This document shows, in pieces, positions 1 to 64,000 of a stretch of 64,000 bases of DNA. The notes beneath the pieces are model-generated. The model was given only the letters and a program-made list of their open reading frames with translations. It was not told the origin of the DNA and did not search any database. The translations under genes were made by a program, and so were the position numbers. The DNA comes from Bacteroidota bacterium (GTDB taxonomy: Bacteria; Bacteroidota; Bacteroidia; B-17B0; Aurantibacillaceae). The DNA is taken from positions 1-64,000 of the forward strand of contig JAUXZS010000002.1 of NCBI GenBank assembly GCA_030692515.1. Direction: 5' to 3'. Position 1 is the first letter of the stretch, and each line of letters starts with the position of its first letter.

Positions 1-1
1 C

Positions 2-424
2 GGTGGTAGTCAAATAACAAACTCTGTGAGTATTTCTCCTAGTACGACTTACACTAATCCTGGAACGTATACAGTAACTATGTACGCTATTAAAGGTTCT
101 TGTAAAGACACAACAGTGAAAATAATTACTGTAGAGATTCCTTCTAAATTAGAAGTACCTAATGTGTTTACACCAAATGGTGACGGAAGCAATGATGTGT
201 TTTTCTTAAAAGTGGCAAACATATCTGAGATTAACGCTGTTATCTTTGACCGTTGGGGTAATAAAGTTTATGAAAGTACAAGTACAACAGGAAACATTGC
301 TTGGGATGGTAAAAACATGTCGGGTAAAGAATTACCAGTTGGAACTTATTTCTACATCATTAAAGGAAAAGGAAAAGATGGTACAGAATACGATACAAAA
401 GGTAACGTAAGTTTATACCGATAA
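2..424 (+). CDS. T9SS type B sorting-domain surface protein, C-terminal end (cut by window start)
   Basis: Only the last 140 or so residues are in the window. The frame is open to base 2, so the GTG at 26 is an internal valine, not a start. The residues match the end of the two complete paralogues downstream: a PKD-like tail, then a roughly 90-residue gliding-motility C-terminal domain beginning near VPNVFTPNGDGSNDVF and ending in NVSLYR. That domain is the type B signal for export by the type IX secretion system, so the protein is expected at the cell surface or released. Protein identity to the paralogues is very high, but the codons differ much more than between the other two copies. A strong terminator follows the stop. 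Confidence 0.9.
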   Translation, partial: GGSQITNSVSISPSTTYTNPGTYTVTMYAIKGSCKDTTVKIITVEIPSKLEVPNVFTPNGDGSNDVFFLKVANISEINAVIFDRWGNKVYESTSTTGNIAWDGKNMSGKELPVGTYFYIIKGKGKDGTEYDTKGNVSLYR

Positions 425-446
425 ATAAATTTAGTCTTTAAATAAA

Positions 447-479
447 AATCCCCCGTTTAATTTAAACGGGGGATTTTTT
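447..479 (+). terminator. Rho-independent terminator after first type B protein
   Basis: A stem with arms AATCCCCCGTTTA and its complement surrounds a very short loop and is followed by a T run. It starts about 23 bases after the stop codon and separates this gene from the next transcript. Confidence 0.9.
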
Positions 480-510
480 ATTTTATTAATTTTTTTCTTT
501 AAATTAGAGC

Positions 511-963
511 ATGAAAAAATTAAGCCTAATATTTTTGTTCAGCATTTTCGCGATGTTTTTAAATGCGCAGTCGGATGTTTATTTGAAAGTTAAAAAAGCT
601 ATTCAGGAAAACTATCCAGAAATTAGTTTAGAAAATAAATTGATTGCCATTAATAATTGGTCTTCGAATAATCAAGAGTCGAGAGAAGCTAATAAGGAGT
701 TTAATAGAATTTATAAAATTTATGAATTTGCAAAATTAAAAGGCGGCTTAAAAGGACTTGTTTGTGTATCCATCAATAACGAAGGAGATGCGGCTTCTAT
801 TATTTTGAATAAAGACGGCGCTTCAAAATTACTTCAATTAAATAAAATTGAAATTTCTACGCCAAACTCAAATGTTGTTTTTGATGATAAGGGCAATGAA
901 GTCTATAAAAATATATCTTCAGATAAAATATTTGAATCTATTAATAAATTAATAACCCGATAA
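511..963 (+). CDS. Exported protein of unknown function
   Basis: 150 residues. The N-terminus MKKLSLIFLFSIFAMFLNAQ is a typical signal peptide with cleavage likely after NAQ. I do not recognise the mature part, which is polar with predicted alternating helix and strand, no cysteine pair and no obvious catalytic motif. It lies just after a terminator, so a promoter must be in the 30 bases upstream; TAATTTTT there is one base off the Bacteroidota -7 motif. The next gene begins 10 bases after its stop, so it is probably co-transcribed with the large type B surface protein and may assist it, though that is only inferred from position. Confidence 0.75.
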   Translation: MKKLSLIFLFSIFAMFLNAQSDVYLKVKKAIQENYPEISLENKLIAINNWSSNNQESREANKEFNRIYKIYEFAKLKGGLKGLVCVSINNEGDAASIILNKDGASKLLQLNKIEISTPNSNVVFDDKGNEVYKNISSDKIFESINKLITR

Positions 964-973
964 TATTAAAAAC

Positions 974-3900
974 ATGAAAAAAATTATTTTAAGTATTTTT
1001 TTATTTATTGGTATTATCAAAGGATATTCCCAAGCAAATATTAATGCAGATTGTGCTCAGTCAATTCCGTTATGTACAACTCCTAACTTTACGTTTAATG
1101 CTACGTCTGGTGTTGGAGCAGTACAAGATATTCCTAATCCCAGTAATATTAGTAACCCTTCAACAAATCCAGCGTCAGCCAATGCAGGATGTTTATTATC
1201 AGGAGAGCTAAAACCTCAATGGTTATTAATTACTATTTCAAACCCAGGAAATTTAGAATTTGTTTTTGGTGCCGGAAATAGTGCGAATCCGCAGGCCGGG
1301 TTTTATGATTGGGCTATGTGGCCTTATTCTGGAAGTGCTTGTAATAATATTGCAAACAATACTCTGCCTCCGGTAAGGTGTAATTGGAATGCTACATCTT
1401 CAGGTGGGACAGGAATAGCGTCACCAGCAAATATTCCTCCAGGCGGTAACCCCGGAAACTATGAGCCACCATTAGCGGTTAATGCCTGTCAACAATTTAT
1501 CATCTGCATTTCAAATTATAGTGGAGTAAATACTTTAGTGAGTTTTCAGACGTTAGGAACTTCTAGCTTAACTTGTAATCCTAATTGTAATCCTAATTAT
1601 ACTATTTGTGCAACTTCAAGCGCAACAATAGTGCCAGTAAATTTTTCTAATTTAACCAATCCAACTTATTCTTTAAATCCGGGGGCTTTATCAAACACTA
1701 CGGGTAGTTTTGTGGTTTCTCCTTTGGTTACTACAACTTACACAACTTATATTACAGGTTTAAATGGCTTAAATGCTATGCAAACTATTACTGCTACATC
1801 AGTAGTTTATGTAAACCCTCAGCCTAATGCTATTCCAACTACTACACAATCAACTTGTACAAATTCGGTTAACGCATTTAATTTAGGTTTAACATTTTCA
1901 CCAGCCCTTCCTGTGCCTAATTATACGGTAACATGGGCACCAATTCCGTTTAGCGTTGTTAGCCCAACTCAAACTTCGGGAAGTGGAGGTATAGCTGCTG
2001 GTCAATATAACGCAACTATTACAGCTGCTGGCGGCTGTTCTACAACTGTTGGGTTTAATATTAATCCTCCTCCATCACCGATTTCTTTTAACATAATACC
2101 TGGCGGAAGTAGCTTTACGGTTACTTGCTCTCAGCCAACTCTTGTTTTAACTTTAAATCCATCAAGTAATAATTATACTTGGACAAATGGTGTATCTGCT
2201 CCACAAACAGGAACAGTTGCTTATTTCACAAATTTAAACATGGGCACTTGGTCTGTAACTGGCGTTAACGCAGGTGGTTGTACATCAACTCAAACTTTTG
2301 TGGTTTCGCAAAATATTAGCGTTCCATCATCAACCGTAACACCTATTTTTCAAAACATTACATGCCCTATTGGTGCACCGGCCACGTTTACAGGAATAAC
2401 AACTTCAACACTAACAAATGTTACACACTCTTGGTATTCTCCGTTTTCTCCTGGTGCTGCCACTAATGGAGGAACGGTGTCTATTTATAATTCGAGTGCG
2501 CCGGGAACTTACACCTATTGTGTTACTAATAATTTAAACGGATGTAGCGTCTGTAAAACTGTTACAATAACTTCTTCAAATGGATTTCCAACATATACAG
2601 TTACTAGTCCGCAACAATTTACTATTGGTTGTAGCACAACTAGTTTGGCAACTATAAATATTTCGAATGTTACAACTTTTCCTACCCCGGGTGGACCAGT
2701 ATCATATACGATATTACCACCAAGTTTTGTAGGACCAACATATACGGTTGGTGCGGTAAGTATTTACACGGCTAACGTACCTGGGCAATACACTGTAATT
2801 GTTCATGACAACACCAATAATTGCGAAACAAAAATTCCAATTTCTATAATACAAAATACGTTTCAGCCGCAACTAACTGCTTCCGCAATGAATCCAACTT
2901 TAACTTGCGATGTTCCTAAAACAAAATTACTGGGAACAAGTGGAACTCCAAATGTAAGTTTTAACTGGTCGTTTCCTGGAGCACCTGGGAATGTGCCAAG
3001 TGATACATTGACTGTGTTCACAACAACTAATACAACCAATACAGTTGTGGCAACTTATACATTAAGTGTTACGGATAATATTAATAAATGTATTAGTACA
3101 CAAACTTTAACCATTTATCAGAATACTGCTAGACCTACTGCTTTAATTACTGGTGGAAATGTTATAAGCTGTATAACAGAAACTCTTAATTTAACTAACA
3201 GCAGTACAAGTAATATTCCTGCAATATTTTTTCCAACATTGCCAGTAATAGGTTATATATGGAGTGGCCCTTCTCCTCAGCAAGTTCAGCAAGTATCATC
3301 TACATATTTGGCTTATACACCTGCTGGGCCAGGTAATACATATACCTTAGTAGCAAAAGATTTAAATAATGGTTGTACCGCTATTGCAACAAAAACTATT
3401 GCTGATAATAGAATTTATCCGATAGTAAATACGCCAACTGGCCCCGGTTCATTTATTTTAGATTGCGCTGCGCCAGGTGCAACCATTTATCCAATATTAA
3501 GTGGTACAACTACTGGTTATACTTATTCTTGGTTAGCTGTTCCAACAACATCGTTTAGTAGTTATACATCATCTATAACAATTGTAAATAAACCTGGTAT
3601 TTACAGAATTTTTGTTACAAATCCTTCAAATGGCTGTGTTTCGAGCGGAAATGTGGACGTTATTAACGGAGGAATTAATGGAGATTTTTTACCAAGTACA
3701 GTTACAGGATTTGCTCCGTTAACAGTAAATTTCACTAACTTATCTACATCAAGTTCAACAACAACTGGTACATCAAGTATAACATCAGTTTGGAGTTTTG
3801 GAAACGGATCGAGTCAGATTACAACTTCTGCCAGCATTTCTCCAACTACAATTTATACCCAGCCAGGAACGTATTCGGTAACGTTATATGTTAGCAAAGG

Positions 3901-4228
3901 AAGTTGCTTAGATACTGTTGTAAAGGTTATTAAAGTAGAACTGCCATCAAAACTAGAAGTGCCAAATGTATTTACGCCAAATGGTGATGGAAGTAATGAT
4001 GTGTTTTTCTTAAAAGTGGCCAACTTATCAGAAATTAATGCTTTAATTTTTGACAGATGGGGAAATAAAATATTTGAAAGTACTAGTTCAACCGGCAACA
4101 TTCAATGGGATGGTAAAAACCAAGCAGGTAAAGAGTTACCAACAGGAACTTATTTTTACATAATCAAAGCCACCGGAAAAGATGGTGCAGGATATGAGCA
4201 AAAAGGTAATGTAAGTCTCTTTAGATAA
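974..4228 (+). CDS. Large T9SS type B sorting-domain protein with PKD domain
   Basis: 1084 residues. Signal peptide at 1-20 (MKKIILSIFLFIGIIKGYSQ). Residues about 20-200 form a cysteine-containing N-terminal domain with SIPLC and PNPAWYYL-like features shared with the next gene. The middle, about 200-900, is very rich in Thr, Ser, Asn and Pro with repeated Ig/PKD-like units (TYTVTG..GC). A PKD domain lies near 905-990 (SVWSFGNGSS, YTQPGTYSVTLYVSKGSC). The C-terminal type B sorting domain is at about 993-1084. Such proteins cross the outer membrane through the T9SS and work as adhesins or matrix components. No enzyme domain is visible. The gene is probably co-transcribed with the small exported protein upstream. 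Its 3' two-fifths is almost identical in DNA to the next gene. Confidence 0.92.
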   Translation: MKKIILSIFLFIGIIKGYSQANINADCAQSIPLCTTPNFTFNATSGVGAVQDIPNPSNISNPSTNPASANAGCLLSGELKPQWLLITISNPGNLEFVFGAGNSANPQAGFYDWAMWPYSGSACNNIANNTLPPVRCNWNATSSGGTGIASPANIPPGGNPGNYEPPLAVNACQQFIICISNYSGVNTLVSFQTLGTSSLTCNPNCNPNYTICATSSATIVPVNFSNLTNPTYSLNPGALSNTTGSFVVSPLVTTTYTTYITGLNGLNAMQTITATSVVYVNPQPNAIPTTTQSTCTNSVNAFNLGLTFSPALPVPNYTVTWAPIPFSVVSPTQTSGSGGIAAGQYNATITAAGGCSTTVGFNINPPPSPISFNIIPGGSSFTVTCSQPTLVLTLNPSSNNYTWTNGVSAPQTGTVAYFTNLNMGTWSVTGVNAGGCTSTQTFVVSQNISVPSSTVTPIFQNITCPIGAPATFTGITTSTLTNVTHSWYSPFSPGAATNGGTVSIYNSSAPGTYTYCVTNNLNGCSVCKTVTITSSNGFPTYTVTSPQQFTIGCSTTSLATINISNVTTFPTPGGPVSYTILPPSFVGPTYTVGAVSIYTANVPGQYTVIVHDNTNNCETKIPISIIQNTFQPQLTASAMNPTLTCDVPKTKLLGTSGTPNVSFNWSFPGAPGNVPSDTLTVFTTTNTTNTVVATYTLSVTDNINKCISTQTLTIYQNTARPTALITGGNVISCITETLNLTNSSTSNIPAIFFPTLPVIGYIWSGPSPQQVQQVSSTYLAYTPAGPGNTYTLVAKDLNNGCTAIATKTIADNRIYPIVNTPTGPGSFILDCAAPGATIYPILSGTTTGYTYSWLAVPTTSFSSYTSSITIVNKPGIYRIFVTNPSNGCVSSGNVDVINGGINGDFLPSTVTGFAPLTVNFTNLSTSSSTTTGTSSITSVWSFGNGSSQITTSASISPTTIYTQPGTYSVTLYVSKGSCLDTVVKVIKVELPSKLEVPNVFTPNGDGSNDVFFLKVANLSEINALIFDRWGNKIFESTSSTGNIQWDGKNQAGKELPTGTYFYIIKATGKDGAGYEQKGNVSLFR

Positions 4229-4245
4229 CATTCTAAATTCATAAA

Positions 4246-4279
4246 AATTCCGATTAATTTAATTTAATCGGGATTTTTT
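4246..4279 (+). terminator. Rho-independent terminator
   Basis: Arms AATTCCGATTAA and TTAATCGGGATT pair with one G-T wobble and lead into a T run. It ends the transcript of the 1084-residue surface protein. Confidence 0.85.
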
Positions 4280-4308
4280 ATTTTTAACACAATTTGGTAA
4301 GGTATTTG

Positions 4309-4316
4309 TACATTTG
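4309..4316 (+). promoter_or_regulatory. Bacteroidota -7 promoter element TACATTTG
   Basis: An exact match to TAnnTTTG lies 19 bases before the ATG of the next surface protein and after the preceding terminator. No well-placed -33 TTTG is obvious; the nearest, at 4293-4296, is too close. Confidence 0.55.
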
Positions 4317-4335
4317 TAATTAGAAACAGATTGCT

Positions 4336-7300
4336 ATGAAAAAAATTATTATACTTCTATTTATGTTTGTTGGTTTGTATTCAAACTCACAAACTAATTG
4401 TTCTAACGCCCAACCATTTTGCGCTGGTGGCAATTCTGGTGTTACTTTTCCTGCAACTGTAAATGGGCCTCCTGCACAAGCAGGACCTAATTATGGATGT
4501 TTAGGCTCTCAACCAAATCCAGCCTGGTATTATTTACAGGTTTCAAATAGTGGAAACATCAATTTATATATTGCAGGATCAGCTAATCAAGATGTTGATT
4601 TTATTTGTTGGGGGCCATTTACTAATTTATCTACGGCCTGCAATAGTTTAACGGCGGGCAACACAGTTGATTGTAGTTATTCTTCAAGTCCAACTGAAAC
4701 TTGTGTTATTCCCACAGCCATTGCAGGACAATATTACATGGTATTAATTACAAATTTTTCCAATGTTTCCCAGAACATAATATTCAATCAGCTTAGTGGA
4801 ACTGGAAGCACAAACTGTGGTTTATTAGCTAGTAATTCATCAATTTGTGCGGGAAACTCCGCAACTATTACAGCGAATAATAATTCCAATCTTTCAAACC
4901 CAAGTTACTCTCTTAATCCTGGCGCTTTAACATCGCCAACCCCAACATTTATTGTAAGTCCAACCACCACCACAAATTATACTATTTATGTTACTGGTTT
5001 AAATACTTTGAGTGTATCTGTTACACAAACTGCTGTATCAACTGTAACCGTAAAGCCGCAGCCAAGTGTTGTACCAACTACAACTCAGGCAAGTTGCACA
5101 AGCAGCGTTAACGCATTTAATTTGGGTCTTACCTTTCTTCCCAGTCTTCCAGTACCAAGTTATACCATCAATTGGTCGCCTATACCGTTTAGTGTAGTAA
5201 GTCCTACTCAAACTTCTGGTACCGGTGGCATTGCTGCTGGGCAATATAATGCAACAGTTACTGCTGCAGGTGGATGTTCTACAACAGTGGGTTTCAACAT
5301 AAGTCCAACCCCAGCACCATCAGTATTTAATTTAGTTCCTGGTGGTACAAATTTCACAGTAACCTGTGCGCAGCCAACAATTACTATAAATTTAAATCCA
5401 GCAACCTATAATTACACATGGACAAATGGTTTTTCAACTCCACAAACAGGTCCAGTAGGTAATTTTAGTTCTTCTAATTTAGGTACATGGTCTGTAACAG
5501 GTGTTAACCCGGCATCAGGCTGTGTTAGTACACAAGTATTTACTGTAACACAAAATGTTACTGTTCCAACATCAACAGTTAATCCAGTTTCTCAATTAAT
5601 TACGTGTAATGTTGCATCAATTATTACCGTTACCGGCACTGGAACGCCAACAACTAATGTAACTCATTTATGGATTTCTCCATCTGGAGGTACGCTCACA
5701 GTGCCATCTCCTACAGCTATATTTTTACCCGGAGGCCCAGGAACATATACCCATTGTATTGTAAATAATATAAATGGATGTTCTAGTTGTTCAAATTTTT
5801 CGGTAACCTCAAATGCAGGCTTTCCAACTTTTGATATTGTTAGTCCGCAGCAGTTCACCCTTGGTTGTGGTACTACAAGTATAGCCAGTATTAATATAGT
5901 TAATGGTCAAACCCAGCCAGTAGCCGGAGGACCACTTTCATACACTATATTAGGCCCACCAACAAGTACAAACTACACACCTGGAAGTTCGGCTAGTTAT
6001 ACTGTAAATGTACCAGGTACGTGGACGGTTATTACAAAAGACAATACTAATTTTTGCGAAACTAAAGTTCAAGTTTCAGTTATTTTAAATACTGCGGCAC
6101 CAAATCTTACTGCTACAACAATCAATCCTACATTATCGTGTTATGTACCAAGTACTGTTTTACATGGCTTAAGTGGAACGCCAAATGTAAGCTTTAACTG
6201 GGCTTTCCCTGGTCTTCCTGGAAATGTGCCAAGCGATACTTTAACAGTGTATACAACAACTAATACAACCAATACAGTTGTAGCAACTTATACATTAAGT
6301 GTTACAGATAATATTAATAAATGTAAGAGTACACAAACTTTAACAATTTATCAGAATACCGCAAAACCAACAGCCTTAATCACTGGTGGAAATTCAATAA
6401 CATGTACTACACCAACGATAAATTTAACCAACAGTAGTACAAGTAATATTCCAGCAATATTTTTCCCAACATTACCCGTAATAGGTTTTATATGGAGTGG
6501 GCCTTCTCCTCAACAAGAACAACAAGTAACATCAACTTATATAGCCTATACACCCGCTGGACCAGGTAACACTTATACTTTAGTAGCAAAAGATTTAAAT
6601 AATGGTTGCACTGCTATTGCAACAAAAACTATTGCTGACAATAGAATTTATCCAATTGTAAATACACCAAACGGGCCAGCACCATTTATTTTAGATTGCG
6701 CTGCACCTGGAGCAACTATTTCGCCTATTTTAAGTGGGACTACAACTGGTTTTACCTATTCTTGGGTTGCTGTTCCTACAACTTCTTTTAGCAGTTATAC
6801 ATCTTCGGTTACAATTGTAAATCAAGTTGGTTTTTATAAAATAATAGTTACAAACCCCGCAAACGGTTGTGTATCCTATGGTGTTGTAGACGTAATCAAT
6901 GGTTCAATTAATGGAGATTTTTTACCAAGTACTTACACTGGATTCTCTCCTTTAACTGTCAACTTTACTAATTTATCCTCTTCAAGTTCACCTGTCTCCG
7001 GTACATCAAGTATAACATCAGTTTGGAGTTTTGGAAACGGATCGAGTCAGATTGCTACTTCTGCAAGCATTTCACCAACTACAATTTATACACAGCCAGG
7101 AACTTATTCGGTAACGTTATATGTTAGCAAAGGAAGCTGTTTAGATACCGTTGTAAAAGTTATTAAAGTAGAACTGCCATCAAAACTAGAAGTACCAAAT
7201 GTATTTACGCCAAATGGTGATGGAAGTAATGATGTGTTTTTCTTAAAAGTGGCCAACTTATCAGAAATCAACGCTTTAATTTTTGACAGATGGGGAAATA

Positions 7301-7461
7301 AAATATTTGAAAGCACAAGTTCAACAGGTAATATTGAATGGGATGGTAAAAATCAAGCAGGTAAAGAGTTACCATCTGGCACCTATTTCTATATTATAAA
7401 AGCCACCGGAAAAGATGGGTCAGGGTATGAGCAAAAAGGCAATGTAAGTCTATTTAGATAA
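4336..7461 (+). CDS. Large T9SS type B sorting-domain protein with PKD domain
   Basis: 1041 residues, a paralogue of the preceding gene. Signal peptide at 1-18 (ends YSNSQ). The N-terminal 165 residues include NPAWYYLQVSNSGNINLYI and several cysteines, and differ strongly from the neighbour. Thr/Ser/Asn-rich Ig-like units fill the middle. The PKD domain is near 865-945 and the type B sorting domain at about 950-1041, ending NVSLFR. It is expected to be exported by the T9SS and shown on the surface. It has its own -7 promoter element and its own terminator, so it is probably a single-gene transcript. From about base 6230 on, the DNA is nearly identical to the corresponding part of the upstream copy, which suggests recent gene conversion. 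Confidence 0.92.
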   Translation: MKKIIILLFMFVGLYSNSQTNCSNAQPFCAGGNSGVTFPATVNGPPAQAGPNYGCLGSQPNPAWYYLQVSNSGNINLYIAGSANQDVDFICWGPFTNLSTACNSLTAGNTVDCSYSSSPTETCVIPTAIAGQYYMVLITNFSNVSQNIIFNQLSGTGSTNCGLLASNSSICAGNSATITANNNSNLSNPSYSLNPGALTSPTPTFIVSPTTTTNYTIYVTGLNTLSVSVTQTAVSTVTVKPQPSVVPTTTQASCTSSVNAFNLGLTFLPSLPVPSYTINWSPIPFSVVSPTQTSGTGGIAAGQYNATVTAAGGCSTTVGFNISPTPAPSVFNLVPGGTNFTVTCAQPTITINLNPATYNYTWTNGFSTPQTGPVGNFSSSNLGTWSVTGVNPASGCVSTQVFTVTQNVTVPTSTVNPVSQLITCNVASIITVTGTGTPTTNVTHLWISPSGGTLTVPSPTAIFLPGGPGTYTHCIVNNINGCSSCSNFSVTSNAGFPTFDIVSPQQFTLGCGTTSIASINIVNGQTQPVAGGPLSYTILGPPTSTNYTPGSSASYTVNVPGTWTVITKDNTNFCETKVQVSVILNTAAPNLTATTINPTLSCYVPSTVLHGLSGTPNVSFNWAFPGLPGNVPSDTLTVYTTTNTTNTVVATYTLSVTDNINKCKSTQTLTIYQNTAKPTALITGGNSITCTTPTINLTNSSTSNIPAIFFPTLPVIGFIWSGPSPQQEQQVTSTYIAYTPAGPGNTYTLVAKDLNNGCTAIATKTIADNRIYPIVNTPNGPAPFILDCAAPGATISPILSGTTTGFTYSWVAVPTTSFSSYTSSVTIVNQVGFYKIIVTNPANGCVSYGVVDVINGSINGDFLPSTYTGFSPLTVNFTNLSSSSSPVSGTSSITSVWSFGNGSSQIATSASISPTTIYTQPGTYSVTLYVSKGSCLDTVVKVIKVELPSKLEVPNVFTPNGDGSNDVFFLKVANLSEINALIFDRWGNKIFESTSSTGNIEWDGKNQAGKELPSGTYFYIIKATGKDGSGYEQKGNVSLFR

Positions 7462-7478
7462 TATTCTAAATTCAAAAA

Positions 7479-7512
7479 AATCCCGGTAAATTAATTTATC
7501 GGGATTTTTTTA
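7479..7512 (+). terminator. Rho-independent terminator
   Basis: Arms AATCCCGGTAAA and TTTATCGGGATT, with one wobble and a 4-base loop, are followed by a run of T. It closes the type B gene cluster. Confidence 0.88.
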
Positions 7513-7542
7513 TTTCAAACTTTTCTATTTCAAATAAAACCT

Positions 7543-7550
7543 TAAATTTG
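7543..7550 (+). promoter_or_regulatory. Bacteroidota -7 promoter element TAAATTTG before sucC
   Basis: An exact TAnnTTTG match just after the terminator, 72 bases before the sucC ATG. It would give an untranslated leader of about 65 bases. Confidence 0.55.
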
Positions 7551-7622
7551 AAGCACATTAACTAAGTGAAAGAATCTGTTTATTAAGCAATTCAGAATCA
7601 AAAAAATAAAAATAAATCTAAT

Positions 7623-8816
7623 ATGAACATTCACGAATATCAAGGTAAAAGTATTTTAAAAAGTTTTGGAGTTGCAATTCAAGAAGGAATAGTAGCTGAA
7701 ACTGCAGAGCAAGCTGTAGAAGCTGCAAAGGAACTAAAAGCAAAATACAATAGCGATTGGGTTGTTGTAAAAGCTCAAATTCATGCTGGTGGTCGTGGCA
7801 AAGGTGGTGGAGTTAAATTAGCGAAAAGTTTAGATGAGGTAAAAGAAAAAGCTTCTGCAATACTTGGCATGCATTTAATTACTCCTCAAACTAGCGCTAC
7901 AGGTAAATTAGTAAGCAAAGTTTTAATTACCCAAGATGTTTATTATCCGGGTGCATCCGAAACCAAAGAGTTTTACATGAGTGTTTTATTAGACCGTGCT
8001 AAGAGCAGAAACACAATTATTTATAGTACTGAAGGAGGAATGGATATAGAGCACGTTGCCGAACATACTCCAGAAAAAATATGGAAAGAAGAAATCGATC
8101 CACGTGTTGGTATACAAGCTTTTCAAGCACGTAAAATTGCTTTTAATTTAGGGCTTAGTGGTAATGCATTTAAGGAAATGGTGAAATTTGTTTTATCATT
8201 ATATAAGGCTTACGAAAGTATTGACGCTTCTTTATTTGAAATTAATCCTGTTTTAAAAACTAGCGATGATAAAATAATTGCAGTAGATAGTAAAGTTTCT
8301 TTTGATGATAACGCATTATACCGTCACCCTTCTTATGAAGCAATGCGTGATATTACCGAAGAGGATCCAACAGATGTTGAAGCTAGAATTGCGGAATTAA
8401 ATTATGTGAAGTTGGAAGGGAATGTTGGTTGTATGGTTAACGGTGCAGGTTTGGCAATGGCCACAATGGATATTATTAAATTAAGTGGTGGAGAGCCTGC
8501 AAACTTTTTAGATGTTGGTGGAACTGCAAATGCTGAACGTGTTGAAAAGGCTTTTAGAATAATATTAAAAGACCCTAATGTTAAAGCAATTTTAGTTAAT
8601 ATTTTTGGCGGAATTGTTCGTTGTGACCGTGTTGCGCAAGGAATTGTTGACGCTTACAAAAACATGGGTACTATTAATGTGCCAATAATTGTTCGTTTAC
8701 AAGGTACAAATGCCGAAGCTGCTAAGAAAATCATTGATGAATCCGGATTAAAAGTTTATTCAGCAATTGAATTTCATGAAGCGGCTACATTAGTAAATAA
8801 ATTATTAAAAAACTAA
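7623..8816 (+). CDS. sucC: Succinate--CoA ligase (ADP-forming) subunit beta
   Basis: 397 residues, the usual length of SucC. The enzyme converts succinyl-CoA and ADP (or GDP) to succinate, CoA and ATP (or GTP) in the TCA cycle. The start MNIHEYQGKSILKSFGV is typical. An ATP-grasp domain spans about 1-240, with the glycine-rich HAGGRGKGGGVKLA segment near 54-67. The CoA-ligase domain at 260-390 has GCMVNGAGLAMATMD and the NIFGGIVRCD motif. The partner subunit gene sucD is not next to it, as is common in Bacteroidota, where the two are often unlinked. It has its own promoter element upstream; the next gene follows after 36 bases. Confidence 0.97.
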   Translation: MNIHEYQGKSILKSFGVAIQEGIVAETAEQAVEAAKELKAKYNSDWVVVKAQIHAGGRGKGGGVKLAKSLDEVKEKASAILGMHLITPQTSATGKLVSKVLITQDVYYPGASETKEFYMSVLLDRAKSRNTIIYSTEGGMDIEHVAEHTPEKIWKEEIDPRVGIQAFQARKIAFNLGLSGNAFKEMVKFVLSLYKAYESIDASLFEINPVLKTSDDKIIAVDSKVSFDDNALYRHPSYEAMRDITEEDPTDVEARIAELNYVKLEGNVGCMVNGAGLAMATMDIIKLSGGEPANFLDVGGTANAERVEKAFRIILKDPNVKAILVNIFGGIVRCDRVAQGIVDAYKNMGTINVPIIVRLQGTNAEAAKKIIDESGLKVYSAIEFHEAATLVNKLLKN

Positions 8817-8852
8817 AAAAAATAATATCTTTAAAAAATATAAAAAGAACAG

Positions 8853-9746
8853 ATGAACAAATCAACTCTATTATTTTTTTCTGCAATTACGGCGTTTACG
8901 TTTAGCAATTGTGGAGGCGGAGAAAAGTCCGAAGAAATTGAAACAGGAGATTCTGTAAAAACAGAAGAACCAATAATTAACCCGGTATCTGAAACATTTT
9001 TTCAAGTGCCTTCTCCAGGAGAAATGCTAACTTTTATTAAAATGGTTGGCGGTAAGAATAATAAAAACACTTCGTTTTTAAATCCTCCTTCAAATGAAAA
9101 AAATTATACTGATAATAAATCCAAATCTTTAAATTTTGGTATTTATAGTTGCGATTTAAGTTATTGCAGTATTTTTGGGATTGGTTCGGAATCATTAAAA
9201 TATTTTAAAACAGTAAAAACAATGGGCGACCAAATTGGAGTTTCTACTGCAATTAAACCAGAAGTTTTAAAACGTTTAGAAAATAATATTGGAACTTCAG
9301 ATTCATTAGCTGTAATCACAGACGATGTTTATTTTTCTTCTTTTGAGGCTTTGGAAGATAGTAAACAGGGGCCGACTTTAGCACTTGTGGTTGCTGGTGG
9401 TTGGTTAGAAAGTATTTATATTGCAACTAACTTAGCAAAATTCGAAGAAAAAAGTCCTGTTATCGAACGTTTAGCTGATCAAAAATACACATTAGAAAAC
9501 TTAGTTGAGTTTTTGAAGAAACATGAATCAGATCCTAATGTGGCTTCCGTTAAAGTTGATTTTGAAGGTTTATTAGCGGAGTTTAATAAAATTAGCGAAA
9601 AAGATGTTGCTTCGACTGCAACAAAAGAAACAAGTAAAACAGCAATGTTAGGTGGTGGTAAACAATTATTCATTACTAAAGATGTTTACGATGTAATCGT
9701 TTCAAAAATTAAAACGCTTCGTAATTCTTATACATTAACTAAATAA
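8853..9746 (+). CDS. Lipoprotein of unknown function
   Basis: 297 residues. The N-terminus MNKSTLLFFSAITAFTFSNC ends in a lipobox (FSNC), followed by Gly-Gly-Gly and acidic residues, so it is a lipid-anchored envelope protein. The mature part has a conserved-looking region FGIYSCDLSYCSIFG near 100 and a mainly helical second half. I do not recognise a named domain. It sits 36 bases after sucC and 10 bases before a second exported protein, so the two unknowns probably form an operon and may work together in the periplasm. TATCTTTA, one base off the -7 motif, lies in the gap after sucC. Confidence 0.8.
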   Translation: MNKSTLLFFSAITAFTFSNCGGGEKSEEIETGDSVKTEEPIINPVSETFFQVPSPGEMLTFIKMVGGKNNKNTSFLNPPSNEKNYTDNKSKSLNFGIYSCDLSYCSIFGIGSESLKYFKTVKTMGDQIGVSTAIKPEVLKRLENNIGTSDSLAVITDDVYFSSFEALEDSKQGPTLALVVAGGWLESIYIATNLAKFEEKSPVIERLADQKYTLENLVEFLKKHESDPNVASVKVDFEGLLAEFNKISEKDVASTATKETSKTAMLGGGKQLFITKDVYDVIVSKIKTLRNSYTLTK

Positions 9747-9756
9747 TATTTTTATC

Positions 9757-10245
9757 ATGAAATACTTTATAACCATATTAATTGTTGCTGTAATAAGCTC
9801 ATCGTCATTTTCTCAAGCCGGGGTTTGTGGAAATTTTCATAAAAAATATTGTTCACTAGGTAGCGGCGGAAAAGGCGAAAAATGGCTTTATAATGCTCAA
9901 AGTAAAAGTGGATTATTTAATCAGGGAATGGTTTCTAAATTGCGTTGTGTAATCTATAAAGGAATGGATTATAGAATTTCAGTTTGTTGCGAAACTGTTT
10001 TAGGTGATAAGGTAAGCTATAAGATTTTTGATTCTCGTACTAACGAATTATTGTTTGATAATGGTGCAGCTGAAGATACTCAAGTTTTCGAATTTCAAAG
10101 CGTAAGTACCCGTCAGTTAATTATCGAAGTAGTTGTACCACAGGGAGCAACTGAAAAAGAAAAACATAAATCTACAGATGCTGCATGTGTAGGATTATTA
10201 ATTGAGCATAAAATAACAGATAGGTCAGGATTTTCTACTTACTAA
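9757..10245 (+). CDS. Exported protein of unknown function
   Basis: 162 residues. Signal peptide about 1-19 (ends SSSFSQ). The mature protein has several cysteines (VCGNF, KYCSL, LRCVIY, VCCETV), suggesting disulfides, and a beta-rich core with an FDSRTNELLFDNG turn. No known domain is recognised. It is 10 bases downstream of a lipoprotein gene and is followed by a terminator, so it is the last gene of that transcript. Confidence 0.78.
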   Translation: MKYFITILIVAVISSSSFSQAGVCGNFHKKYCSLGSGGKGEKWLYNAQSKSGLFNQGMVSKLRCVIYKGMDYRISVCCETVLGDKVSYKIFDSRTNELLFDNGAAEDTQVFEFQSVSTRQLIIEVVVPQGATEKEKHKSTDAACVGLLIEHKITDRSGFSTY

Positions 10246-10265
10246 TTTTAACTAAAAATTTATTT

Positions 10266-10295
10266 AAACCCAATCTAATTTAGGTTGGGTTTTTT
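10266..10295 (+). terminator. Rho-independent terminator
   Basis: Arms AACCCAATCTAA and TTAGGTTGGGTT, with one wobble, are followed by a T run, 20 bases after the stop of the exported protein and before panB. Confidence 0.85.
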
Positions 10296-10316
10296 AATTT
10301 CATCCATTTTAATATT

Positions 10317-11132
10317 ATGCCAACTCGTAAAGAAATAAAAAAAGTAACCACTCACGTTTTACAAGAAATGAAACGTAGAGGCGAAAAAATTGCTATGCTA
10401 ACAGCATATGATTATACAATGGCTAAGATTATTGACAGTGCAGGAATTGATGTAATACTTGTTGGCGATAGTGCTAGTAATGTTATGGCTGGCCATGAAA
10501 CAACACTTCCAATTACTTTAGATCAAATGATTTATCACGCAGGAAGTGTTGTGAGAGGAATTGATAGAGCGCTTGTTGTTGTTGATTTACCTTTTGGATC
10601 TTATCAAGCTAATTCTAAAGAAGCATTGAACTCTGCAATACGAATTATGAAAGAAAGCGGTGCGCATGCTGTAAAACTCGAAGGAGGCCGTGAAATAAAA
10701 GAAAGTATAGAGAGGATTTTAACAGCAGGCATACCAGTAATGGGCCATTTAGGTTTAACGCCTCAAAGCATATATAAATTTGGAACATATACCGTAAGAG
10801 CAAAAGAAACTGATGAAGCCGACCGTTTATTAGAAGATGCTAAATTATTAGAGCAATACGGTTGTTTTGCTTTGGTAGTAGAAAAAATTCCTGCAACATT
10901 AGCAACTAAAGTTTCAGAAAGTATTTCTATTCCTGTTATTGGAATTGGCGCTGGAGCAGGAACAGACGGACAGGTTTTAGTTACTCATGATATGTTAGGG
11001 ATGACACATGAGTTTAGCCCTCGTTTTTTACGTCGCTATTTAAATTTGTATGAAAGTATGGGTAATGCTTTTCAGCAATATATTAAGGATGTAAAAAGTA
11101 AAGATTTCCCGAGTGATAAAGAGCAATATTAA
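10317..11132 (+). CDS. panB: 3-methyl-2-oxobutanoate hydroxymethyltransferase
   Basis: 271 residues, the normal PanB length. It transfers a hydroxymethyl group from 5,10-methylene-tetrahydrofolate to 2-oxoisovalerate to make ketopantoate, the first committed step of pantothenate and CoA synthesis, in the cytosol. The family motifs are clear: [19 protein letters not shown], the metal-binding [12 protein letters not shown] near 47-58, VKLEGG near 119, GHLGLTPQS near 144, and VVEKIPA with the catalytic glutamate near 189. The start follows a terminator by only 22 bases, so its promoter must overlap that region; no exact -7 motif is seen. It converges with the Omp28 gene, leaving one base between stop codons. 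Confidence 0.97.
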
Positions 11133-11133
11133 G

Positions 11134-12030
11134 TTATCTTATCTTTACACTTTCTACTTGTAATACTTCTCTAGTAATTGAATTATATACAAAAACTACA
11201 ACAGAAACATTTTTATCATTTACTGTATAGGGCTTTACGGCTGGTGGACTGATACTGGTATACTTTAAATCTTTAAGGTTAAAATCATTAAACGAAACTT
11301 TAACCGTGTCGTTAATTACTTTAGCTGAGGTGGTTAAGGGCGTACCCCAAGCTCCATTTACGGCGCCACGAAGCATATGCTCAAATTCATAATCATCAAT
11401 TTCAACACCCTGGTTATCTTGTTTTCCTATTATATGGTCTTCAGTTAGTACAACAGAAATATGCGTATTAGGAGCATAGGCAGCTTTAAAAATTGCATTT
11501 ACAGAAGTGTTAAGTGCGCCAATAAGTGTGTCGTAATTAGTTGTCACATCTAATTTAACAACTAACGGGTCGTTCTGTGCCATAGGGATTATAGACCCCC
11601 ATGTTGTATGATAAACAATTAAGCCGTTTGGTGCGTAAGCTTTTCTGTTTATGATTCCATTTGGATTTGAGGTTATTCCAAACCCAGAAGTGCCATTCCA
11701 TGCGTCTCCAGCGTCTGTTCTATAGTCCGCAGTGTAAACGCCAAATGGTTTCGCGAAATTACCAGCATGTACTGCTATTACAACTAAACTAGGAGTATAC
11801 TGCGTATACAAAACAGAGGCAGTTGTTGCAGCTGCTGGGCAATTCGGACACTTCATGCCAGTATAATCTTCTAGTAATGTTTTTTTAGAGCTACTTACTA
11901 AAAAATTATTTTTTGTAATAAAATTACTTCCAACAACTGTAGATTTTTTTATAATTGGGTCTTTAATTCTATCGCAAGAGACAAAATAAAAAACTACTAA
12001 AACAGTAAGTATCGAAATTATCTTTTTCAT
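11134..12030 (-). CDS. Omp28-family outer-membrane lipoprotein
   Basis: 298 residues. The signal sequence ends in a lipobox VSC at 17-19, so it is lipid-anchored. TLLEDYTGMKCPNCP near 51-65 has a CxxC (Cys61, Cys64) at the place where Omp28 proteins resemble a thioredoxin fold, and the remainder is beta-rich up to the terminal REVLQVESVKIR. Omp28-type proteins are Bacteroidota envelope proteins of poorly known function. It is the last gene of a minus-strand operon: thioredoxin-like protein, then DUF6029 barrel, then this. The conserved CxxC beside a thioredoxin gene suggests thiol exchange, which is inference. Confidence 0.85.
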   Translation of the reverse strand: MKKIISILTVLVVFYFVSCDRIKDPIIKKSTVVGSNFITKNNFLVSSSKKTLLEDYTGMKCPNCPAAATTASVLYTQYTPSLVVIAVHAGNFAKPFGVYTADYRTDAGDAWNGTSGFGITSNPNGIINRKAYAPNGLIVYHTTWGSIIPMAQNDPLVVKLDVTTNYDTLIGALNTSVNAIFKAAYAPNTHISVVLTEDHIIGKQDNQGVEIDDYEFEHMLRGAVNGAWGTPLTTSAKVINDTVKVSFNDFNLKDLKYTSISPPAVKPYTVNDKNVSVVVFVYNSITREVLQVESVKIR

Positions 12031-12056
12031 GTTTATATTTTATTATTATAAAGATA

Positions 12057-13763
12057 CTAAAAACTACTGGTAATTGAAATAGCAAATCCATTTGATGCTG
12101 GTACGGTTCTACAAACACCCCCCACGCAAAAAATACCGGCACGCTGTTTACCATAACTTAATGCTATTCGATGTGGCCCACTTGTATAGCCAGTACTAAA
12201 GTAAAAATAATGTAGCCTTAAACTCTCCACAGGATTGCCATAGTTATATTGATCAATGGCGGCAACGAATATATGTGAGTTTGGTGTCCACTCAATTAAG
12301 CCAACTGCCCAGCTACCTAAATTTAAAGTGTCTTTATTATCTCTTTGCATGCCTTGTAACTCTACACGAATCGCTGAATTCGATTTATATTTATAGGTTA
12401 AATCAATTACTTCAATATGTGCCAATACATTTTTATATGGACCTCTTGGAGTATTATGTTGAACTATATTAATATTATTAAATTGGTTGGAGTACATAAA
12501 AGTTCCTTTAAATTTTTTGGTAAACTTTTTAGTAATTTCCACAAAAAAATCATGATATAAAGCACTGCCGATTTCTGAGTAATTTGTTCTGTATAATTTA
12601 GATGTAGTAGTGCTATCATCAATATTTATTTGTTTTAACGAACTAGCTTGAGAGTAATTTATTGTAATATCCATTCCATATTTACCTCCCAATGGAGACC
12701 CTTTTTTTAATTTAAATTGCATTTCTGCTAAGCCTCCAACTTCGCCGGTGGGCTGCGTTGCATAGGGGCTATATGCAGGCATTAAGTAGGTATGTTGTTT
12801 AGTTGTTGCTGGTAAATAATTAACTAAAAGATTTTGTAATGAGGCGTCTCTATCACTTCTAAAACTCATATTATCAATACGTTTTGCTTGTAATAAAAAT
12901 GAAAAACCTTTAGTTGCAAAAGACGAAGAAACAAAAATTGCTTCACCTTTCTGATAGCTATAATACGTTTTTCCTCCAACAATGCTAGTATTTGCGAGAC
13001 TTGGATCATTTTCTTTTTGGGCATACTCTCCAAAAAAATTAAATCCTTCTCTTATTATATTTATTCTTCCACTATAAGCACCAACATTTTCAGGTAGTTT
13101 AAAATCTGGATTTTGATCTGCTTGATATATGCTCATAAAACTTCCACCAATTATTACTTTGGTTTTAATGTTTTTTGCAATTGTATCTAAAGCTTCGTTA
13201 ATATTTAACTCCCCATCAAAACCTCTTACTATTCCTGGCCCAACAGTAAAAAAAGTACGTTGTTTTCCAACTACGCCTTTAAAAGTTAAGCCTTTAACGG
13301 GATTTGAAATAACACGAATGCCATCTAAAGAATTATCAAACAATAATCCTGGTTCATAATAAGTTCTAAAAATTAAACCGCTACCAAATTGCTCATAAAT
13401 ATTACCAACTGTAATATCCAATAATTGATCTTGATATCTTACAAAACGGTTTGTTATTCCTTGTCCTTTATAACGAGAGTCAAAACCTTGCATTACGTTG
13501 TTGTATGCTTCGTAGCGAATCCCGGCAGAAAATTTTCCTTTGGAATAATTAATATTTCCAAAAGCGTTTGACAGCATTTTTTCAGGGACATCCGGAGCTC
13601 CAATTAAACTATCTGCTTTATAATATTGGGCGTCAATTTGAAAATATCCAGTAACAGAACCAGCGTCATTATGTGTAGATTGAGCTTTTGCGTTAAAAGC
13701 ATTTAGTAGGCAAATCAATAAAAAAGTAGCAGAAATGCTACTTTTGAAAGAGTATTTTAACAT
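12057..13763 (-). CDS. DUF6029-family outer-membrane barrel protein
   Basis: 568 residues. Signal peptide about 1-27 (ends NAKAQ). The mature protein has many alternating hydrophobic/polar strands and aromatic residues and ends in a phenylalanine (AISITSSF), as outer-membrane beta-barrels do. Segments such as GAPDVPEKMLSNAFGNINY and VGNIYEQFGSGLIFRTY resemble my recollection of DUF6029 proteins, whose function is unknown. It sits 26 bases upstream of the Omp28 gene and 50 bases downstream of the thioredoxin-like gene on the same strand, so the three probably form one transcript. Confidence 0.8.
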   Translation of the reverse strand: MLKYSFKSSISATFLLICLLNAFNAKAQSTHNDAGSVTGYFQIDAQYYKADSLIGAPDVPEKMLSNAFGNINYSKGKFSAGIRYEAYNNVMQGFDSRYKGQGITNRFVRYQDQLLDITVGNIYEQFGSGLIFRTYYEPGLLFDNSLDGIRVISNPVKGLTFKGVVGKQRTFFTVGPGIVRGFDGELNINEALDTIAKNIKTKVIIGGSFMSIYQADQNPDFKLPENVGAYSGRINIIREGFNFFGEYAQKENDPSLANTSIVGGKTYYSYQKGEAIFVSSSFATKGFSFLLQAKRIDNMSFRSDRDASLQNLLVNYLPATTKQHTYLMPAYSPYATQPTGEVGGLAEMQFKLKKGSPLGGKYGMDITINYSQASSLKQINIDDSTTTSKLYRTNYSEIGSALYHDFFVEITKKFTKKFKGTFMYSNQFNNINIVQHNTPRGPYKNVLAHIEVIDLTYKYKSNSAIRVELQGMQRDNKDTLNLGSWAVGLIEWTPNSHIFVAAIDQYNYGNPVESLRLHYFYFSTGYTSGPHRIALSYGKQRAGIFCVGGVCRTVPASNGFAISITSSF

Positions 13764-13813
13764 GCGGTAAAATAAGGAATTTTTTGTGTTAAAAACAAAA
13801 ATTATCCCCCTTT

Positions 13814-14329
13814 TTAGTGTTTTAAAGGTTCACCCTTTATTAGTTTTTTTACATTTTCATACAAAGCTTCTTCATCCCCCTCTGTATATGAATTATGGCT
13901 CCAAACTATTTTTCCAGCACTATCAACTAAAAAAGTGTGAGGTACATTGTTTACGTTCATCGCGCGTTTAAAATCAGAATTTTCATCAATATAAACTTCA
14001 AAATCCCAACCTTTAGATTTAACATCTGTAACCACTTTACCCGCACTACGCGCATCATCAATGCTAATAGCTATTAATTTAACGCCTGTTTCTTTTGTCC
14101 ATTCCGAATAATTTTCTTGAATAGCATCTAATTCTTTTTTACAAGGCTTGCACCATGTAGCCCAAAAACTAATAATTATGGGTTTTCCATTATTTGAAAA
14201 CGTGTTAGTGTTAACTTTGCTTCCATCTAATTTTTTTACTATTGAAGTTGGAATTTTATCACCATCACCTCGAGAAGAAGTAAATGCAAAAGCGGTAACT
14301 AATAAAAGTGCTAAAATAATTTTTTTCAT
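13814..14329 (-). CDS. TlpA-like periplasmic thioredoxin
   Basis: 171 residues. Signal peptide about 1-19, then a thioredoxin fold with the active site SFWATWCKPCKKE (Cys60, Cys63) and the cis-proline loop NVPHTFLVD near 132. Proteins of this TlpA/ResA type reduce disulfides in exported proteins, often during cytochrome c maturation. It starts a minus-strand operon with the DUF6029 barrel and Omp28 lipoprotein. TAATTTTA upstream (minus strand, 14346-14353) is one base off the -7 motif. Confidence 0.9.
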   Translation of the reverse strand: MKKIILALLLVTAFAFTSSRGDGDKIPTSIVKKLDGSKVNTNTFSNNGKPIIISFWATWCKPCKKELDAIQENYSEWTKETGVKLIAISIDDARSAGKVVTDVKSKGWDFEVYIDENSDFKRAMNVNNVPHTFLVDSAGKIVWSHNSYTEGDEEALYENVKKLIKGEPLKH

Positions 14330-14527
14330 AATTGTTTGTTTAGGTTAAAATTACCAATAATTGAACCACAATGATAAAAAAAATATTTTAAATGGATTGT
14401 TTAACAGTTTTTAATAAAGTTTAGATTTTAGATTTATTTTTTGACAATTATACATGAGAATATACTAGGTCGTCTTTATTTCTGTTAATCTGAGCAATCC
14501 GTGACATATTACTTTAATTAATTTAAC

Positions 14528-14535
14528 TAATTTTG
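14528..14535 (+). promoter_or_regulatory. Bacteroidota -7 promoter element TAATTTTG before hemL
   Basis: An exact TAnnTTTG match, 14 bases before the hemL ATG. It predicts a very short leader of about 8 bases. Confidence 0.55.
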
Positions 14536-14549
14536 GAAAAATTTTTCTA

Positions 14550-15833
14550 ATGGATACAAGTAAGTCTGCAGCGCTTTTCGAAAAAGCAAAAATATATTTT
14601 CCAGGTGGTGTAAATTCCCCAGTTCGTGCTTTTAGAAGCGTAGGTGGAAATCCACTATTTATTGAAAAAGGTAAAGGCTCGCAAATTTGGGATGCAGATG
14701 GCAATCAATACACTGATTATTGCTGTAGCTGGGGACCGTTAATTTTAGGCCACGCAAACGATAACGTTTTAAATGCTGTTGATAAAACAATGCGCAACGG
14801 AACTTCTTTTGGCGCACCAACAAAATTAGAAAATCAATTAGCGGAATTAATTTTATCAAATAATAAATATATTCAAAAAATACGTTTTGTGAGTAGTGGT
14901 ACCGAAGCTGTTATGAGTGCCATTCGTTTAGCTCGTGGTTTTACAAAACGTAATAAAATTTTAAAGTTCGAAGGTTGTTATCACGGACATGTAGATTCGC
15001 TTTTAGTAAAAGCAGGTAGTGGCTTAGTTACTTTTGGTAATTCAAGCAGTGCAGGTGTACCCGAAAGTTTTGTGAAAGAAACAATAGTTGTGCCTTTGCA
15101 TAATAGAGAAGCCGTTAAAGAAGCATTTGAAAAATTTAAAAACGAAATTGCTTGTATTATTATTGAGCCTGTACCGGCCAACAATGGCTTGCTTTTGCAA
15201 GGAAAAGAGTTTTTAGAATTTTTACGAGAAATTTGTTCTGCTAATAAAACCTTATTAATTTTTGATGAAGTAATTAGTGGTTTTAGAATGGGTTTTTGTG
15301 GTGTTGCTGGTTTATATAATATTCAACCGGATATTATTACATACGGAAAAATTATTGGAGGCGGTTTTCCGGTTGGCGCTTATGGTGCGAGCAAAGAAAT
15401 TATGAATTTTATTTCGCCCGATGGCCCAGTTTACCAAGCAGGCACATTAAGCGGCAATCCTGTTGCTATGACTGCGGGTATTGCGCAATTAACTGAATGT
15501 TTAGCACCAAATTTTTATCAAGATTTAGAAACAAAAACAAGATATCTTGTAAGTGGTATCAATAAAATAAATCCATTTAACTTATTTAAGTTATTTAGTT
15601 TGGGTTCTATTTTTTGGATTGCTTTTACCGAAAAAGAAACCATTGATAATGCAGATGATATTGATGCAAACAGCATGAGCTATTTTAAAACCTTATATCA
15701 TGCCTTATTAGAAAATGGTGTTTATCTTGGCCCTAGCGGTTATGAAGTTGGCTTTGTTAGTCAGGCTCACTCTTACGAGGATTTAGATAAAACAATAATT
15801 GCTTTTGAAAAAAGTTTAAAAAAATTAGTTTAA
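14550..15833 (+). CDS. hemL: Glutamate-1-semialdehyde 2,1-aminomutase
   Basis: 427 residues, matching the family length. This PLP enzyme turns glutamate-1-semialdehyde into 5-aminolevulinate in the C5 route of haem synthesis. The N-terminus FPGGVNSPVRAF, the SSGTEAVMSAIRLARGFT motif near 115-133, the LIFDEV segment with Asp239, and the PLP lysine K267 in TYGKIIGGGFPVGAYG are all present. It is the first gene of a run with pgk 15 bases downstream. No other haem gene is adjacent. Confidence 0.97.
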   Translation: MDTSKSAALFEKAKIYFPGGVNSPVRAFRSVGGNPLFIEKGKGSQIWDADGNQYTDYCCSWGPLILGHANDNVLNAVDKTMRNGTSFGAPTKLENQLAELILSNNKYIQKIRFVSSGTEAVMSAIRLARGFTKRNKILKFEGCYHGHVDSLLVKAGSGLVTFGNSSSAGVPESFVKETIVVPLHNREAVKEAFEKFKNEIACIIIEPVPANNGLLLQGKEFLEFLREICSANKTLLIFDEVISGFRMGFCGVAGLYNIQPDIITYGKIIGGGFPVGAYGASKEIMNFISPDGPVYQAGTLSGNPVAMTAGIAQLTECLAPNFYQDLETKTRYLVSGINKINPFNLFKLFSLGSIFWIAFTEKETIDNADDIDANSMSYFKTLYHALLENGVYLGPSGYEVGFVSQAHSYEDLDKTIIAFEKSLKKLV

Positions 15834-15848
15834 TTTTAAAGTAAATAA

Positions 15849-17042
15849 ATGAAAACAGTCGATTCTATAAATTTCTCAAATAAACGCGCCGTTGTTCGTG
15901 TTGATTTTAATGTGCCTCTAAACGACAAATTTGAAGTTACTGATGCAACTCGCATCAAAGCAGCAATTTCTACTTTAAAAAAGATTTTAAAAGATGGTGG
16001 CAGTCTGGTTTTAATGAGCCATTTGGGTAGACCAAAAGATGGACCAACCGATAAGTTTTCTTTAAAACACATAGTTGCCGAATTAAGCAAACAATTGGGA
16101 ACACCGGTTTTATTTGCAGATGATTGTATTAGTGAAAAAGCTTTTGCACAATCTGCTTCTTTAAAAAGTGGCGAAGTTTTATTATTAGAAAATTTACGTT
16201 TTTATAAGGAAGAAGAAAAAGGAAATGAAGCTTTTGCCGAAAAATTAAGTAAGCATGGCGATATATATGTGAATGATGCTTTTGGTACAGCGCATCGCAC
16301 CCACGCTTCTACAGCTGTAATTGCAAAGTATTTTAAAGCAGATGCTAAATGTTTTGGTTATGTTATGGCCAACGAAGTTGCAAGTATTGATAAAGTTTTA
16401 AATCAAACACAAAAACCTTTTACTGCAATTGTTGGCGGAGCAAAAGTGAGCGATAAAATTTTAATTATTGAACAGTTAATGAGTAAAGCCAATAATATTT
16501 TAATTGGCGGTGGCATGGCATTCACCTTTGTAAAAGCGATGGGTGGGCAGATTGGAAAATCGCTTTGCGAAGATAATAGATTAGATATTGCAAAAGAATT
16601 AATAAGTAAAGCAAAAACAAAAGGCGTAAATTTATGTATACCTGTTGATGCAATTATTGCTGATAATTTTTCGAATGATGCGAATATAAAAGAAGTAGAT
16701 ATTGATAAAATACCTGATGGTTGGATGGGTTTAGATATTGGTCCAAAAACTATAAAATCGTTTGGCGAAATAATTAAAAACTCTAAAACTATTTTATGGA
16801 ATGGTCCTATGGGCGTTTTTGAAATGAGTAATTTTGAAAATGGAACTAAACAAGCCGCTTTTGATATTGTGGAAGCAACAAAAAATGGTGCTTACAGTTT
16901 AATTGGCGGAGGAGATAGTGTAGCTGCAATTAATAAATATAGCTTAGCAGATAAAGTAAGTTACGTTAGCACAGGTGGCGGCGCTTTGTTAGAGTATATT
17001 GAACAAGGTACTTTGCCCGGCGTGGATGCAATTAAAGAATGA
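15849..17042 (+). CDS. pgk: Phosphoglycerate kinase
   Basis: 397 residues, the usual length. It transfers phosphate between 1,3-bisphosphoglycerate and ADP in glycolysis and gluconeogenesis. Visible signatures: [11 protein letters not shown] near 14-24, SHLGRP near 58-63, the hinge VGGAKVSDK near 196, and the nucleotide-binding end [12 protein letters not shown]. It follows hemL by 15 bases. Its stop codon overlaps the ATG of a small lipoprotein gene (ATGA), indicating translational coupling. Confidence 0.97.
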
Positions 17043-17233
17043 TGAAAATAACAGTTTATATATTCTTGTTTTCTGCAATTGGTTTTACTTCTTGTAAGAA
17101 AAATTATGTATGCGAATGTAAAAATGCAAACACAACATATATTGCAGGAGAAACAGAAAGTACAAGAAGTAAAGCAAAAAAAAATTGTCAAGATTTGTCT
17201 ACGTCAGACACTAAATGTAACATACAACAGTAA
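17039..17233 (+). CDS. Small lipoprotein
   Basis: 64 residues. The N-terminus [20 protein letters not shown] has a lipobox (FTSC, Cys19). The mature 46 residues carry a CEC motif and two later cysteines (KNCQD, TKCNI), so two disulfides are possible. The start overlaps the pgk stop by four bases and its stop abuts the ispF ATG, so it is embedded in a compact operon. It is short, but the lipobox and tight overlaps make it a credible gene. Function is unknown. Confidence 0.7.
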
Positions 17234-17234
17234 A

Positions 17235-17714
17235 ATGAATATACGAGTAGGATTTGGTTATGATGTACATCCTTTAGGTGAAGGAAGAGAGTTGTGGTTG
17301 GGTGGCATTAAATTAGAATTTGATAAAGGTTGTGTTGGCCATAGCGACGCTGATGTTTTATTACATGCTATTTGTGATGCTTTATTAGGCGCAGCCAATT
17401 TGCGCGATATTGGTTTTCATTTTCCTAACACCGATCCAAAATACAGAGGTGCCGATAGTAAATTATTATTGGCTGAGGTAATTAAACTTCTAAAAGAAAA
17501 TAATTATTATGTAGGTAATATTGATGCGACTTTAAGTTTAGAGGATCCAAAAATAAATCCACACATAAAAAAAATGCAAGAAATTTTAGCGCCAATTTGC
17601 GAAGTAACTCCCAATGAAATTTCTATTAAAGCTACTACCAACGAAAAATTAGGTTATGTTGGTAAAGGAGAAGGCGTAAATGCTTATGCAGTTGCGTTGA
17701 TTTATAAAAAATAA
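17235..17714 (+). CDS. ispF: 2-C-methyl-D-erythritol 2,4-cyclodiphosphate synthase
   Basis: 159 residues. IspF makes MEcPP from CDP-ME-2-phosphate in the non-mevalonate isoprenoid pathway. MNIRVGFGYDVHPLGEGREL gives the zinc ligands Asp10 and His12, and GHSDADVLLHAI gives His44; the FPNTDP segment near 64 is also typical. An upstream in-frame start at 17079 would add 52 residues overlapping the lipoprotein gene in another frame and unlike the family, so the ATG at 17235 is chosen. It begins one base after the lipoprotein stop. Confidence 0.96.
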   Translation: MNIRVGFGYDVHPLGEGRELWLGGIKLEFDKGCVGHSDADVLLHAICDALLGAANLRDIGFHFPNTDPKYRGADSKLLLAEVIKLLKENNYYVGNIDATLSLEDPKINPHIKKMQEILAPICEVTPNEISIKATTNEKLGYVGKGEGVNAYAVALIYKK

Positions 17715-17748
17715 GTTAGTGTTTAACTAAATGTAATTTCTTTTTAAA

Positions 17749-18774
17749 ATGAAATTAATACTAAAAATAATTTTCTTTACTACAGTTTTTTTTGGTGTTT
17801 TTTTTGCTTGTCAAAATGAAATTAAAAACGAAAATCAGATTATTAAAAAAGACACAACTCACTTATGTCAAGTTCAACTATCAAATGATGAATTATGGCA
17901 AGCGCCTGATACGAGCGAAATTAAAGACGATGAGGAAGGAAAGGCTATAAAGTATGGCAAGCAGTTAGTACTTAATACGGCTTTTTACATTGGGCCAAAT
18001 GGAATTGTAGGAAAATATACTGGCAATTTTATGAATTGCACCAATTGTCATTTAAAAGCTGGAACTGTTTTATACGGCTTTAACTTTTCAAGCACTCATG
18101 CAAGATATCCGCAGTATCGTTCGCGCGAAAATAAAATTTTATCGCTAGCTCAGCGCGTTAATAATTGTATAGAGCGACCACATATTGGTAAGCCATTACC
18201 AATTGAGAGTAAAGAAATGACAGCCATAATTTGTTATATAAAATGGGTTGGTCAAAATTCAAAAGTTAATCAACATATAAAAGGTGATAGTCCTATCGAA
18301 TTAGAATTTCCTGATGTTGCAGCCGACCCATTAAATGGTGAGAAAATATATAAAAGAGAATGCCAATCTTGTCATGGCCCTGATGGAGAGGGTAAAATAC
18401 GTAAGGACAATGTGTGTTATGAATATCCACCATTATGGGGTTTAAAAAGCTATCCACCGGGTAGTAGTATTCATAGGTTAGTTAAAGCCGCAACTTTTAT
18501 TTATTGTAACATGCCTTATGAGAAAGCAACATATAATAAGCCCGTTTTAACTAGGGAAGAGGCTTTTGATGTAGCTGCTTTTATTAATGATGATAGAATT
18601 CATAAACGTCCGCAAAATAAGGGCACAATTAATTATCCAAATATAAGAACTAAGCCTATCGATTACGGTTTTGGACCATACATTGACACTTTTCCTGAAG
18701 TGCAGCACAAATTTGGCCCCTTTAAACCCATTGTTGAATGGCGGATTAAAAGAGGTTTGCCAACTAAGTTTTAA
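17749..18774 (+). CDS. Dihaem c-type cytochrome lipoprotein, thiosulfate dehydrogenase (TsdA)-like
   Basis: 341 residues with a lipobox FFAC at 18-21, so periplasm-facing and lipid-anchored. There are two CXXCH haem sites: C97-TN-C100-H101 and C205-QS-C208-H209. The first domain has features of TsdA-type enzymes: NCTNCHLKAGT, then YPQYRSRE, RVNNCIERP (Cys140, possibly the unusual cysteine haem ligand known in TsdA), GKPLPIESKEM and IKWVG. Met255 in CNMPYE is a candidate ligand for haem 2. TsdA oxidises thiosulfate to tetrathionate or reduces tetrathionate. The substrate here is inferred from motifs only; no sulfur-oxidation genes are near. It is 34 bases after ispF and may be co-transcribed. 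Confidence 0.82.
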   Translation: MKLILKIIFFTTVFFGVFFACQNEIKNENQIIKKDTTHLCQVQLSNDELWQAPDTSEIKDDEEGKAIKYGKQLVLNTAFYIGPNGIVGKYTGNFMNCTNCHLKAGTVLYGFNFSSTHARYPQYRSRENKILSLAQRVNNCIERPHIGKPLPIESKEMTAIICYIKWVGQNSKVNQHIKGDSPIELEFPDVAADPLNGEKIYKRECQSCHGPDGEGKIRKDNVCYEYPPLWGLKSYPPGSSIHRLVKAATFIYCNMPYEKATYNKPVLTREEAFDVAAFINDDRIHKRPQNKGTINYPNIRTKPIDYGFGPYIDTFPEVQHKFGPFKPIVEWRIKRGLPTKF

Positions 18775-18983
18775 TTGTTTATTAAAACATTTGGAAATTG
18801 AGCAAAAGAAAAAATGTACAATAAGCCATAAAGCAGGTAAAATTATTTTTTCATTTCTATAATTTGTTTACTCTTTCGAAGTACTAAATTTTTTTAGGCT
18901 TTTTTTTGTTTAATAAATCTGCATTAAATTGTTAAATATAAACTTGTCTGATTTTTAAGAATTTTATTTCTTACCTTTAGTAA

Positions 18984-20435
18984 ATGAGGTTTATTATGAT
19001 TTTGGCGGGTTTTTTTCTATTAGCAAATAATGCTAAATCACAAACTTATAATTATTATTTTGGAAACTTACACTCACATACAGCTTTAAGTGATGGTAAT
19101 AAAGATTCTGCAACTAGCGGTGTAAATAATCCAACCGGGGCTTATGCTTACGCTAAATTAAGTCAGAACTTTAATTTTTTAGGAGTGTCGGAGCATAATC
19201 ATTATTCAAATTCAAAAAATCCAGGTTTTAGAAAACAAAGTTATGCTCCAGGTTTAACCATGGCAGACAACGCAAATCAAGATGGAATATTTTTGAGTTT
19301 GTTTGGTATGGAATGGGGTGTATCTTCAAGTTATAATGGACATTTGGTAATTTATGGTTTTAATCAATTAATAGGTTGGGAAACTTCAGCGCCTGGTGTT
19401 ATTGGAAATAACTACGACATCTTTAATGCAAAAACAGATTATGATGGAATATTTAAAAAGATAAAAGATAATCCAAATGCATTTTGCTATTTAGCACACC
19501 CAGGTTTTTCTGATTATACAACTAACGGCGCTTCAGCTACATCCTTAGCCTACGCTCCCTATAACGCTACTTATGATAGTGCAGTTGTTGGAACTCCATT
19601 AAGAAGCGGTTTAGCCTTTAGTACTTTTACAGATTATAGTGATTATCCAACTGGTGATTATTTTGCCTATTATACAAAACTATTATCTGTTGGCTATCAT
19701 CTTGGAATTGGATACGATCATGATAACCATTACACTACTTTTGGAAGAAGCAACGGCGGGCGTTTAGTGGTATTAATGCCCTCCTTAACACGAGCAAATT
19801 TAACAACAGCGATGCAACAAATGCATTTTTATGGAAGCGATGATTGGAACGCCAAAATTGATTTTAATATGCAAGGAAATATTATGGGCTCTATACTTAG
19901 TGGAAGTATAAATCCTGTTTTTAATGTCGTACACAATGATATGGATGGTGAGCAAGCGCAATCAATAAAAATTTGGAAAGGAACTAATGATCATACAAAC
20001 ACATTGCCTGTTGTTGTTTATTCTAATACTAACAATAATACTTTAACTTATAATGACCAAAGTGGAATGATTCAAAACATGGAGTATTATTATTTTGCTG
20101 AAATAAAACAAGCAGATGGTAATTGGATTGTTACTTCTCCAATATGGTATACTAACACTTCTCCTACACCTATTGGTATTGGATTTGAAGAATATAAAAA
20201 AGATTTTGAATTTAATTTTTTTCCAAACCCGGTTAATCAAAATTTAAATATAAGTATGACCGACTGCGATGAGTATTCAATTTCTTTAATTGATGTAACA
20301 GGTAGATTAGTATTGGAAAACTTTTTTTACGACGATCACATCAGTTTAAATTTATCTGACATTACTCCTGGAATTTATACTTTAGAAATAAAAAGTAAAT
20401 CAGCAACGAAATTTAAAAAGCTAATAGTTGAATAA
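18984..20435 (+). CDS. Secreted PHP-domain protein with T9SS type A sorting domain
   Basis: 483 residues. Signal peptide about 1-19 (ends NNAKSQ). A PHP-type metal-binding domain follows: GNLHSHTALSDGN gives His30, His32 and Asp37; GVSEHNHY gives Glu70, His71 and His73; LAHPG and GYDHDNHYTT supply later ligands. Such CehA/McbA-like domains are phosphoesterases. The C-terminal 80 residues (FFPNPVNQNLNIS to KKLIVE) are a type A T9SS sorting domain, so the enzyme is exported to the surface or medium. The true substrate is not known; scavenging of extracellular phosphate esters is an inference. TACCTTTA just upstream is one base off the -7 motif. It converges with the Sua5 gene, 4 bases between stops. 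Confidence 0.85.
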   Translation: MRFIMILAGFFLLANNAKSQTYNYYFGNLHSHTALSDGNKDSATSGVNNPTGAYAYAKLSQNFNFLGVSEHNHYSNSKNPGFRKQSYAPGLTMADNANQDGIFLSLFGMEWGVSSSYNGHLVIYGFNQLIGWETSAPGVIGNNYDIFNAKTDYDGIFKKIKDNPNAFCYLAHPGFSDYTTNGASATSLAYAPYNATYDSAVVGTPLRSGLAFSTFTDYSDYPTGDYFAYYTKLLSVGYHLGIGYDHDNHYTTFGRSNGGRLVVLMPSLTRANLTTAMQQMHFYGSDDWNAKIDFNMQGNIMGSILSGSINPVFNVVHNDMDGEQAQSIKIWKGTNDHTNTLPVVVYSNTNNNTLTYNDQSGMIQNMEYYYFAEIKQADGNWIVTSPIWYTNTSPTPIGIGFEEYKKDFEFNFFPNPVNQNLNISMTDCDEYSISLIDVTGRLVLENFFYDDHISLNLSDITPGIYTLEIKSKSATKFKKLIVE

Positions 20436-20439
20436 ATTT

Positions 20440-21396
20440 TTAAACTGCCGAGGCCCTTTTTAATCTATCGTTAATCGCTCTTCCTAAACCTTCGTTTGGT
20501 AATTTTTCGCAAAGCACAACATCTGCATCACTTTCATCAGCTAGTCTTATATATTTAAATAAATTTAGTGCCGCCTCTTGTAAGTTTTTTGTTTTCGATA
20601 AATTAAAAATTGTGTAATTATTGTTTGAAAAATTTTCTTCTCCAAAACAAATTATGGCAATTTTTTTTGATGAATTTAGTTTGATTAAATCATCAAAGTT
20701 TCCGATATATAATGGTTTTTTTGGAGCATAATGACTTTTTAACTGACCAGGCGCTTTTGGATTACTCGAATCGTTTATTCGCAACTCAACTCTGCCAACA
20801 ACGTTTTCAATTTCTTCAAGGGCTAAGCCTCCAAGTCTAAATACACAAACTTTATCATCTTCAATGCCAATAATTGTAGATTCTAAGCCAATGGAGCAAA
20901 TGCCACCATCCAAAATATATTCTATTTTATCTCCTAATTGCTTATTTACATGAATAGGTTCGGTTGGACTAACATAACCAAACGGATTAGCGCTTGGTGC
21001 AGCTAAAGGAAAATTTATTTTTTTGAGCAACTCAAGGGTAAAAGGGTGATTGGGGACCCTCACTGCCACTTGCTCTAAGCCCGACGTTACTACGTCTGGA
21101 ATAATTTCTTTTTTTGGCAGTAACAAGGTTAAAGGTCCGGGCCAAAATATTTTTGCCAGTTTTTGTAGGCGGACATCCTTTAAATCGGCGTATTTATCAA
21201 TGCTTTCAATACTAGGTAAATGAATTATTAAAGGATCAAAAAAAGGTCTGTCTTTTGCCACAAAGATGGAAAGAACCGCCTTTTCGTTAAGAGCATTGGC
21301 TGCAAGCCCATAAACCGTTTCGGTTGGAATAGCTACTAATTTACCTTTAAAAAGTAAATCAGCCGTAAAATCAATATTTTTTCCTATTTCCGCCAC
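20440..21396 (-). CDS. tsaC: L-threonylcarbamoyladenylate synthase, long Sua5 form
   Basis: 318 residues. The enzyme makes threonylcarbamoyl-AMP from threonine, bicarbonate and ATP for the t6A modification of tRNAs that read ANN codons. A YrdC domain spans about 9-200 with GKLVAIPTETVYGLAANA and the core FWPGPLTLLLP, AAPSANPFG and LESTIIG segments. The linker KAPGQLKSHYAPKKPL near 230 leads to a Sua5 domain, so this is the two-domain form rather than short TsaC. The start is GTG (21394-21396); no in-frame ATG gives a sensible N-terminus. A -7 element lies only 5 bases upstream, so the mRNA may be leaderless. Confidence 0.94.
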   Translation of the reverse strand: MAEIGKNIDFTADLLFKGKLVAIPTETVYGLAANALNEKAVLSIFVAKDRPFFDPLIIHLPSIESIDKYADLKDVRLQKLAKIFWPGPLTLLLPKKEIIPDVVTSGLEQVAVRVPNHPFTLELLKKINFPLAAPSANPFGYVSPTEPIHVNKQLGDKIEYILDGGICSIGLESTIIGIEDDKVCVFRLGGLALEEIENVVGRVELRINDSSNPKAPGQLKSHYAPKKPLYIGNFDDLIKLNSSKKIAIICFGEENFSNNNYTIFNLSKTKNLQEAALNLFKYIRLADESDADVVLCEKLPNEGLGRAINDRLKRASAV

Positions 21397-21401
21397 AAAT
21401 G

Positions 21402-21409
21402 CAAATATA
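21402..21409 (-). promoter_or_regulatory. Bacteroidota -7 element TATATTTG for the Sua5 gene
   Basis: An exact TAnnTTTG match on the minus strand, ending 5 bases before the GTG start. Transcription starting about 6-7 bases downstream would begin at or very near the start codon. Confidence 0.5.
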
Positions 21410-21426
21410 CAAATATCAAAAAACCT

Positions 21427-21434
21427 TATATTTG
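21427..21434 (+). promoter_or_regulatory. Bacteroidota -7 element TATATTTG for hpt
   Basis: An exact TAnnTTTG match ending 8 bases before the hpt ATG, so the leader would be only a base or two. It lies back-to-back with the divergent element for the Sua5 gene within a 46-base gap. Confidence 0.55.
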
Positions 21435-21442
21435 TTCAGGTT

Positions 21443-21979
21443 ATGAGTAAAATCGTTACAATAAAAGATAAGCAATTTAAGCCATATATTTCTCAACAAC
21501 AAATATCTGATGCGGTTAAGAATATTGCCAGTGAAATAAATAAAGATTTAAAAAACGATTTACCACTTTTTTTAGTAGTTTTAAATGGTTCTTTTATGTT
21601 TGCAGCAGATCTTTTAAAAGAAGTTTCAATACCTTGCGAAATTTCTTTTATTAAAGTTGCAAGTTACCATGGTACAACAAGTAGTGGAACAGTAACAGAA
21701 TTAATTGGTTTAACTGAAGACATAACAGATAGAACAGTTGTAATAGTTGAAGATATTGTGGACACAGGCGTTACACTTGAGAAATTAATTACAGTTTTAG
21801 AAAGAAAAAATGTGAAACAAATTAAAGTGGCTACTGTATTATTAAAACCAGATTCTTATAAGAAAGAATTTAAGATTAATTATTTTGGCATGAAAATTCC
21901 AAACGATTTTGTTGTAGGATACGGATTGGATTATGATGGTCTTGGAAGAAATTTAAAAGAAATATACGTTCTAGCATAA
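21443..21979 (+). CDS. hpt: Hypoxanthine phosphoribosyltransferase
   Basis: 178 residues, the normal size. It salvages hypoxanthine (and guanine) with PRPP to give IMP (or GMP). The PRPP-binding loop VVIVEDIVDTGVTL lies at about 99-112, the VVLNGSFMFAADL loop near 45, and SYHGTTSSG near 74; the C-terminal VGYGLDYDGLGRNL is also typical. It is divergent from the Sua5 gene and followed 18 bases later by adk, so two purine-nucleotide genes are probably co-transcribed. Confidence 0.95.
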   Translation: MSKIVTIKDKQFKPYISQQQISDAVKNIASEINKDLKNDLPLFLVVLNGSFMFAADLLKEVSIPCEISFIKVASYHGTTSSGTVTELIGLTEDITDRTVVIVEDIVDTGVTLEKLITVLERKNVKQIKVATVLLKPDSYKKEFKINYFGMKIPNDFVVGYGLDYDGLGRNLKEIYVLA

Positions 21980-21997
21980 AAATTTAAAACTAATAAA

Positions 21998-23149
21998 ATG
22001 AAGAAAATGTTAAACCTAGTGTTATTTGGCCCTCCTGGTGCGGGTAAAGGTACTCAATCCGAAAATCTAATTAGTAAATATAATTTAGTGCACTTAAGCA
22101 CCGGAGATATTTTACGCAGCGAAATTGATAGAGGAACTTCCTTAGGAAAAAGAGCTAAAGAAATTATGGATAAGGGTGAGTTAGTTGGAGATGATATTGT
22201 TATTGGGATGATTGAGACAAAATTAGACGAAAACCCAAATGCTAACGGTTTTATCTTTGACGGATTTCCTAGAACCACTGCACAAGCAATTGCATTAGAT
22301 GATCTTTTACAAAAAAAAGGAACTGGCATTAGCGGCATGCTAGCATTAGAAGTTGATGATGAAGAACTAGTTAAGCGTTTATTAAATCGTGGTCAAGTAA
22401 GCGGACGTGCTGATGATAGAAGCGAAGATGTGGTTCGTCGCCGTATTTTAGAGTATAATACTAAAACATTACCGCTAAAAAGATACTATAGTGAGCAAGC
22501 AAAGTTTCATTCTATAAAAGGAATTGGAACCATTGATGAAATATTTAGTTCGTTAGTTGATCGTATCACTTTTTTAAATGCAGAAATGGATCTTACCGCT
22601 TTAGAAAGCGATTTGGAACATTTAGACTTAACCATTCAGGATTTTGAAGTAGCTAGCGAAATTGCACCAGAATTGTTATTAGAAATTGATGCTATAAAAA
22701 GAATAGAAGCCGAAGAGGCTCAAGAGGAAAAAGAAAAATTAAAACAAATTTCCAAAACTAAAAAGCCCGTTGCACCTGCAAAAAGTATAGTTGTAAAAAA
22801 AGCAATTACGAAACCAAAGGCAAAAAAAGCTGCAGCGCCAGCTAAAAAAGCAAAAGCCGCTGTTAAAAAACCCGCTAAAAAGATAAAAGTTGCTGCAAAG
22901 AAAAAAGTGGTAAAAAAGAAAGCTGCAAAAAAACCCTTAGCAAAAAAAATAATTAAAAAAGCCCCAAAGAAAATTATTGCTAAAGCAAAAAAGACTGTTA
23001 AAAAAATTGCGAAAAAGGTGGTAAAAAAGAAGGTGGTTGCAAAAAAATCTGTAACAAAAAAACCTGCTGTTAAAAAACCGATCAAAAAGGCAGTAAAAAA
23101 AGTAGCCAAAAAAATAGTTGCTAAATCAAAAGCAAAAAAAAGAAAATAA
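21998..23149 (+). CDS. adk: Adenylate kinase with long lysine-rich C-terminal extension
   Basis: 383 residues, about twice the usual 190. Residues 1-190 are a standard adenylate kinase (ATP + AMP to 2 ADP): P-loop GPPGAGKGT at 11-19, HLSTGDILRSEI, GFIFDGFPRTTAQA, and a short-LID RADDRSEDVVRRR segment. Residues about 195-240 are an acidic helical linker. From about 241 to the end there is an Ala/Pro/Val-interspersed lysine-rich tail (repeated KKPAKK, KKVVKK) like the C-terminus of histone H1 or AlgP, known to bind DNA or RNA nonspecifically. The reading frame is continuous with no stop at the junction. The gene is 18 bases after hpt and ends at a terminator. Confidence 0.93.
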   Translation: MKKMLNLVLFGPPGAGKGTQSENLISKYNLVHLSTGDILRSEIDRGTSLGKRAKEIMDKGELVGDDIVIGMIETKLDENPNANGFIFDGFPRTTAQAIALDDLLQKKGTGISGMLALEVDDEELVKRLLNRGQVSGRADDRSEDVVRRRILEYNTKTLPLKRYYSEQAKFHSIKGIGTIDEIFSSLVDRITFLNAEMDLTALESDLEHLDLTIQDFEVASEIAPELLLEIDAIKRIEAEEAQEEKEKLKQISKTKKPVAPAKSIVVKKAITKPKAKKAAAPAKKAKAAVKKPAKKIKVAAKKKVVKKKAAKKPLAKKIIKKAPKKIIAKAKKTVKKIAKKVVKKKVVAKKSVTKKPAVKKPIKKAVKKVAKKIVAKSKAKKRK

Positions 23150-23165
23150 AAATAAAATCATAATT

Positions 23166-23197
23166 AAGCCTGATGCGTTTTTGCGTTAGGCTTTTTT
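23166..23197 (+). terminator. Rho-independent terminator after adk
   Basis: Arms AAGCCTGATGCG and TGCGTTAGGCTT pair with three G-T wobbles and lead into a T run. It lies inside the N-terminal extension that a longer obgE frame would need, which supports the later obgE start. Confidence 0.8.
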
Positions 23198-23214
23198 ATT
23201 TGTACAAAGAGAAG

Positions 23215-24222
23215 ATGGATAATAATTTTGTTGATTTCGTTAAAGTATGTTGTCGTAGTGGAAAAGGTGGTGCAGGTTCTGTGCATTTTCATCGCGATAA
23301 GTTAACCGCGTTTGGTGGCCCCGATGGCGGTAACGGTGGAAGAGGTGGCCACATTATTTTAAAAGGCAATAAACAACTCTGGACTTTAATCCACTTAAAA
23401 TATAGAAAACATATAATTTCTGAAGCGGGAGTAAATGGTTCTAGTGGAAATAAATCTGGTAAAGAAGGTAAAGACGAATACTTAGAAGTGCCATTAGGTA
23501 CAATAGCTCGCGATGAAGAAACCGGAGAAATAGAATGCGAAATAACCGAAGATGGACAAGAAATAATTTTGGTTCATGGCGGAAGAGGTGGAATGGGTAA
23601 CGCTAATTTTAAAAATAGCGTGCAGCAAAATCCACAATATGCTCAGCCGGGTGAAAGTGGAAAAACAGAATGGAAAATTTTAGAATTAAAAGTATTAGCA
23701 GATGTTGGTTTGGTTGGATTTCCGAATGCCGGAAAATCTACGTTACTCTCAGTTGTGAGTGCCGCAAAACCAGAAATTGCTAATTATCCTTTTACTACGC
23801 TTGTTCCAAATTTGGGAATTGTAAATTACCGCGACTATAAAAGTTTTGTAATGGCCGACATTCCCGGAATTATTGAAGGGGCTCATGAAGGAAAAGGACT
23901 TGGATTACGTTTTTTAAGACATATTGAAAGAAACTCTTCTTTATTATTTTTAGTTAGTTGCGATAGTAAAGATATTGTTGACGAGTATAAAGTGTTACTT
24001 AATGAGTTAAAAAAATTCAATCCAGAATTATTAACTAAAAAAAGAATTTTGGCAATTAGTAAGGCTGATATGTTGGATGAGGAGTTAGAGAAAGAGATGA
24101 CAGCTGATATAAAAAAGCGATTAGTCGGAAAAAATAAAGTACCGTTTATTTTCTTTTCATCTGCCAGCCAAAAAAATCTTATACAGCTAAAAGATATGCT
24201 TTGGGAACAGTTAAATTCTTAA
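23215..24222 (+). CDS. obgE: GTPase ObgE/CgtA
   Basis: 335 residues. Obg is an essential GTPase that acts with the 50S ribosomal subunit and in stress and cell-cycle control. The glycine-rich Obg fold occupies about 1-158 ([32 protein letters not shown]), then the G domain has G1 GFPNAGKST near 168, the switch TTLVPNLG, G3 [16 protein letters not shown], and ISKADML. The frame is open to 23173, but that extension overlaps the adk terminator and does not look like an Obg N-terminus; [11 protein letters not shown] is chosen. Confidence 0.96.
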
Positions 24223-24243
24223 TTTAAATATTTTATAATCATA

Positions 24244-24274
24244 AAAAACGCAGAATTTATTTTGCGTTTTTTTT
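24244..24274 (+). terminator. Rho-independent terminator after obgE
   Basis: Arms AAAACGCAGAAT and ATTTTGCGTTTT, with one wobble, are followed by a T run, about 20 bases after the stop. Confidence 0.85.
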
Positions 24275-24444
24275 ATGGCTTATCATTTATTCTTTGGAGC
24301 ATTTAAATAAAATGCCGAGTCAATAATCTAGCTTATTCCGTAAATTTTTATTGGATTTAGGTAAAATATCATAAATCCCCCTTTTGGCGTTATTTGAATA
24401 CCTAAAAATTATATTAATTTTATACAAACAAAAAAACTATAAAA

Positions 24445-25155
24445 ATGAAGAGCCTATTTAAAGTTGCAGCAATCTTAACTATTGGATTAATGAGTGTTAA
24501 TTCTTATGGTCAAAAACAAGAAGAAATTATTTCAAAGCATATTGAAGCTATTGGTGGAAAAGATAATTGGAGTAAAGTAAAATCAATTAGATCTGAAGCT
24601 ACTATGAAAGCGCAAGGTGCCGAAATTAAAATGGTTTTTCTTCAAGTGGATAAAAAAGCAATGAGACAAAATATTAGTCTAATGGGAATGGAGGGCTATT
24701 CTATTATTACCGAAAAAGAAGGTTGGTCGTTTATGCCATTTCAGGGCCAAACTAAACCGGAGCCTATGACAGCTGATGACGTAAAAAATTCACAAGATGA
24801 TTTATATCTACAAGATAAATTCTTAACCTATAAAGAATTGGGTTGTAAGTTAGAATATATTGGAACCGATGATATGGATGGCACAGAGTGCTTCAAATTT
24901 AAAATGACTGATAAAAACGGAGAAGAAACAACTTATTTTTTAGACGCTTCATCTTATTTAACTATAAAACAAACTAATAAAATAAAAGCAGATGGTAAGG
25001 AAATGGAAAACTCTACCATGTTTAGTAATTATAAAAAACTGCCTGAAGGAATCGTTTATCCTATGACGGTTGCTAGTGGATGGGGCGATGCTGAATTTAC
25101 AAAAGTGGAAATAAATCCAGTTATCGACGAAAAAGAATTTAAATTACCTAAGTAA
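24445..25155 (+). CDS. Exported LolA-like protein
   Basis: 236 residues. Signal peptide about 1-22 (ends VNSYGQ). The mature protein has an N-terminal helix (KHIEAIGGKDNWSKVKSIRSE) and a curved beta-sheet pattern seen in the outer-membrane lipoprotein-sorting (LolA/LolB-like) superfamily, with EYIGTDDMDGTECFKFKM and a late YPMTVASGWGDAEFTKVEIN. Proteins like this bind lipid or lipoprotein acyl chains, but many Bacteroidota paralogues have no known ligand. It precedes the large propeller protein by 36 bases and may be co-transcribed. Confidence 0.75.
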   Translation: MKSLFKVAAILTIGLMSVNSYGQKQEEIISKHIEAIGGKDNWSKVKSIRSEATMKAQGAEIKMVFLQVDKKAMRQNISLMGMEGYSIITEKEGWSFMPFQGQTKPEPMTADDVKNSQDDLYLQDKFLTYKELGCKLEYIGTDDMDGTECFKFKMTDKNGEETTYFLDASSYLTIKQTNKIKADGKEMENSTMFSNYKKLPEGIVYPMTVASGWGDAEFTKVEINPVIDEKEFKLPK

Positions 25156-25191
25156 TTTTTTACACCAGTTATTTTACCTCAATATTTTTTT

Positions 25192-28100
25192 ATGAAAAAA
25201 CTAATCGTATTAAGTTTACTGAGCACTACTTTATTGTATAAAGCTCAAAACAATATTAATTCAGGAATGATAAGTGTTTTAGAAGCACGTCAATTAGGTC
25301 CAGGCACAATGAGTGGGCGTATTTCTGCTATTGAAGGTGTGAATAATGATGAAGGTAAAACAATTTATGTAGGAACTGCTGGTGGTGGTGTTTGGAAATC
25401 AACGAACTCTGGAGCTTCATATAAATCTATTTTTGATAAATATTGTCAGTCAATCGGTGCAATAGCAATCAATCAAAAAGATCCAAAAATAGTATATGTT
25501 GGCACCGGGGAAAGTAACATGCGCAATTCAGTTTCGTATGGTAATGGTATGTATAAGTCTACCGACGCTGGCGATAACTGGAAAAAAATTGGTTTAGATA
25601 GTACTGAGCACATTTCGAAAATAGTTATTCATCCAGAAAATTCTGAGATTGTATTTGCTGCAGTTCCAGGAGCGTTATGGAGTAAAAGTAAACACAGAGG
25701 TTTGTATAAATCTAGTAACGGAGGCGAAACCTGGGATAAAATATTTTATATAGATGAAAATACCGGTTGCGCTGATTTGTTAATTGACCCTTCTAATCCT
25801 AATATTATGTTTATTTCTATGTGGCAATTTAGAAGGCAACCCTATAGTTTTAATTCTGGTGGAAATGGAAGTGGGTTTTATAAAAGTACCGATGGAGGAA
25901 AAACATTTAAAGAAATAAAAAACGGATTACCTGCAAAACCTTTCGGTAGAATCGCAATGACACTTGCACCAAGTAACCCAAAACAAATGTTAGCGATTGT
26001 AGAAAGCAATCAAACCGGTTTATATATTTCTGAAGATGGCGGAGAAACATGGAAAAGTCAAAGCGCTTCATTAAATGTAACGGCTCGTCCTTTTTATTTT
26101 AGCACCATTGTTTTTGATCCTAAAGATCCTAAAAGAGTTTATAGACCAGCATTTACTTTTGCCTATAGCAGCGATGGTGGATATTCATTTACCGAAGCAA
26201 GTTCAGAAGGCGGATGGGTGCATAGTGATATGCATGCCTTGTGGATTAATCCTTCAAATACAAACATTATGTATGTAGGAACCGATGGTGGTGTTTATAT
26301 GAGTATTGATAAAGGAGTAACCTGGCAATTTAATCACGGTTTACCAGTAGGACAATTTTACCATGTTAGTTATGATTTAAAAGAACCCTATAATGTATAC
26401 GGTGGCTTGCAAGATAATGGAAGTTGGATGGCTCCAAGCGCTGCCCCTGGAGGAATAGGTAACGGCAATTGGGATAGAGTTAATGGTGGAGATGGCTTTT
26501 GGACAATTCCAGATATTGATGGTAAAACTGTTTATTCTGAATACCAAGGCGGTAATATGTTTCGCGCAGATTTAACTACTATGAAGTCTGAATTTATTCA
26601 ACCACAAAAAACTGCTAAGGACGAAAAATTAAGATGGAATTGGAATACACCTTTGATAACAGGAAACAAAAATCCAAAAAATTTATATACTGGAGCTCAA
26701 TACCTTTATAAATCTACCGACCAAGGAAGAAACTGGAAAAGAATTTCTAGCGATTTAACTACCAACGATAAAAAGAAACAAGAGCAGGAAGAGAGTGGCG
26801 GATTAAGTGCTGATAATACTTCTGCAGAAAATCATTGTACTATTTTTACAATTGCCGAATCTTCTTTGGATGAAAACATTATTTGGGTTGGTACTGATGA
26901 TGGAAATTTACAATACACAAGTGATGGTGGAACAACATGGACAAATGTTTCAATGAATGTTCCCAAGTGTGGTATTGCTTCACAGGCTTGGGTGAGTAGT
27001 ATTCAGCCTTCTCAATTTGATAAAAATACTGTTTATGCTACATTTGAAAATCATATGTATGGCGACTTCAATACCTATCTCGCAAAAAGCACAGATATGG
27101 GTAAAACATGGCTGAGGCTTAATAGCAAAGACTTTACAGGCTTTGCGCATAAAATTAAAGAAGATTTAATAAATAAAAATTTATTGTTTTTAGGAACTGA
27201 AATGGGATTGTTTGCAACCTTAGATGGAGGCGAAAATTGGTTTAGAATGAAAAATAATATTCCGGAATACGCTTTAGTAAGAGATTTACAAATTCATCCT
27301 AAAACAAACGATTTAATTGTTGGAACTCATGGTAGAGGAATTTTTATTTTAGATGATATTAGAGTTTTAAGAAATCTCACAAAAGAAATTTGGGATCAGG
27401 ACTTTTATTTATTTCCTATTGAAGATATGGTATTAAATAATGGTAAATATGGATGGGGTGGCCCTGAAACTTCTGGTGGTTGGAGCGCTGGCAATCCTTC
27501 CGAGCATCCTTCAATAAATTATTATCTAAAAAATCGTCTTACTTCTGGTAAAATAATAATTGAAATTTATGATGAAAATAATAATCTAATACAAACTATG
27601 CCTGGTACAATTAGAAAAGGTATAAATCAAGTTTCTTGGAATTTAAGAAGCACTCCTCCAACAGTTGCAAAAGGAAGTACTAAAATGGATTTCGCGGGTT
27701 TTACTGCTCCCATGGTTTTGCCAGGGAAATACAAGGTGAAAATAAAAGTTAAGGATAAAGATTATGAAGGGGTAGTAAATTGCATTCATGATGTTGAGAA
27801 TAAAGACCAAAACGAAAATGATAGAAAGATAGTTTATGAAAAAGCAACTCTTCTTAAATCTTTGTATGTTGATTTAAATAATATGGTTGATACAATTAAC
27901 CTCTATCAAACTAAATTAAAATCAGATTCAATTGCCTATAAGAAAAATAAGAATGCGCAAGCATTTTATACTGATTTGCAGAAGGTAAAAGCAGAATTAA
28001 TGGCAACTAAAAAAACCTCCATTTTTGCAGACGAAGAGCGTTTACGTGAAAAAGTATCGAAATTATATAGTACTTTTTGTGGTATGGAGTCAAGGCCTAA

Positions 28101-28230
28101 CTCAACTCAACTCGAATCAATTGATGATTTGGTAATGGAGTATGGGAAACAAAAAACTGAATTTGTAAAAGTAAAAACTAAACATTTTCCAAAAAATACA
28201 GAAATAAAAAATCCTCGAAATATAAAGTAG
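25192..28230 (+). CDS. Large exported Asp-box beta-propeller protein (sortilin/VPS10-like)
   Basis: 1012 residues. Signal peptide about 1-18 (ends LLYKAQ). At least eleven Asp-box (BNR) units of the form S-x-D-x-G-x-x-W/F are visible across about 65-690, for example STDAGDNWKK, SSNGGETWDK, STDGGKTFKE, SEDGGETWKS, TSDGGTTWTN and TLDGGENWFR. That suggests one or two ten-bladed propellers as in sortilin/VPS10 or glycoside-hydrolase-family-74 folds. A beta-sandwich near 760-870 and a charged helical region at about 880-990 follow. No T9SS sorting domain is seen. The catalytic function is unproven; such proteins in Bacteroidota are often annotated as hydrolases or receptors. Confidence 0.85.
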   Translation: MKKLIVLSLLSTTLLYKAQNNINSGMISVLEARQLGPGTMSGRISAIEGVNNDEGKTIYVGTAGGGVWKSTNSGASYKSIFDKYCQSIGAIAINQKDPKIVYVGTGESNMRNSVSYGNGMYKSTDAGDNWKKIGLDSTEHISKIVIHPENSEIVFAAVPGALWSKSKHRGLYKSSNGGETWDKIFYIDENTGCADLLIDPSNPNIMFISMWQFRRQPYSFNSGGNGSGFYKSTDGGKTFKEIKNGLPAKPFGRIAMTLAPSNPKQMLAIVESNQTGLYISEDGGETWKSQSASLNVTARPFYFSTIVFDPKDPKRVYRPAFTFAYSSDGGYSFTEASSEGGWVHSDMHALWINPSNTNIMYVGTDGGVYMSIDKGVTWQFNHGLPVGQFYHVSYDLKEPYNVYGGLQDNGSWMAPSAAPGGIGNGNWDRVNGGDGFWTIPDIDGKTVYSEYQGGNMFRADLTTMKSEFIQPQKTAKDEKLRWNWNTPLITGNKNPKNLYTGAQYLYKSTDQGRNWKRISSDLTTNDKKKQEQEESGGLSADNTSAENHCTIFTIAESSLDENIIWVGTDDGNLQYTSDGGTTWTNVSMNVPKCGIASQAWVSSIQPSQFDKNTVYATFENHMYGDFNTYLAKSTDMGKTWLRLNSKDFTGFAHKIKEDLINKNLLFLGTEMGLFATLDGGENWFRMKNNIPEYALVRDLQIHPKTNDLIVGTHGRGIFILDDIRVLRNLTKEIWDQDFYLFPIEDMVLNNGKYGWGGPETSGGWSAGNPSEHPSINYYLKNRLTSGKIIIEIYDENNNLIQTMPGTIRKGINQVSWNLRSTPPTVAKGSTKMDFAGFTAPMVLPGKYKVKIKVKDKDYEGVVNCIHDVENKDQNENDRKIVYEKATLLKSLYVDLNNMVDTINLYQTKLKSDSIAYKKNKNAQAFYTDLQKVKAELMATKKTSIFADEERLREKVSKLYSTFCGMESRPNSTQLESIDDLVMEYGKQKTEFVKVKTKHFPKNTEIKNPRNIK

Positions 28231-28582
28231 AGATTTTGTAATGTCTATGTGAAATAATTTTTAATCAATTTGTCATTCCGACAAAGGAGGAATCTCGACT
28301 AGAATGGATTCAACCTTTGTCATCATTACAATTCTTCAAACTATTTTATTTCACTTTGATGTAAATTAATTTCATCAAAATAAATCGTTTATAATTTTTA
28401 CTGATATATGCTTTAGCTTTTTTTTGAGTTAAGATAGGAAAATTTATATACCGATGATGAACATCAATTATTTCCTCAATTGCGATTATAACAATTTTTT
28501 TGAGAGGAATTTTTTTAATTAAAATTTAAGTCAATTAAAAGCCTACTAGGTTTAAATTAGTATAGGATTTTAGATGAAAAAA
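28231..28582. other. Intergenic region without a gene; one REP-like repeat
   Basis: AT-rich spacer of 352 bases. The segment 28270-28299 (containing GTCATTCCGACAAAGGAGG) resembles an intergenic repeat I recall from many Bacteroidota chromosomes. I see no coding signal, tRNA or strong terminator in the rest. Confidence 0.55.
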
Positions 28583-28945
28583 TTAGTTATTTAGTGCTCC
28601 TTGCTTTATCCAACTTTCAAGTTTGCTTATTTGACAATCAGTTAGAGGCGGCCCTGTTGAATATGAAGGAGGCATGCCGCCACCCGGCTTAAAACGACTA
28701 ACGAAATTCGACGTATTGTCAATTACACTTTTTAATGAGTTATGATCCGAAAAACTTTTATAACCACCTGTAACATGGCAACCAGAAAGAGCGCAAGATT
28801 GATTAATAAGTGGAACAATTTGTTTAGTGTAAGATATGTCTGTTGTACAGCTATCAATTTGTACAATAGGCGTTGGTTTACCTAAATCCTTTGTGCAAGA
28901 ACTAAAAACGGCAAGCGTAATTATAACTCCTAAAATTTTTTTCAC
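28583..28945 (-). CDS. Small lipoprotein with CX4CH haem-binding motif
   Basis: 120 residues, GTG start. A lipobox FSSC at 14-17 predicts lipid anchoring in the envelope. The core reads QSCALSGCHV: Cys51, Cys56 and His57 form a CX4CH haem-attachment motif, and GGGMPP supplies Met91 as a likely axial ligand. Two further cysteines (33 and 104) could pair. The end CQISKLESWIKQGALNN is typical of small Planctomycete-type cytochrome c domains. It shares this layout with the lipoprotein at 41.5 kb. An electron-carrier role is inferred. A terminator lies just upstream, and no promoter motif is clear in the short remaining gap. Confidence 0.72.
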   Translation of the reverse strand: MKKILGVIITLAVFSSCTKDLGKPTPIVQIDSCTTDISYTKQIVPLINQSCALSGCHVTGGYKSFSDHNSLKSVIDNTSNFVSRFKPGGGMPPSYSTGPPLTDCQISKLESWIKQGALNN

Positions 28946-28957
28946 AACTTTGATATT

Positions 28958-28996
28958 AAAAGAGATGGTACGTATTTATAACATACCATCTCTTTT
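28958..28996 (-). terminator. Terminator after the CHRD protein gene (minus strand)
   Basis: A long stem with arms AAAAGAGATGGTACGT and ACATACCATCTCTTTT, one mismatch and a short AT loop, followed on the minus strand by TTTTAATAT. It lies 10 bases after the CHRD stop codon. Confidence 0.75.
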
Positions 28997-29005
28997 ATTA
29001 ATTTT

Positions 29006-30847
29006 TTAATCAATTATTAATTTTTTAGTAATGCTGTTATCACCATTGTCTAGTTTAACAAAATACATTCCTTTAAAATTTTCCGTTAAGTTAATATTAA
29101 TATTATTACTACCAATTTTGGAAGTAAAATTAGATGAATAAACTATCTTACCTAAAATATCATAAACAGTTACAGATATTTTATTTTCTGAATTAGTTGT
29201 TAATGACATATTAAAATTGCCGGTTGTTGAAGGATTTGGGAAAATAGAAACACTATTGTTTGATAAGTTATCAATTGATTCAATGCCAGTTAATAAACTA
29301 TAGCATTTAAATCCACGTGTAACTTGGCCTCTAATTTCACCACCTGCATTAGCTGTTGTATGTAAATTTATATAAATACTATCTTTATTAAACTGAGCTG
29401 AGTTTGATAATAAGAATGGAGTTGCATCATTACTTTTCCAATAACCAAAAGCACCATTGTTTGTATATATTGTAGAAAGATCATAAGCTACTCCTCCAGA
29501 TTGTCCAACTAATCCTTTATGAAAATGTATTCCTGCTGAAGTAACACCAGATGTAACTAACATATAATGCGCGTTATCTTGATCACGGTCTATTGATACC
29601 ATTCCAGATCCACGTCCAGCAGTTGAAACGCTTGGAACTTGCTGCGTACCATCCATAGAGAAGGTATATCCTTCGCGCATAACACGGTAAACTTGTCCAC
29701 GAATTTCGCCACCTGGATTTGCGGTAGTATGAATGTTTAAATAAACACCTCCACTTAACATACTATTAATAAACGAAGTAGAAACTGCAGTACCTGTTAC
29801 AATACCTGTAATTTTATTACCACTAATACCTGAAGAAATATCAACCGCAACGCCACCACTAATACCATATGCACCTAAATGGAAATGAGCAGAGTTAATT
29901 GCACCGCTTAACCCATTAGTGTAAACATTATAAAATAAGGTGTCAAATGTTGTATTTACTTTCACACTTGCAACACCTTTTGCACTTGTTGTAATTGCAG
30001 GAGTTTGTTGTGCTCCATCTATCCAAGCGTCAAACGCAATTTTATCATCCATTTTTAATTGAGCACGTATTTCACCACCTGGGTTAGCAGTTGTATGCAC
30101 GTTTAAATAAATGTTGCCTGCCATTAATGACGAAATAACACCTGCAGATGGAGTAAATACACCAACAATCGTATTTCCTACAATATAAGTAGCAAGGTCT
30201 TGCGCAACTGGTCCATTAACACCAACCGCACCTGTATGCAAGTGTGCCGAAGTAATTGCACCACTTAATCCATTTGTAACAACATAAAATCTTACTTGTC
30301 CTTGATGTTTTGAAACATTAAAAACTGCCCAGCCATTTGCTGATGTAGTAACCGCGGGTACCGACTGTGCACCATCAATTAATCCTGTAAATGCCATGTC
30401 AGACTCAAGGCTTATTTGTCCTCTTATTTCTCCACCTGGATTTGCAGTAGTATGCACATTAATGTAGGTTAGTCCCTTTAATAAACTAGACTTTAACGCA
30501 GACGTAAGAACAGTACCAGTTAAAGTAGCGCTTACTCTATTGCCAATAATAAAAGGCGTAAGATCAAATAAAACACCACCATTTACGCCAATTGCTCCAC
30601 TATGAATATGCATTGCTGTTGGGGCCGAAGTTAATCCATTAAAAGACATATTTATACAAAGTGTATCACGAGTGGAATTTAGCAATAAACTTGCTACTCC
30701 AGTTCCTGAATTTGTAAGTGCCGGCACTTGCTGTGCACCATCTAATCTTGCAGAAAGCAACATATGACTTCTAAGATGAGACGAAAAACCGCTAAAACTT
30801 GCAAGAGTTAAAGCAATCATCATAATTTTTCGAGTAATTTTTTTCAT
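29006..30847 (-). CDS. Four-CHRD-domain secreted protein with T9SS type A sorting domain
   Basis: 613 residues. A signal peptide lies within the first 25 residues. Four CHRD domains follow at roughly 30-147, 150-267, 270-386 and 390-510; each carries DGAQ(Q)xP, HxHxGxxGxxG and the xNxHTTANPGGEIRGQ end. CHRD occurs in chordin and in many bacterial exported proteins; its bacterial role is unknown. The last 75 residues (SIFPNPSTTGNFNMS to KKLIID) are a type A T9SS sorting domain, so it is exported across the outer membrane. It has its own terminator and is probably a single-gene unit. Confidence 0.9.
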   Translation of the reverse strand: MKKITRKIMMIALTLASFSGFSSHLRSHMLLSARLDGAQQVPALTNSGTGVASLLLNSTRDTLCINMSFNGLTSAPTAMHIHSGAIGVNGGVLFDLTPFIIGNRVSATLTGTVLTSALKSSLLKGLTYINVHTTANPGGEIRGQISLESDMAFTGLIDGAQSVPAVTTSANGWAVFNVSKHQGQVRFYVVTNGLSGAITSAHLHTGAVGVNGPVAQDLATYIVGNTIVGVFTPSAGVISSLMAGNIYLNVHTTANPGGEIRAQLKMDDKIAFDAWIDGAQQTPAITTSAKGVASVKVNTTFDTLFYNVYTNGLSGAINSAHFHLGAYGISGGVAVDISSGISGNKITGIVTGTAVSTSFINSMLSGGVYLNIHTTANPGGEIRGQVYRVMREGYTFSMDGTQQVPSVSTAGRGSGMVSIDRDQDNAHYMLVTSGVTSAGIHFHKGLVGQSGGVAYDLSTIYTNNGAFGYWKSNDATPFLLSNSAQFNKDSIYINLHTTANAGGEIRGQVTRGFKCYSLLTGIESIDNLSNNSVSIFPNPSTTGNFNMSLTTNSENKISVTVYDILGKIVYSSNFTSKIGSNNININLTENFKGMYFVKLDNGDNSITKKLIID

Positions 30848-31202
30848 TTTTTTATAATTTATTGATTAGTATATTAAAGTATACGAGGTAAAATTAAGTT
30901 TGGATTTTATTATTAAAATATTTTTTTAAATTAAATGAACTGTAAATCAATATTTTGAATTTTAATTTGATGTTGTCAATAACAAAGCTGAGCTTTCCTG
31001 TTTTTCAAAGATTTCTTTCAAAAAATCACTAATAACCTATAATTGAATAAGGTGTGTTATTTGATATTGCGAATATTACTTCACTTTAACATATCCCGAC
31101 TGAAAAATTCACATAAATTTTAAAATATTATTAATTAGTAAATCTATTTATTTTCTAACTTCGTATATATTTTATAAATAAAAAATTAAGGTATTTTAAA
31201 TT
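30848..31202. other. Divergent intergenic region, promoters only
   Basis: AT-rich 355 bases between the minus-strand CHRD gene and the plus-strand cupin gene. It must hold both promoters, but I find no exact TAnnTTTG match in a convincing place, no RNA gene and no clear repeat. Confidence 0.4.
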
Positions 31203-31811
31203 ATGAATGTTTCAGACTACATACAATCTGGTATTTTAGAGATGTATCTTTTGGGCATTACTTCTTCTGCTGAAACAACAGAAGTTGAAGAAATGGCAAA
31301 TAAATATCCGATGATCCGTGCTGAAATTGATGCGTTAAGTAAGGATATTGAGTTGTATGCAAGTTTTCACGCTGTAAATCCTAGCCCAACTATTAAACCA
31401 TTTTTAATGGCTTCTATCGATTATTCTGAAAGAATAAAAAATGGAGAGACACCAAGTTTTCCTCCAATGTTAAATATTAATTCTAAAGTTGAAGATTTTG
31501 GCGAATGGTTAAATAGAAAAGATATTGTTCTACCTGATGACTTTACTGATTTTTATGCGAAAATAATCGGACACACTCAACAAATGGTAACCGCAGTGGT
31601 TTGGATTGGAAAAATGGCTCCAGAAGAAATTCACGATGATGAGCATGAGAAATTTTTAATACTTGAAGGAACTTGCGATATAATCGTAGAAAATAATGTT
31701 CACCATTTAAAAGCAGGAGATTTTTTCGAAATCCCACTTCATAAAACACATACAGTAAAAATAACATCAGACGTTCCGTGTAAAACTATTTTGCAAAGAA
31801 TGGCTGCTTAA
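31203..31811 (+). CDS. Predicted soluble anti-sigma factor with C-terminal cupin
   Basis: 202 residues, no signal peptide or membrane segment. Residues about 1-55 (YIQSGILEMYLLGITS...EVEEMANKYPMIRAEID) resemble the N-terminal sigma-binding helices of RskA-type anti-sigma factors in Bacteroidota. Residues about 120-200 are a cupin: IHDDEHEKFLILEG with His144, His148 and Glu149, then GDFFEIPLHKTH with His183, consistent with a metal site. The order sigma-binding helices then cupin is that of ChrR, but the zinc HxxxCxxC of ChrR is absent. The stop abuts the stop of a convergent ECF sigma gene (31812), the likely partner. Metal or oxidant sensing is inferred. Confidence 0.75.
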   Translation: MNVSDYIQSGILEMYLLGITSSAETTEVEEMANKYPMIRAEIDALSKDIELYASFHAVNPSPTIKPFLMASIDYSERIKNGETPSFPPMLNINSKVEDFGEWLNRKDIVLPDDFTDFYAKIIGHTQQMVTAVVWIGKMAPEEIHDDEHEKFLILEGTCDIIVENNVHHLKAGDFFEIPLHKTHTVKITSDVPCKTILQRMAA

Positions 31812-32372
31812 CTAACCTGTAGTTATTAATCTTTTTCTTAAAGTAATTAAAGCATTTCTATACTTTGTTTTTACAGTTCCAAGTGGGATTTGAAGTTTTT
31901 TAGATATTTCATCTTGTGTATAACCTTCAAAAAAAGCAAGATTTATTATTTCTAGTTGATCAACCTTTAATTCCGAAACAATTTTCTTTAACCCTATATT
32001 TTCGTAATTTGATTCTATTAAGAGCCCTGGCGTTTCTATTAGTAGATTTGAATCAAATGATAGGCTTTTCTTTTCAATTTTTCCATGTTTAGATCGTAAA
32101 TAATCAATTGCCGTATTCCGCATAATATTTAACATCCACGTAAATAGTCTTGATTTTTGAGCTTCGTAAAATTTAGATTTATTCCAAATCTTCATAAAAC
32201 CATCTTGTAATATATCTTCAGCTAGCTCATCATGTTTGACTATCTTTTTTATAACACCAAAAAGAGAAGGCGAAAAATAATCGTAAATTATTTCAAACTG
32301 CGTGGCATTGCCAGATAGTAGATGAGATACAAGTTCCTCTTCGGTATATTTTTTATTGGGCTTCAAATTCAA
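31812..32372 (-). CDS. ECF-family RNA polymerase sigma factor
   Basis: 186 residues. Region 2 is at about 22-85 (YDYFSPSLFGVIKKIV, DELAEDILQDGFMKIW, RLFTWMLNIMRNTAIDYLRS) and region 4 at about 130-180 (LAFFEGYTQDEISKKLQ, PLGTVKTKYRNAL). It directs polymerase to stress or envelope promoters. The start is a TTG (32370-32372). It is convergent, stop to stop, with the cupin anti-sigma candidate. TAAATTTA just upstream on the minus strand is one base off the -7 motif. Confidence 0.93.
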   Translation of the reverse strand: MNLKPNKKYTEEELVSHLLSGNATQFEIIYDYFSPSLFGVIKKIVKHDELAEDILQDGFMKIWNKSKFYEAQKSRLFTWMLNIMRNTAIDYLRSKHGKIEKKSLSFDSNLLIETPGLLIESNYENIGLKKIVSELKVDQLEIINLAFFEGYTQDEISKKLQIPLGTVKTKYRNALITLRKRLITTG

Positions 32373-32625
32373 TGTTAAATTTAAGTATAAAAAAATAATA
32401 ATATGACAAGATGAAATACTTTTTGTTTAAAATAAATCAATTTTAAATGATGACTAAGAATCTTTTTAAAACCCATTTTTACAAAAAAAAGTATAAATCC
32501 TTGGAATTTGCATTGTCCTGTAATATAATGAAATAGGTCTTTTTTATATTATTTAAATTTTTTTATGGAATTTATAAAAACTAGTCATCTAAATATAAAA
32601 CCAAACATTTAAAATTACTTATATC

Positions 32626-35600
32626 ATGAATATTAAATCAATCACCTCAAAAACAACTCGCGTGGCAGCTTTAGGTTTAATTACCTTATCGCTAGCTGCC
32701 TGGGTGACACCAACTAGTGTGTATAAAATGGCTATGGATAACGAAGTTATTACCATGATTAAAAAGAAACTAACTAAATACAATGATGCTTTACCTGAGG
32801 ATAGAGTTTATTTGCATTTTGACAAGCCCTTTTACGAACCGGGTGAAAGTATTTGGTTTAGCGCCTATGTAAGAGATGGCCAAACTTTAAAACCCTCCAA
32901 TAAAAGTGATATTGTTTATGTTGAATTATTAAACCCAAAAGGTGGCATAGAAAAAAAGTTAACGATTGTTTCCAAAAATGGAAAGGCAGCTGGCGATTTT
33001 TTATTAGATAATGAAGCGCTTGGTGGCATGTATAAAATTCGCGCTTATACTAATTGGATGAAAAATGAAGGCGAAGAAAATTCGTTTGAAAGAGATTTGC
33101 AAGTGCAAGATATTATCCTTCCTAATTTAAAAATGAAATTAAATTTCGAGAAAAAAGCTTTTGGCGCTGGCGATCAAGTAGTCGCCAAATTGGAATTAAA
33201 CACAAACGAAAATAAACCCCTATCAGATTATAAAATCAGATTTGTGGCTAATTTAAACGGAAAGAAAATAATTGAAAAAGCTGAGGTTACCGATGAAGAA
33301 GGGATTAAATTTATAAAGTTTAATTTACCCTCTAAATTAGAAACTAGCGATGGTTTATTAAATGTTTTAATAGATTATAATGGTAGCACTGAAAGTGTTT
33401 CTCGTTCAATTCCAATTATTTTAAATGATATCGATTTTACTGCTTTCCCTGAAGGCGGAGATCTTTTATGTGGTTTTGATAACACGGTTGCTTTTCGCGC
33501 ATTGAATGAATTTGGCAAGCCTGCTGATATTGAAGGAGTTGTTTTAGATGAAAAAGGTGTTGCCATAACTTCTTTCAGTAGTTTCCATCAAGGCATGGGT
33601 GCTTTTAAAATTAATCCATTAAACAAAGAAAACTATACTATAAAAATTACAAAACCAGAAGGTATTAAAGAAACGTTTAAATTACCTGAGGCTTTAAAGC
33701 GTGGTTATTCAATGAGTGTTGATAATTCAAAAGAAGAGGAAATTGCTGTTAATATTAATTCTACAGAAAATGAAGAATTATCTTTAGTGGCACAAGTTCG
33801 TGGAAAATCTTTTTACACAACTATTATTCATGCTAAAAAAGGAAGTAATAAAATAACTTTCCCAACTTCAAATTTCCCTATTGGAGTTTCTCAAATTACT
33901 TTATTCGATTCTCACTCTATTCCACGTTCAGAAAGATTAGTGTTTGTTAATAAGGACAAGCACTTAAGTATTTCTGTAACTACCGATAAAGATAAATACT
34001 TACCAAGAGAAAAAGTAAAAATGACCTTGTTCGTAAAAGACGAGCGTGGTTTACCAATGCCTGCGAATCTTTCTATGGCAGTAGTTAACGATCAACTTTT
34101 GTCTTTTGCTGATGATAAATCAGGCAATATGCTTTCGCAATTTTTATTACAACAAGACATTAAAGATAAAGTTGAAGAGCCTGCATTTTATTTTGATGAT
34201 AAAGAAAAGAAAGCGGATAAAGCATTAGATTATCTTTTAATGACTTCAGGTTGGAGACGCTTTACTTGGGAAAAATTAATTGAAAATGAATTACCAATAG
34301 CAACTTTTAAAGAAGAAAAAGCTATTGTTTCAGGAAAAGTTGTAGATGCGTATACAGGAAAAGTGATTGCTAATTCTGCCTTAAAAATTAATAACGGATT
34401 AGAGTTTGCCGGTGATTGGGAAGGTAAATTTTTTGTAAAAAATTTAGATTTATCAAATACGCAAACAATTACATTTAAAGCACCGGGCTATTCAGATCAA
34501 GCGCAATACATTCAAAATTATAAACAAGATATGGTGGTTTATTTATACCCATATCAAACTTATAAGTATCCAAGTTCAAAAACAACACGTTCTAAAAGCG
34601 CAAAGGGTAGGGTAGTTGCATCTCAAATTGATGTTGAGGAAATGGTTCCAGGTAACGCTGCTATGATGGGTGCTGGTATTGCAGAATTGAAAATGGCTGG
34701 TCCGGTTGATTTTAAAAACATCCGACAAGATGTGGCTAAAAAAGCGAAAGAAAATCAAGCCGATAAAAAAGCGGAAAATAAAAAGGATGAAGCAGTAAAT
34801 AATATTAATGGTGGTAAAATTTTGAAAGCGATGGATATGGAAGCTGAAAAAATGTTGGAATCTGAAGTGGATGATCAAAGAGAAGCAAGATTTGCTAAAC
34901 CTGCGCGTGTAAATAAGAATATTGGTAACAACGAAAACTTAGTGCAGTATTATAGAGCTCGTCAGTTTGCTGCACCGGTTTATAAAAATGAGGAAACAGT
35001 TGAAACTCGCACAGATTTTAGGAACACTATTTATTGGAACCCAAATGTGGAAGTTGGTTATTCAGGAAAGAAAACAATAGAGTTTTATACTTCAGATGAT
35101 ATTACCTCATTCCGCACAACAGTTGAAGGTGTTGGAACTGATGGAACAATCGGAAGAGCTGAGAAAAACTTTTTTTCACAATTGCCTTTTGCAATGACAA
35201 CAAAAATTCCGGTTGAAGTTGCAACTGAAGATATTGTATCTATTCCTTTAACTTTAAAAAATAACACCAACAAACCATTAGGTGGCTTATTAGCAATCAC
35301 TGCTCCTGCTGCATTGCAAGCGATTGTTGCTACTCCATCTATTCAAACAATTATGCCAGGTCAAGCAAAAACAATTTATTTAGATTTTAAAGTGTTAGAT
35401 AAAATTGGATATGGTGAATTTACAATCGGTTTTAAGGCTTGTGGTTTAGGCGACGCATTCACTCAAAAAATAAAAATTGCTTCTAAAGGTTTTCCCGTAA
35501 CATCTTCTTTTTCTGGACAAGATGTTGAAAAGGAGTTTTCGTTTACTATGAATAAAGTAATTAATGGTTCGGCAAAAGCCATATTTACTGCTTATCCAAG

Positions 35601-37083
35601 TGTTGTAAACGATCTTATGAAAGGTGTAGAAGGAATTCTTCGTGAGCCGGGTGGATGTTTTGAACAAACTTCAATGAGTGCATATCCAAATGCAATGGTG
35701 TTAGACTATTTAAAAGCAACTGAAAGCAAAGATGATAAAACATTGGCGTACGCAGGTACTTTATTAGATAGAGGATATAAACGCCTTGTTACTTTCGAAA
35801 CAAAAGAAAAGGGATACGAATGGTTTGGAGCATCTCCTGGCCATGAAGGACTTACTGCTTTTGGTTTGATGGAATTTGTTGATATGAAAAAAGCTGGAGG
35901 AAATGTTGATCAAAAAATGATAGACCGCACCGCAGAATGGATCATGAAACATAAAGATTCTAAAGGTGGTTTTTCAAGAAATACAAATGCCTATCATGAT
36001 TTTGGCAGAATTAGCGAAGATGTTATGAATGCTTACATTGTTTATGCTGTTGCAGAAGCTGGTTATACAGATATAAAAAATGAATTTAATGCGTCATGCA
36101 AAAAAGCGTTAGACACTAAGGATACCTATTTAATTGCGATGATGGCGAACGCTGCTTATTCATTGAAGGATACAAAGAAAGGCGATGAACTATTAAACGC
36201 CCTTATGGTATTGCAAAGTAAGGATGGAAGCTGGACAGGCGCAACGCATTCAATCACTTATTCTCAAGGTAAATCTTTAACGATTGAAACTACCGCTATA
36301 TCAATTATGGCAATTCTTAAATCTGGTAAAAATGCGGCTGAACTAAACAATGCGATTCAGTTTTTGGTAAGTGCGCGTAGTGGTTATGGGGTTTTTAGTA
36401 CCACTCAAGGAACAGTGCTCGCTTTAAAGGCATTAACTGAGTTTGCAAAAGCAAGTAAAAAAACTTCCGAAGATGGTACCATTGAATTATTTGTAGATGG
36501 TAAAAAAGTAAGAACCAAATCTTACAAGGCTGGAGATAAAGGCGCTATTGTATTAGATAGTTTAGAGAATTTTATTTCTGGTGATGGAAAACATTCTTTA
36601 AAAGTAAAATATGTAGGAGTAAAAACGCCTTTACCTTATTCAGTTGCAGTAAGCTGGAATACCTCTTTACCAAATAGTAATATAGAATGCGCTGTAGATT
36701 TAAAAACTAAATTAGCTGAAAAATCTACAAATGTTGGCGAAACAGTTCGTTTAACTGCAACTGTTACTAATAAAAAGAACGATGGTATCCCAAGTACGAT
36801 GGTTTTGTTAGGAATTCCTGCTGGATTTAGTGTTCAACCATGGCAGTTAAAAGAAATGCAAGAAAAACATGTGTTTGATTATTATGAAATCTCTGGGAAT
36901 AATATCGCTATCTATTATAGAGGAATGGCTCCGTTATCTGTAAAAGAAATAAATTTGGATCTAAAAGCAGAAATGCCAGGAGAGTATGATGCCCCGGCTT
37001 CTTCAGCATACTTGTATTATACTAATGAATACAAAACATGGAGTTCAACAGAAAAAATTACCATTAAAAAAACAAATAGTTAA
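32626..37083 (+). CDS. Alpha-2-macroglobulin family protein
   Basis: 1485 residues. An N-terminal hydrophobic segment at about 10-30 (VAALGLITLSLAAWV) is a signal peptide or anchor without a lipobox cysteine. Macroglobulin domains cover about 45-640, with YLHFDKPFYEPGESIWFSAY typical of MG1. A charged, low-complexity stretch at about 650-785 is a plausible bait region. The thioester site is Cys1011-Phe-Glu-Gln1014 within PGGCFEQTS, followed by the alpha/alpha thioester domain to about 1290 and a receptor-binding-like end. Such proteins trap attacking proteases in the periplasm. No pbpC (penicillin-binding partner common in Proteobacteria) is adjacent. A terminator follows. Confidence 0.93.
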   Translation: MNIKSITSKTTRVAALGLITLSLAAWVTPTSVYKMAMDNEVITMIKKKLTKYNDALPEDRVYLHFDKPFYEPGESIWFSAYVRDGQTLKPSNKSDIVYVELLNPKGGIEKKLTIVSKNGKAAGDFLLDNEALGGMYKIRAYTNWMKNEGEENSFERDLQVQDIILPNLKMKLNFEKKAFGAGDQVVAKLELNTNENKPLSDYKIRFVANLNGKKIIEKAEVTDEEGIKFIKFNLPSKLETSDGLLNVLIDYNGSTESVSRSIPIILNDIDFTAFPEGGDLLCGFDNTVAFRALNEFGKPADIEGVVLDEKGVAITSFSSFHQGMGAFKINPLNKENYTIKITKPEGIKETFKLPEALKRGYSMSVDNSKEEEIAVNINSTENEELSLVAQVRGKSFYTTIIHAKKGSNKITFPTSNFPIGVSQITLFDSHSIPRSERLVFVNKDKHLSISVTTDKDKYLPREKVKMTLFVKDERGLPMPANLSMAVVNDQLLSFADDKSGNMLSQFLLQQDIKDKVEEPAFYFDDKEKKADKALDYLLMTSGWRRFTWEKLIENELPIATFKEEKAIVSGKVVDAYTGKVIANSALKINNGLEFAGDWEGKFFVKNLDLSNTQTITFKAPGYSDQAQYIQNYKQDMVVYLYPYQTYKYPSSKTTRSKSAKGRVVASQIDVEEMVPGNAAMMGAGIAELKMAGPVDFKNIRQDVAKKAKENQADKKAENKKDEAVNNINGGKILKAMDMEAEKMLESEVDDQREARFAKPARVNKNIGNNENLVQYYRARQFAAPVYKNEETVETRTDFRNTIYWNPNVEVGYSGKKTIEFYTSDDITSFRTTVEGVGTDGTIGRAEKNFFSQLPFAMTTKIPVEVATEDIVSIPLTLKNNTNKPLGGLLAITAPAALQAIVATPSIQTIMPGQAKTIYLDFKVLDKIGYGEFTIGFKACGLGDAFTQKIKIASKGFPVTSSFSGQDVEKEFSFTMNKVINGSAKAIFTAYPSVVNDLMKGVEGILREPGGCFEQTSMSAYPNAMVLDYLKATESKDDKTLAYAGTLLDRGYKRLVTFETKEKGYEWFGASPGHEGLTAFGLMEFVDMKKAGGNVDQKMIDRTAEWIMKHKDSKGGFSRNTNAYHDFGRISEDVMNAYIVYAVAEAGYTDIKNEFNASCKKALDTKDTYLIAMMANAAYSLKDTKKGDELLNALMVLQSKDGSWTGATHSITYSQGKSLTIETTAISIMAILKSGKNAAELNNAIQFLVSARSGYGVFSTTQGTVLALKALTEFAKASKKTSEDGTIELFVDGKKVRTKSYKAGDKGAIVLDSLENFISGDGKHSLKVKYVGVKTPLPYSVAVSWNTSLPNSNIECAVDLKTKLAEKSTNVGETVRLTATVTNKKNDGIPSTMVLLGIPAGFSVQPWQLKEMQEKHVFDYYEISGNNIAIYYRGMAPLSVKEINLDLKAEMPGEYDAPASSAYLYYTNEYKTWSSTEKITIKKTNS

Positions 37084-37088
37084 TTAGA

Positions 37089-37135
37089 AAACCGCCTTCA
37101 ATTTTGATAGGGCAGGAGCGAAGGCGGTTTATTTT
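37089..37135 (+). terminator. Terminator after the macroglobulin gene
   Basis: A perfect 11-base stem AAACCGCCTTC / GAAGGCGGTTT around a 20-base loop, followed by ATTTT. The loop is long, but position just after the stop supports the call. Confidence 0.7.
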
Positions 37136-37294
37136 AAAATCAAGTATTTATGAAAAAGTTTAAAACTAAAATAGATTTTGTAGGCGTAAAGTTTTTCAAC
37201 ACAATGTTATTTTGGTCTTTTGCAGAGATAGCTGCTTTCTAAGCTCAGCGGTTTGTAGATTAGGCATGCAGACAAAAGCTTAGACAGGCAGCGG

Positions 37295-37385
37295 TTTCTC
37301 TTTCGCTGTATCTAAGTTGCGAAAGAGAAAATCTCCTATCAAAAGACCAAAAGCGTTTTGGTTACTTTTGCGCGTCAAAAGTGAC
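37295..37385. repeat. Intergenic palindromic repeat cluster
   Basis: Three inverted repeats lie close together: TTTCTCTTTCGC (37295-37306) with its exact complement at 37319-37330; ACCAAAA (37346-37352) with TTTTGGT (37356-37362); and GTTACTTTTG (37361-37370) with CAAAAGTGAC (37376-37385). The last two overlap, so they can form alternative hairpins. The TTTTGGTTACTTTTG text resembles a repeat I recall from Bacteroidota intergenic DNA. The whole 37137-37428 gap holds no convincing gene. Confidence 0.6.
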
Positions 37386-37428
37386 AAAAGAAAATTAGTC
37401 ATTAAGTGGTATTTAAAAATTAGAACTC

Positions 37429-37854
37429 ATGGTTTCTATAAAAAACATAATTCATTTTCAAAACAAAAAAGTTTTATTCTTTATTTTACTGTATTTTCAA
37501 TTTAGTTTTGCAAATGCTTTTATCGTAAAAGAAGATTCCTTAATAAGTAAGTTTCCACTTAACGATCCTCGCAACCCACATTGTCCTTGCCATAAATACC
37601 AAAAATTAGCCGATGAGGAATTTAAAAAATTACTGGGCCAAGAAATAGTCATTAAAAAAGATAATGATACATCTGATTTTAATTCTACTTTTTTGGGAGG
37701 GCATAATTTGAGTTCTAAAATTAGTTCTTCTACTAAAAAATACTATTCAAAAAAATGGCGATTGAAATTTTTAGACTTTAAAAAGAAAAAAGGAACAAAA
37801 AGAAAACGGGTAAAAAAATTAAGGAAGGATAATACTGCTTGTTTTCACTTTTAA
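37429..37854 (+). CDS. Small basic exported protein of unknown function
   Basis: 141 residues. The N-terminus has a hydrophobic signal at about 14-31 (KVLFFILLYFQFSFANA). A cysteine motif NPHCPCHKYQKLADEEF follows near 50-66. The last 50 residues are strongly basic (KKWRLKFLDFKKKKGTKRKRVKKLRK), which could bind nucleic acid or acidic surface polymers. I do not recognise a family. The gene lies in a repeat-rich, poorly conserved stretch; its start could also be internal. Moderate confidence that it is real. Confidence 0.55.
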   Translation: MVSIKNIIHFQNKKVLFFILLYFQFSFANAFIVKEDSLISKFPLNDPRNPHCPCHKYQKLADEEFKKLLGQEIVIKKDNDTSDFNSTFLGGHNLSSKISSSTKKYYSKKWRLKFLDFKKKKGTKRKRVKKLRKDNTACFHF

Positions 37855-37920
37855 AAAAAAATAAAGTTTCGGTTTAGGCCGGGATTTTTATTATGAATAT
37901 TTTTTATTGATATACATTCC

Positions 37921-38121
37921 GTGTATCGTAAATATTTATTCAGGAACAGCGGAGAAATAGAAATATTAATGAAGAGTCTGCCTTATATACTAGGCCAAAT
38001 TGTTCTGAACCAAACAACCCCAGAACCAAAACTAAACTTAAATGATAAAAAAGCAGGGGTTTATTTTGTGAATGTAAAAGGTAATTTGATTAATGGAAGT
38101 TTTAAAATAATAAAAGATTAA
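37921..38121 (+). pseudogene. Remnant of a T9SS type A sorting domain
   Basis: A 66-codon frame ending LNDKKAGVYFVNVKGNLINGSFKIIKD, which is the usual end of a type A T9SS sorting domain (GxYFVxV...KxIIK). Nothing upstream in this frame gives a signal peptide or cargo domain, so it looks like the decayed tail of a lost surface protein. The GTG at 37921 is not a convincing start. Confidence 0.55.
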
Positions 38122-38147
38122 ATATTATTTAGGCACTTGATTCTCAT

Positions 38148-39173
38148 TTAATAAACTACTATAAAGGTGTACTTACTTTGCAGTGCCTTAAAAGGTGAAT
38201 TAGGGTAATCTAATTTAATTATGTATCGTTTATTTGCCTCAATGTTTTTTACAATATATTTCAATTCATCCGGATAGTCTTCTGCAAAGTAAATATCCTT
38301 TTTTATGTTTAATAAATAAATTGAACATACTTTTTTATCAGGAAACTTAGTTTTTACTTTATATGCTAAAGGTGACCATTTTTTATTTTTTATTCTTTTA
38401 TCCTTAAACTTTGGATCGAGGCAAATATGTGAATGCCCATTAATCGAAATCACATTTTTATGTATTTCTTTTTCTACCATTTTATACATAAAATCCTCCC
38501 TAAAGTTGGAAAGATCTATACTTGCATTAGGATCACAAGCACTTTCGATTGAAGCTTTTAAGGATTCAAAATATTCGACAATTTTTATTGAGTCTGCCCC
38601 TAGGTATTTCATGTGTAATGCTTGGTTTTTTCTGTAATTTTCCAAAAAATGATCGTATTTATTCATATTCTTTACCACATGCGGCGATCGCATCATTCCA
38701 ATTTCTGAAAACTCTTTAATATCATTCTTTACTTGAATTGGCGTTTCTTTTGTCGAATAGGCTTTTAATACCAGTTCCTTACTAAAATTTTCTTTCGTTA
38801 AAATATCTATCGCTTTTGGCGTTATTTTTAAATTATATAAAACGCCTGATAAGGCCGAACCGGAAACATTAGGAGAAAGTAAATTAATAGTAGTTGTGTC
38901 TTTTTTAGTAAAAAAATTATTTAGTACATAATTTTGATCATATCCAAGTTCTAATAACACTTTTGTGGCGTTTGAAGCAAGTTTTAAAGTTAAAAATGCT
39001 TCTATGCTATCATTAGAAGCTATATTATGTTGCTCGCCAATAAATATAATGTCATACTTTCCGAAAATTGAATCGTTAATTAAATTTAATTCAATAGTTT
39101 GAGATTTCAATTCGAAATTACTGAACGAAAAAAAACATAAAGCAATAAATAATAAATTTTTGATAAAATGCAT
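38148..39173 (-). CDS. Exported protein with EreA/ChaN/TIKI-like fold
   Basis: 341 residues. Signal peptide about 1-24 (ends FELKSQ). KYDIIFIGEQHNIASND near 39-55 and TKVLLELGYDQNY near 70-82 fit the GE-x-H and E motifs of the erythromycin-esterase/ChaN/TIKI superfamily of metal-dependent hydrolases and haem-binding proteins. VISINGHSHICLDP near 240 gives a later histidine. The function is not established. TACTTTTA upstream on the minus strand is one base off the -7 motif. It is bordered on both sides by repeat-bearing DNA. Confidence 0.65.
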   Translation of the reverse strand: MHFIKNLLFIALCFFSFSNFELKSQTIELNLINDSIFGKYDIIFIGEQHNIASNDSIEAFLTLKLASNATKVLLELGYDQNYVLNNFFTKKDTTTINLLSPNVSGSALSGVLYNLKITPKAIDILTKENFSKELVLKAYSTKETPIQVKNDIKEFSEIGMMRSPHVVKNMNKYDHFLENYRKNQALHMKYLGADSIKIVEYFESLKASIESACDPNASIDLSNFREDFMYKMVEKEIHKNVISINGHSHICLDPKFKDKRIKNKKWSPLAYKVKTKFPDKKVCSIYLLNIKKDIYFAEDYPDELKYIVKNIEANKRYIIKLDYPNSPFKALQSKYTFIVVY

Positions 39174-39307
39174 GACTGAATCAATATAAAAGTACTTTTT
39201 GTTAAAACAATGATAACATTAAAATTTTATCTCAACTAATAATTCATCTCATTATATAATGGTCTGGATTATCTAATTCATCATTATCTTCATATGACCA
39301 TCTATTA

Positions 39308-39336
39308 AACGGCACCACTCAGAATCGAACCTCTAT
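39308..39336 (-). other. tRNA 3'-end-like fragment
   Basis: On the minus strand the segment reads as a tRNA T-arm and 3' side (GAGGTTCGATTCTGAG, then TGGTGCC), but the T stem does not pair fully and there is no anticodon or D arm upstream. It is not a working tRNA; it may be a relic of a tRNA or integration site. Confidence 0.3.
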
Positions 39337-39423
39337 CTAATTTAATTATAAATATACATTTTTTTCCCGCCTTTTCTGGATGCTTAACTTCGGTGTACCT
39401 TAGATAGTAACCATTAGTTTATA

Positions 39424-39588
39424 TTTCGTCCCTATGGGACTTATTTTTAAAATGTTTATATTTTCTATGAATATTTTGTCCCTAACGGGACGTTTAAAAA
39501 TGTACTACCTAAATATATTAGGACTCCGTAGGAGTCTAATGTTTTAGAAAAAATAATTTGCAAAGTTTTAAGTCCCGTAGGGACGAAA
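39424..39588. repeat. REP/REPIN-like cluster with inverted 19-mers at its ends
   Basis: TTTCGTCCCTATGGGACTT (39424-39442) recurs inverted at 39570-39588 with one difference, enclosing about 127 bases. Each copy is itself a GTCCC/GGGAC palindrome. Two more small palindromes lie between: GTCCC-GGGAC at 39478-39491 and GACTCC-GGAGTC at 39522-39536. The arrangement matches REP doublets (REPINs) or a tiny MITE. No transposase is in the window. Confidence 0.65.
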
Positions 39589-39684
39589 TAATTTCATTAT
39601 TTTCATTTTTGATGAAATAAAAAGTCCCCGAGGTGCAGGGCCATTTTTGTTTTAATATTAAGAATTTAACGTTTGGTTTTTCGT

Positions 39685-39765
39685 TATTGCGAGCCCGCCT
39701 GACCGGACGGGCAGGGAGTAACAACGAAGCAATCTCAAACCACAGTGTGTTAGATTGCTTCGCTA
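39685..39765. repeat. Second REP-like palindromic segment
   Basis: GCCCG/CGGGC arms lie at about 39693-39712, and an 11-base inverted repeat CGAAGCAATCT (39725-39735) / AGATTGCTTCG (39752-39762) encloses 16 bases. These resemble intergenic repeats of other Bacteroidota. Between 39174 and 39787 I see no gene. Confidence 0.6.
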
Positions 39766-39787
39766 TCGCTCTAAATGGCGAAAGAAA

Positions 39788-40480
39788 TTAACTCACAATA
39801 TTAAAATTAAATGCCCCGCTTTTTTTAGCGCCATAAATTCGTAACCAAACTGGTAATACTGCTTCTGTACCTCTTGCTGCGCTTAAGTCTCCAAGATCAA
39901 TTATATTGCTGTCCTTCCATCCGAATTTATTCAACAACAATTTCACTTCTGTTTTTGCAGCTTCATCATTACTGCAAATGTAATTTATATGATCCCCTTT
40001 AATTAAATCCGGATTTACCATAATGCCACACCACATAGTGTTTAATGTTTTTACAACCTTAGTTTTTGGAAATGTTTTTTGAATTTCCTCGGCTAGAGAA
40101 TTTGTATTACTAAGTTCTGGAACTAAACAAGGCGGCATTCCTTTGCTAAAATCTAAGGGATTAGCAATGTCTACTAAAATTTTACCCTCTAAATTTTTTT
40201 CTGTTGCTAATTTTAAAGCATTTAATGAGCTTGTGCCCTGTGTGGTATTTAATACTATTTCACCAAAGGCTGCGGCTTCTTCAAAAGTTCCAAATTTTGT
40301 TTTATTGTTTTCTTCATGCCAGATTGCAAATGCATTTTTTGCAGCGCCATCTTTTCCAGGTGCCGATAATTTTTCAGAAACATTTCTTGTTCCAATCATT
40401 ACATCATAGCCAAGCTCATTTAATCTTGTTGCAAAAGTTTGCCCAACAGTTCCTGTACCGAGTATTGCTATTTTTTTCAT
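39788..40480 (-). CDS. NADP-binding oxidoreductase, F420-dependent NADP reductase-like
   Basis: 230 residues. The N-terminal Rossmann motif KKIAILGTGTVGQTFATRL with GTRN near 31-34 suits NADP binding. The fold and the segment VVKTLNTMWCGIMVNP match the F420H2:NADP oxidoreductase/STEAP-like family; in bacteria lacking F420 such proteins act on other substrates. It lies 20 bases downstream of ygiD on the minus strand and is probably co-transcribed with it. Confidence 0.8.
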   Translation of the reverse strand: MKKIAILGTGTVGQTFATRLNELGYDVMIGTRNVSEKLSAPGKDGAAKNAFAIWHEENNKTKFGTFEEAAAFGEIVLNTTQGTSSLNALKLATEKNLEGKILVDIANPLDFSKGMPPCLVPELSNTNSLAEEIQKTFPKTKVVKTLNTMWCGIMVNPDLIKGDHINYICSNDEAAKTEVKLLLNKFGWKDSNIIDLGDLSAARGTEAVLPVWLRIYGAKKSGAFNFNIVS

Positions 40481-40500
40481 TGTTTTTTATTTTTTAATTA

Positions 40501-41394
40501 TTATTTGTGAATTAAAACCGAAGTCATTGTTAATGAGCCAGCAATTGCTTTATCATTAAAAAAAGTTGCTTGTTCATCTTTTTCTTGAAGAGCCAGAGAA
40601 TATAATAAAGGTAAATAATGTTCGCTAGTTGGAATGGCCAGTTTTGCTGATTTACTTAAAGATTCATAATTAATCAATGCACGATGATCACGTTCAATGA
40701 TTTTATTTTTAAAAATGGCATTCATTTCTAATGCCCAATCAAATCCAAATTCTTTATCTAAATCTTCCATGGATGTAGCTTTTACCATACCTAAATTATG
40801 TACCATATTTCCGCTTCCGATAATTAAAACCCCTTTTTTACGAAGTGATGCTAATTCTTTTGCTAATTCATAATGATATTGTGGAGGTTTATTATAATCT
40901 AAACTTAATTGGAAAACTGGAATATCTGCTTTTGGATACATTGGTTTTAACACACTCCAAGTGCCGTGATCTAAACCCCACATTTCATCTAAACCAACTG
41001 TTGTTTTTTTAATGGTTTGTTTTGTTTCAATTGCAAATTCAGGACTTCCAGGAGCAGGATATTGTGTTTCAAATAATTCTTTAGGAAACCCACCAAAATC
41101 ATGAATCGTTCTTGGGGTTTTCATGGCAGTTACAAAAGTACCGTTTGTTTCCCAGTGGGCAGAAATGCAAAGTATTGCTTTTGGTTTTGGTAATTTTTCA
41201 GCAACAGTTTTCCAAGTATTTACAAATTCGTTGTTGTTAATAGCGTTCATTGGATTGCCATGCCCAATAAAAAGCACCGGCATTTGGTCGGTTATACCAA
41301 AAGTTTCTGTTAGTTTATTTAAATGATTTAGTTTCATTGTCGATCCATATAAGGGTATTAAAGCCAATAGTTTTAAGAAATCTTTTCTATCCAT
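40501..41394 (-). CDS. ygiD: 4,5-DOPA-extradiol-dioxygenase-like protein (YgiD/LigB family)
   Basis: 297 residues, with about 30 more N-terminal residues than usual. The LigB-type fold is clear: PVLFIGHGNPMNAI (His45 region), CISAHWETNG (His81 region), DFGGFPKELFETQYPAPGSP, and GLDHGTWSVL. These supply the metal-binding histidines. YgiD opens the ring of DOPA or related catechols. The extension MDRKDFLKLLALIPLYG looks like a degenerate twin-arginine signal (RK in place of RR), suggesting export. It heads a two-gene minus-strand unit with the NADP-binding protein. Confidence 0.85.
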   Translation of the reverse strand: MDRKDFLKLLALIPLYGSTMKLNHLNKLTETFGITDQMPVLFIGHGNPMNAINNNEFVNTWKTVAEKLPKPKAILCISAHWETNGTFVTAMKTPRTIHDFGGFPKELFETQYPAPGSPEFAIETKQTIKKTTVGLDEMWGLDHGTWSVLKPMYPKADIPVFQLSLDYNKPPQYHYELAKELASLRKKGVLIIGSGNMVHNLGMVKATSMEDLDKEFGFDWALEMNAIFKNKIIERDHRALINYESLSKSAKLAIPTSEHYLPLLYSLALQEKDEQATFFNDKAIAGSLTMTSVLIHK

Positions 41395-41520
41395 TTTGTT
41401 TTAATCCTCAACTAGTAAAATTAAAGAATTATCCCATTTTTGGTTTAAGAATCATGTTAATAAATTGATTTTTTTTAGTTGTGTAAAAAATTTGTTACTT
41501 AGTATTTGAAAACTCACACT

Positions 41521-41877
41521 ATGAAATATTCTAAATCTATAATTATTTTTTCTGTTCTTGTATTAATGACAGTTGTTGCCTGTAAATCAAAAAAAGTTGC
41601 GCCAGATGCAATGGAAACAAAAGCGTGTGATGAAAAAGTAACTTTTGCAACTTTGCAACCATTATTATCTAAAAATTGTACAACAAGTGGTTGCCATGAT
41701 GAAAGTAAAAAGCGTATGAATTTTAAAATATATGCTCAACTCAAGAATTTTGGAGAAAAGGGAGAAATTAAAGAGCATGTTTTAATTGAAAAGAATATGC
41801 CTCCAGAAAGCAAACTAAGTGGCGCTGAATTAAGGCAGGTTCGTTGCTGGATTGAAGGCGGAATGTTAGAAAACTAA
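41521..41877 (+). CDS. Small lipoprotein with CX4CH haem-binding motif
   Basis: 118 residues from the ATG at 41521; an upstream TTG would add five residues before a normal signal sequence. A lipobox VVAC gives Cys21. The core KNCTTSGCHD has Cys53, Cys58 and His59 (CX4CH haem site), and KNMPP supplies Met93. Extra cysteines 36 and 109 could pair. The end CWIEGGMLEN matches the homologous layout at 28.6 kb. An envelope electron-carrier role is inferred. It is 55 bases upstream of the helicase gene, which has its own promoter element. Confidence 0.75.
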   Translation: MKYSKSIIIFSVLVLMTVVACKSKKVAPDAMETKACDEKVTFATLQPLLSKNCTTSGCHDESKKRMNFKIYAQLKNFGEKGEIKEHVLIEKNMPPESKLSGAELRQVRCWIEGGMLEN

Positions 41878-41904
41878 ACGTATCCTTCTTAAATTTAAAT
41901 AAAG

Positions 41905-41912
41905 TATCTTTG
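41905..41912 (+). promoter_or_regulatory. Bacteroidota -7 element TATCTTTG before the helicase gene
   Basis: An exact TAnnTTTG match, 20 bases before the ATG, giving a leader of about 14 bases. Confidence 0.55.
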
Positions 41913-41932
41913 TGTAAAATAAAAAAACAACA

Positions 41933-43261
41933 ATGATTACTTTTGGTGACCTTAACCTCTCTAAACCACTTTTAAAAGCACTTGATGACATAGGGTTTAA
42001 AAATCCCACACCAATTCAAGAAAAATCATATCCGATTATTTCGTCTGGTACTGATGCAGTTGGTATTGCTCAAACGGGTACCGGTAAAACATTTGCATAT
42101 TTACTACCAATACTAAAACAATTAACTTATTCTGAACAACGTCAGCCGAGAGTGCTAATTGTTGTGCCAACTCGCGAGCTAGTTGCTCAAGTTGTAAGCG
42201 AAATAGAAAAGCTTGCAAAATATATGAGTGTGAGATGTTATGGTGTGTACGGTGGCGCTAATATTAATACTCAAAAACAAAAAGTTTATGATGGTTTAGA
42301 TATTTTGGTTGCAACGCCAGGTAGATTGATAGATTTAACATTAAGTAGAACACTTCAATTAGGTTCTGTGAAAAAATTGGTAATAGATGAAGTTGACGAA
42401 ATGCTTAATTTAGGTTTTAGGGCTCAGCTGACTCAAATTTTAGACACATTACCACCTAAACGTCAAACGCTATTATTTTCAGCAACGTTAAATGAAGATG
42501 TTGAATTAATGATTTCAAAATATTTTAATAAGCCAGAATATATTGAACTTATTTCTCGCGGTACTCCCTTAGAAAAAATTATTCAACATGCTTATTTTGT
42601 TCCGAATTTTTACACAAAAATAAATTTATTAAAATGGCTACTTCAAAAAGAAAAAGGTTTTAGTAAGGTTTTATTGTTTGTTAAAAACAAAAAAATGGCG
42701 GACGATATTTATTTAGCCTTGGAACACGAGTTTCCAACTGAAATTGGCGTTATTCATTCCAACAAATCGCAACCACAGCGTTTTGCCGCAGTTAAATATT
42801 TTGATGAAGGAGTTCATAGATTATTAATTGCCACCGACATCATTGCTCGTGGATTGGATATTCCTAATGTTACCCATGTTGTTAATTTTGATATTCCGAA
42901 AGAAGCCAGTGCATATATTCATAGAATAGGAAGAACTGGTAGAGCGGATAAGGCCGGGGTTTCAATTAGTTTTATTACTGATTTGGAGAAACCATTTCAA
43001 ATAGCAATTGAAAAATTAATGAATAAAAAAATTCCGATTCTTAAATTACCTAAAGGATTAGAAATTAATGAAGAGTTAACCAAAGATGAAATTCCGGTTA
43101 CTCGTGATAAAAATTTAGGCAAAGCAAAAAAAATGGTTGTGCCCACCGGTGCTTTTCATGAAAAGAAAGACAAAAATAAAAAAGAACAATTAGGCGGAAA
43201 AAGAAGACAAGAAAAAATGCGACGCTTAACTGCAAAATATGTTAGCAAAAGAAAATTTTAA
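41933..43261 (+). CDS. DEAD-box RNA helicase (RhlE/CsdA type)
   Basis: 442 residues. ATP-driven unwinding of RNA, typically in ribosome assembly or cold adaptation. Visible motifs: Q motif GFKNPTPIQEKSYP, motif I AQTGTGKT at 46-53, Ia VPTRELVAQ, Ib TPGRLID, motif II DEVD in place of DEAD near 147, motif III SATL, and motif VI HRIGRTGRADKAG. The last 50 residues are basic (KKDKNKKEQLGGKRRQEK), as in RNA-binding tails. It has its own promoter element and ends at a bidirectional terminator. Confidence 0.95.
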   Translation: MITFGDLNLSKPLLKALDDIGFKNPTPIQEKSYPIISSGTDAVGIAQTGTGKTFAYLLPILKQLTYSEQRQPRVLIVVPTRELVAQVVSEIEKLAKYMSVRCYGVYGGANINTQKQKVYDGLDILVATPGRLIDLTLSRTLQLGSVKKLVIDEVDEMLNLGFRAQLTQILDTLPPKRQTLLFSATLNEDVELMISKYFNKPEYIELISRGTPLEKIIQHAYFVPNFYTKINLLKWLLQKEKGFSKVLLFVKNKKMADDIYLALEHEFPTEIGVIHSNKSQPQRFAAVKYFDEGVHRLLIATDIIARGLDIPNVTHVVNFDIPKEASAYIHRIGRTGRADKAGVSISFITDLEKPFQIAIEKLMNKKIPILKLPKGLEINEELTKDEIPVTRDKNLGKAKKMVVPTGAFHEKKDKNKKEQLGGKRRQEKMRRLTAKYVSKRKF

Positions 43262-43265
43262 AAAA

Positions 43266-43290
43266 AAAGCCTCGAGATTATCGAGGCTTT
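43266..43290. terminator. Bidirectional terminator
   Basis: A perfect 10-base stem AAAGCCTCGA / TCGAGGCTTT with a 5-base loop and T runs on both sides. It serves the helicase gene on the plus strand and the beta-flower gene on the minus strand. Confidence 0.9.
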
Positions 43291-43316
43291 TTTTATGATG
43301 TTTTTAATAATAATAT

Positions 43317-43694
43317 TTAGTGATTACCTTTTACTAGAAACCACCAAAGTGCTACATAAACAGCCTCAGGTTTTGCGCCTTTTATTGAATTAGTTACGTC
43401 ACTCATTTTAGCGATTGTGCTATTGCTTGAATTACGAATATCATTACCATCCACTTTTAAAACAGTTGAGTTACTTGAGTTGCGAATTGTTTTACCATCA
43501 CTATCTACTTTGCCTACCGAACTATTACTTGAATTACGAATTGTTTTTCCATCACTGTCAATTTTTCCAATAGAGCTATTACTTGAATTACGAAGTGTTT
43601 TACCATCACTATCCATTTTAAATTGTGCTGATGCCGCTGATGATATTAGGGTAAATGCAACTACTGCAAAAAATGTTTTTATTGTGTTTTTCAT
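43317..43694 (-). CDS. Exported 5-fold beta-flower-like repeat protein
   Basis: 125 residues. Signal peptide about 1-23 (ends AASAQ). Five consecutive short units follow: three near-identical 18-residue units KxDSDGKTxRNSSNSSxG at 26-79, a shorter one at 80-95 and a degenerate one near 96-105. The pattern suits the small five-bladed beta-flower proteins of Bacteroidota. A C-terminal hydrophobic patch (AVYVALWWFLV) follows. The repeated Asn-Ser-Ser suggests a scaffold or adhesin, not an enzyme; the role is unknown. The matching DNA repeats are 54 bases. Confidence 0.75.
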   Translation of the reverse strand: MKNTIKTFFAVVAFTLISSAASAQFKMDSDGKTLRNSSNSSIGKIDSDGKTIRNSSNSSVGKVDSDGKTIRNSSNSTVLKVDGNDIRNSSNSTIAKMSDVTNSIKGAKPEAVYVALWWFLVKGNH

Positions 43695-43741
43695 ATTATT
43701 TAATTTTTATTTATTTAAAAATAAATAAAAAAATGAAAAAA

Positions 43742-43775
43742 GCAAAAACTATTTATCTTAATAAATAGTTTTTGC
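43742..43775 (-). terminator. Terminator on the minus strand
   Basis: A perfect 15-base stem GCAAAAACTATTTAT / ATAAATAGTTTTTGC with a 4-base loop; on the minus strand it is followed by TTTTTT. It lies about 80 bases after the stop of the 43853-44476 gene. Confidence 0.75.
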
Positions 43776-43852
43776 GTGGTAGCCTGACCTTATTGCTTGT
43801 TTGAAATTGTGCGCAAGCGTTTTTAGTTAACCGACTACTTTAATATATTTAA

Positions 43853-44476
43853 TTAACGAATTGTAACTTTTGGATTAACTCGTTCAATAATATCAAAAAC
43901 TTGTTGTTGTTTATTTAATGCAACTACTTCCTGATCTTCTGCGTTAGTGAGGTTGCCAAGTTTTGATATAATGTTTGGTTGTGCGTTAGCTTCTTCACGC
44001 ATTTCCTTAGCCATTCTAATAAATTTTTCCGCCTCAGAATTGAGAGTGCTCGCTAAATTGGTTGTGTAATCATCACTTTTAATGGTTTTTAACAACACAT
44101 TAATGTAATTTCTATTTTGATCTAACTTCTGATATGTTTGGGTAGCTATAAACTCTGATATTTCAATTTGTTTGATGACAAATTGTTTTTCGAAAAAAAG
44201 TGCTTCTTTGATTAGTTCCTTTTTTTCATCGCCGCGTTTTGTTTTAGCTGCGTTTTTAAAAGATAAGGAGGTGTTATTTAAATCTACCGCTTGTTTCATC
44301 AAGTCTGATAGATGTATAGTGCTTGATTTCATACTGTAGGTTACGTTCACCACAGAGCTTTCAGTTGAAATCAACGTTTTTCTAATCTGAGTAATTTGGT
44401 TGTCTGCTGTTTGGCCGATTACCATTACCTGAATGATAACTGCCAACAATGTTGGGAGATAATAATTTGTTTTCAT
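43853..44476 (-). CDS. Exported coiled-coil protein of unknown function
   Basis: 207 residues. Signal peptide about 1-22 (ends MVIGQ). The rest is almost wholly helical and charged with heptad-like spacing and no cysteine. I do not recognise a family. It stands alone between a 347-base gap upstream and a terminator downstream, so it is probably a single-gene transcript. Confidence 0.7.
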   Translation of the reverse strand: MKTNYYLPTLLAVIIQVMVIGQTADNQITQIRKTLISTESSVVNVTYSMKSSTIHLSDLMKQAVDLNNTSLSFKNAAKTKRGDEKKELIKEALFFEKQFVIKQIEISEFIATQTYQKLDQNRNYINVLLKTIKSDDYTTNLASTLNSEAEKFIRMAKEMREEANAQPNIISKLGNLTNAEDQEVVALNKQQQVFDIIERVNPKVTIR

Positions 44477-44823
44477 AACACATAGGTTTTAGATAGTTTG
44501 ATTTTTTCATTTGAATAAAAGTTTTTAAATTTTTAAAAATTGATTTGTTATATTTCCTTCTTTCTTTTTTTTACCAGCCCTCTATATTTATTGATATATA
44601 AGGGTTTTGGGTATGTTTAAGTTTATTACCTTTTTGTACGAGAGTTATTTTAAAAGGTTCGTTTTTTAAGACGATAAGTTTTAAACTTTTATTTGGTTAA
44701 TAAGTAACAAGGCAAAAGCAATTAGAAATAGAGCAGGTGTGGATGACACCAATTATGAGATGGAGAGTTTTAATACTAATCAATTATTTAAAATCAAAAA
44801 AGACTTTGTAGTAATTTTTTGAC
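44477..44823. other. Intergenic region, nothing recognised
   Basis: 347 AT-rich bases between two minus-strand genes. I see no gene, tRNA or clear promoter motif; a weak CCCT/AGGG inverted repeat lies near 44578-44610. Confidence 0.4.
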
Positions 44824-45183
44824 TTAGATATTTTTTAAATTTTCTTTTGTGAATTCATTACGCGTGTTACCGGTATTAAGAGTTTCTATAGGTTCAAACA
44901 ACATAATAGAAACCTCATTTTCTGCTACTGGTCTGTGCTCAACTCCTTTTGGAACAATTAAAAATTCGTTTGGGTTTAATTCAATAGTTTTATCTCTAAA
45001 CTCCATTTTAAAACAACCTTCTATTACATAAAATAATTCATCTTCATTATCATGTTTGTGCCAAACAAATTCTCCTTTAAATTTTACTAGTTTAACGTGT
45101 TGATTATTTAATTCCCCAACTATTCTTGGATTCCAATAATCACTAATTAGCGCTAGTTTATTTGAAATATTAATTTTTTCCAT
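44824..45183 (-). CDS. Small cupin-domain protein
   Basis: 119 residues, a single cupin barrel. WHKHDNEDELFYVIEG carries His42, His44 and Glu49, and VPKGVEHRP carries His83, a complete metal site. Substrates for such small cupins vary. It is 10 bases downstream of a class V aminotransferase gene, and the two are likely co-transcribed, so a role in the same small-molecule pathway is possible. Confidence 0.85.
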   Translation of the reverse strand: MEKINISNKLALISDYWNPRIVGELNNQHVKLVKFKGEFVWHKHDNEDELFYVIEGCFKMEFRDKTIELNPNEFLIVPKGVEHRPVAENEVSIMLFEPIETLNTGNTRNEFTKENLKNI

Positions 45184-45193
45184 TTTTTTGAAT

Positions 45194-46450
45194 TTATGAT
45201 TTTGCGATTTCTATTAAAGCGTTTACAAACTTGTCTAACTCTTGTGTTGTAGTAAAAATTTGCGGCGTAACTCTCACACCATGTACATTAGCCGAGTCAA
45301 TGGCAACTGTCCATATTTTATATTTATCCAATAATACTTTCGCTAGTTCGCCAGGTTTAATCCCTTCAATACCAACATTTGCAATTGCGCAACTTCGGTT
45401 TGGGTCTGTAGGAGTATTTAGATAAATTTTTTTTACGTCTTTTATTTTGTTTGTCCAATAGTTTTGTAAAAAACGCAAACGTTCTTCTTTTCGTTTTATG
45501 CCTATAGCATTATTATAATCTATCGCGTGATTTATGGCAATGTCAGAAGCTACAGATATTGTTCCTGTATGATTAAGTTTTCTGATGTCCTCTTCGTTAA
45601 AATTATACTCTCCAAAAAGCGGCCATAGTGTTTTAATTTTTTCTTTTTTTACATAAAGGATGCCAACACCTAGCGGTACTCCTAACCATTTATGCAAGCT
45701 GCTTCCGTAATAATCGCAATTTAGATCACTAATTTTAAAATCGAAATGAGAAACAGCGTGTGCTCCATCTACCATCACTTCAACTCCTTTGCTATGTGCC
45801 ATATCGCATATTTTTTTTATCGGAAGTATTTGTCCGGTGATATTTACCATATGGCAAACCATTATTAATTTTGTTTTTGAAGTAATTGCATTTTCATAAA
45901 GCTTAATTATTTCTTCATCGTTTTTTGGAATTAAGGGTAACGAAATTATTTTGTTTATCATCCCATATCGTTTGGCTTGCTGTTTAAACATATCTAACAT
46001 ACTGCCATAATCCTGCTCAGCCATTATTGCTTCGTCACCTTGCTTCCAATCAATGCCAGAAATTACTGTATCTAAAGATTCGGTTGTGTTGCGGGTAATT
46101 ATTAATTCTTCAGGCCTGCAACCAACTAATTCCGCTAAACGTTCTTTACTTTTTTGTTTATTATCAAATTGAACAGTGCGCATGTAATACGAGCCTTCTA
46201 AATTTATCTTTTGTAAATCTTTTAAATAACCTTCAAGCACTGGTTGCGCCATAATGCCATAATAACCATTTTCTAAATTAATATAATCTGGTTTTAATTT
46301 ATAATCGTTTCTAACAGTTTGCCAATAATCGTTGGGCTCCTCCTTTGTCCATTCTTCAGGTAGTTCTTGCATAATATTTTTTGCTTTAGCAGTTAACGGT
46401 ATTGTTGCTGTTAGAAGTAGTGATTTTAAAAAATTTCGTTTACTGTTCAT
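45194..46450 (-). CDS. Class V PLP-dependent aminotransferase-fold enzyme, isopenicillin-N-epimerase-like
   Basis: 418 residues. PLP signatures: TRNTTESLDTVISG near 119, VDGAHAVSHFDF with Asp228 and His231, and SSLHKWLGVP with the PLP lysine Lys254. The N-terminus MNSKRNFLKSLLLTATIPLTAKA is a hydrophobic leader with a KR-x-FLK motif close to the twin-arginine signal, suggesting folded export of the holoenzyme. The family includes epimerases, desulfurases and kynureninase-like enzymes; the substrate cannot be set from sequence. It is the first gene of a two-gene unit with the small cupin. Confidence 0.85.
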   Translation of the reverse strand: MNSKRNFLKSLLLTATIPLTAKAKNIMQELPEEWTKEEPNDYWQTVRNDYKLKPDYINLENGYYGIMAQPVLEGYLKDLQKINLEGSYYMRTVQFDNKQKSKERLAELVGCRPEELIITRNTTESLDTVISGIDWKQGDEAIMAEQDYGSMLDMFKQQAKRYGMINKIISLPLIPKNDEEIIKLYENAITSKTKLIMVCHMVNITGQILPIKKICDMAHSKGVEVMVDGAHAVSHFDFKISDLNCDYYGSSLHKWLGVPLGVGILYVKKEKIKTLWPLFGEYNFNEEDIRKLNHTGTISVASDIAINHAIDYNNAIGIKRKEERLRFLQNYWTNKIKDVKKIYLNTPTDPNRSCAIANVGIEGIKPGELAKVLLDKYKIWTVAIDSANVHGVRVTPQIFTTTQELDKFVNALIEIAKS

Positions 46451-46621
46451 GTAATTAATAGAATAAGTGAATTAATTGAGCAATGATTTGTAATACTAAT
46501 ATAAGGATTGATTGTGATAGCTGAAAATTTGAATTAGAGTGATTAAAAAACAAAGAGAATTTTTGTTAATATTTAACTTGGTATATACTTTTACAAGTAT
46601 ATTTATATAAAATTTAAAAAA

Positions 46622-47176
46622 ATGAAAAAAGGATTAATTATCGGTGGAGTTTTAGTGTTTTTGACACTTATTATTTTTATGATGTATAGAAGTTCTTATA
46701 ACACAGCTGTAAATTTACAGGAAAATGTGGATGAGAAATGGGGAGATGTTGGAGCAACCTATCAACGAAGAGCAGATTTGGTTCCGCAATTAGTTGCAAC
46801 TGTTAAAGGAGCTGCCGCAAATGAAAGAGGTATTTTAACTCAAGTTACTGAGGCTCGTGCAGGAATTGTAAATGCAAAAACGCCAGAGGACATGGAGATA
46901 ATGGGGAAAAAGATTAATACAGCAATTAATTTAGCATTTGAAGCTTATCCACAAATTCGTTCAACTCAAAATTTTAGTGATTTGCAAACGCAATTAGAAG
47001 GGACAGAAAATAGAATTTCTGTAGCTCGTCAAAATTACAACCAAGCTGTTAAGGAATTTAACTCTCACATCAGAGGTTTTTTTAATAGTATGTTTTTAAA
47101 CAAAGAAACTTTCGCTAAGAAAGATCCCTTTAAAGAATCTGCAGGTTCGGAAAACGCACCTAAAGTAGAATTCTAA
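46622..47176 (+). CDS. lemA: LemA family membrane protein
   Basis: 184 residues. A single N-terminal membrane segment (about 5-22) is followed by a helical domain with QENVDEKWGDVGATYQRRADLVPQLVATVKG, the LemA signature. LemA proteins have an uncertain role in the envelope and often sit beside TPM-domain genes, as here. A hairpin follows its stop, before two TPM genes. TACTTTTA upstream is one base off the -7 motif. Confidence 0.93.
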   Translation: MKKGLIIGGVLVFLTLIIFMMYRSSYNTAVNLQENVDEKWGDVGATYQRRADLVPQLVATVKGAAANERGILTQVTEARAGIVNAKTPEDMEIMGKKINTAINLAFEAYPQIRSTQNFSDLQTQLEGTENRISVARQNYNQAVKEFNSHIRGFFNSMFLNKETFAKKDPFKESAGSENAPKVEF

Positions 47177-47179
47177 TCT

Positions 47180-47209
47180 ATAGCCCCAATAATTTTGGGG
47201 CTATTTTAT
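47180..47209 (+). terminator. Hairpin between lemA and the TPM genes
   Basis: A 10-base stem ATAGCCCCAA / TTGGGGCTAT with a 5-base loop, followed by TTTATT. The T tract is broken, so it may act as a partial terminator or attenuator and lower the downstream genes. Confidence 0.65.
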
Positions 47210-47239
47210 TATTATAAATCTTAAATTCTAATTTTTAAT

Positions 47240-47674
47240 ATGCCAAGCGCACGTAATTTTTTTAATAAGCAAGAACAACAAGCTATTGTAAACGCAATAA
47301 CTCAGGCTGAATTAAAAACATCGGGCGAAATACGTTTGCATCTTGCAAATTTTTGTTTTGGCAATGAAATAAAAGCAGCTGAAAAAATATTTACTAAATT
47401 AAAAATGCAACACACAAACGAAAGAAATGGCGTTTTAATTTATATAGCAACTTACAGTAAAAAAATTGCAATTGTTGGCGACCAAGGTATTCATCAAAAG
47501 CTTGGCGATTTATTTTGGGAGAATTTAATTACTAAATTAATAAAGCAATTTAAAGAAAATAAAAAAGCTGAGGCTTTAGCAGATTGTATTATTGAATGTG
47601 GCGAACAACTAGGAAATTTTTTCCCGAGAAAAGCTGATGATAAAAATGAATTAACCAACGACATTTCCTATTAA
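47240..47674 (+). CDS. TPM-domain protein, small cytosolic form
   Basis: 144 residues without a signal peptide. Most of it is a TPM fold: FFNKQEQQAIVNAITQAELKTSGEIRLHLAN and VGDQGIHQKLGDLFWENL. TPM domains occur in photosystem-II assembly proteins and in YgcG. It is one base upstream of a second, membrane-bound TPM gene and 63 bases after lemA; the three are probably one functional unit in the envelope. Confidence 0.88.
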   Translation: MPSARNFFNKQEQQAIVNAITQAELKTSGEIRLHLANFCFGNEIKAAEKIFTKLKMQHTNERNGVLIYIATYSKKIAIVGDQGIHQKLGDLFWENLITKLIKQFKENKKAEALADCIIECGEQLGNFFPRKADDKNELTNDISY

Positions 47675-47675
47675 A

Positions 47676-48443
47676 ATGCGTAAAATTTTAAGTTTCATAT
47701 TTTTATTTTTTATTGTTTTTGCATATTCGCAAATAGCAGAACGACCAAGTCCGCAAAAATTATATAATAATCTTTCCAAAGAATTCCCGGACTTTTTAAA
47801 TTCGCAAGAAGCACAATTAATTGAAGAGAAATTAGAGCAATTCAGTAATCAAACCTCTAATCAAATTTGTATTGTAATAGTTGATGATTTTAATGGGACT
47901 GATGCCGCTGATTATGCTACAAAAATTATTAATCAATGGGGTGTTGGTAAAAAAGAATCTAATAATGGTATTGTTATTTTGGTAAAGCCTACCGGCGGCT
48001 CTGGTGGAAGAGATTTATTTATTGCAATTGGTTATGGTTTAGAAGGAGCAATTCCTGACCTAACAACAAAGCGTATTCGTGAAAACGAAATGTACCCTTA
48101 TTTAAAAGCCGGCGAAAATTATACCGCCTTAGATAAAGCTACCGATGTATTAATGAAGTTGGCAAAAGGTGAAATTAATCAGGCGGATTATAATCGGCAG
48201 AATGGTAGAGAAAAAATAAAGCCAGGAACAATAATTATCATCATCATCATTATTATTTTTCTTTTAAGAAGGTTTTTTGGAGGCGGAGGTGGAAGAACAT
48301 TTTCTAGAGGTGGCAGTACTATATTTTGGGGTGGGGGATTTGGTGGCGGAGGTTTTGGAGGGAGAAGCTCTGGTGGGGGAGGTGGCTTTGGCGGATTTGG
48401 CGGCGGTAGTTCCGGCGGCGGCGGATCTGGAGGAAGTTGGTAG
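47676..48443 (+). CDS. TPM-domain membrane protein with glycine-rich tail (YgcG-like)
   Basis: 255 residues. Signal peptide about 1-18. A TPM domain spans about 28-165 (LNSQEAQLIEEKLEQFSNQT, IVDDFNGTD, INQWGVGKK, AIGYGLEGAIPDL). A membrane segment at about 185-197 contains nine isoleucines in a row (186-194). The last 55 residues are mostly Gly with Ser and Phe (FGGGGG, GGGGFGG). That tail is typical of YgcG-like proteins. It starts one base after the preceding TPM gene stop. Function is unknown. Confidence 0.9.
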   Translation: MRKILSFIFLFFIVFAYSQIAERPSPQKLYNNLSKEFPDFLNSQEAQLIEEKLEQFSNQTSNQICIVIVDDFNGTDAADYATKIINQWGVGKKESNNGIVILVKPTGGSGGRDLFIAIGYGLEGAIPDLTTKRIRENEMYPYLKAGENYTALDKATDVLMKLAKGEINQADYNRQNGREKIKPGTIIIIIIIIIFLLRRFFGGGGGRTFSRGGSTIFWGGGFGGGGFGGRSSGGGGGFGGFGGGSSGGGGSGGSW

Positions 48444-48514
48444 TTAGTTTAAATTTTCCAGCCTTAGAATTTGTCTAAAGAAATGTCTAGTCAAATTTAA
48501 TTTAAATACTTTAA

Positions 48515-48979
48515 TTAATCATTAATATCATCTTCTTCAAATAACGAATCACCATTGTTCCATTCTGTGGTTATACTGTTCCAAACCTTTTCCGATTTGC
48601 CTTTTAAATCATCGGCAGAGAAGTAAATAATACTTAATGCAGCATATTGTTGTGGATAAGGCCTAACTAATTCCATATTAGCAATTGCTTCTTCCAAAGT
48701 AGTTTCTTCATTTAAAATTATGTTTTGTGCCGTTTCCAAAATTATTTTTCTTAATGGATGGTCAAATTTTTTGTCTATCGTTTTTAATAAATTAACTAAG
48801 GCCTCTTCAGAAGCGTTTTCTTCTCCCGCCTCTTTACAAATTTCTTCTACTATAGCAAACACAGAGTTGGGTGAAATTTTTATTGCCTCATCTATTAATT
48901 TTACACTTTCAAAATAGTTTTCAAAAGGAAAGTTATCTTCTATTTTATTAATGAATTCAAGTTCTTTTAATGCTTCCAT
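48515..48979 (-). CDS. Soluble acidic protein of unknown function
   Basis: 154 residues, strongly acidic and helical, without signal peptide or membrane segment. Spaced helices (ESVKLIDEAIKISPNSVFAI, LRKIILETAQNIILNEE) suggest a TPR- or HEAT-like helical solenoid, but no repeat is certain. It ends the minus-strand run that starts with the CDF transporter, 21 bases after an exported unknown. Confidence 0.7.
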   Translation of the reverse strand: MEALKELEFINKIEDNFPFENYFESVKLIDEAIKISPNSVFAIVEEICKEAGEENASEEALVNLLKTIDKKFDHPLRKIILETAQNIILNEETTLEEAIANMELVRPYPQQYAALSIIYFSADDLKGKSEKVWNSITTEWNNGDSLFEEDDIND

Positions 48980-49000
48980 GTTTTATATTTTAAAAGAGGT

Positions 49001-49459
49001 TTATTTTATTTTTGTTTTCCAAAAGTTAATAGTAGCTTTTAAATACTCGGGTTCAATATACAAATTGTATTCGCCATTATTTTTTGTTTCGCTAATTATT
49101 AATCCCTCTCCTTTTTCCTGGCCTAAAAAATATCTGGAAACATGTTGGTCATTTACAGTGCTAACTTTTGGACCGGCAAAGGTGGCCACGTTAAAATAAA
49201 TATGGCATAGAACCAAGTGCGCCATAATATTTTTACTAGAGTCTTCTAACGCGATTAACAATTTTTTAGAAGCACGCTTGCCAATTTTTATTAGCTTGAA
49301 AGCGGCCTTACTATTCATTTCAAAGGTTGATTTATCTCCATGAATAATTTTAAACTGACTATTATTTAATTTTTTAATGTTAGCATCAACACTCGCTAAT
49401 TGTGCAAAATTTTTTGTTGTAAATAGTAGTAATGTAATAAATACTAGGATTGTTTTCAT
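49001..49459 (-). CDS. Exported protein of unknown function
   Basis: 152 residues. Signal peptide about 1-19 (ends TKNFAQ). The mature part has an N-terminal helix-rich half (KIGKRASKKLLIALEDSSKN) and a strand-rich C-terminal half. No family recognised. It is 28 bases after the CDF transporter gene, so possibly in the same transcript. Confidence 0.7.
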   Translation of the reverse strand: MKTILVFITLLLFTTKNFAQLASVDANIKKLNNSQFKIIHGDKSTFEMNSKAAFKLIKIGKRASKKLLIALEDSSKNIMAHLVLCHIYFNVATFAGPKVSTVNDQHVSRYFLGQEKGEGLIISETKNNGEYNLYIEPEYLKATINFWKTKIK

Positions 49460-49487
49460 CTATTTATACTTGCAAATTTCATGCCTT

Positions 49488-50357
49488 TTATTCGCTAGGT
49501 TCAATGTGTATCAGCACGTGTCCGAGCTCAAATATTTCTTTTCTTAAGCTATCCTTAAGTTTGTGGGATAGCTCATGTCCCTCTTTAACCGTGATGTTTG
49601 CATCTACAATAGCATGTAAGTCTACATGGTATTTCATCCCTGCTTTTCTAATAAAACATTTTTCTGTTCCTTTTATCCCTTCAACTTTAAGAGACACTTT
49701 TCTAATTTCTTCTACTAAGTCATCGTATAAATGCTCATCCATAATTTCACCAAGAGCAGGCCTAAATATCAAATAACAATTGTAAAGAATAAATCCTGAA
49801 GCAAATAATGCGGCCCAGTCATCTGCTGATTCATAGCCATCTCCTAAAATTAATGCGATAGAAATTCCAATAAAAGCTGCAACAGATGTTATGGCGTCGC
49901 TTCTATGATGCCAAGCATCAGCTTTTAGAGATGAACTATTTGTCTCCCTACTTTTTTTTAAGACTAATCGGAAAGATATTTCTTTCCAAATAATAATTGC
50001 ACCCAAAACAAAAAGTGTCCATGGTTTCGGTAAATCATGTTTTGTGCCAATGTTATTAATACTTTTATAAGCAATAATTGTTGCAGAGGTAATTAAAAAT
50101 CCAACTACTAAAAATGTGATTAAGGGTTCTGCACGTCCATGACCGTATGGATGATTCTTATCTGCAGGCTTGTTTGAATATTTTATTCCAAATAAAACTA
50201 AGAAGGAGGTGAAAATATCGGTGGTTGATTCTATAGCATCTGCAATTAAAGCATAAGAGTTTCCGAAATAACCTGCAAGAGCTTTAATAATAGCTAAACT
50301 TGTATTTCCAAGTATGCTAAAATAAGTTGTTTTTATGGCCGTTTGCGCCTTAGTCAT
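49488..50357 (-). CDS. Cation diffusion facilitator (CDF) transporter
   Basis: 289 residues with six hydrophobic segments. TM2 carries DAIESTTD and TM5 carries DAWHHRSDA, the histidine/aspartate zinc-transport motifs of CDF proteins, and the cytosolic C-terminal domain has YHVDLHAIVDANITVKEGHEL. It exports Zn2+ or similar divalent metals with proton antiport. Metal choice is not certain. Confidence 0.92.
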   Translation of the reverse strand: MTKAQTAIKTTYFSILGNTSLAIIKALAGYFGNSYALIADAIESTTDIFTSFLVLFGIKYSNKPADKNHPYGHGRAEPLITFLVVGFLITSATIIAYKSINNIGTKHDLPKPWTLFVLGAIIIWKEISFRLVLKKSRETNSSSLKADAWHHRSDAITSVAAFIGISIALILGDGYESADDWAALFASGFILYNCYLIFRPALGEIMDEHLYDDLVEEIRKVSLKVEGIKGTEKCFIRKAGMKYHVDLHAIVDANITVKEGHELSHKLKDSLRKEIFELGHVLIHIEPSE

Positions 50358-50437
50358 TATGGATATTTATTTTTTAGAATTTATTTCCAGAAGATAAAAT
50401 TTCTAAACAAAGCAAATAGTTTTAGTTATTAAAAAAA

Positions 50438-51751
50438 TTATTTTAAATTTTTTAACCACTCTGTTATTTTAGTTACGCCTTCAATTACTTTAGGGCAATT
50501 TGCATTACTATAGCCCTCATCTAAAGGAGTGTTTAAGGTTACCATACGGGCAGCGTTTAAAGCAGAGGCGCCATCAAAATCAACATAGGCCATTCGGGCT
50601 GTAAATTCGTCTTCTGCTCTGCTAAATGAACTTCCGTGAAGTACAGCAACACCGGTTTCTTCTAAAAGTCTAGCGCAAAACTCTTTTGAAGTAGTGATGT
50701 TGTTTGCATTGAGTTTTTGTTTGAAATTGCTAAAATCTAAGAACAGGTAAAAACCACCAACAGGATCATGAACTTTTACATTTGCTTGTCGCAATATTTT
50801 TACACAATCAGAGGCAAGTCTAGAAAGTATTTTACGAACATTACTGAGATAATCTTCAATTTGCGCACCGCCCTTAAAAGCTTCTATTGCCGCATATTGA
50901 ATAGGAGCACTAACGGATGTATAGGTTTCGCTTGCAACTACTGCAATTTTATCTGCGAGCCATTCTAAATTTTTTGGAAAGCAAAATGTTCCTAATCTCC
51001 AGCCGCCGGCGCCACACCATTTAGAAAGTCCAGAACTAATAACGGTTCCTTCCGGATAAAATTTACCAATAGAAACGTGTTCTCCCTTATGGTGCAGTTG
51101 TCCATAAATCTCGTCTGATAAAATAAATACATTATGTTCTCTTGCAAGAGCAGCAATTTCTATCAAATCCTCGGTTTTAAAGGAAACACCATCAGGATTT
51201 CCAGGATAATTTAAAATCATAAAGGCAGGTTTAGAGATGTTTTCTGGGCTTCTATTTTTTAAAAATTCCTTAAATAATTTTGGTGTTAAATGCCATTTGT
51301 TTTCAAACGAACTATGAATAATAGATATTTTTTTTCCTAAAATTTTTGCTTGTGGGATGTACGAAACCCAACAAGGACTTACAATTATTATTTCTCCTTC
51401 AAAAACTAATTGAAGAAGAAAAACTAATTCTTTTGAACCTGGTCCAATTAATATACATTCTGGGCGTACATCAATACCATTTTTTCTTCTATAAAAATCA
51501 GCAACAACTTCACGAAGTTGAGGCAAGCCTTTAACGGGAAGGTAATCTTTTTGCGGAGCATTTAAACGTAAGGCTTCTACCACGTTATCTGGAACAGGAA
51601 ATGGGGATTGCCCCAAACCGAATTTATAAACTTTTTTGCCTTGAGCTATTAACTGTTTCGAAAGTTCATTTATTGCCAGCGTATCTGATTCTTGTAAATC
51701 TTGAACAAGGGGATTGATTAATTCTGTTGGGTTAAGTTCTAATTTTTCCAT
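50438..51751 (-). CDS. Class I/II PLP-dependent aminotransferase
   Basis: 437 residues. The fold-type I signatures are clear: YLPVKGLPQLREVVADF near 70, NYPGNPDG near 181, LSDEIYGQLH with Asp213, and SGLSKWCGAGGWRLG with the PLP lysine Lys244. It is somewhat longer than the usual 400 because of an N-terminal section and a C-terminal extension. Substrate is unknown. The gap from 51752 to 52031 upstream holds a TTGACA/TATAAA-like pair, not counted as a promoter. Confidence 0.93.
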   Translation of the reverse strand: MEKLELNPTELINPLVQDLQESDTLAINELSKQLIAQGKKVYKFGLGQSPFPVPDNVVEALRLNAPQKDYLPVKGLPQLREVVADFYRRKNGIDVRPECILIGPGSKELVFLLQLVFEGEIIIVSPCWVSYIPQAKILGKKISIIHSSFENKWHLTPKLFKEFLKNRSPENISKPAFMILNYPGNPDGVSFKTEDLIEIAALAREHNVFILSDEIYGQLHHKGEHVSIGKFYPEGTVISSGLSKWCGAGGWRLGTFCFPKNLEWLADKIAVVASETYTSVSAPIQYAAIEAFKGGAQIEDYLSNVRKILSRLASDCVKILRQANVKVHDPVGGFYLFLDFSNFKQKLNANNITTSKEFCARLLEETGVAVLHGSSFSRAEDEFTARMAYVDFDGASALNAARMVTLNTPLDEGYSNANCPKVIEGVTKITEWLKNLK

Positions 51752-52031
51752 AGTTTAATTTTGTTTGTTAATTAATACGGCAGATAATTGACACTAACTT
51801 TTTTGAGCTTTAAGCTCTTTGAAATTTATATAAAGTAAATTTTATTTGTCAATTATTTACAATATAAAAATTTGTTTGGAATTTTGCAAAAAAATAAATA
51901 AAAATTTTTAATAAAGGTTTGTTTTTTATGAAGTTTAATTTATTTATTAAATCATTAAATTTTAGGTAAGTGTTATTAGAATTGATGTTTTAAATTTGCT
52001 TGAGAACTTAATTTTATTTAGAATTATTTCA

Positions 52032-53018
52032 TCAATTATTTTTAGAAGTTTTTTGTAGAAATATCTGAAGACCGATTGATTTTTCTAACTCTGTTGTTAA
52101 TCTTATTTCCTCGTCGGCGTTTTTTGGGAAAGGGTGAATAGTAATAATTACTGCCGTACCTTGTATTGTAAGTTTTTTAATATTTGGAGAATTATTAGCC
52201 TGATTGAAAATTTTACCTGCTTTGGCATAAATAGAACTTTGAAATTTTGGCATTGAATTAAATTTCGTAAAATTTAATGCTAACGGAAAAATTATAGATA
52301 TGCCCATAATAACTACAACAATTGTTCCGATATAAAACCATCTACGATTACGATGATACCTCATTCCTAATAAAAAAAAGACAAGTATTGCCGCAAAGGC
52401 AATTCCAATAAAATTGGTAATAAATAATAACAAACTACCATTTGCCAAAATATAATGACCAGCTTGAAGCATTAATCCGAAAACACAAAGAGGAGGGACG
52501 AGTGCAACGGCTATTGCAACTCCGGCAAGTACAGTTGAATATTCGCTGCGGTAATATCCATAGGCACCTGCGGCACCAGCAAACAAAGCTATTCCAAGAT
52601 CGCGTAAATCAGGAGACGTTCTTATTAACATTTGCTGATTAGGAGTTCCATCGTTTAATATTGCCCCAAAAAGAAATGAAATTGCAACTGCGCTAACTGA
52701 ACCAATTATTATGACAATTAGCATTTGGAAAGTTTCTTTCCGCCAGCCTAAGGCGATAGCACCGCCAAGGGCAATAATTGGCTGACCTAGGGGCGCAATT
52801 ATCATAGCTCCTATAATAGTTGCCGCTGAATCTTCTGACAGGCCTAGAGAAGCAATGCCAACGCTTAAAGTTAGCATAAGACCAAAAGAAATTTTCCAAT
52901 TATCTTTAAAATTGAAAAATAAATTATTAAAGGCAGCGGCTCTGCCCTCAAAAGGAATTTCTTGAGAAAAGAAATTCTTTTCTACAAATATATCTTTAGG
53001 GTTTGGGTCTAAATCCAT
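52032..53018 (-). CDS. DUF389 membrane protein
   Basis: 328 residues with about five to six membrane segments at 45-240. DSAATIIGAMIIAPLGQPIIALGGAIALG is recognisable as DUF389. A soluble C-terminal domain of about 80 residues (KFQSSIYAKAGKIFNQANN... TIHPFPKN) lies after the last membrane segment. Function is not known. It stands alone, with an exact -7 motif upstream. Confidence 0.92.
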   Translation of the reverse strand: MDLDPNPKDIFVEKNFFSQEIPFEGRAAAFNNLFFNFKDNWKISFGLMLTLSVGIASLGLSEDSAATIIGAMIIAPLGQPIIALGGAIALGWRKETFQMLIVIIIGSVSAVAISFLFGAILNDGTPNQQMLIRTSPDLRDLGIALFAGAAGAYGYYRSEYSTVLAGVAIAVALVPPLCVFGLMLQAGHYILANGSLLLFITNFIGIAFAAILVFFLLGMRYHRNRRWFYIGTIVVVIMGISIIFPLALNFTKFNSMPKFQSSIYAKAGKIFNQANNSPNIKKLTIQGTAVIITIHPFPKNADEEIRLTTELEKSIGLQIFLQKTSKNN

Positions 53019-53037
53019 AATTGTTTAATTTCTGAAA

Positions 53038-53045
53038 CAAAAGTA
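53038..53045 (-). promoter_or_regulatory. Bacteroidota -7 element TACTTTTG for the DUF389 gene
   Basis: An exact TAnnTTTG match on the minus strand, 19 bases before the ATG. Confidence 0.55.
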
Positions 53046-53186
53046 AAATTTTGAACTATTTTTTTCCCAGCTCAGAAAAGAAAGGGATATTGTTTTAGCT
53101 TCAAAAATACTATTGATTATACAAATCAACAATGATTTATATTACAATAAAAGAAAAGTAAAAAATGTAATTTCTTATTTTGATTA

Positions 53187-53642
53187 TTATACAATCAAGG
53201 CAACTCTAATTGCATTTAAGCCTTTTTGACCCATCTCAACTTCAAAAGTTACTTTATCTTTTTCTTTTACAGGCCCTAGTAATCCGTTAACGTGAAAGAA
53301 AATACTTTCTTGTGATTTTTCGTCACGAATAAAACCGTAACCTTTTTCTTCATTAAAGAAACTAATGTTTCCTTTTCTGATTAAATCTGCGGGGTCTACT
53401 GCTTCTTCTTTACGAGCACCTAATTGAATGTCTTCTAGGTTTAATATTTTTTTCTTTTTTGGATCTGGTGGAGTGGATGATAAATTTCCATTTTCATCTA
53501 CATAGGCTAACATTTCTTCAAAACTTTTGCCTTTATTGTTATTGGCTTTTCGCTCGAGCTTTTTCTCTTCTTTTTCTTTTCTCTTCTTTAATTTTTTGCT
53601 CTCTTTTTCTTTTTTACTGTAGGTTTCTTGCGACTTAGCCAT
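53187..53642 (-). CDS. Cold-shock-domain protein with lysine-rich N-terminal region
   Basis: 151 residues. The first 45 residues are densely Lys/Glu (KKEKESKKLKKRKEKEEKK), probably a charged helix. A cold-shock domain occupies about 88-151: RKGNISFFNEEKGYGFIRDE and SIFFHVNGL supply the RNP1 and RNP2 aromatic residues. It binds single-stranded RNA or DNA and may act as an RNA chaperone. A -7 motif gives a leader of about 40 bases; an AAAGGAG stands in it 21 bases before the ATG, rather far for a Shine-Dalgarno site. Confidence 0.92.
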   Translation of the reverse strand: MAKSQETYSKKEKESKKLKKRKEKEEKKLERKANNNKGKSFEEMLAYVDENGNLSSTPPDPKKKKILNLEDIQLGARKEEAVDPADLIRKGNISFFNEEKGYGFIRDEKSQESIFFHVNGLLGPVKEKDKVTFEVEMGQKGLNAIRVALIV

Positions 53643-53688
53643 TTTTTTCTTTTAAATATTTATCTCCTTTATTGGGAGTTGTTAGATA

Positions 53689-53696
53689 CAAATATA
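53689..53696 (-). promoter_or_regulatory. Bacteroidota -7 element TATATTTG for the cold-shock gene
   Basis: An exact TAnnTTTG match on the minus strand, 46 bases before the ATG, giving a leader of about 40 bases. Confidence 0.55.
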
Positions 53697-53839
53697 CGAA
53701 AAATCGTGCTGTTTTGCTACAAAAGGCTTTTTAAGCAAAATAATTCTTAATGGGATATTTTTCATGTTTCATTCTGGTATTATTTCAGTTCGAATTGTAG
53801 AGCGGATGACGAGTTTATCATGAACCATTTCTAAAGCCA

Positions 53840-53882
53840 CTTCTCGATACGTCTTGCGAAGAGCAAGCCTACTCGAAGAGAC
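53840..53882. repeat. REP-like imperfect palindrome
   Basis: Contains CTTGC/GCAAG arms (53853-53867) nested inside TCTCGA/TCGAAGAGA arms with one unpaired base. It lies in the 287-base gap between the cold-shock gene and the ABC transporter, where I see no gene. The text resembles an intergenic repeat of other Bacteroidota. Confidence 0.45.
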
Positions 53883-53929
53883 AGCGACCTTATGATTTTA
53901 GCTTTTTTATTCAGAATGATTTGTATTTT

Positions 53930-54610
53930 TTATTTTTTTAAGATTCTTCCATCTTCCATTTCAATAATACGGTGTGTTTTTTCAGCAAACTCAGTGTCGT
54001 GTGTAACAATCAATAAGGTTTGATTAAATTCTTCGGTTAACTCTTTAAAAATATTAAATACTATATCGCCATTTTTTTTATCAAGATTACCTGTTGGCTC
54101 ATCACCCATTATTATGAGAGGGTCATTTATTAACGCTCTTGCAATGGCAACTCTTTGCTTTTCGCCTCCAGATAATTGATAGGCATTTTTTAAGGCTATT
54201 TTTTCGATATTCATTTTCTTGATATGTTGCATTGCTTTATACTCAATCTCCTCGTCGCTGTATTTTCCTAATTTTAAACCTGGCAACATAACGTTTTGAA
54301 GCGCAGAAAATTCATTTAACAAGTAGTGAAATTGAAAAACAAAGCCAATTTTTTCATTTCTTATTTTTGCTAATTCCCCCTCCTTTTTATTTTTCATGGA
54401 TTGGCCATCAATTAGGAGTTCTCCTTCAAAATCGGTGTCCATAGTAGATAAAATGTAAAGTAGGGTAGATTTTCCGCAACCCGAACGGCCAATAACTGAA
54501 ACAAACTCACCTTTGTTAATTGTGAAATTAATATCTTTTAAAACATGGATGATAATTGGATCTTTAAAATCCTTAAATATTTTTCGCGCTTCTAAAACTA
54601 CTTCGCTCAT
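53930..54610 (-). CDS. ABC transporter ATP-binding protein (LolD/MacB type)
   Basis: 226 residues. Walker A GRSGCGKST near 39-47, Q-loop FQFHYLL, signature LSGGEKQR near 144, Walker B LIIMGDEP, and the H-loop THDTEF near 203. The length and sequence fit the LolD/MacB class, which drives extraction or efflux and not import. It abuts its permease gene (stop/start adjacent). It is the third gene of an adaptor-permease-ATPase operon. Confidence 0.93.
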   Translation of the reverse strand: MSEVVLEARKIFKDFKDPIIIHVLKDINFTINKGEFVSVIGRSGCGKSTLLYILSTMDTDFEGELLIDGQSMKNKKEGELAKIRNEKIGFVFQFHYLLNEFSALQNVMLPGLKLGKYSDEEIEYKAMQHIKKMNIEKIALKNAYQLSGGEKQRVAIARALINDPLIIMGDEPTGNLDKKNGDIVFNIFKELTEEFNQTLLIVTHDTEFAEKTHRIIEMEDGRILKK

Positions 54611-55864
54611 TTATTTTCCTCTTATAATTTCTACCGGATCTATTTTACTTGCTTTTTTAGCCGGGAAATATCCAGCTAAATAAGTTGTTATCAATGAAAA
54701 AATTCCACCAATAATATAAAATACGGCACTATAATTTATTGGGTAGGTTTTTACCGTTGGTAAGGATGCTGTTTTAAAAGGAATTTGGTCAATGCCCAAC
54801 GACAGAAAAAATCCAAACAATAAACCAAATAATCCTCCAACTATTCCAATACTTAAAGCAATAACTGTAAAAATTTGCTTTACATCTTTGCCGGAAAAGC
54901 CTGTTGCTTTTAAAATGGCAATAGAATCCATTTTTTCAAATATCATCATGTTTAAAATATTATAAATTCCAAATCCTGCAACAACTAATAAAGTAATGCC
55001 AACAGCGTATGAAATAATATTTCTTACGTTACTGCCAGTTTCAAACTGCGCATTGGCTGTTTGAATATCTTCTGCGTCGACTTGAAAAATGTTCGCGTAT
55101 TCTTTTGCAACCGCAGGCGCCCTCTCAATATTTTTTAATTTAATTTGAATGTCTGTGATGTAATTATTACTCTTTCCTAATAATTTTTGAGTGGTTGCAA
55201 TAGAGGCATAACTTTGCACTTTATCTAATTCCATTATTCCTGATTGAAAATAACCAACAACCTTTAAAGAAAACCTTTCTCCTTGCGCTGTAGTTACCAC
55301 TACCACATCACCAATATTTGCAAGTAATTTATCGGCAAGTCCTTTACCTAAGATAATACTATTCGAAACATTTTTGAGCGAGGCAGATTTTCCAGAAGTA
55401 ATGTAATCATCAAAAAAAAACAATTTACTTTCTACATCTACATCAATTCCGTTAATTGATCCATTTATTTCTATAGCGCCATCGTTAAAAAAAACAGGCG
55501 CAATTATTTTTGGGCCAACTCCTAAAACCCTATTGTCTTTTTTGATGGCATTTATTATTGGGCCGCTATTAAATATTTCTTTTCTGTTGCTTCCAGATTT
55601 TACTGAGCTTACAAAATTATAAGAGGCTAAATATTTTTTTGAAATATCTATTGGTTGATTTTCACTTGGTTTTATTTCTTTAAACAACCTTACATGAGCT
55701 GTTCGGTTTAAAATTAAACCATCCAATAGATCGTTAAGCCCGGTCATAAAACCTAGTAAGGCAATAAACATGGTAATGCTGAAAGTAACGCCAATTGCAG
55801 CTACCGTGGTTTGTTTTAAACGCGCCAACAATAATGATTTTGCAATTTTAAATATTAATTTCAT
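54611..55864 (-). CDS. ABC transporter permease, FtsX/MacB/LolC type
   Basis: 417 residues. One N-terminal membrane segment (about 20-43), a large periplasmic MacB-like domain at 45-270, and three more membrane segments near 285, 330 and 380 (FtsX-like). The end AGYFPAKKASKIDPVEIIRGK is the usual FtsX-type C-terminus. Its start overlaps the adaptor stop by four bases, so the two are translationally coupled. Confidence 0.92.
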   Translation of the reverse strand: MKLIFKIAKSLLLARLKQTTVAAIGVTFSITMFIALLGFMTGLNDLLDGLILNRTAHVRLFKEIKPSENQPIDISKKYLASYNFVSSVKSGSNRKEIFNSGPIINAIKKDNRVLGVGPKIIAPVFFNDGAIEINGSINGIDVDVESKLFFFDDYITSGKSASLKNVSNSIILGKGLADKLLANIGDVVVVTTAQGERFSLKVVGYFQSGIMELDKVQSYASIATTQKLLGKSNNYITDIQIKLKNIERAPAVAKEYANIFQVDAEDIQTANAQFETGSNVRNIISYAVGITLLVVAGFGIYNILNMMIFEKMDSIAILKATGFSGKDVKQIFTVIALSIGIVGGLFGLLFGFFLSLGIDQIPFKTASLPTVKTYPINYSAVFYIIGGIFSLITTYLAGYFPAKKASKIDPVEIIRGK

Positions 55865-56943
55865 TTTTCTGGCTTCAAAATAAAATCAGATGAAGATATA
55901 CCGTTTAACACCTCTACTTTTTTATAATCCATTAATCCTATCGCTATTTTTATTTTTTCATTTTTTTCATTTAAAACAAACGAATCGTTTACCAAATAAT
56001 TTCGGGGAATAGTTAAGGCATTATCTTTACTTTGAATTACAATATTCGCCTCAACAGAAAGGTTTGGGTATATAACCGGCGGTTTAATTGAAAACTCCGC
56101 CATTATTAAAAATGAGCGAGTTCTTTCATTCATGATAGTATTTATTTTTGTTACTTCTGCTTCAAATGTTTGTCCTTTATAACTATCAAGACTAACAATA
56201 ATTTTTTGACCTAATTTTATTTTTGTGATATCATATTCATCAACTTGTAATTCTAAAATAAAATTATTTTCGTCTCCTATTACTGCTATTGGAGTTTGAG
56301 GCGTTAACATCTCTCCTTTTTCTTTTAATAAACTGTATAGTCTTCCGTTAGTTTCACTTCTTACAATAAAATCACTTTTTATTGAATTGCTAATGGATAA
56401 ATTATTTTTTGCTTGTTGAGCAGAAAAATCTAATTGTTTTTTTGAATCGTTATATCTTAAAATTGCTGTTTTGTAATTAGCTAAAGAATTTTTATAGGCC
56501 AGCTCTCGTTGCTCAAATTCGTTTTTTGTGCCTATCTGTTGTGCCCAAAGATTTTTTTGTCTTTCAAATAAAATGGAATCATTCTTGAGTTTAGTTTTAG
56601 CGAAATCAATATTGGTTTTTAATTCGTTTAATCTGTCTCCGTTTGTATTAAAACTTGCCAAATCAGCCGCTAATTTTGCATTTGCTGCATTTAATTCGGA
56701 CGAAAGATTTTGTATTCTTAAAATAGAGTCGCCTGTTTTTACAAGTCCCCCTTCTTTTATAAAAATCTCTTCAATTAAACCATTAACTGTTGCAAAAACC
56801 TGATATTGATTTTTACTTTTTATAATACCCGAAGCGTAAACAGATTCGGTGATTTTTTCTACAGTTGGATTTAATTTTTCCTGTTTTGAACCGCAGGAAG
56901 CAAAGAGTACAATTATTATTGAAAGCAAACTGATTTTTTTCAT
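55861..56943 (-). CDS. HlyD-family periplasmic adaptor lipoprotein
   Basis: 360 residues from the ATG at 56943. A lipobox LFASC follows the signal sequence MKKISLLSIIIVLFASC. A biotinyl-lipoyl-like half (VFATVNGLIEEIFIKEGGLVKTGDSIL), a long coiled-coil hairpin (about 95-190) and a second lipoyl/beta-barrel half (ETNGRLYSLLKEKGEML) are the pattern of membrane-fusion adaptors. It would join the permease to an outer-membrane channel; no TolC is in the window. An upstream start at 57105 adds residues unlike a signal and overlaps the flotillin terminator. Confidence 0.9.
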   Translation of the reverse strand: MKKISLLSIIIVLFASCGSKQEKLNPTVEKITESVYASGIIKSKNQYQVFATVNGLIEEIFIKEGGLVKTGDSILRIQNLSSELNAANAKLAADLASFNTNGDRLNELKTNIDFAKTKLKNDSILFERQKNLWAQQIGTKNEFEQRELAYKNSLANYKTAILRYNDSKKQLDFSAQQAKNNLSISNSIKSDFIVRSETNGRLYSLLKEKGEMLTPQTPIAVIGDENNFILELQVDEYDITKIKLGQKIIVSLDSYKGQTFEAEVTKINTIMNERTRSFLIMAEFSIKPPVIYPNLSVEANIVIQSKDNALTIPRNYLVNDSFVLNEKNEKIKIAIGLMDYKKVEVLNGISSSDFILKPEK

Positions 56944-57079
56944 TGAATAGCCTTGGTTTTTAGCAATAGTTAAAATTACATGGAACAATTTTTGAAAAAT
57001 ATGATAATTATCAAGTAAAAAGTGATTTTTATCACCGTAAAAATCATGTAGCGGATAATATTTTTTGAGGAGAGTAGCA

Positions 57080-57112
57080 TATAAAAAGCCCCTTGCGAAA
57101 AACAAGGGGCTG
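57080..57112 (-). terminator. Terminator after the flotillin gene (minus strand)
   Basis: Stem AGCCCCTTG / CAAGGGGCT (57087-57095, 57103-57111) with a 7-base loop; on the minus strand it is followed by TTTTTATA. It separates flotillin from the ABC operon. Confidence 0.88.
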
Positions 57113-57121
57113 AATTAAATT

Positions 57122-59062
57122 TTATTTTTTTCCCTCATTTTTAGGATTTTGGTCTTTTTTTTCGGATTCTTCTTTTTTAGAATTTCTATCCATAATTCCA
57201 TCTAGTAATTGGAGTCCAAGCAAACCGTTTATTGGTCCATTTTGTCCCTCGCCTCCACCGGTAATTAAAACTTCAGGAATTATTTTGATGCGTTCTTTTC
57301 CTATCTGTTCAGTTACTTTTAATTTCGTGAAATTATCTCCGCCCATTGCATCAACAGAAAGTTTATAAGATTCTGCATTTGATTTACCAATAGCTAGTAT
57401 TTTTTCTGCTTCTGCTTTACCAGTTACGCTGATCTTTTCAGCTTCTGCATTTGCTAAAGCTTTAATTTTTTCTGCTTCGGCGTTAGCGGTTACTTTTGTT
57501 TTTTCCGCATCTGCATTCGCAATAATTTTTAATCTATCCGCTTCGGCAACAGATGAAATTTTTACGCCACTTGCCTCACCGGTTGCTTTTTTTACAGCGG
57601 CATCTGCAATACGCTCTGCAATTAAAACTCCTTGGTCTGCTTTTACAATTTCTTTTTGCATATCTGCAACGGCAGTTTCTTTTTCTAAAGTTTGGCGAGT
57701 AATCTCTGCACGTTTTTGAGTTTCAAAAGTGGTGTTTTGTTCTTCCGCAATTTTACGATCGGTTAATGTCTTCATTAAACTTTCTGGAGGAACAATATCA
57801 CCAATTAATGTGTCAACCCCATTAACGTTATACTGGTCTAATACTTCGCTTATACGTTTTTTCGCCGCATCCTGTCTTTCTTTACGTGTACTTAAGAAGG
57901 CAATTACGTCGCTATCTTGAGCAGAGTTTCTGAAATAGTTACCAATAGTTGGTTCTAGAACTTGATCAACCAAGTTTACCATGTTACCGAAACGCGCAAT
58001 TACTTTTGGAGCTTCGGTTGTAGGAATGTGAATAATTTGACTTACGTCTAGATTAAATGGGAAACCATCTTTACTTCTAACTGTAATTGTAGATAAGTGT
58101 TTGTCTAATTGATGCGCCTCGCTTCTTGCGTTTGCCCAATTTAAAACCAAATTGGTTGTAGGCACTAATTCTATACGCATGATAAAAGTATTGATAGGAT
58201 ATTTTCCAGGACCTAATGGCTCAGCCCAAACACCTTTCTCTCCTTTACTTACGATGTTACCATGTTTAAATTCAGCGCCACTTAAATCTCTTCCTTCAGA
58301 GCCAACATATGAAATTACAACACCAACATAACCAATTGGTATTTCTGTCATTTTTATTTGTTCAACCACCGCAAACCAGGGATTTAGATAATAGGAACCC
58401 GCTAAAATTACCTGTGGTTGTAAACCTTTATTTCCACCTGTTGCCAAAAATGCATCGCTATCTTGAAAATTATTATGTCCGTTTATATTTTTACCAGCTA
58501 TACTACCTTCCTCAATTGGCGAACCATCTAAGGTAGTAACAACCCCAACCATATTTTCGTTAACAGTAAACATATCAACGGTAAATATTTCAAACAAAAA
58601 AGTATTAATACGATATGTACCCGCAGTTATGTAAGCACTTTGACGACCCTTACTACCACCTTTAGTTAAAAAACCTACTGTATCTTGAAAACCGTCGCAC
58701 TCCACTTTACGAGCTAAAATATGTCCGGTTTCTAATTCTTTTCCATCTTTTGCAACTAATAATCCAATTTTACCTTGAGGAATAATTGTTAGTGCTTGTA
58801 AAGTAATCTCGAATTGCCAAATCCATTTCCAAAAATAAATTCCTGGTGCTAAGGTTTGCGCTTGATATCCTGCTTCACCTTCAACGGCAAGAATTCTTCC
58901 TGGAGGCAATTCTGACTTGCCAAACAAAACAAACTTTTTAGTCACTAAACCAATCTTATCTTCGGGTACAATAATTACTCCAAATAATCTAAAAATAAGT
59001 TTGTAAAAAATAAGCAACAATACAGGGATTACAATCCACCAAAATTTAATAATATACTCCAT
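57122..59062 (-). CDS. Flotillin-like SPFH-domain protein
   Basis: 646 residues from the ATG at 59062. A hydrophobic N-terminus MEYIIKFWWIVIPVLLLIFYKL is a membrane anchor. A duplicated beta-rich region and SPFH domain cover about 35-420 (VPEDKIGLVTKKFV, GYVGVVISYVGSEGRDLSG), then an Ala-Glu-Lys coiled coil (AEKIKALANAEAEKI) at about 480-580, then a Gly-rich tail. Flotillins organise membrane microdomains. An upstream ATG at 59089 adds nine residues but overlaps a TACATTTA that is one base off the -7 motif, so the later start is preferred. A terminator follows. Confidence 0.92.
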   Translation of the reverse strand: MEYIIKFWWIVIPVLLLIFYKLIFRLFGVIIVPEDKIGLVTKKFVLFGKSELPPGRILAVEGEAGYQAQTLAPGIYFWKWIWQFEITLQALTIIPQGKIGLLVAKDGKELETGHILARKVECDGFQDTVGFLTKGGSKGRQSAYITAGTYRINTFLFEIFTVDMFTVNENMVGVVTTLDGSPIEEGSIAGKNINGHNNFQDSDAFLATGGNKGLQPQVILAGSYYLNPWFAVVEQIKMTEIPIGYVGVVISYVGSEGRDLSGAEFKHGNIVSKGEKGVWAEPLGPGKYPINTFIMRIELVPTTNLVLNWANARSEAHQLDKHLSTITVRSKDGFPFNLDVSQIIHIPTTEAPKVIARFGNMVNLVDQVLEPTIGNYFRNSAQDSDVIAFLSTRKERQDAAKKRISEVLDQYNVNGVDTLIGDIVPPESLMKTLTDRKIAEEQNTTFETQKRAEITRQTLEKETAVADMQKEIVKADQGVLIAERIADAAVKKATGEASGVKISSVAEADRLKIIANADAEKTKVTANAEAEKIKALANAEAEKISVTGKAEAEKILAIGKSNAESYKLSVDAMGGDNFTKLKVTEQIGKERIKIIPEVLITGGGEGQNGPINGLLGLQLLDGIMDRNSKKEESEKKDQNPKNEGKK

Positions 59063-59231
59063 AATTTTTATTTTAAGTAAATGTAACATGTAGCCATGTA
59101 TTACTATTTCTATTTTATAAACATTTGTTAGTGCTTTTTAACATTGACTAGTATATAAACAGTTTATTTCTTAGTAAATTAGTATTGCAAAGCATTTAAA
59201 TTTGGGTATATTCTTTTGGATATAAATTACT

Positions 59232-61256
59232 ATGAAAAAACTCTTAATTATACTTCCATTAGTTGGTTTATCATTTTCTGTTTTATCACAAGACGATGAT
59301 AAAGGTCCAACTAAATTTTGTAAAGACGATATTGATAAAAAAGCAATGAAACTTTATGAAAAGGCCATTGACAAAAAGAAATATAAAAAACCTGAACGTA
59401 TTAGTTTTTTAATGGAATGTTTGCAAATTGAACCAGATTTTGCTGAGGCTAATTTGTTTATGGGTCTTGAAATGATTGTTCGTGCTAAACTAGAAAGTTT
59501 ACCGTTTTCACCTATGACACCATATTTTATGAAGGCTATTGCAAGTTGTCCGCAAATACATAGCGAGCCATACTACTATATAGGTTTTGATTATTATGAG
59601 CGAAGTAAGAATGATTCTGCCGTAAAATATTTAGAAAAATTTATTGCTTTTAAAGATGATGATGATAAAAAATTTGCGAAAGATTATGAAGCAGAAATAT
59701 ATCAATCTAAAATGATGATTAAATCTATTAAGAAAGAAAATGCTTTAAAAAAGAATGTGCCATTCGATCCAAAAGTTGTAAAAGGTGTTTCAACCGAAAG
59801 AGATGAATACCTAGCTTATATTTCGCCGGACGACAAAAACTGTTATTACGTTCGCAAAATGCCTGCTAATAGTAAAAATACAGTTTACACAAGCGACAAG
59901 GAGGTTGAAGTTTTTATGTATTCTGTTCGCGATAAAACTGGCGTATTTGATAAAGGTGAGGAAATGCCTTATCCATTTAATGAAAGGGGCGATAATCAAG
60001 GTGGTTGTAGTATTTCTATCGACAATAAACATTTATATTTTGCGATGCAACGTGATGAAGGCGGCAACCAGCCAAACGTTGATATTTATATTAGCGATAA
60101 TCAAAACGACGAATGGAAACCAATTCGTAAATTAAGTAACAATGTAAATCATCCAGTATATTGGGATAGTCAGCCCACAATAGCTGCTGATGGTGTTACT
60201 TTGTATTTTGCAAGTGATAGGCCTGGTGGATATGGCGGCATTGATTTGTATGTTACAGTTAGAGACCCAAAAACAAATATTTGGAGCACTCCAAAAAATT
60301 TAGGTCCTAAAATAAATACAAAAGGAAATGAGAAAACACCATTTATTCATAGTGATAGCGAGACTTTGTATTTTAGTAGCGATGGTCATTTTGGATTCGG
60401 CGGCCTAGATATTTTTTATGTACGTAAAGATGAAAAGGGCGAGTGGGCAGAACCTGAAAATATTGGCTCACCAATTAACGGGAGCTCAGATGATGCCGGC
60501 TTTTTTGTTAGTACTGATACTAAAATGGGATACTTTTTTAGTTTTGATGAGGGTAAGGTAAGAGGAAAGGGAGTTGGCCGATTTGATCTTTATAATTTTG
60601 ATTTGTACAAAGAGGCACGTCCGCAAGCGGTTGCTTTTATTAAAGGCGATGTTAAAGATAATGTTGGTAACGAAGTTACAGGTGCTGTTGTTGAACTTAA
60701 AAATATAAGAACAGAAGAAAAGACCTTTGCCGTAGTTGATAGTGTTAACGGACAGTGGATGGCGGCGGTTAATTTAAAACAGAAGGATGATATTTTAGTT
60801 ACAGTTATAAAAGAAGAGCAGGCTTTTTTATCTAAGGTAGTAAGTGTAAAAGATCTTACGTTTGAGGCTCCTGCAAAAGAAATAAAAATGGTGGTGCAGG
60901 AAGCGTTACCCGGAAAAACTTTTGTAATAAACAATATTTTTTATACCACTAATAGTGCTGAGTTAACTAAAGAAAGTAAAGTTGTTTTAAAATCGTTTGC
61001 AGGTTACTTAAAAGAAAATCCAACAATAAAAATTGAGATACAGGGTCATACAGATAATGTAGGTAATCCAAAAGCTAACGAAGCATTAAGTTCTAACCGT
61101 GCATTTTCTGTTAAGGGTGCATTAGAAGAATTAGGTATAAGTGGTGGTAGAATAAATGCGAAAGGTTTTGGCTCGAGTAAAGCTATTGCGTCTAATGCAA
61201 CAGAGGAGGGCAGAGCTAAAAATCGTAGAACAGAATTTATGATTATGGAGAAATAA
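59232..61256 (+). CDS. OmpA-family protein with TPR, beta-propeller and OmpA domains (PorE-like)
   Basis: 674 residues. Signal peptide about 1-19 (ends SFSVLSQ), with no lipobox. Domains in order: a helical TPR-like region at about 25-175; a PD40/WD40 propeller at about 190-460 (LYFASDRPGGYGGIDLY, LYFSSDGHFGFGGLDIFYV); a carboxypeptidase-regulatory-like sandwich at 470-550; and a C-terminal OmpA domain at about 560-674 (EIQGHTDNVGN, NRRTEFMIMEK). This order is that of PorE of the type IX secretion system, which links the outer-membrane machinery to peptidoglycan. Orthology is not proven; Bacteroidota have several such paralogues, and PorE is usually a lipoprotein. Confidence 0.8.
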   Translation: MKKLLIILPLVGLSFSVLSQDDDKGPTKFCKDDIDKKAMKLYEKAIDKKKYKKPERISFLMECLQIEPDFAEANLFMGLEMIVRAKLESLPFSPMTPYFMKAIASCPQIHSEPYYYIGFDYYERSKNDSAVKYLEKFIAFKDDDDKKFAKDYEAEIYQSKMMIKSIKKENALKKNVPFDPKVVKGVSTERDEYLAYISPDDKNCYYVRKMPANSKNTVYTSDKEVEVFMYSVRDKTGVFDKGEEMPYPFNERGDNQGGCSISIDNKHLYFAMQRDEGGNQPNVDIYISDNQNDEWKPIRKLSNNVNHPVYWDSQPTIAADGVTLYFASDRPGGYGGIDLYVTVRDPKTNIWSTPKNLGPKINTKGNEKTPFIHSDSETLYFSSDGHFGFGGLDIFYVRKDEKGEWAEPENIGSPINGSSDDAGFFVSTDTKMGYFFSFDEGKVRGKGVGRFDLYNFDLYKEARPQAVAFIKGDVKDNVGNEVTGAVVELKNIRTEEKTFAVVDSVNGQWMAAVNLKQKDDILVTVIKEEQAFLSKVVSVKDLTFEAPAKEIKMVVQEALPGKTFVINNIFYTTNSAELTKESKVVLKSFAGYLKENPTIKIEIQGHTDNVGNPKANEALSSNRAFSVKGALEELGISGGRINAKGFGSSKAIASNATEEGRAKNRRTEFMIMEK

Positions 61257-61258
61257 AA

Positions 61259-61288
61259 AAATCCCTCGTTTAGGAGGGATTTTTTTAT
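61259..61288. terminator. Bidirectional terminator
   Basis: Stem ATCCCTC / GAGGGAT (61261-61267, 61274-61280) with A and T runs on both sides, between the convergent PorE-like gene and dnaJ. Confidence 0.9.
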
Positions 61289-61311
61289 TTCTTAATTTTG
61301 TATTTAAATTT

Positions 61312-62457
61312 CTATTCAAAATAATCTTTCATTCTTTCAAAAAATCCTTTTTCTTTTTTGTTTGGATTCGGAATAAAATTTTTCGAACTTTTTAATTGCT
61401 CTAATGTTTTCTTTTCATCAGCGCTTAAAGTAGTTGGTGTAAAAACACTTATTTCCACTAATAGATCGCCCTTGCCGTATGAATTAACGTCGGGTAAACC
61501 TTTTCCTTTTAAGCGTAATACTTTTCCACTTTGAGTGCCAGGCTCAATTTTAATTTTTGCTTTAGCATCTATCGTTGGTATTTCAACACTTGTTCCAATT
61601 GCAGCATCTGGAAAACTAATATTTAAACTATAAATTAAATGATTTCCTTCGCGTTTTAAATCAGGGTGTTCTTCTTCTTCAATTACAATTAATAAATCTC
61701 CGTTTATTCCTCCACGTGGAGCGGCATTGCCTTTTCCACTCATACTCAATTGCATACCTTCTGCAACACCGGCCGGCATATTAATTGTAATTACTTCTTC
61801 CTCTCTCACAATTCCATCTCCATTGCAGGTATTACATTTGTCTTTTACTATTCTTCCTTCGCCACTACAAACATTGCAAGTGGTTTGGGTTTGCATAGCA
61901 CCTAATATTGTTTGTTGCACACGTGTAACAACTCCGCTACCGTTACATTGTTTACAAGTGTCAAACTGGCCATTTTTTGCGCCACTACCACTACAGGTTT
62001 TACAACCTACAAACTTATTTACTTTAATTTTTTTCTCAGCACCGTTGGCGATTTCTTTTAAAGTTAACTTTACTTTAACGCGTAAATTACTTCCTCGGGT
62101 TACTCTTCTTCCACCTCTAGAGCCACCATTTCCACCACCAAAACCAAATCCACCACCAAAAATATCACCAAACTGACTGAATATATCATCCATATTCATA
62201 CCGCCATGACCATGACCACCACCAGATGCACCACCAACTCCGGCATGTCCGTATTGGTTATAACGTTGTCGTTTTTCTTGGTGACTTAAAATCTCATAGG
62301 CTTCAGCTGCTTCTTTAAATTTATCTTCGGCGGATTTATCATCTGGGTTTTTATCAGGATGAAACTTAATGGCAAGTTTTCGATAAGCTTTTTTAATTTC
62401 TTCTTCGCTTGCATTTTTGGTAATTCCAAGAACTTCGTAGTAATCTCTTTTGGCCAT
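61312..62457 (-). CDS. dnaJ: Chaperone DnaJ
   Basis: 381 residues. DnaJ delivers unfolded proteins to DnaK. J domain at 1-70 with HPD at 33-35; Gly/Phe-rich region at about 75-120 ([13 protein letters not shown]); four CxxCxGxG zinc repeats ([32 protein letters not shown]); and a beta-sandwich C-terminal substrate domain. It follows grpE by 8 bases on the minus strand; dnaK is not in the window. Confidence 0.97.
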
Positions 62458-62465
62458 AATATTTT

Positions 62466-63029
62466 TTATTGAGCTATAACAACTTTTGCGAAGCGTATAA
62501 CTTTATCTCCTAATTTGTATCCTTTTTCAACTTCATCAATTACTTTTCCTTTTTGAGCCTCGTTGGCTGCCGGGATATGAGTAATTGCTTCCATTATATC
62601 AGCATCAAAGGTTTCTCCAATACTCTCAAAAGCAATTAAGCCTTTGTTTTGTGTTATATTTTTAAATTTGTGTGAAATAAGTTCAAAGCCTTCTTTAACT
62701 GTATTAATATCATCAACGTTTTCGTTTGCTTTAATTGCTCTATCTAAATCGTCGATTAAAGGTAAAATTGCTTTAAAAACATCTTCGGCGGCTGTTTTTA
62801 TTATTTCTGATTTTTCTTTTACAGTTCTCTTTCGATAATTATCAAATTCAGAATATAGACGTAAATATCTTTCATTTAATTCCTTTATTTTAGCCTCACT
62901 TCCTTCAAGCGTATTTAAATTAGAAGTTTCGTCAGTTTTTGCTGAGTTTTCGGTCTTATTGTCAGATTCCATATCGGCTTCGATATTCTCTAAATTTTCT
63001 TCCGGTAGGCTATTTTCGTTATCCTGCAT
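62466..63029 (-). CDS. grpE: Nucleotide exchange factor GrpE
   Basis: 187 residues from the ATG at 63029; a TTG at 63059 would add ten residues with no support. An acidic N-terminal part ([19 protein letters not shown]) precedes the long helix ([20 protein letters not shown]) and the conserved C-terminal segment ([18 protein letters not shown]). GrpE releases ADP from DnaK. It lies upstream of dnaJ in a heat-shock operon. Confidence 0.95.
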
Positions 63030-63106
63030 AGTATTTTTAAATTTAAAAGAGTTTTTCAATAGATGTATTTCAATTATTTTGCCACATTTTTTTATAAGAA
63101 GTTTTG

Positions 63107-64000
63107 TCAGTTTTTATAAACTAAAAACTCCACTCTTCTATTTTGTTTATGGTCTGCATCAGAGCAATCTGTATTTGCCTTGCAAACCTTTCTTGGCTGG
63201 CTTTTTCCTTTAGGATTTGTTTGAATTCTTGAAGCAATAATACCTTTTTTTATAAAATAATCTTTTATAGTTTTGGCTTGTTTTGAAGTAAGGGTTAAGG
63301 CTTCTTTATCGTCAGCTTTTGAGTCAGAATGTGTAGTAATATTTAGTTTTAAATCTTCGTTTTTCTGTAACATTAGTAAAATAGGTTGCAATTCTTTTTC
63401 ATCTTTTGGAGTAAGTGCAGTCCCATTATTTAGAAAAATTAAATTTTTGACAACATTTACTTTGCTTATTGATCCATTTAAGGATTCATCAGCATTCTCA
63501 TCAGTTAATTTATAGGCCAAGTTTGAATGCACATAAAACGTAACGCCATCATCTGTTTGCTTTCCGTTTACTATGTGTTCGCCTCTAGAACTAAATAAGG
63601 CTATAGTATCTGAAATTAAGTTGTTGTTTTGATTGCCAATTTTGATGATGAAGTCTTGATTTAATTTTACGTCATAAAATGTAAATGAATTTTTTGTGTT
63701 TGAAAGCGTGGTAGCTAATGTATCGTAATAAGCATCAAATAAATAAAGTTTTTCTTGTTTAAAGATTTCGATAGGCTTTTGTAAATAATTGATAGATCCA
63801 ATAACATCTTTTTTTATTGGTAAAAAATTCTTCTTTTCATCAAGAAGTTCTTCAATTAACGCAAGTTTTGGATTTATTGCCAAAACGATTCCTTTTTCAT
63901 CAATTAAAATATCTGCGGGGAGTGAAGTTACCCCGTATTTTTTACAGATATCATCGTTATATCCTCTTTGAGCAATACCATTAATAAAATTATTCAAGGA
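63107..64000 (-). CDS. Redoxin-OmpA fusion protein, N-terminus cut by window end
   Basis: At least 297 residues; the frame is open to the window edge, so the TTG at 63997 is not a true start. The first 35 residues look like the end of a thioredoxin/redoxin fold (KKYGVTSLPADILIDEKGIVLA, with the cis-proline loop). A central region of unknown fold follows. The last 110 residues are an OmpA peptidoglycan-binding domain (FLNNGTALTPKDEKELQPIL, ITTHSDSKADD, NRRVEFLVYKN). It would place a thiol-redox domain at the cell wall. The active-site cysteines, if present, lie outside the window. Confidence 0.75.
   Translation of the reverse strand, partial: SLNNFINGIAQRGYNDDICKKYGVTSLPADILIDEKGIVLAINPKLALIEELLDEKKNFLPIKKDVIGSINYLQKPIEIFKQEKLYLFDAYYDTLATTLSNTKNSFTFYDVKLNQDFIIKIGNQNNNLISDTIALFSSRGEHIVNGKQTDDGVTFYVHSNLAYKLTDENADESLNGSISKVNVVKNLIFLNNGTALTPKDEKELQPILLMLQKNEDLKLNITTHSDSKADDKEALTLTSKQAKTIKDYFIKKGIIASRIQTNPKGKSQPRKVCKANTDCSDADHKQNRRVEFLVYKN

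Follow-up and report, generated by a model that had tools for sequence, protein, structure and literature searches.

Background

Among the closest described systems is ChrR of Rhodobacter sphaeroides, the turnover of which is stimulated by singlet oxygen and the cupin ligands of which are His141, His143, Glu147 and His177 (PMC6852236). Class I anti-sigma domains have been reported beside 6% of the ECF sigma factors of Bacteroidetes, as against 32% over all phyla, and some 35% of the class I factors are considered likely to be soluble; about 72% of these carry a zinc motif, so that there is precedent for soluble anti-sigma factors that lack it (PMC7406223). Fragments of RsgI with XAA ends are ClpXP substrates with the exception of FAA, and since the FAA-ended RsgI2 is not degraded, an XAA end alone is insufficient (PMC12203970). 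RseA 1-108 ends in VAA (PMC8138137). A fusion of an RskA-type domain with a cupin is not among the soluble kinds of anti-sigma factor in the portion of PMC8999054 consulted, and our literature search found no description of this combination; papers elsewhere may describe it.

The window analyzed here is a stretch of 64,000 nucleotides from a member of the Bacteroidota (contig JAUXZS010000002.1). It encodes a protein that combines these two parts and abuts a sigma factor gene. Our reading is that this protein is probably the anti-sigma factor of the neighboring sigma factor, with the cupin as its sensor, and we place the probability of this core reading at about 0.72.

Genomes and loci compared

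The cupin protein and a family alignment of 20 orthologues (A1) were used as queries for searches of the class, the sample being 395 genomes out of a larger group. We mapped 50 places: 20 in the genus, 20 in other parts of the class and 10 in other parts of the family. One mapped place (G446) is cut by a contig edge and is omitted from the counts of 49 full-length relatives given below; G445 and G451, with cut or partial frames, are not among the mapped places. The co-occurrence tests and the identities leave species relatedness uncorrected. When contigs were scanned with the cupin protein, the sole match covered 30 residues, in a Bacteriovorax MAG, and was set aside.

A probable anti-sigma domain joined to a cupin

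The gene pair and the parts of the cupin protein are located as follows.

31203..31811, plus strand: RskA-type anti-sigma domain and cupin protein, 202 aa (ORF; Cupin_2 at residues 134-196, E=7e-12)
31203..31442, plus strand: predicted N-terminal anti-sigma domain, residues 1-80 (N-terminal homology to RskA_C proteins that are encoded in sigma operons; structure matches to RsiW, RslA, RskA and MucA)
31551..31808, plus strand: cupin barrel, residues 117-202, with candidate metal ligands E142, H144, E149 and H183, and C158 (conservation; PDB cupin matches)
31800..31808, plus strand: C-terminal Met-Ala-Ala, candidate ClpXP-type degron (Ala-Ala end in relatives; the genome's own tmRNA tag)
31812..32372, minus strand: ECF sigma factor of 186 aa, with TTG as start codon (Sigma70_r2 5.9e-13, Sigma70_r4 1.2e-9)

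The two genes meet stop to stop, with 0 bases between the TAA of the cupin gene (31809-31811, plus strand) and the TAG of the sigma gene (31812-31814, read on the minus strand). An earlier reading of the window, made from the sequence only, had described this arrangement with the cupin gene ending one base before the sigma gene; the ORF coordinates bear out the stop-to-stop adjacency, the wording of that reading standing for adjacent ends rather than a gap of one base. Both Sigma70_r2 and Sigma70_r4 are found above their cut-offs in the sigma protein and no region 3 model is among its matches, which is the domain composition of an ECF sigma factor. Its top NCBIfam model is SigK-like (7e-29, under the model's own cut-off), and it is the only sigma factor of its type in this genome, the next best paralogue being 27% identical.

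AlphaFold predicts five helices for residues 1-79 of the cupin protein (3-8, 11-16, 22-34, 36-56 and 64-79; mean pLDDT 90), with a pLDDT of 91.7 for the full-length protein. The class searches returned two main kinds of relatives, namely full-length ones and proteins of 260-320 aa that match at about positions 3-80 only, together with a minor third kind made up of a few cupins of 133-151 aa that match over the barrel only. For all 8 of the N-terminal-only relatives sampled, the gene immediately upstream encodes a sigma factor and has the same direction, and RskA_C (PF10099) is present in each of the three that were scanned. The cupin protein is 28-44% identical over some 80 residues to the N-termini of 8 RskA-type proteins, and a joint alignment gives a motif, I-x-SG-[IV]-[LI]-[ED], common to both. 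When the N-terminal domain was submitted to Foldseek, the top five matches were anti-sigma chains of RsiW and RslA with weak E-values (0.79 up) and RskA was found at rank 7, while the first four rows of VIA-align for the N-terminal model were RslA, RsiW, MucA and RskA (Z 6.5 to 4.8). When PDB sequences were searched with a profile of the domain, RskA (4nqw) came first, at a weak E=0.05; the match of the N-terminus to a 'putative anti-sigmaE' model (E=4e-4) is far under the cut-off of that model. The full-length model matched cupins and, at ranks 29 and 41, ChrR (2q1z).

The homology to RskA proteins encoded behind sigma genes supports the RskA-type N-terminus that had been proposed from the sequence, and by this evidence residues 1-80 are classed as a putative RskA-type class I anti-sigma domain. 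The protein itself falls outside the RskA family (PF10099): the domain scan found no match to RskA_C in it, and it has no membrane segment, the highest 19-residue Kyte-Doolittle mean being 0.86. The N-terminal domain also lacks the Cys/His zinc motif of ChrR and the ZAS anti-sigma domain, as the only cysteines of the protein are C158 and C193. The absence of a membrane segment and that of the zinc motif had been stated in the sequence-only reading, and both hold.

Conservation of the sigma partner

The gene next to that of the cupin protein is a sigma gene in 32 of the 49 full-length relatives, where it is upstream and co-directional in 28, downstream and co-directional in 1 and convergent in 3. 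Gaps in the upstream co-directional pairs range from -8 to +8. The remaining 17 relatives have no adjacent sigma gene. The sequence-only reading had named the lack of a conserved neighborhood in relatives as evidence against a sigma and anti-sigma pair; the neighborhood is conserved.

The two partners also occur together. Of 40 genomes of the genus, 23 contain the sigma factor and 22 the anti-sigma domain; both are present in 22, neither in 17 and the sigma factor alone in 1 (Fisher p 2e-10, species relatedness ignored). In the sigma-alone genome (G062), which is 81% complete, the sigma match begins at base 89 of its contig. All 20 cupin-bearing genomes of the genus contain the sigma factor, and in 10 of these, the present genome among them, no domain of this kind was detected beyond that of the cupin protein. 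An RskA-type domain accompanies the cupin protein in 9 of the 20, two genomes (G011 and G008) have the RskA-type domain only, and G029 has an extra domain fragment of 25 codons at a contig edge. Taken with the RskA homology and the adjacency in 32 of 49 relatives, this joint occurrence upholds the claim that the two proteins form a sigma/anti-sigma pair, and by sequence comparison we regard the pairing as well supported.

The cupin barrel as a candidate sensor

Cupins have a His-x-His motif. In a phmmer alignment to quercetin dioxygenase, E142 stands at the first His position of this motif, so that the site of the cupin protein follows the pattern E-x-H-x4-E plus His, compared with His/His/Glu/His in ChrR. 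E142, H144, E149 and H183, as well as G156 and C158, are invariant in all 49 full-length relatives, and C193 is kept in 40. The first reading had proposed candidate metal ligands in the cupin, and the invariance of the four residues supports this; a cupin domain is present, with a candidate site that differs from the ChrR ligand set. From this conservation and the comparison with known cupin sites, the barrel is likely to bind a metal.

A C-terminal tail that resembles the tmRNA tag

Ala-Ala is the C-terminus of 43 of the 49 full-length relatives, and the residue before it is V, I, L, M or A in 42 of these and N in the other; among the 6 that end differently, 2 have an adjacent sigma gene. The same end was found in 0 of 343 other ORFs (at least 150 aa, from the mapped loci in the genus and elsewhere in the class), 0 of 8 RskA-type proteins and 0 of 7 single-domain cupins read from the loci. 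ARAGORN gives GEDNSYAMAA as the tmRNA tag of this genome, which ends in MAA as the cupin protein does; the same tag was found in G003, and for the tmRNA of G033 the program gave a different frame. The genome also encodes ClpX. With a hydrophobic residue followed by Ala-Ala at its free C-terminus, the cupin protein has the end of a putative ClpXP substrate of the XAA type.

In the AlphaFold model the tail is part of the last strand (193-201), and the Ala-Ala may therefore be structural. One alternative builds on this: a ligand or metal would change the shape of the cupin reversibly and so release the anti-sigma factor, with the Ala-Ala no more than part of the last strand. The invariant metal-type site fits such a change, and the conservation of Q198 and R199 (46 and 47 of the 49 relatives) is as for a structural strand. 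It accounts less well for three relatives that keep Ala-Ala despite 2-3 residues inserted before the end (QRIMIAA, QRERLAA and QRLTLAA), for the 7 single-domain cupins that lack this end and for a tail that equals the end of the genome's own tmRNA tag. We consider reversible release a serious contender, somewhat short of even odds. Since the strand runs to residue 201, it is also conceivable that the tail may stay hidden until the barrel loosens.

The mechanism that we propose treats the cupin protein as a cytosolic class I anti-sigma factor, the RskA-type helices of which would hold the adjacent ECF sigma factor inactive. The cupin barrel, with its E142/H144/E149/H183 site and C158, would be the sensor, in place of the membrane-spanning RskA_C part. 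Loss of the metal or oxidation of the metal/cysteine site would loosen the barrel, which would free the Met-Ala-Ala at the end of the last strand; ClpXP or a similar protease could then degrade the anti-sigma factor, and the freed sigma factor would turn to its regulon, which may include the nearby CHRD gene. Metal binding, the redox signal, gated degradation and the regulon are all steps that we infer. The degradation step by itself we think less likely than not, and we hold with equal caution the idea of a fold-gated, self-destruct tail in which the metal or redox state of the cupin hides or exposes a tmRNA-tag-like C-terminus. If true, sensing and destruction by ClpXP would be joined in one soluble protein without an upstream protease. 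The system would then parallel the RseA route in the cytosol, and would do so in a phylum with few known ECF anti-sigma partners.

The CHRD gene and its surroundings

29006..30847, minus strand: protein with four CHRD domains and a type IX secretion tail (CHRD 5.6e-99, Por_Secre_tail)

In the window, the CHRD gene and the cupin gene are divergently oriented. CHRD was found in 6 of the 40 genus genomes, and all 6 belong to the 20 that carry the cupin protein (hypergeometric p 0.01), and in G029 it directly follows the sigma gene and is itself followed by an MbnP gene. The CHRD gene is a possible target of the sigma factor on this evidence. In G021 and G007, phmmer gave CHRD matches some 300 aa long close to the cupin gene; these were rejected, as the family search finds no CHRD domain in them. 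Beside the CHRD gene of the window, at 28583-28945, there is a lipoprotein-like ORF of 120 aa with a C-x4-CH stretch and no Pfam family.

Unlinked sigma factors and other clients of the cupin protein

Every one of the 12 genomes without an adjacent sigma gene that were tested holds a sigma factor with 47-60% identity; its gene is close to that of the cupin protein in G029 and lies elsewhere in the other 11. The test covered all places without an adjacent sigma gene but G239, G393, G151, G274 and G315b. The 11 unlinked sigma genes have an RskA-type neighbor in 7 cases and no anti-sigma domain adjoining in 4. The seven sigma-RskA pairs (L142, L144, L146, L147, L148, L150 and L151, in G385, G447, G001, G457, G031, G311 and G429, respectively) are thus found in genomes that also carry an unlinked cupin anti-sigma protein, and a pair of this sort together with the unlinked protein could possibly represent two inputs to one sigma factor. 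In G311, a second sigma gene (L152) is followed by a gene for a protein of 80 aa that consists of the anti-sigma domain alone.

More generally, the cupin protein may be a second, cytosolic input to sigma factors that have a membrane RskA partner, the neighboring sigma factor being one client. The seven genomes above, the RskA-type domains in 9 of the 20 cupin-bearing genus genomes and the interleaving of cupin-partner and RskA-partner sigma factors in the sigma tree would suit this view; the 10 genus genomes in which the cupin protein is the sole detected domain, this one included, speak against it, and we think it unlikely. The comparisons thus support a dedicated sigma/cupin pairing in those 10 genomes, with a second input possible elsewhere.

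The cupin protein is better conserved than the neighboring sigma factor, with a mean identity of 0.46 vs 0.32 (496 pairs, the cupin protein being higher in 415), or 0.43 vs 0.33 (300 pairs) when a clade of short sigma-like neighbors is left out, which hints at a further role. The proteins of this clade are 151-169 aa long, have a weak or undetected region 4 and overlap the cupin gene by 4 bases. They are encoded at the following places.

L035:8535-9005, L036:8344-8814, L037:8627-9097, L038:3071-3577: short sigma-like proteins
L039:8390-8863, L041:883-1335, L043:8638-9111: further short sigma-like proteins

The neighboring sigma is of this short kind in seven genomes of the genus, which contain a full sigma factor elsewhere, and the short proteins are perhaps decoys rather than sigma factors. 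Given its higher conservation and the shortness of some neighboring sigmas, the cupin protein may serve clients, or have roles, beyond the sigma factor next to it.

The convergent layout

The sequence-only reading had taken the convergent, abutting layout for a functional feature, in which overlapping antisense transcripts would tune the two genes. A zero-base gap, the lack of a terminator-like site at the cupin/sigma junction and a 4-base overlap in G003 would allow this. The pair is usually co-directional, however, with the sigma gene first (28 of 49), and the convergent cases are limited to this genome (0), G033 (+10) and G003 (-4), so that the spacing is not conserved. Folding of the junction in three genomes gave no stability above that of shuffles (z -0.99, 0.42, -0.88 and -0.12), and 10 of 48 other convergent neighbor pairs in the fetched loci are as close, with gaps of -10 to +10. 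We therefore rejected antisense tuning as a general explanation and consider it very improbable, though transcripts may overlap in this strain; the convergent layout looks incidental. Sigma-70-type promoter hexamers were not above shuffles in frequency.

The sigma factors of this genome, G033, G003 and G029 form one supported clade (100/99), and the cupin tree leaves the same four unresolved as a group. In G029 the sigma gene points towards the cupin gene, with the CHRD and MbnP genes lying between. Since the convergent cases are few, belong to one sigma clade and are unlike the usual co-directional pair, the layout looks derived, probably through a local rearrangement by which a co-directional pair became convergent at a late stage. 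In G022, an ORF of 166 aa that converges on the cupin gene was also considered and set aside, as it has no sigma-model match and no sigma-like sequence.

An enzymatic or chaperone function of the cupin protein, with an incidental link to the sigma factor, might be read from the higher conservation of the cupin half (0.50 vs 0.38 for the anti-sigma half) and from weak PDB matches to quercetin dioxygenase, and is highly unlikely in view of the joint presence and absence with the sigma factor and of the place in the operon, which is that of RskA proteins.

Comparison with known systems

Our results suggest that the sigma/anti-sigma system is real and conserved, and that the tail points to a release mechanism. 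The family would be a dedicated soluble sigma partner in part of the Bacteroidetes, in which one anti-sigma domain is joined either to the membrane part of RskA or to a cupin sensor, and a single-protein mechanism of sensing and degradation becomes directly testable.

Like ChrR (ECF11, SigE-ChrR), the cupin protein would be soluble, with N-terminal sigma-binding helices and a C-terminal cupin-like metal domain; unlike ChrR, it has an N-terminus homologous to RskA without the zinc Cys/His motif, and Glu142 in place of the first cupin His. With SigK-RskA (PF10099) it shares the predicted N-terminal anti-sigma domain and the operon slot, its RskA_C relatives being encoded just after a sigma gene of this type, whereas the RskA_C part and membrane segment are replaced by a cytosolic cupin, so that no intramembrane cleavage route is expected. 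With the ClpXP-degraded fragments of RseA and RsgI it shares a hydrophobic-Ala-Ala C-terminus; in those proteins this end arises by membrane proteolysis, whereas the cupin protein, which is soluble, has it natively, as encoded in the gene.
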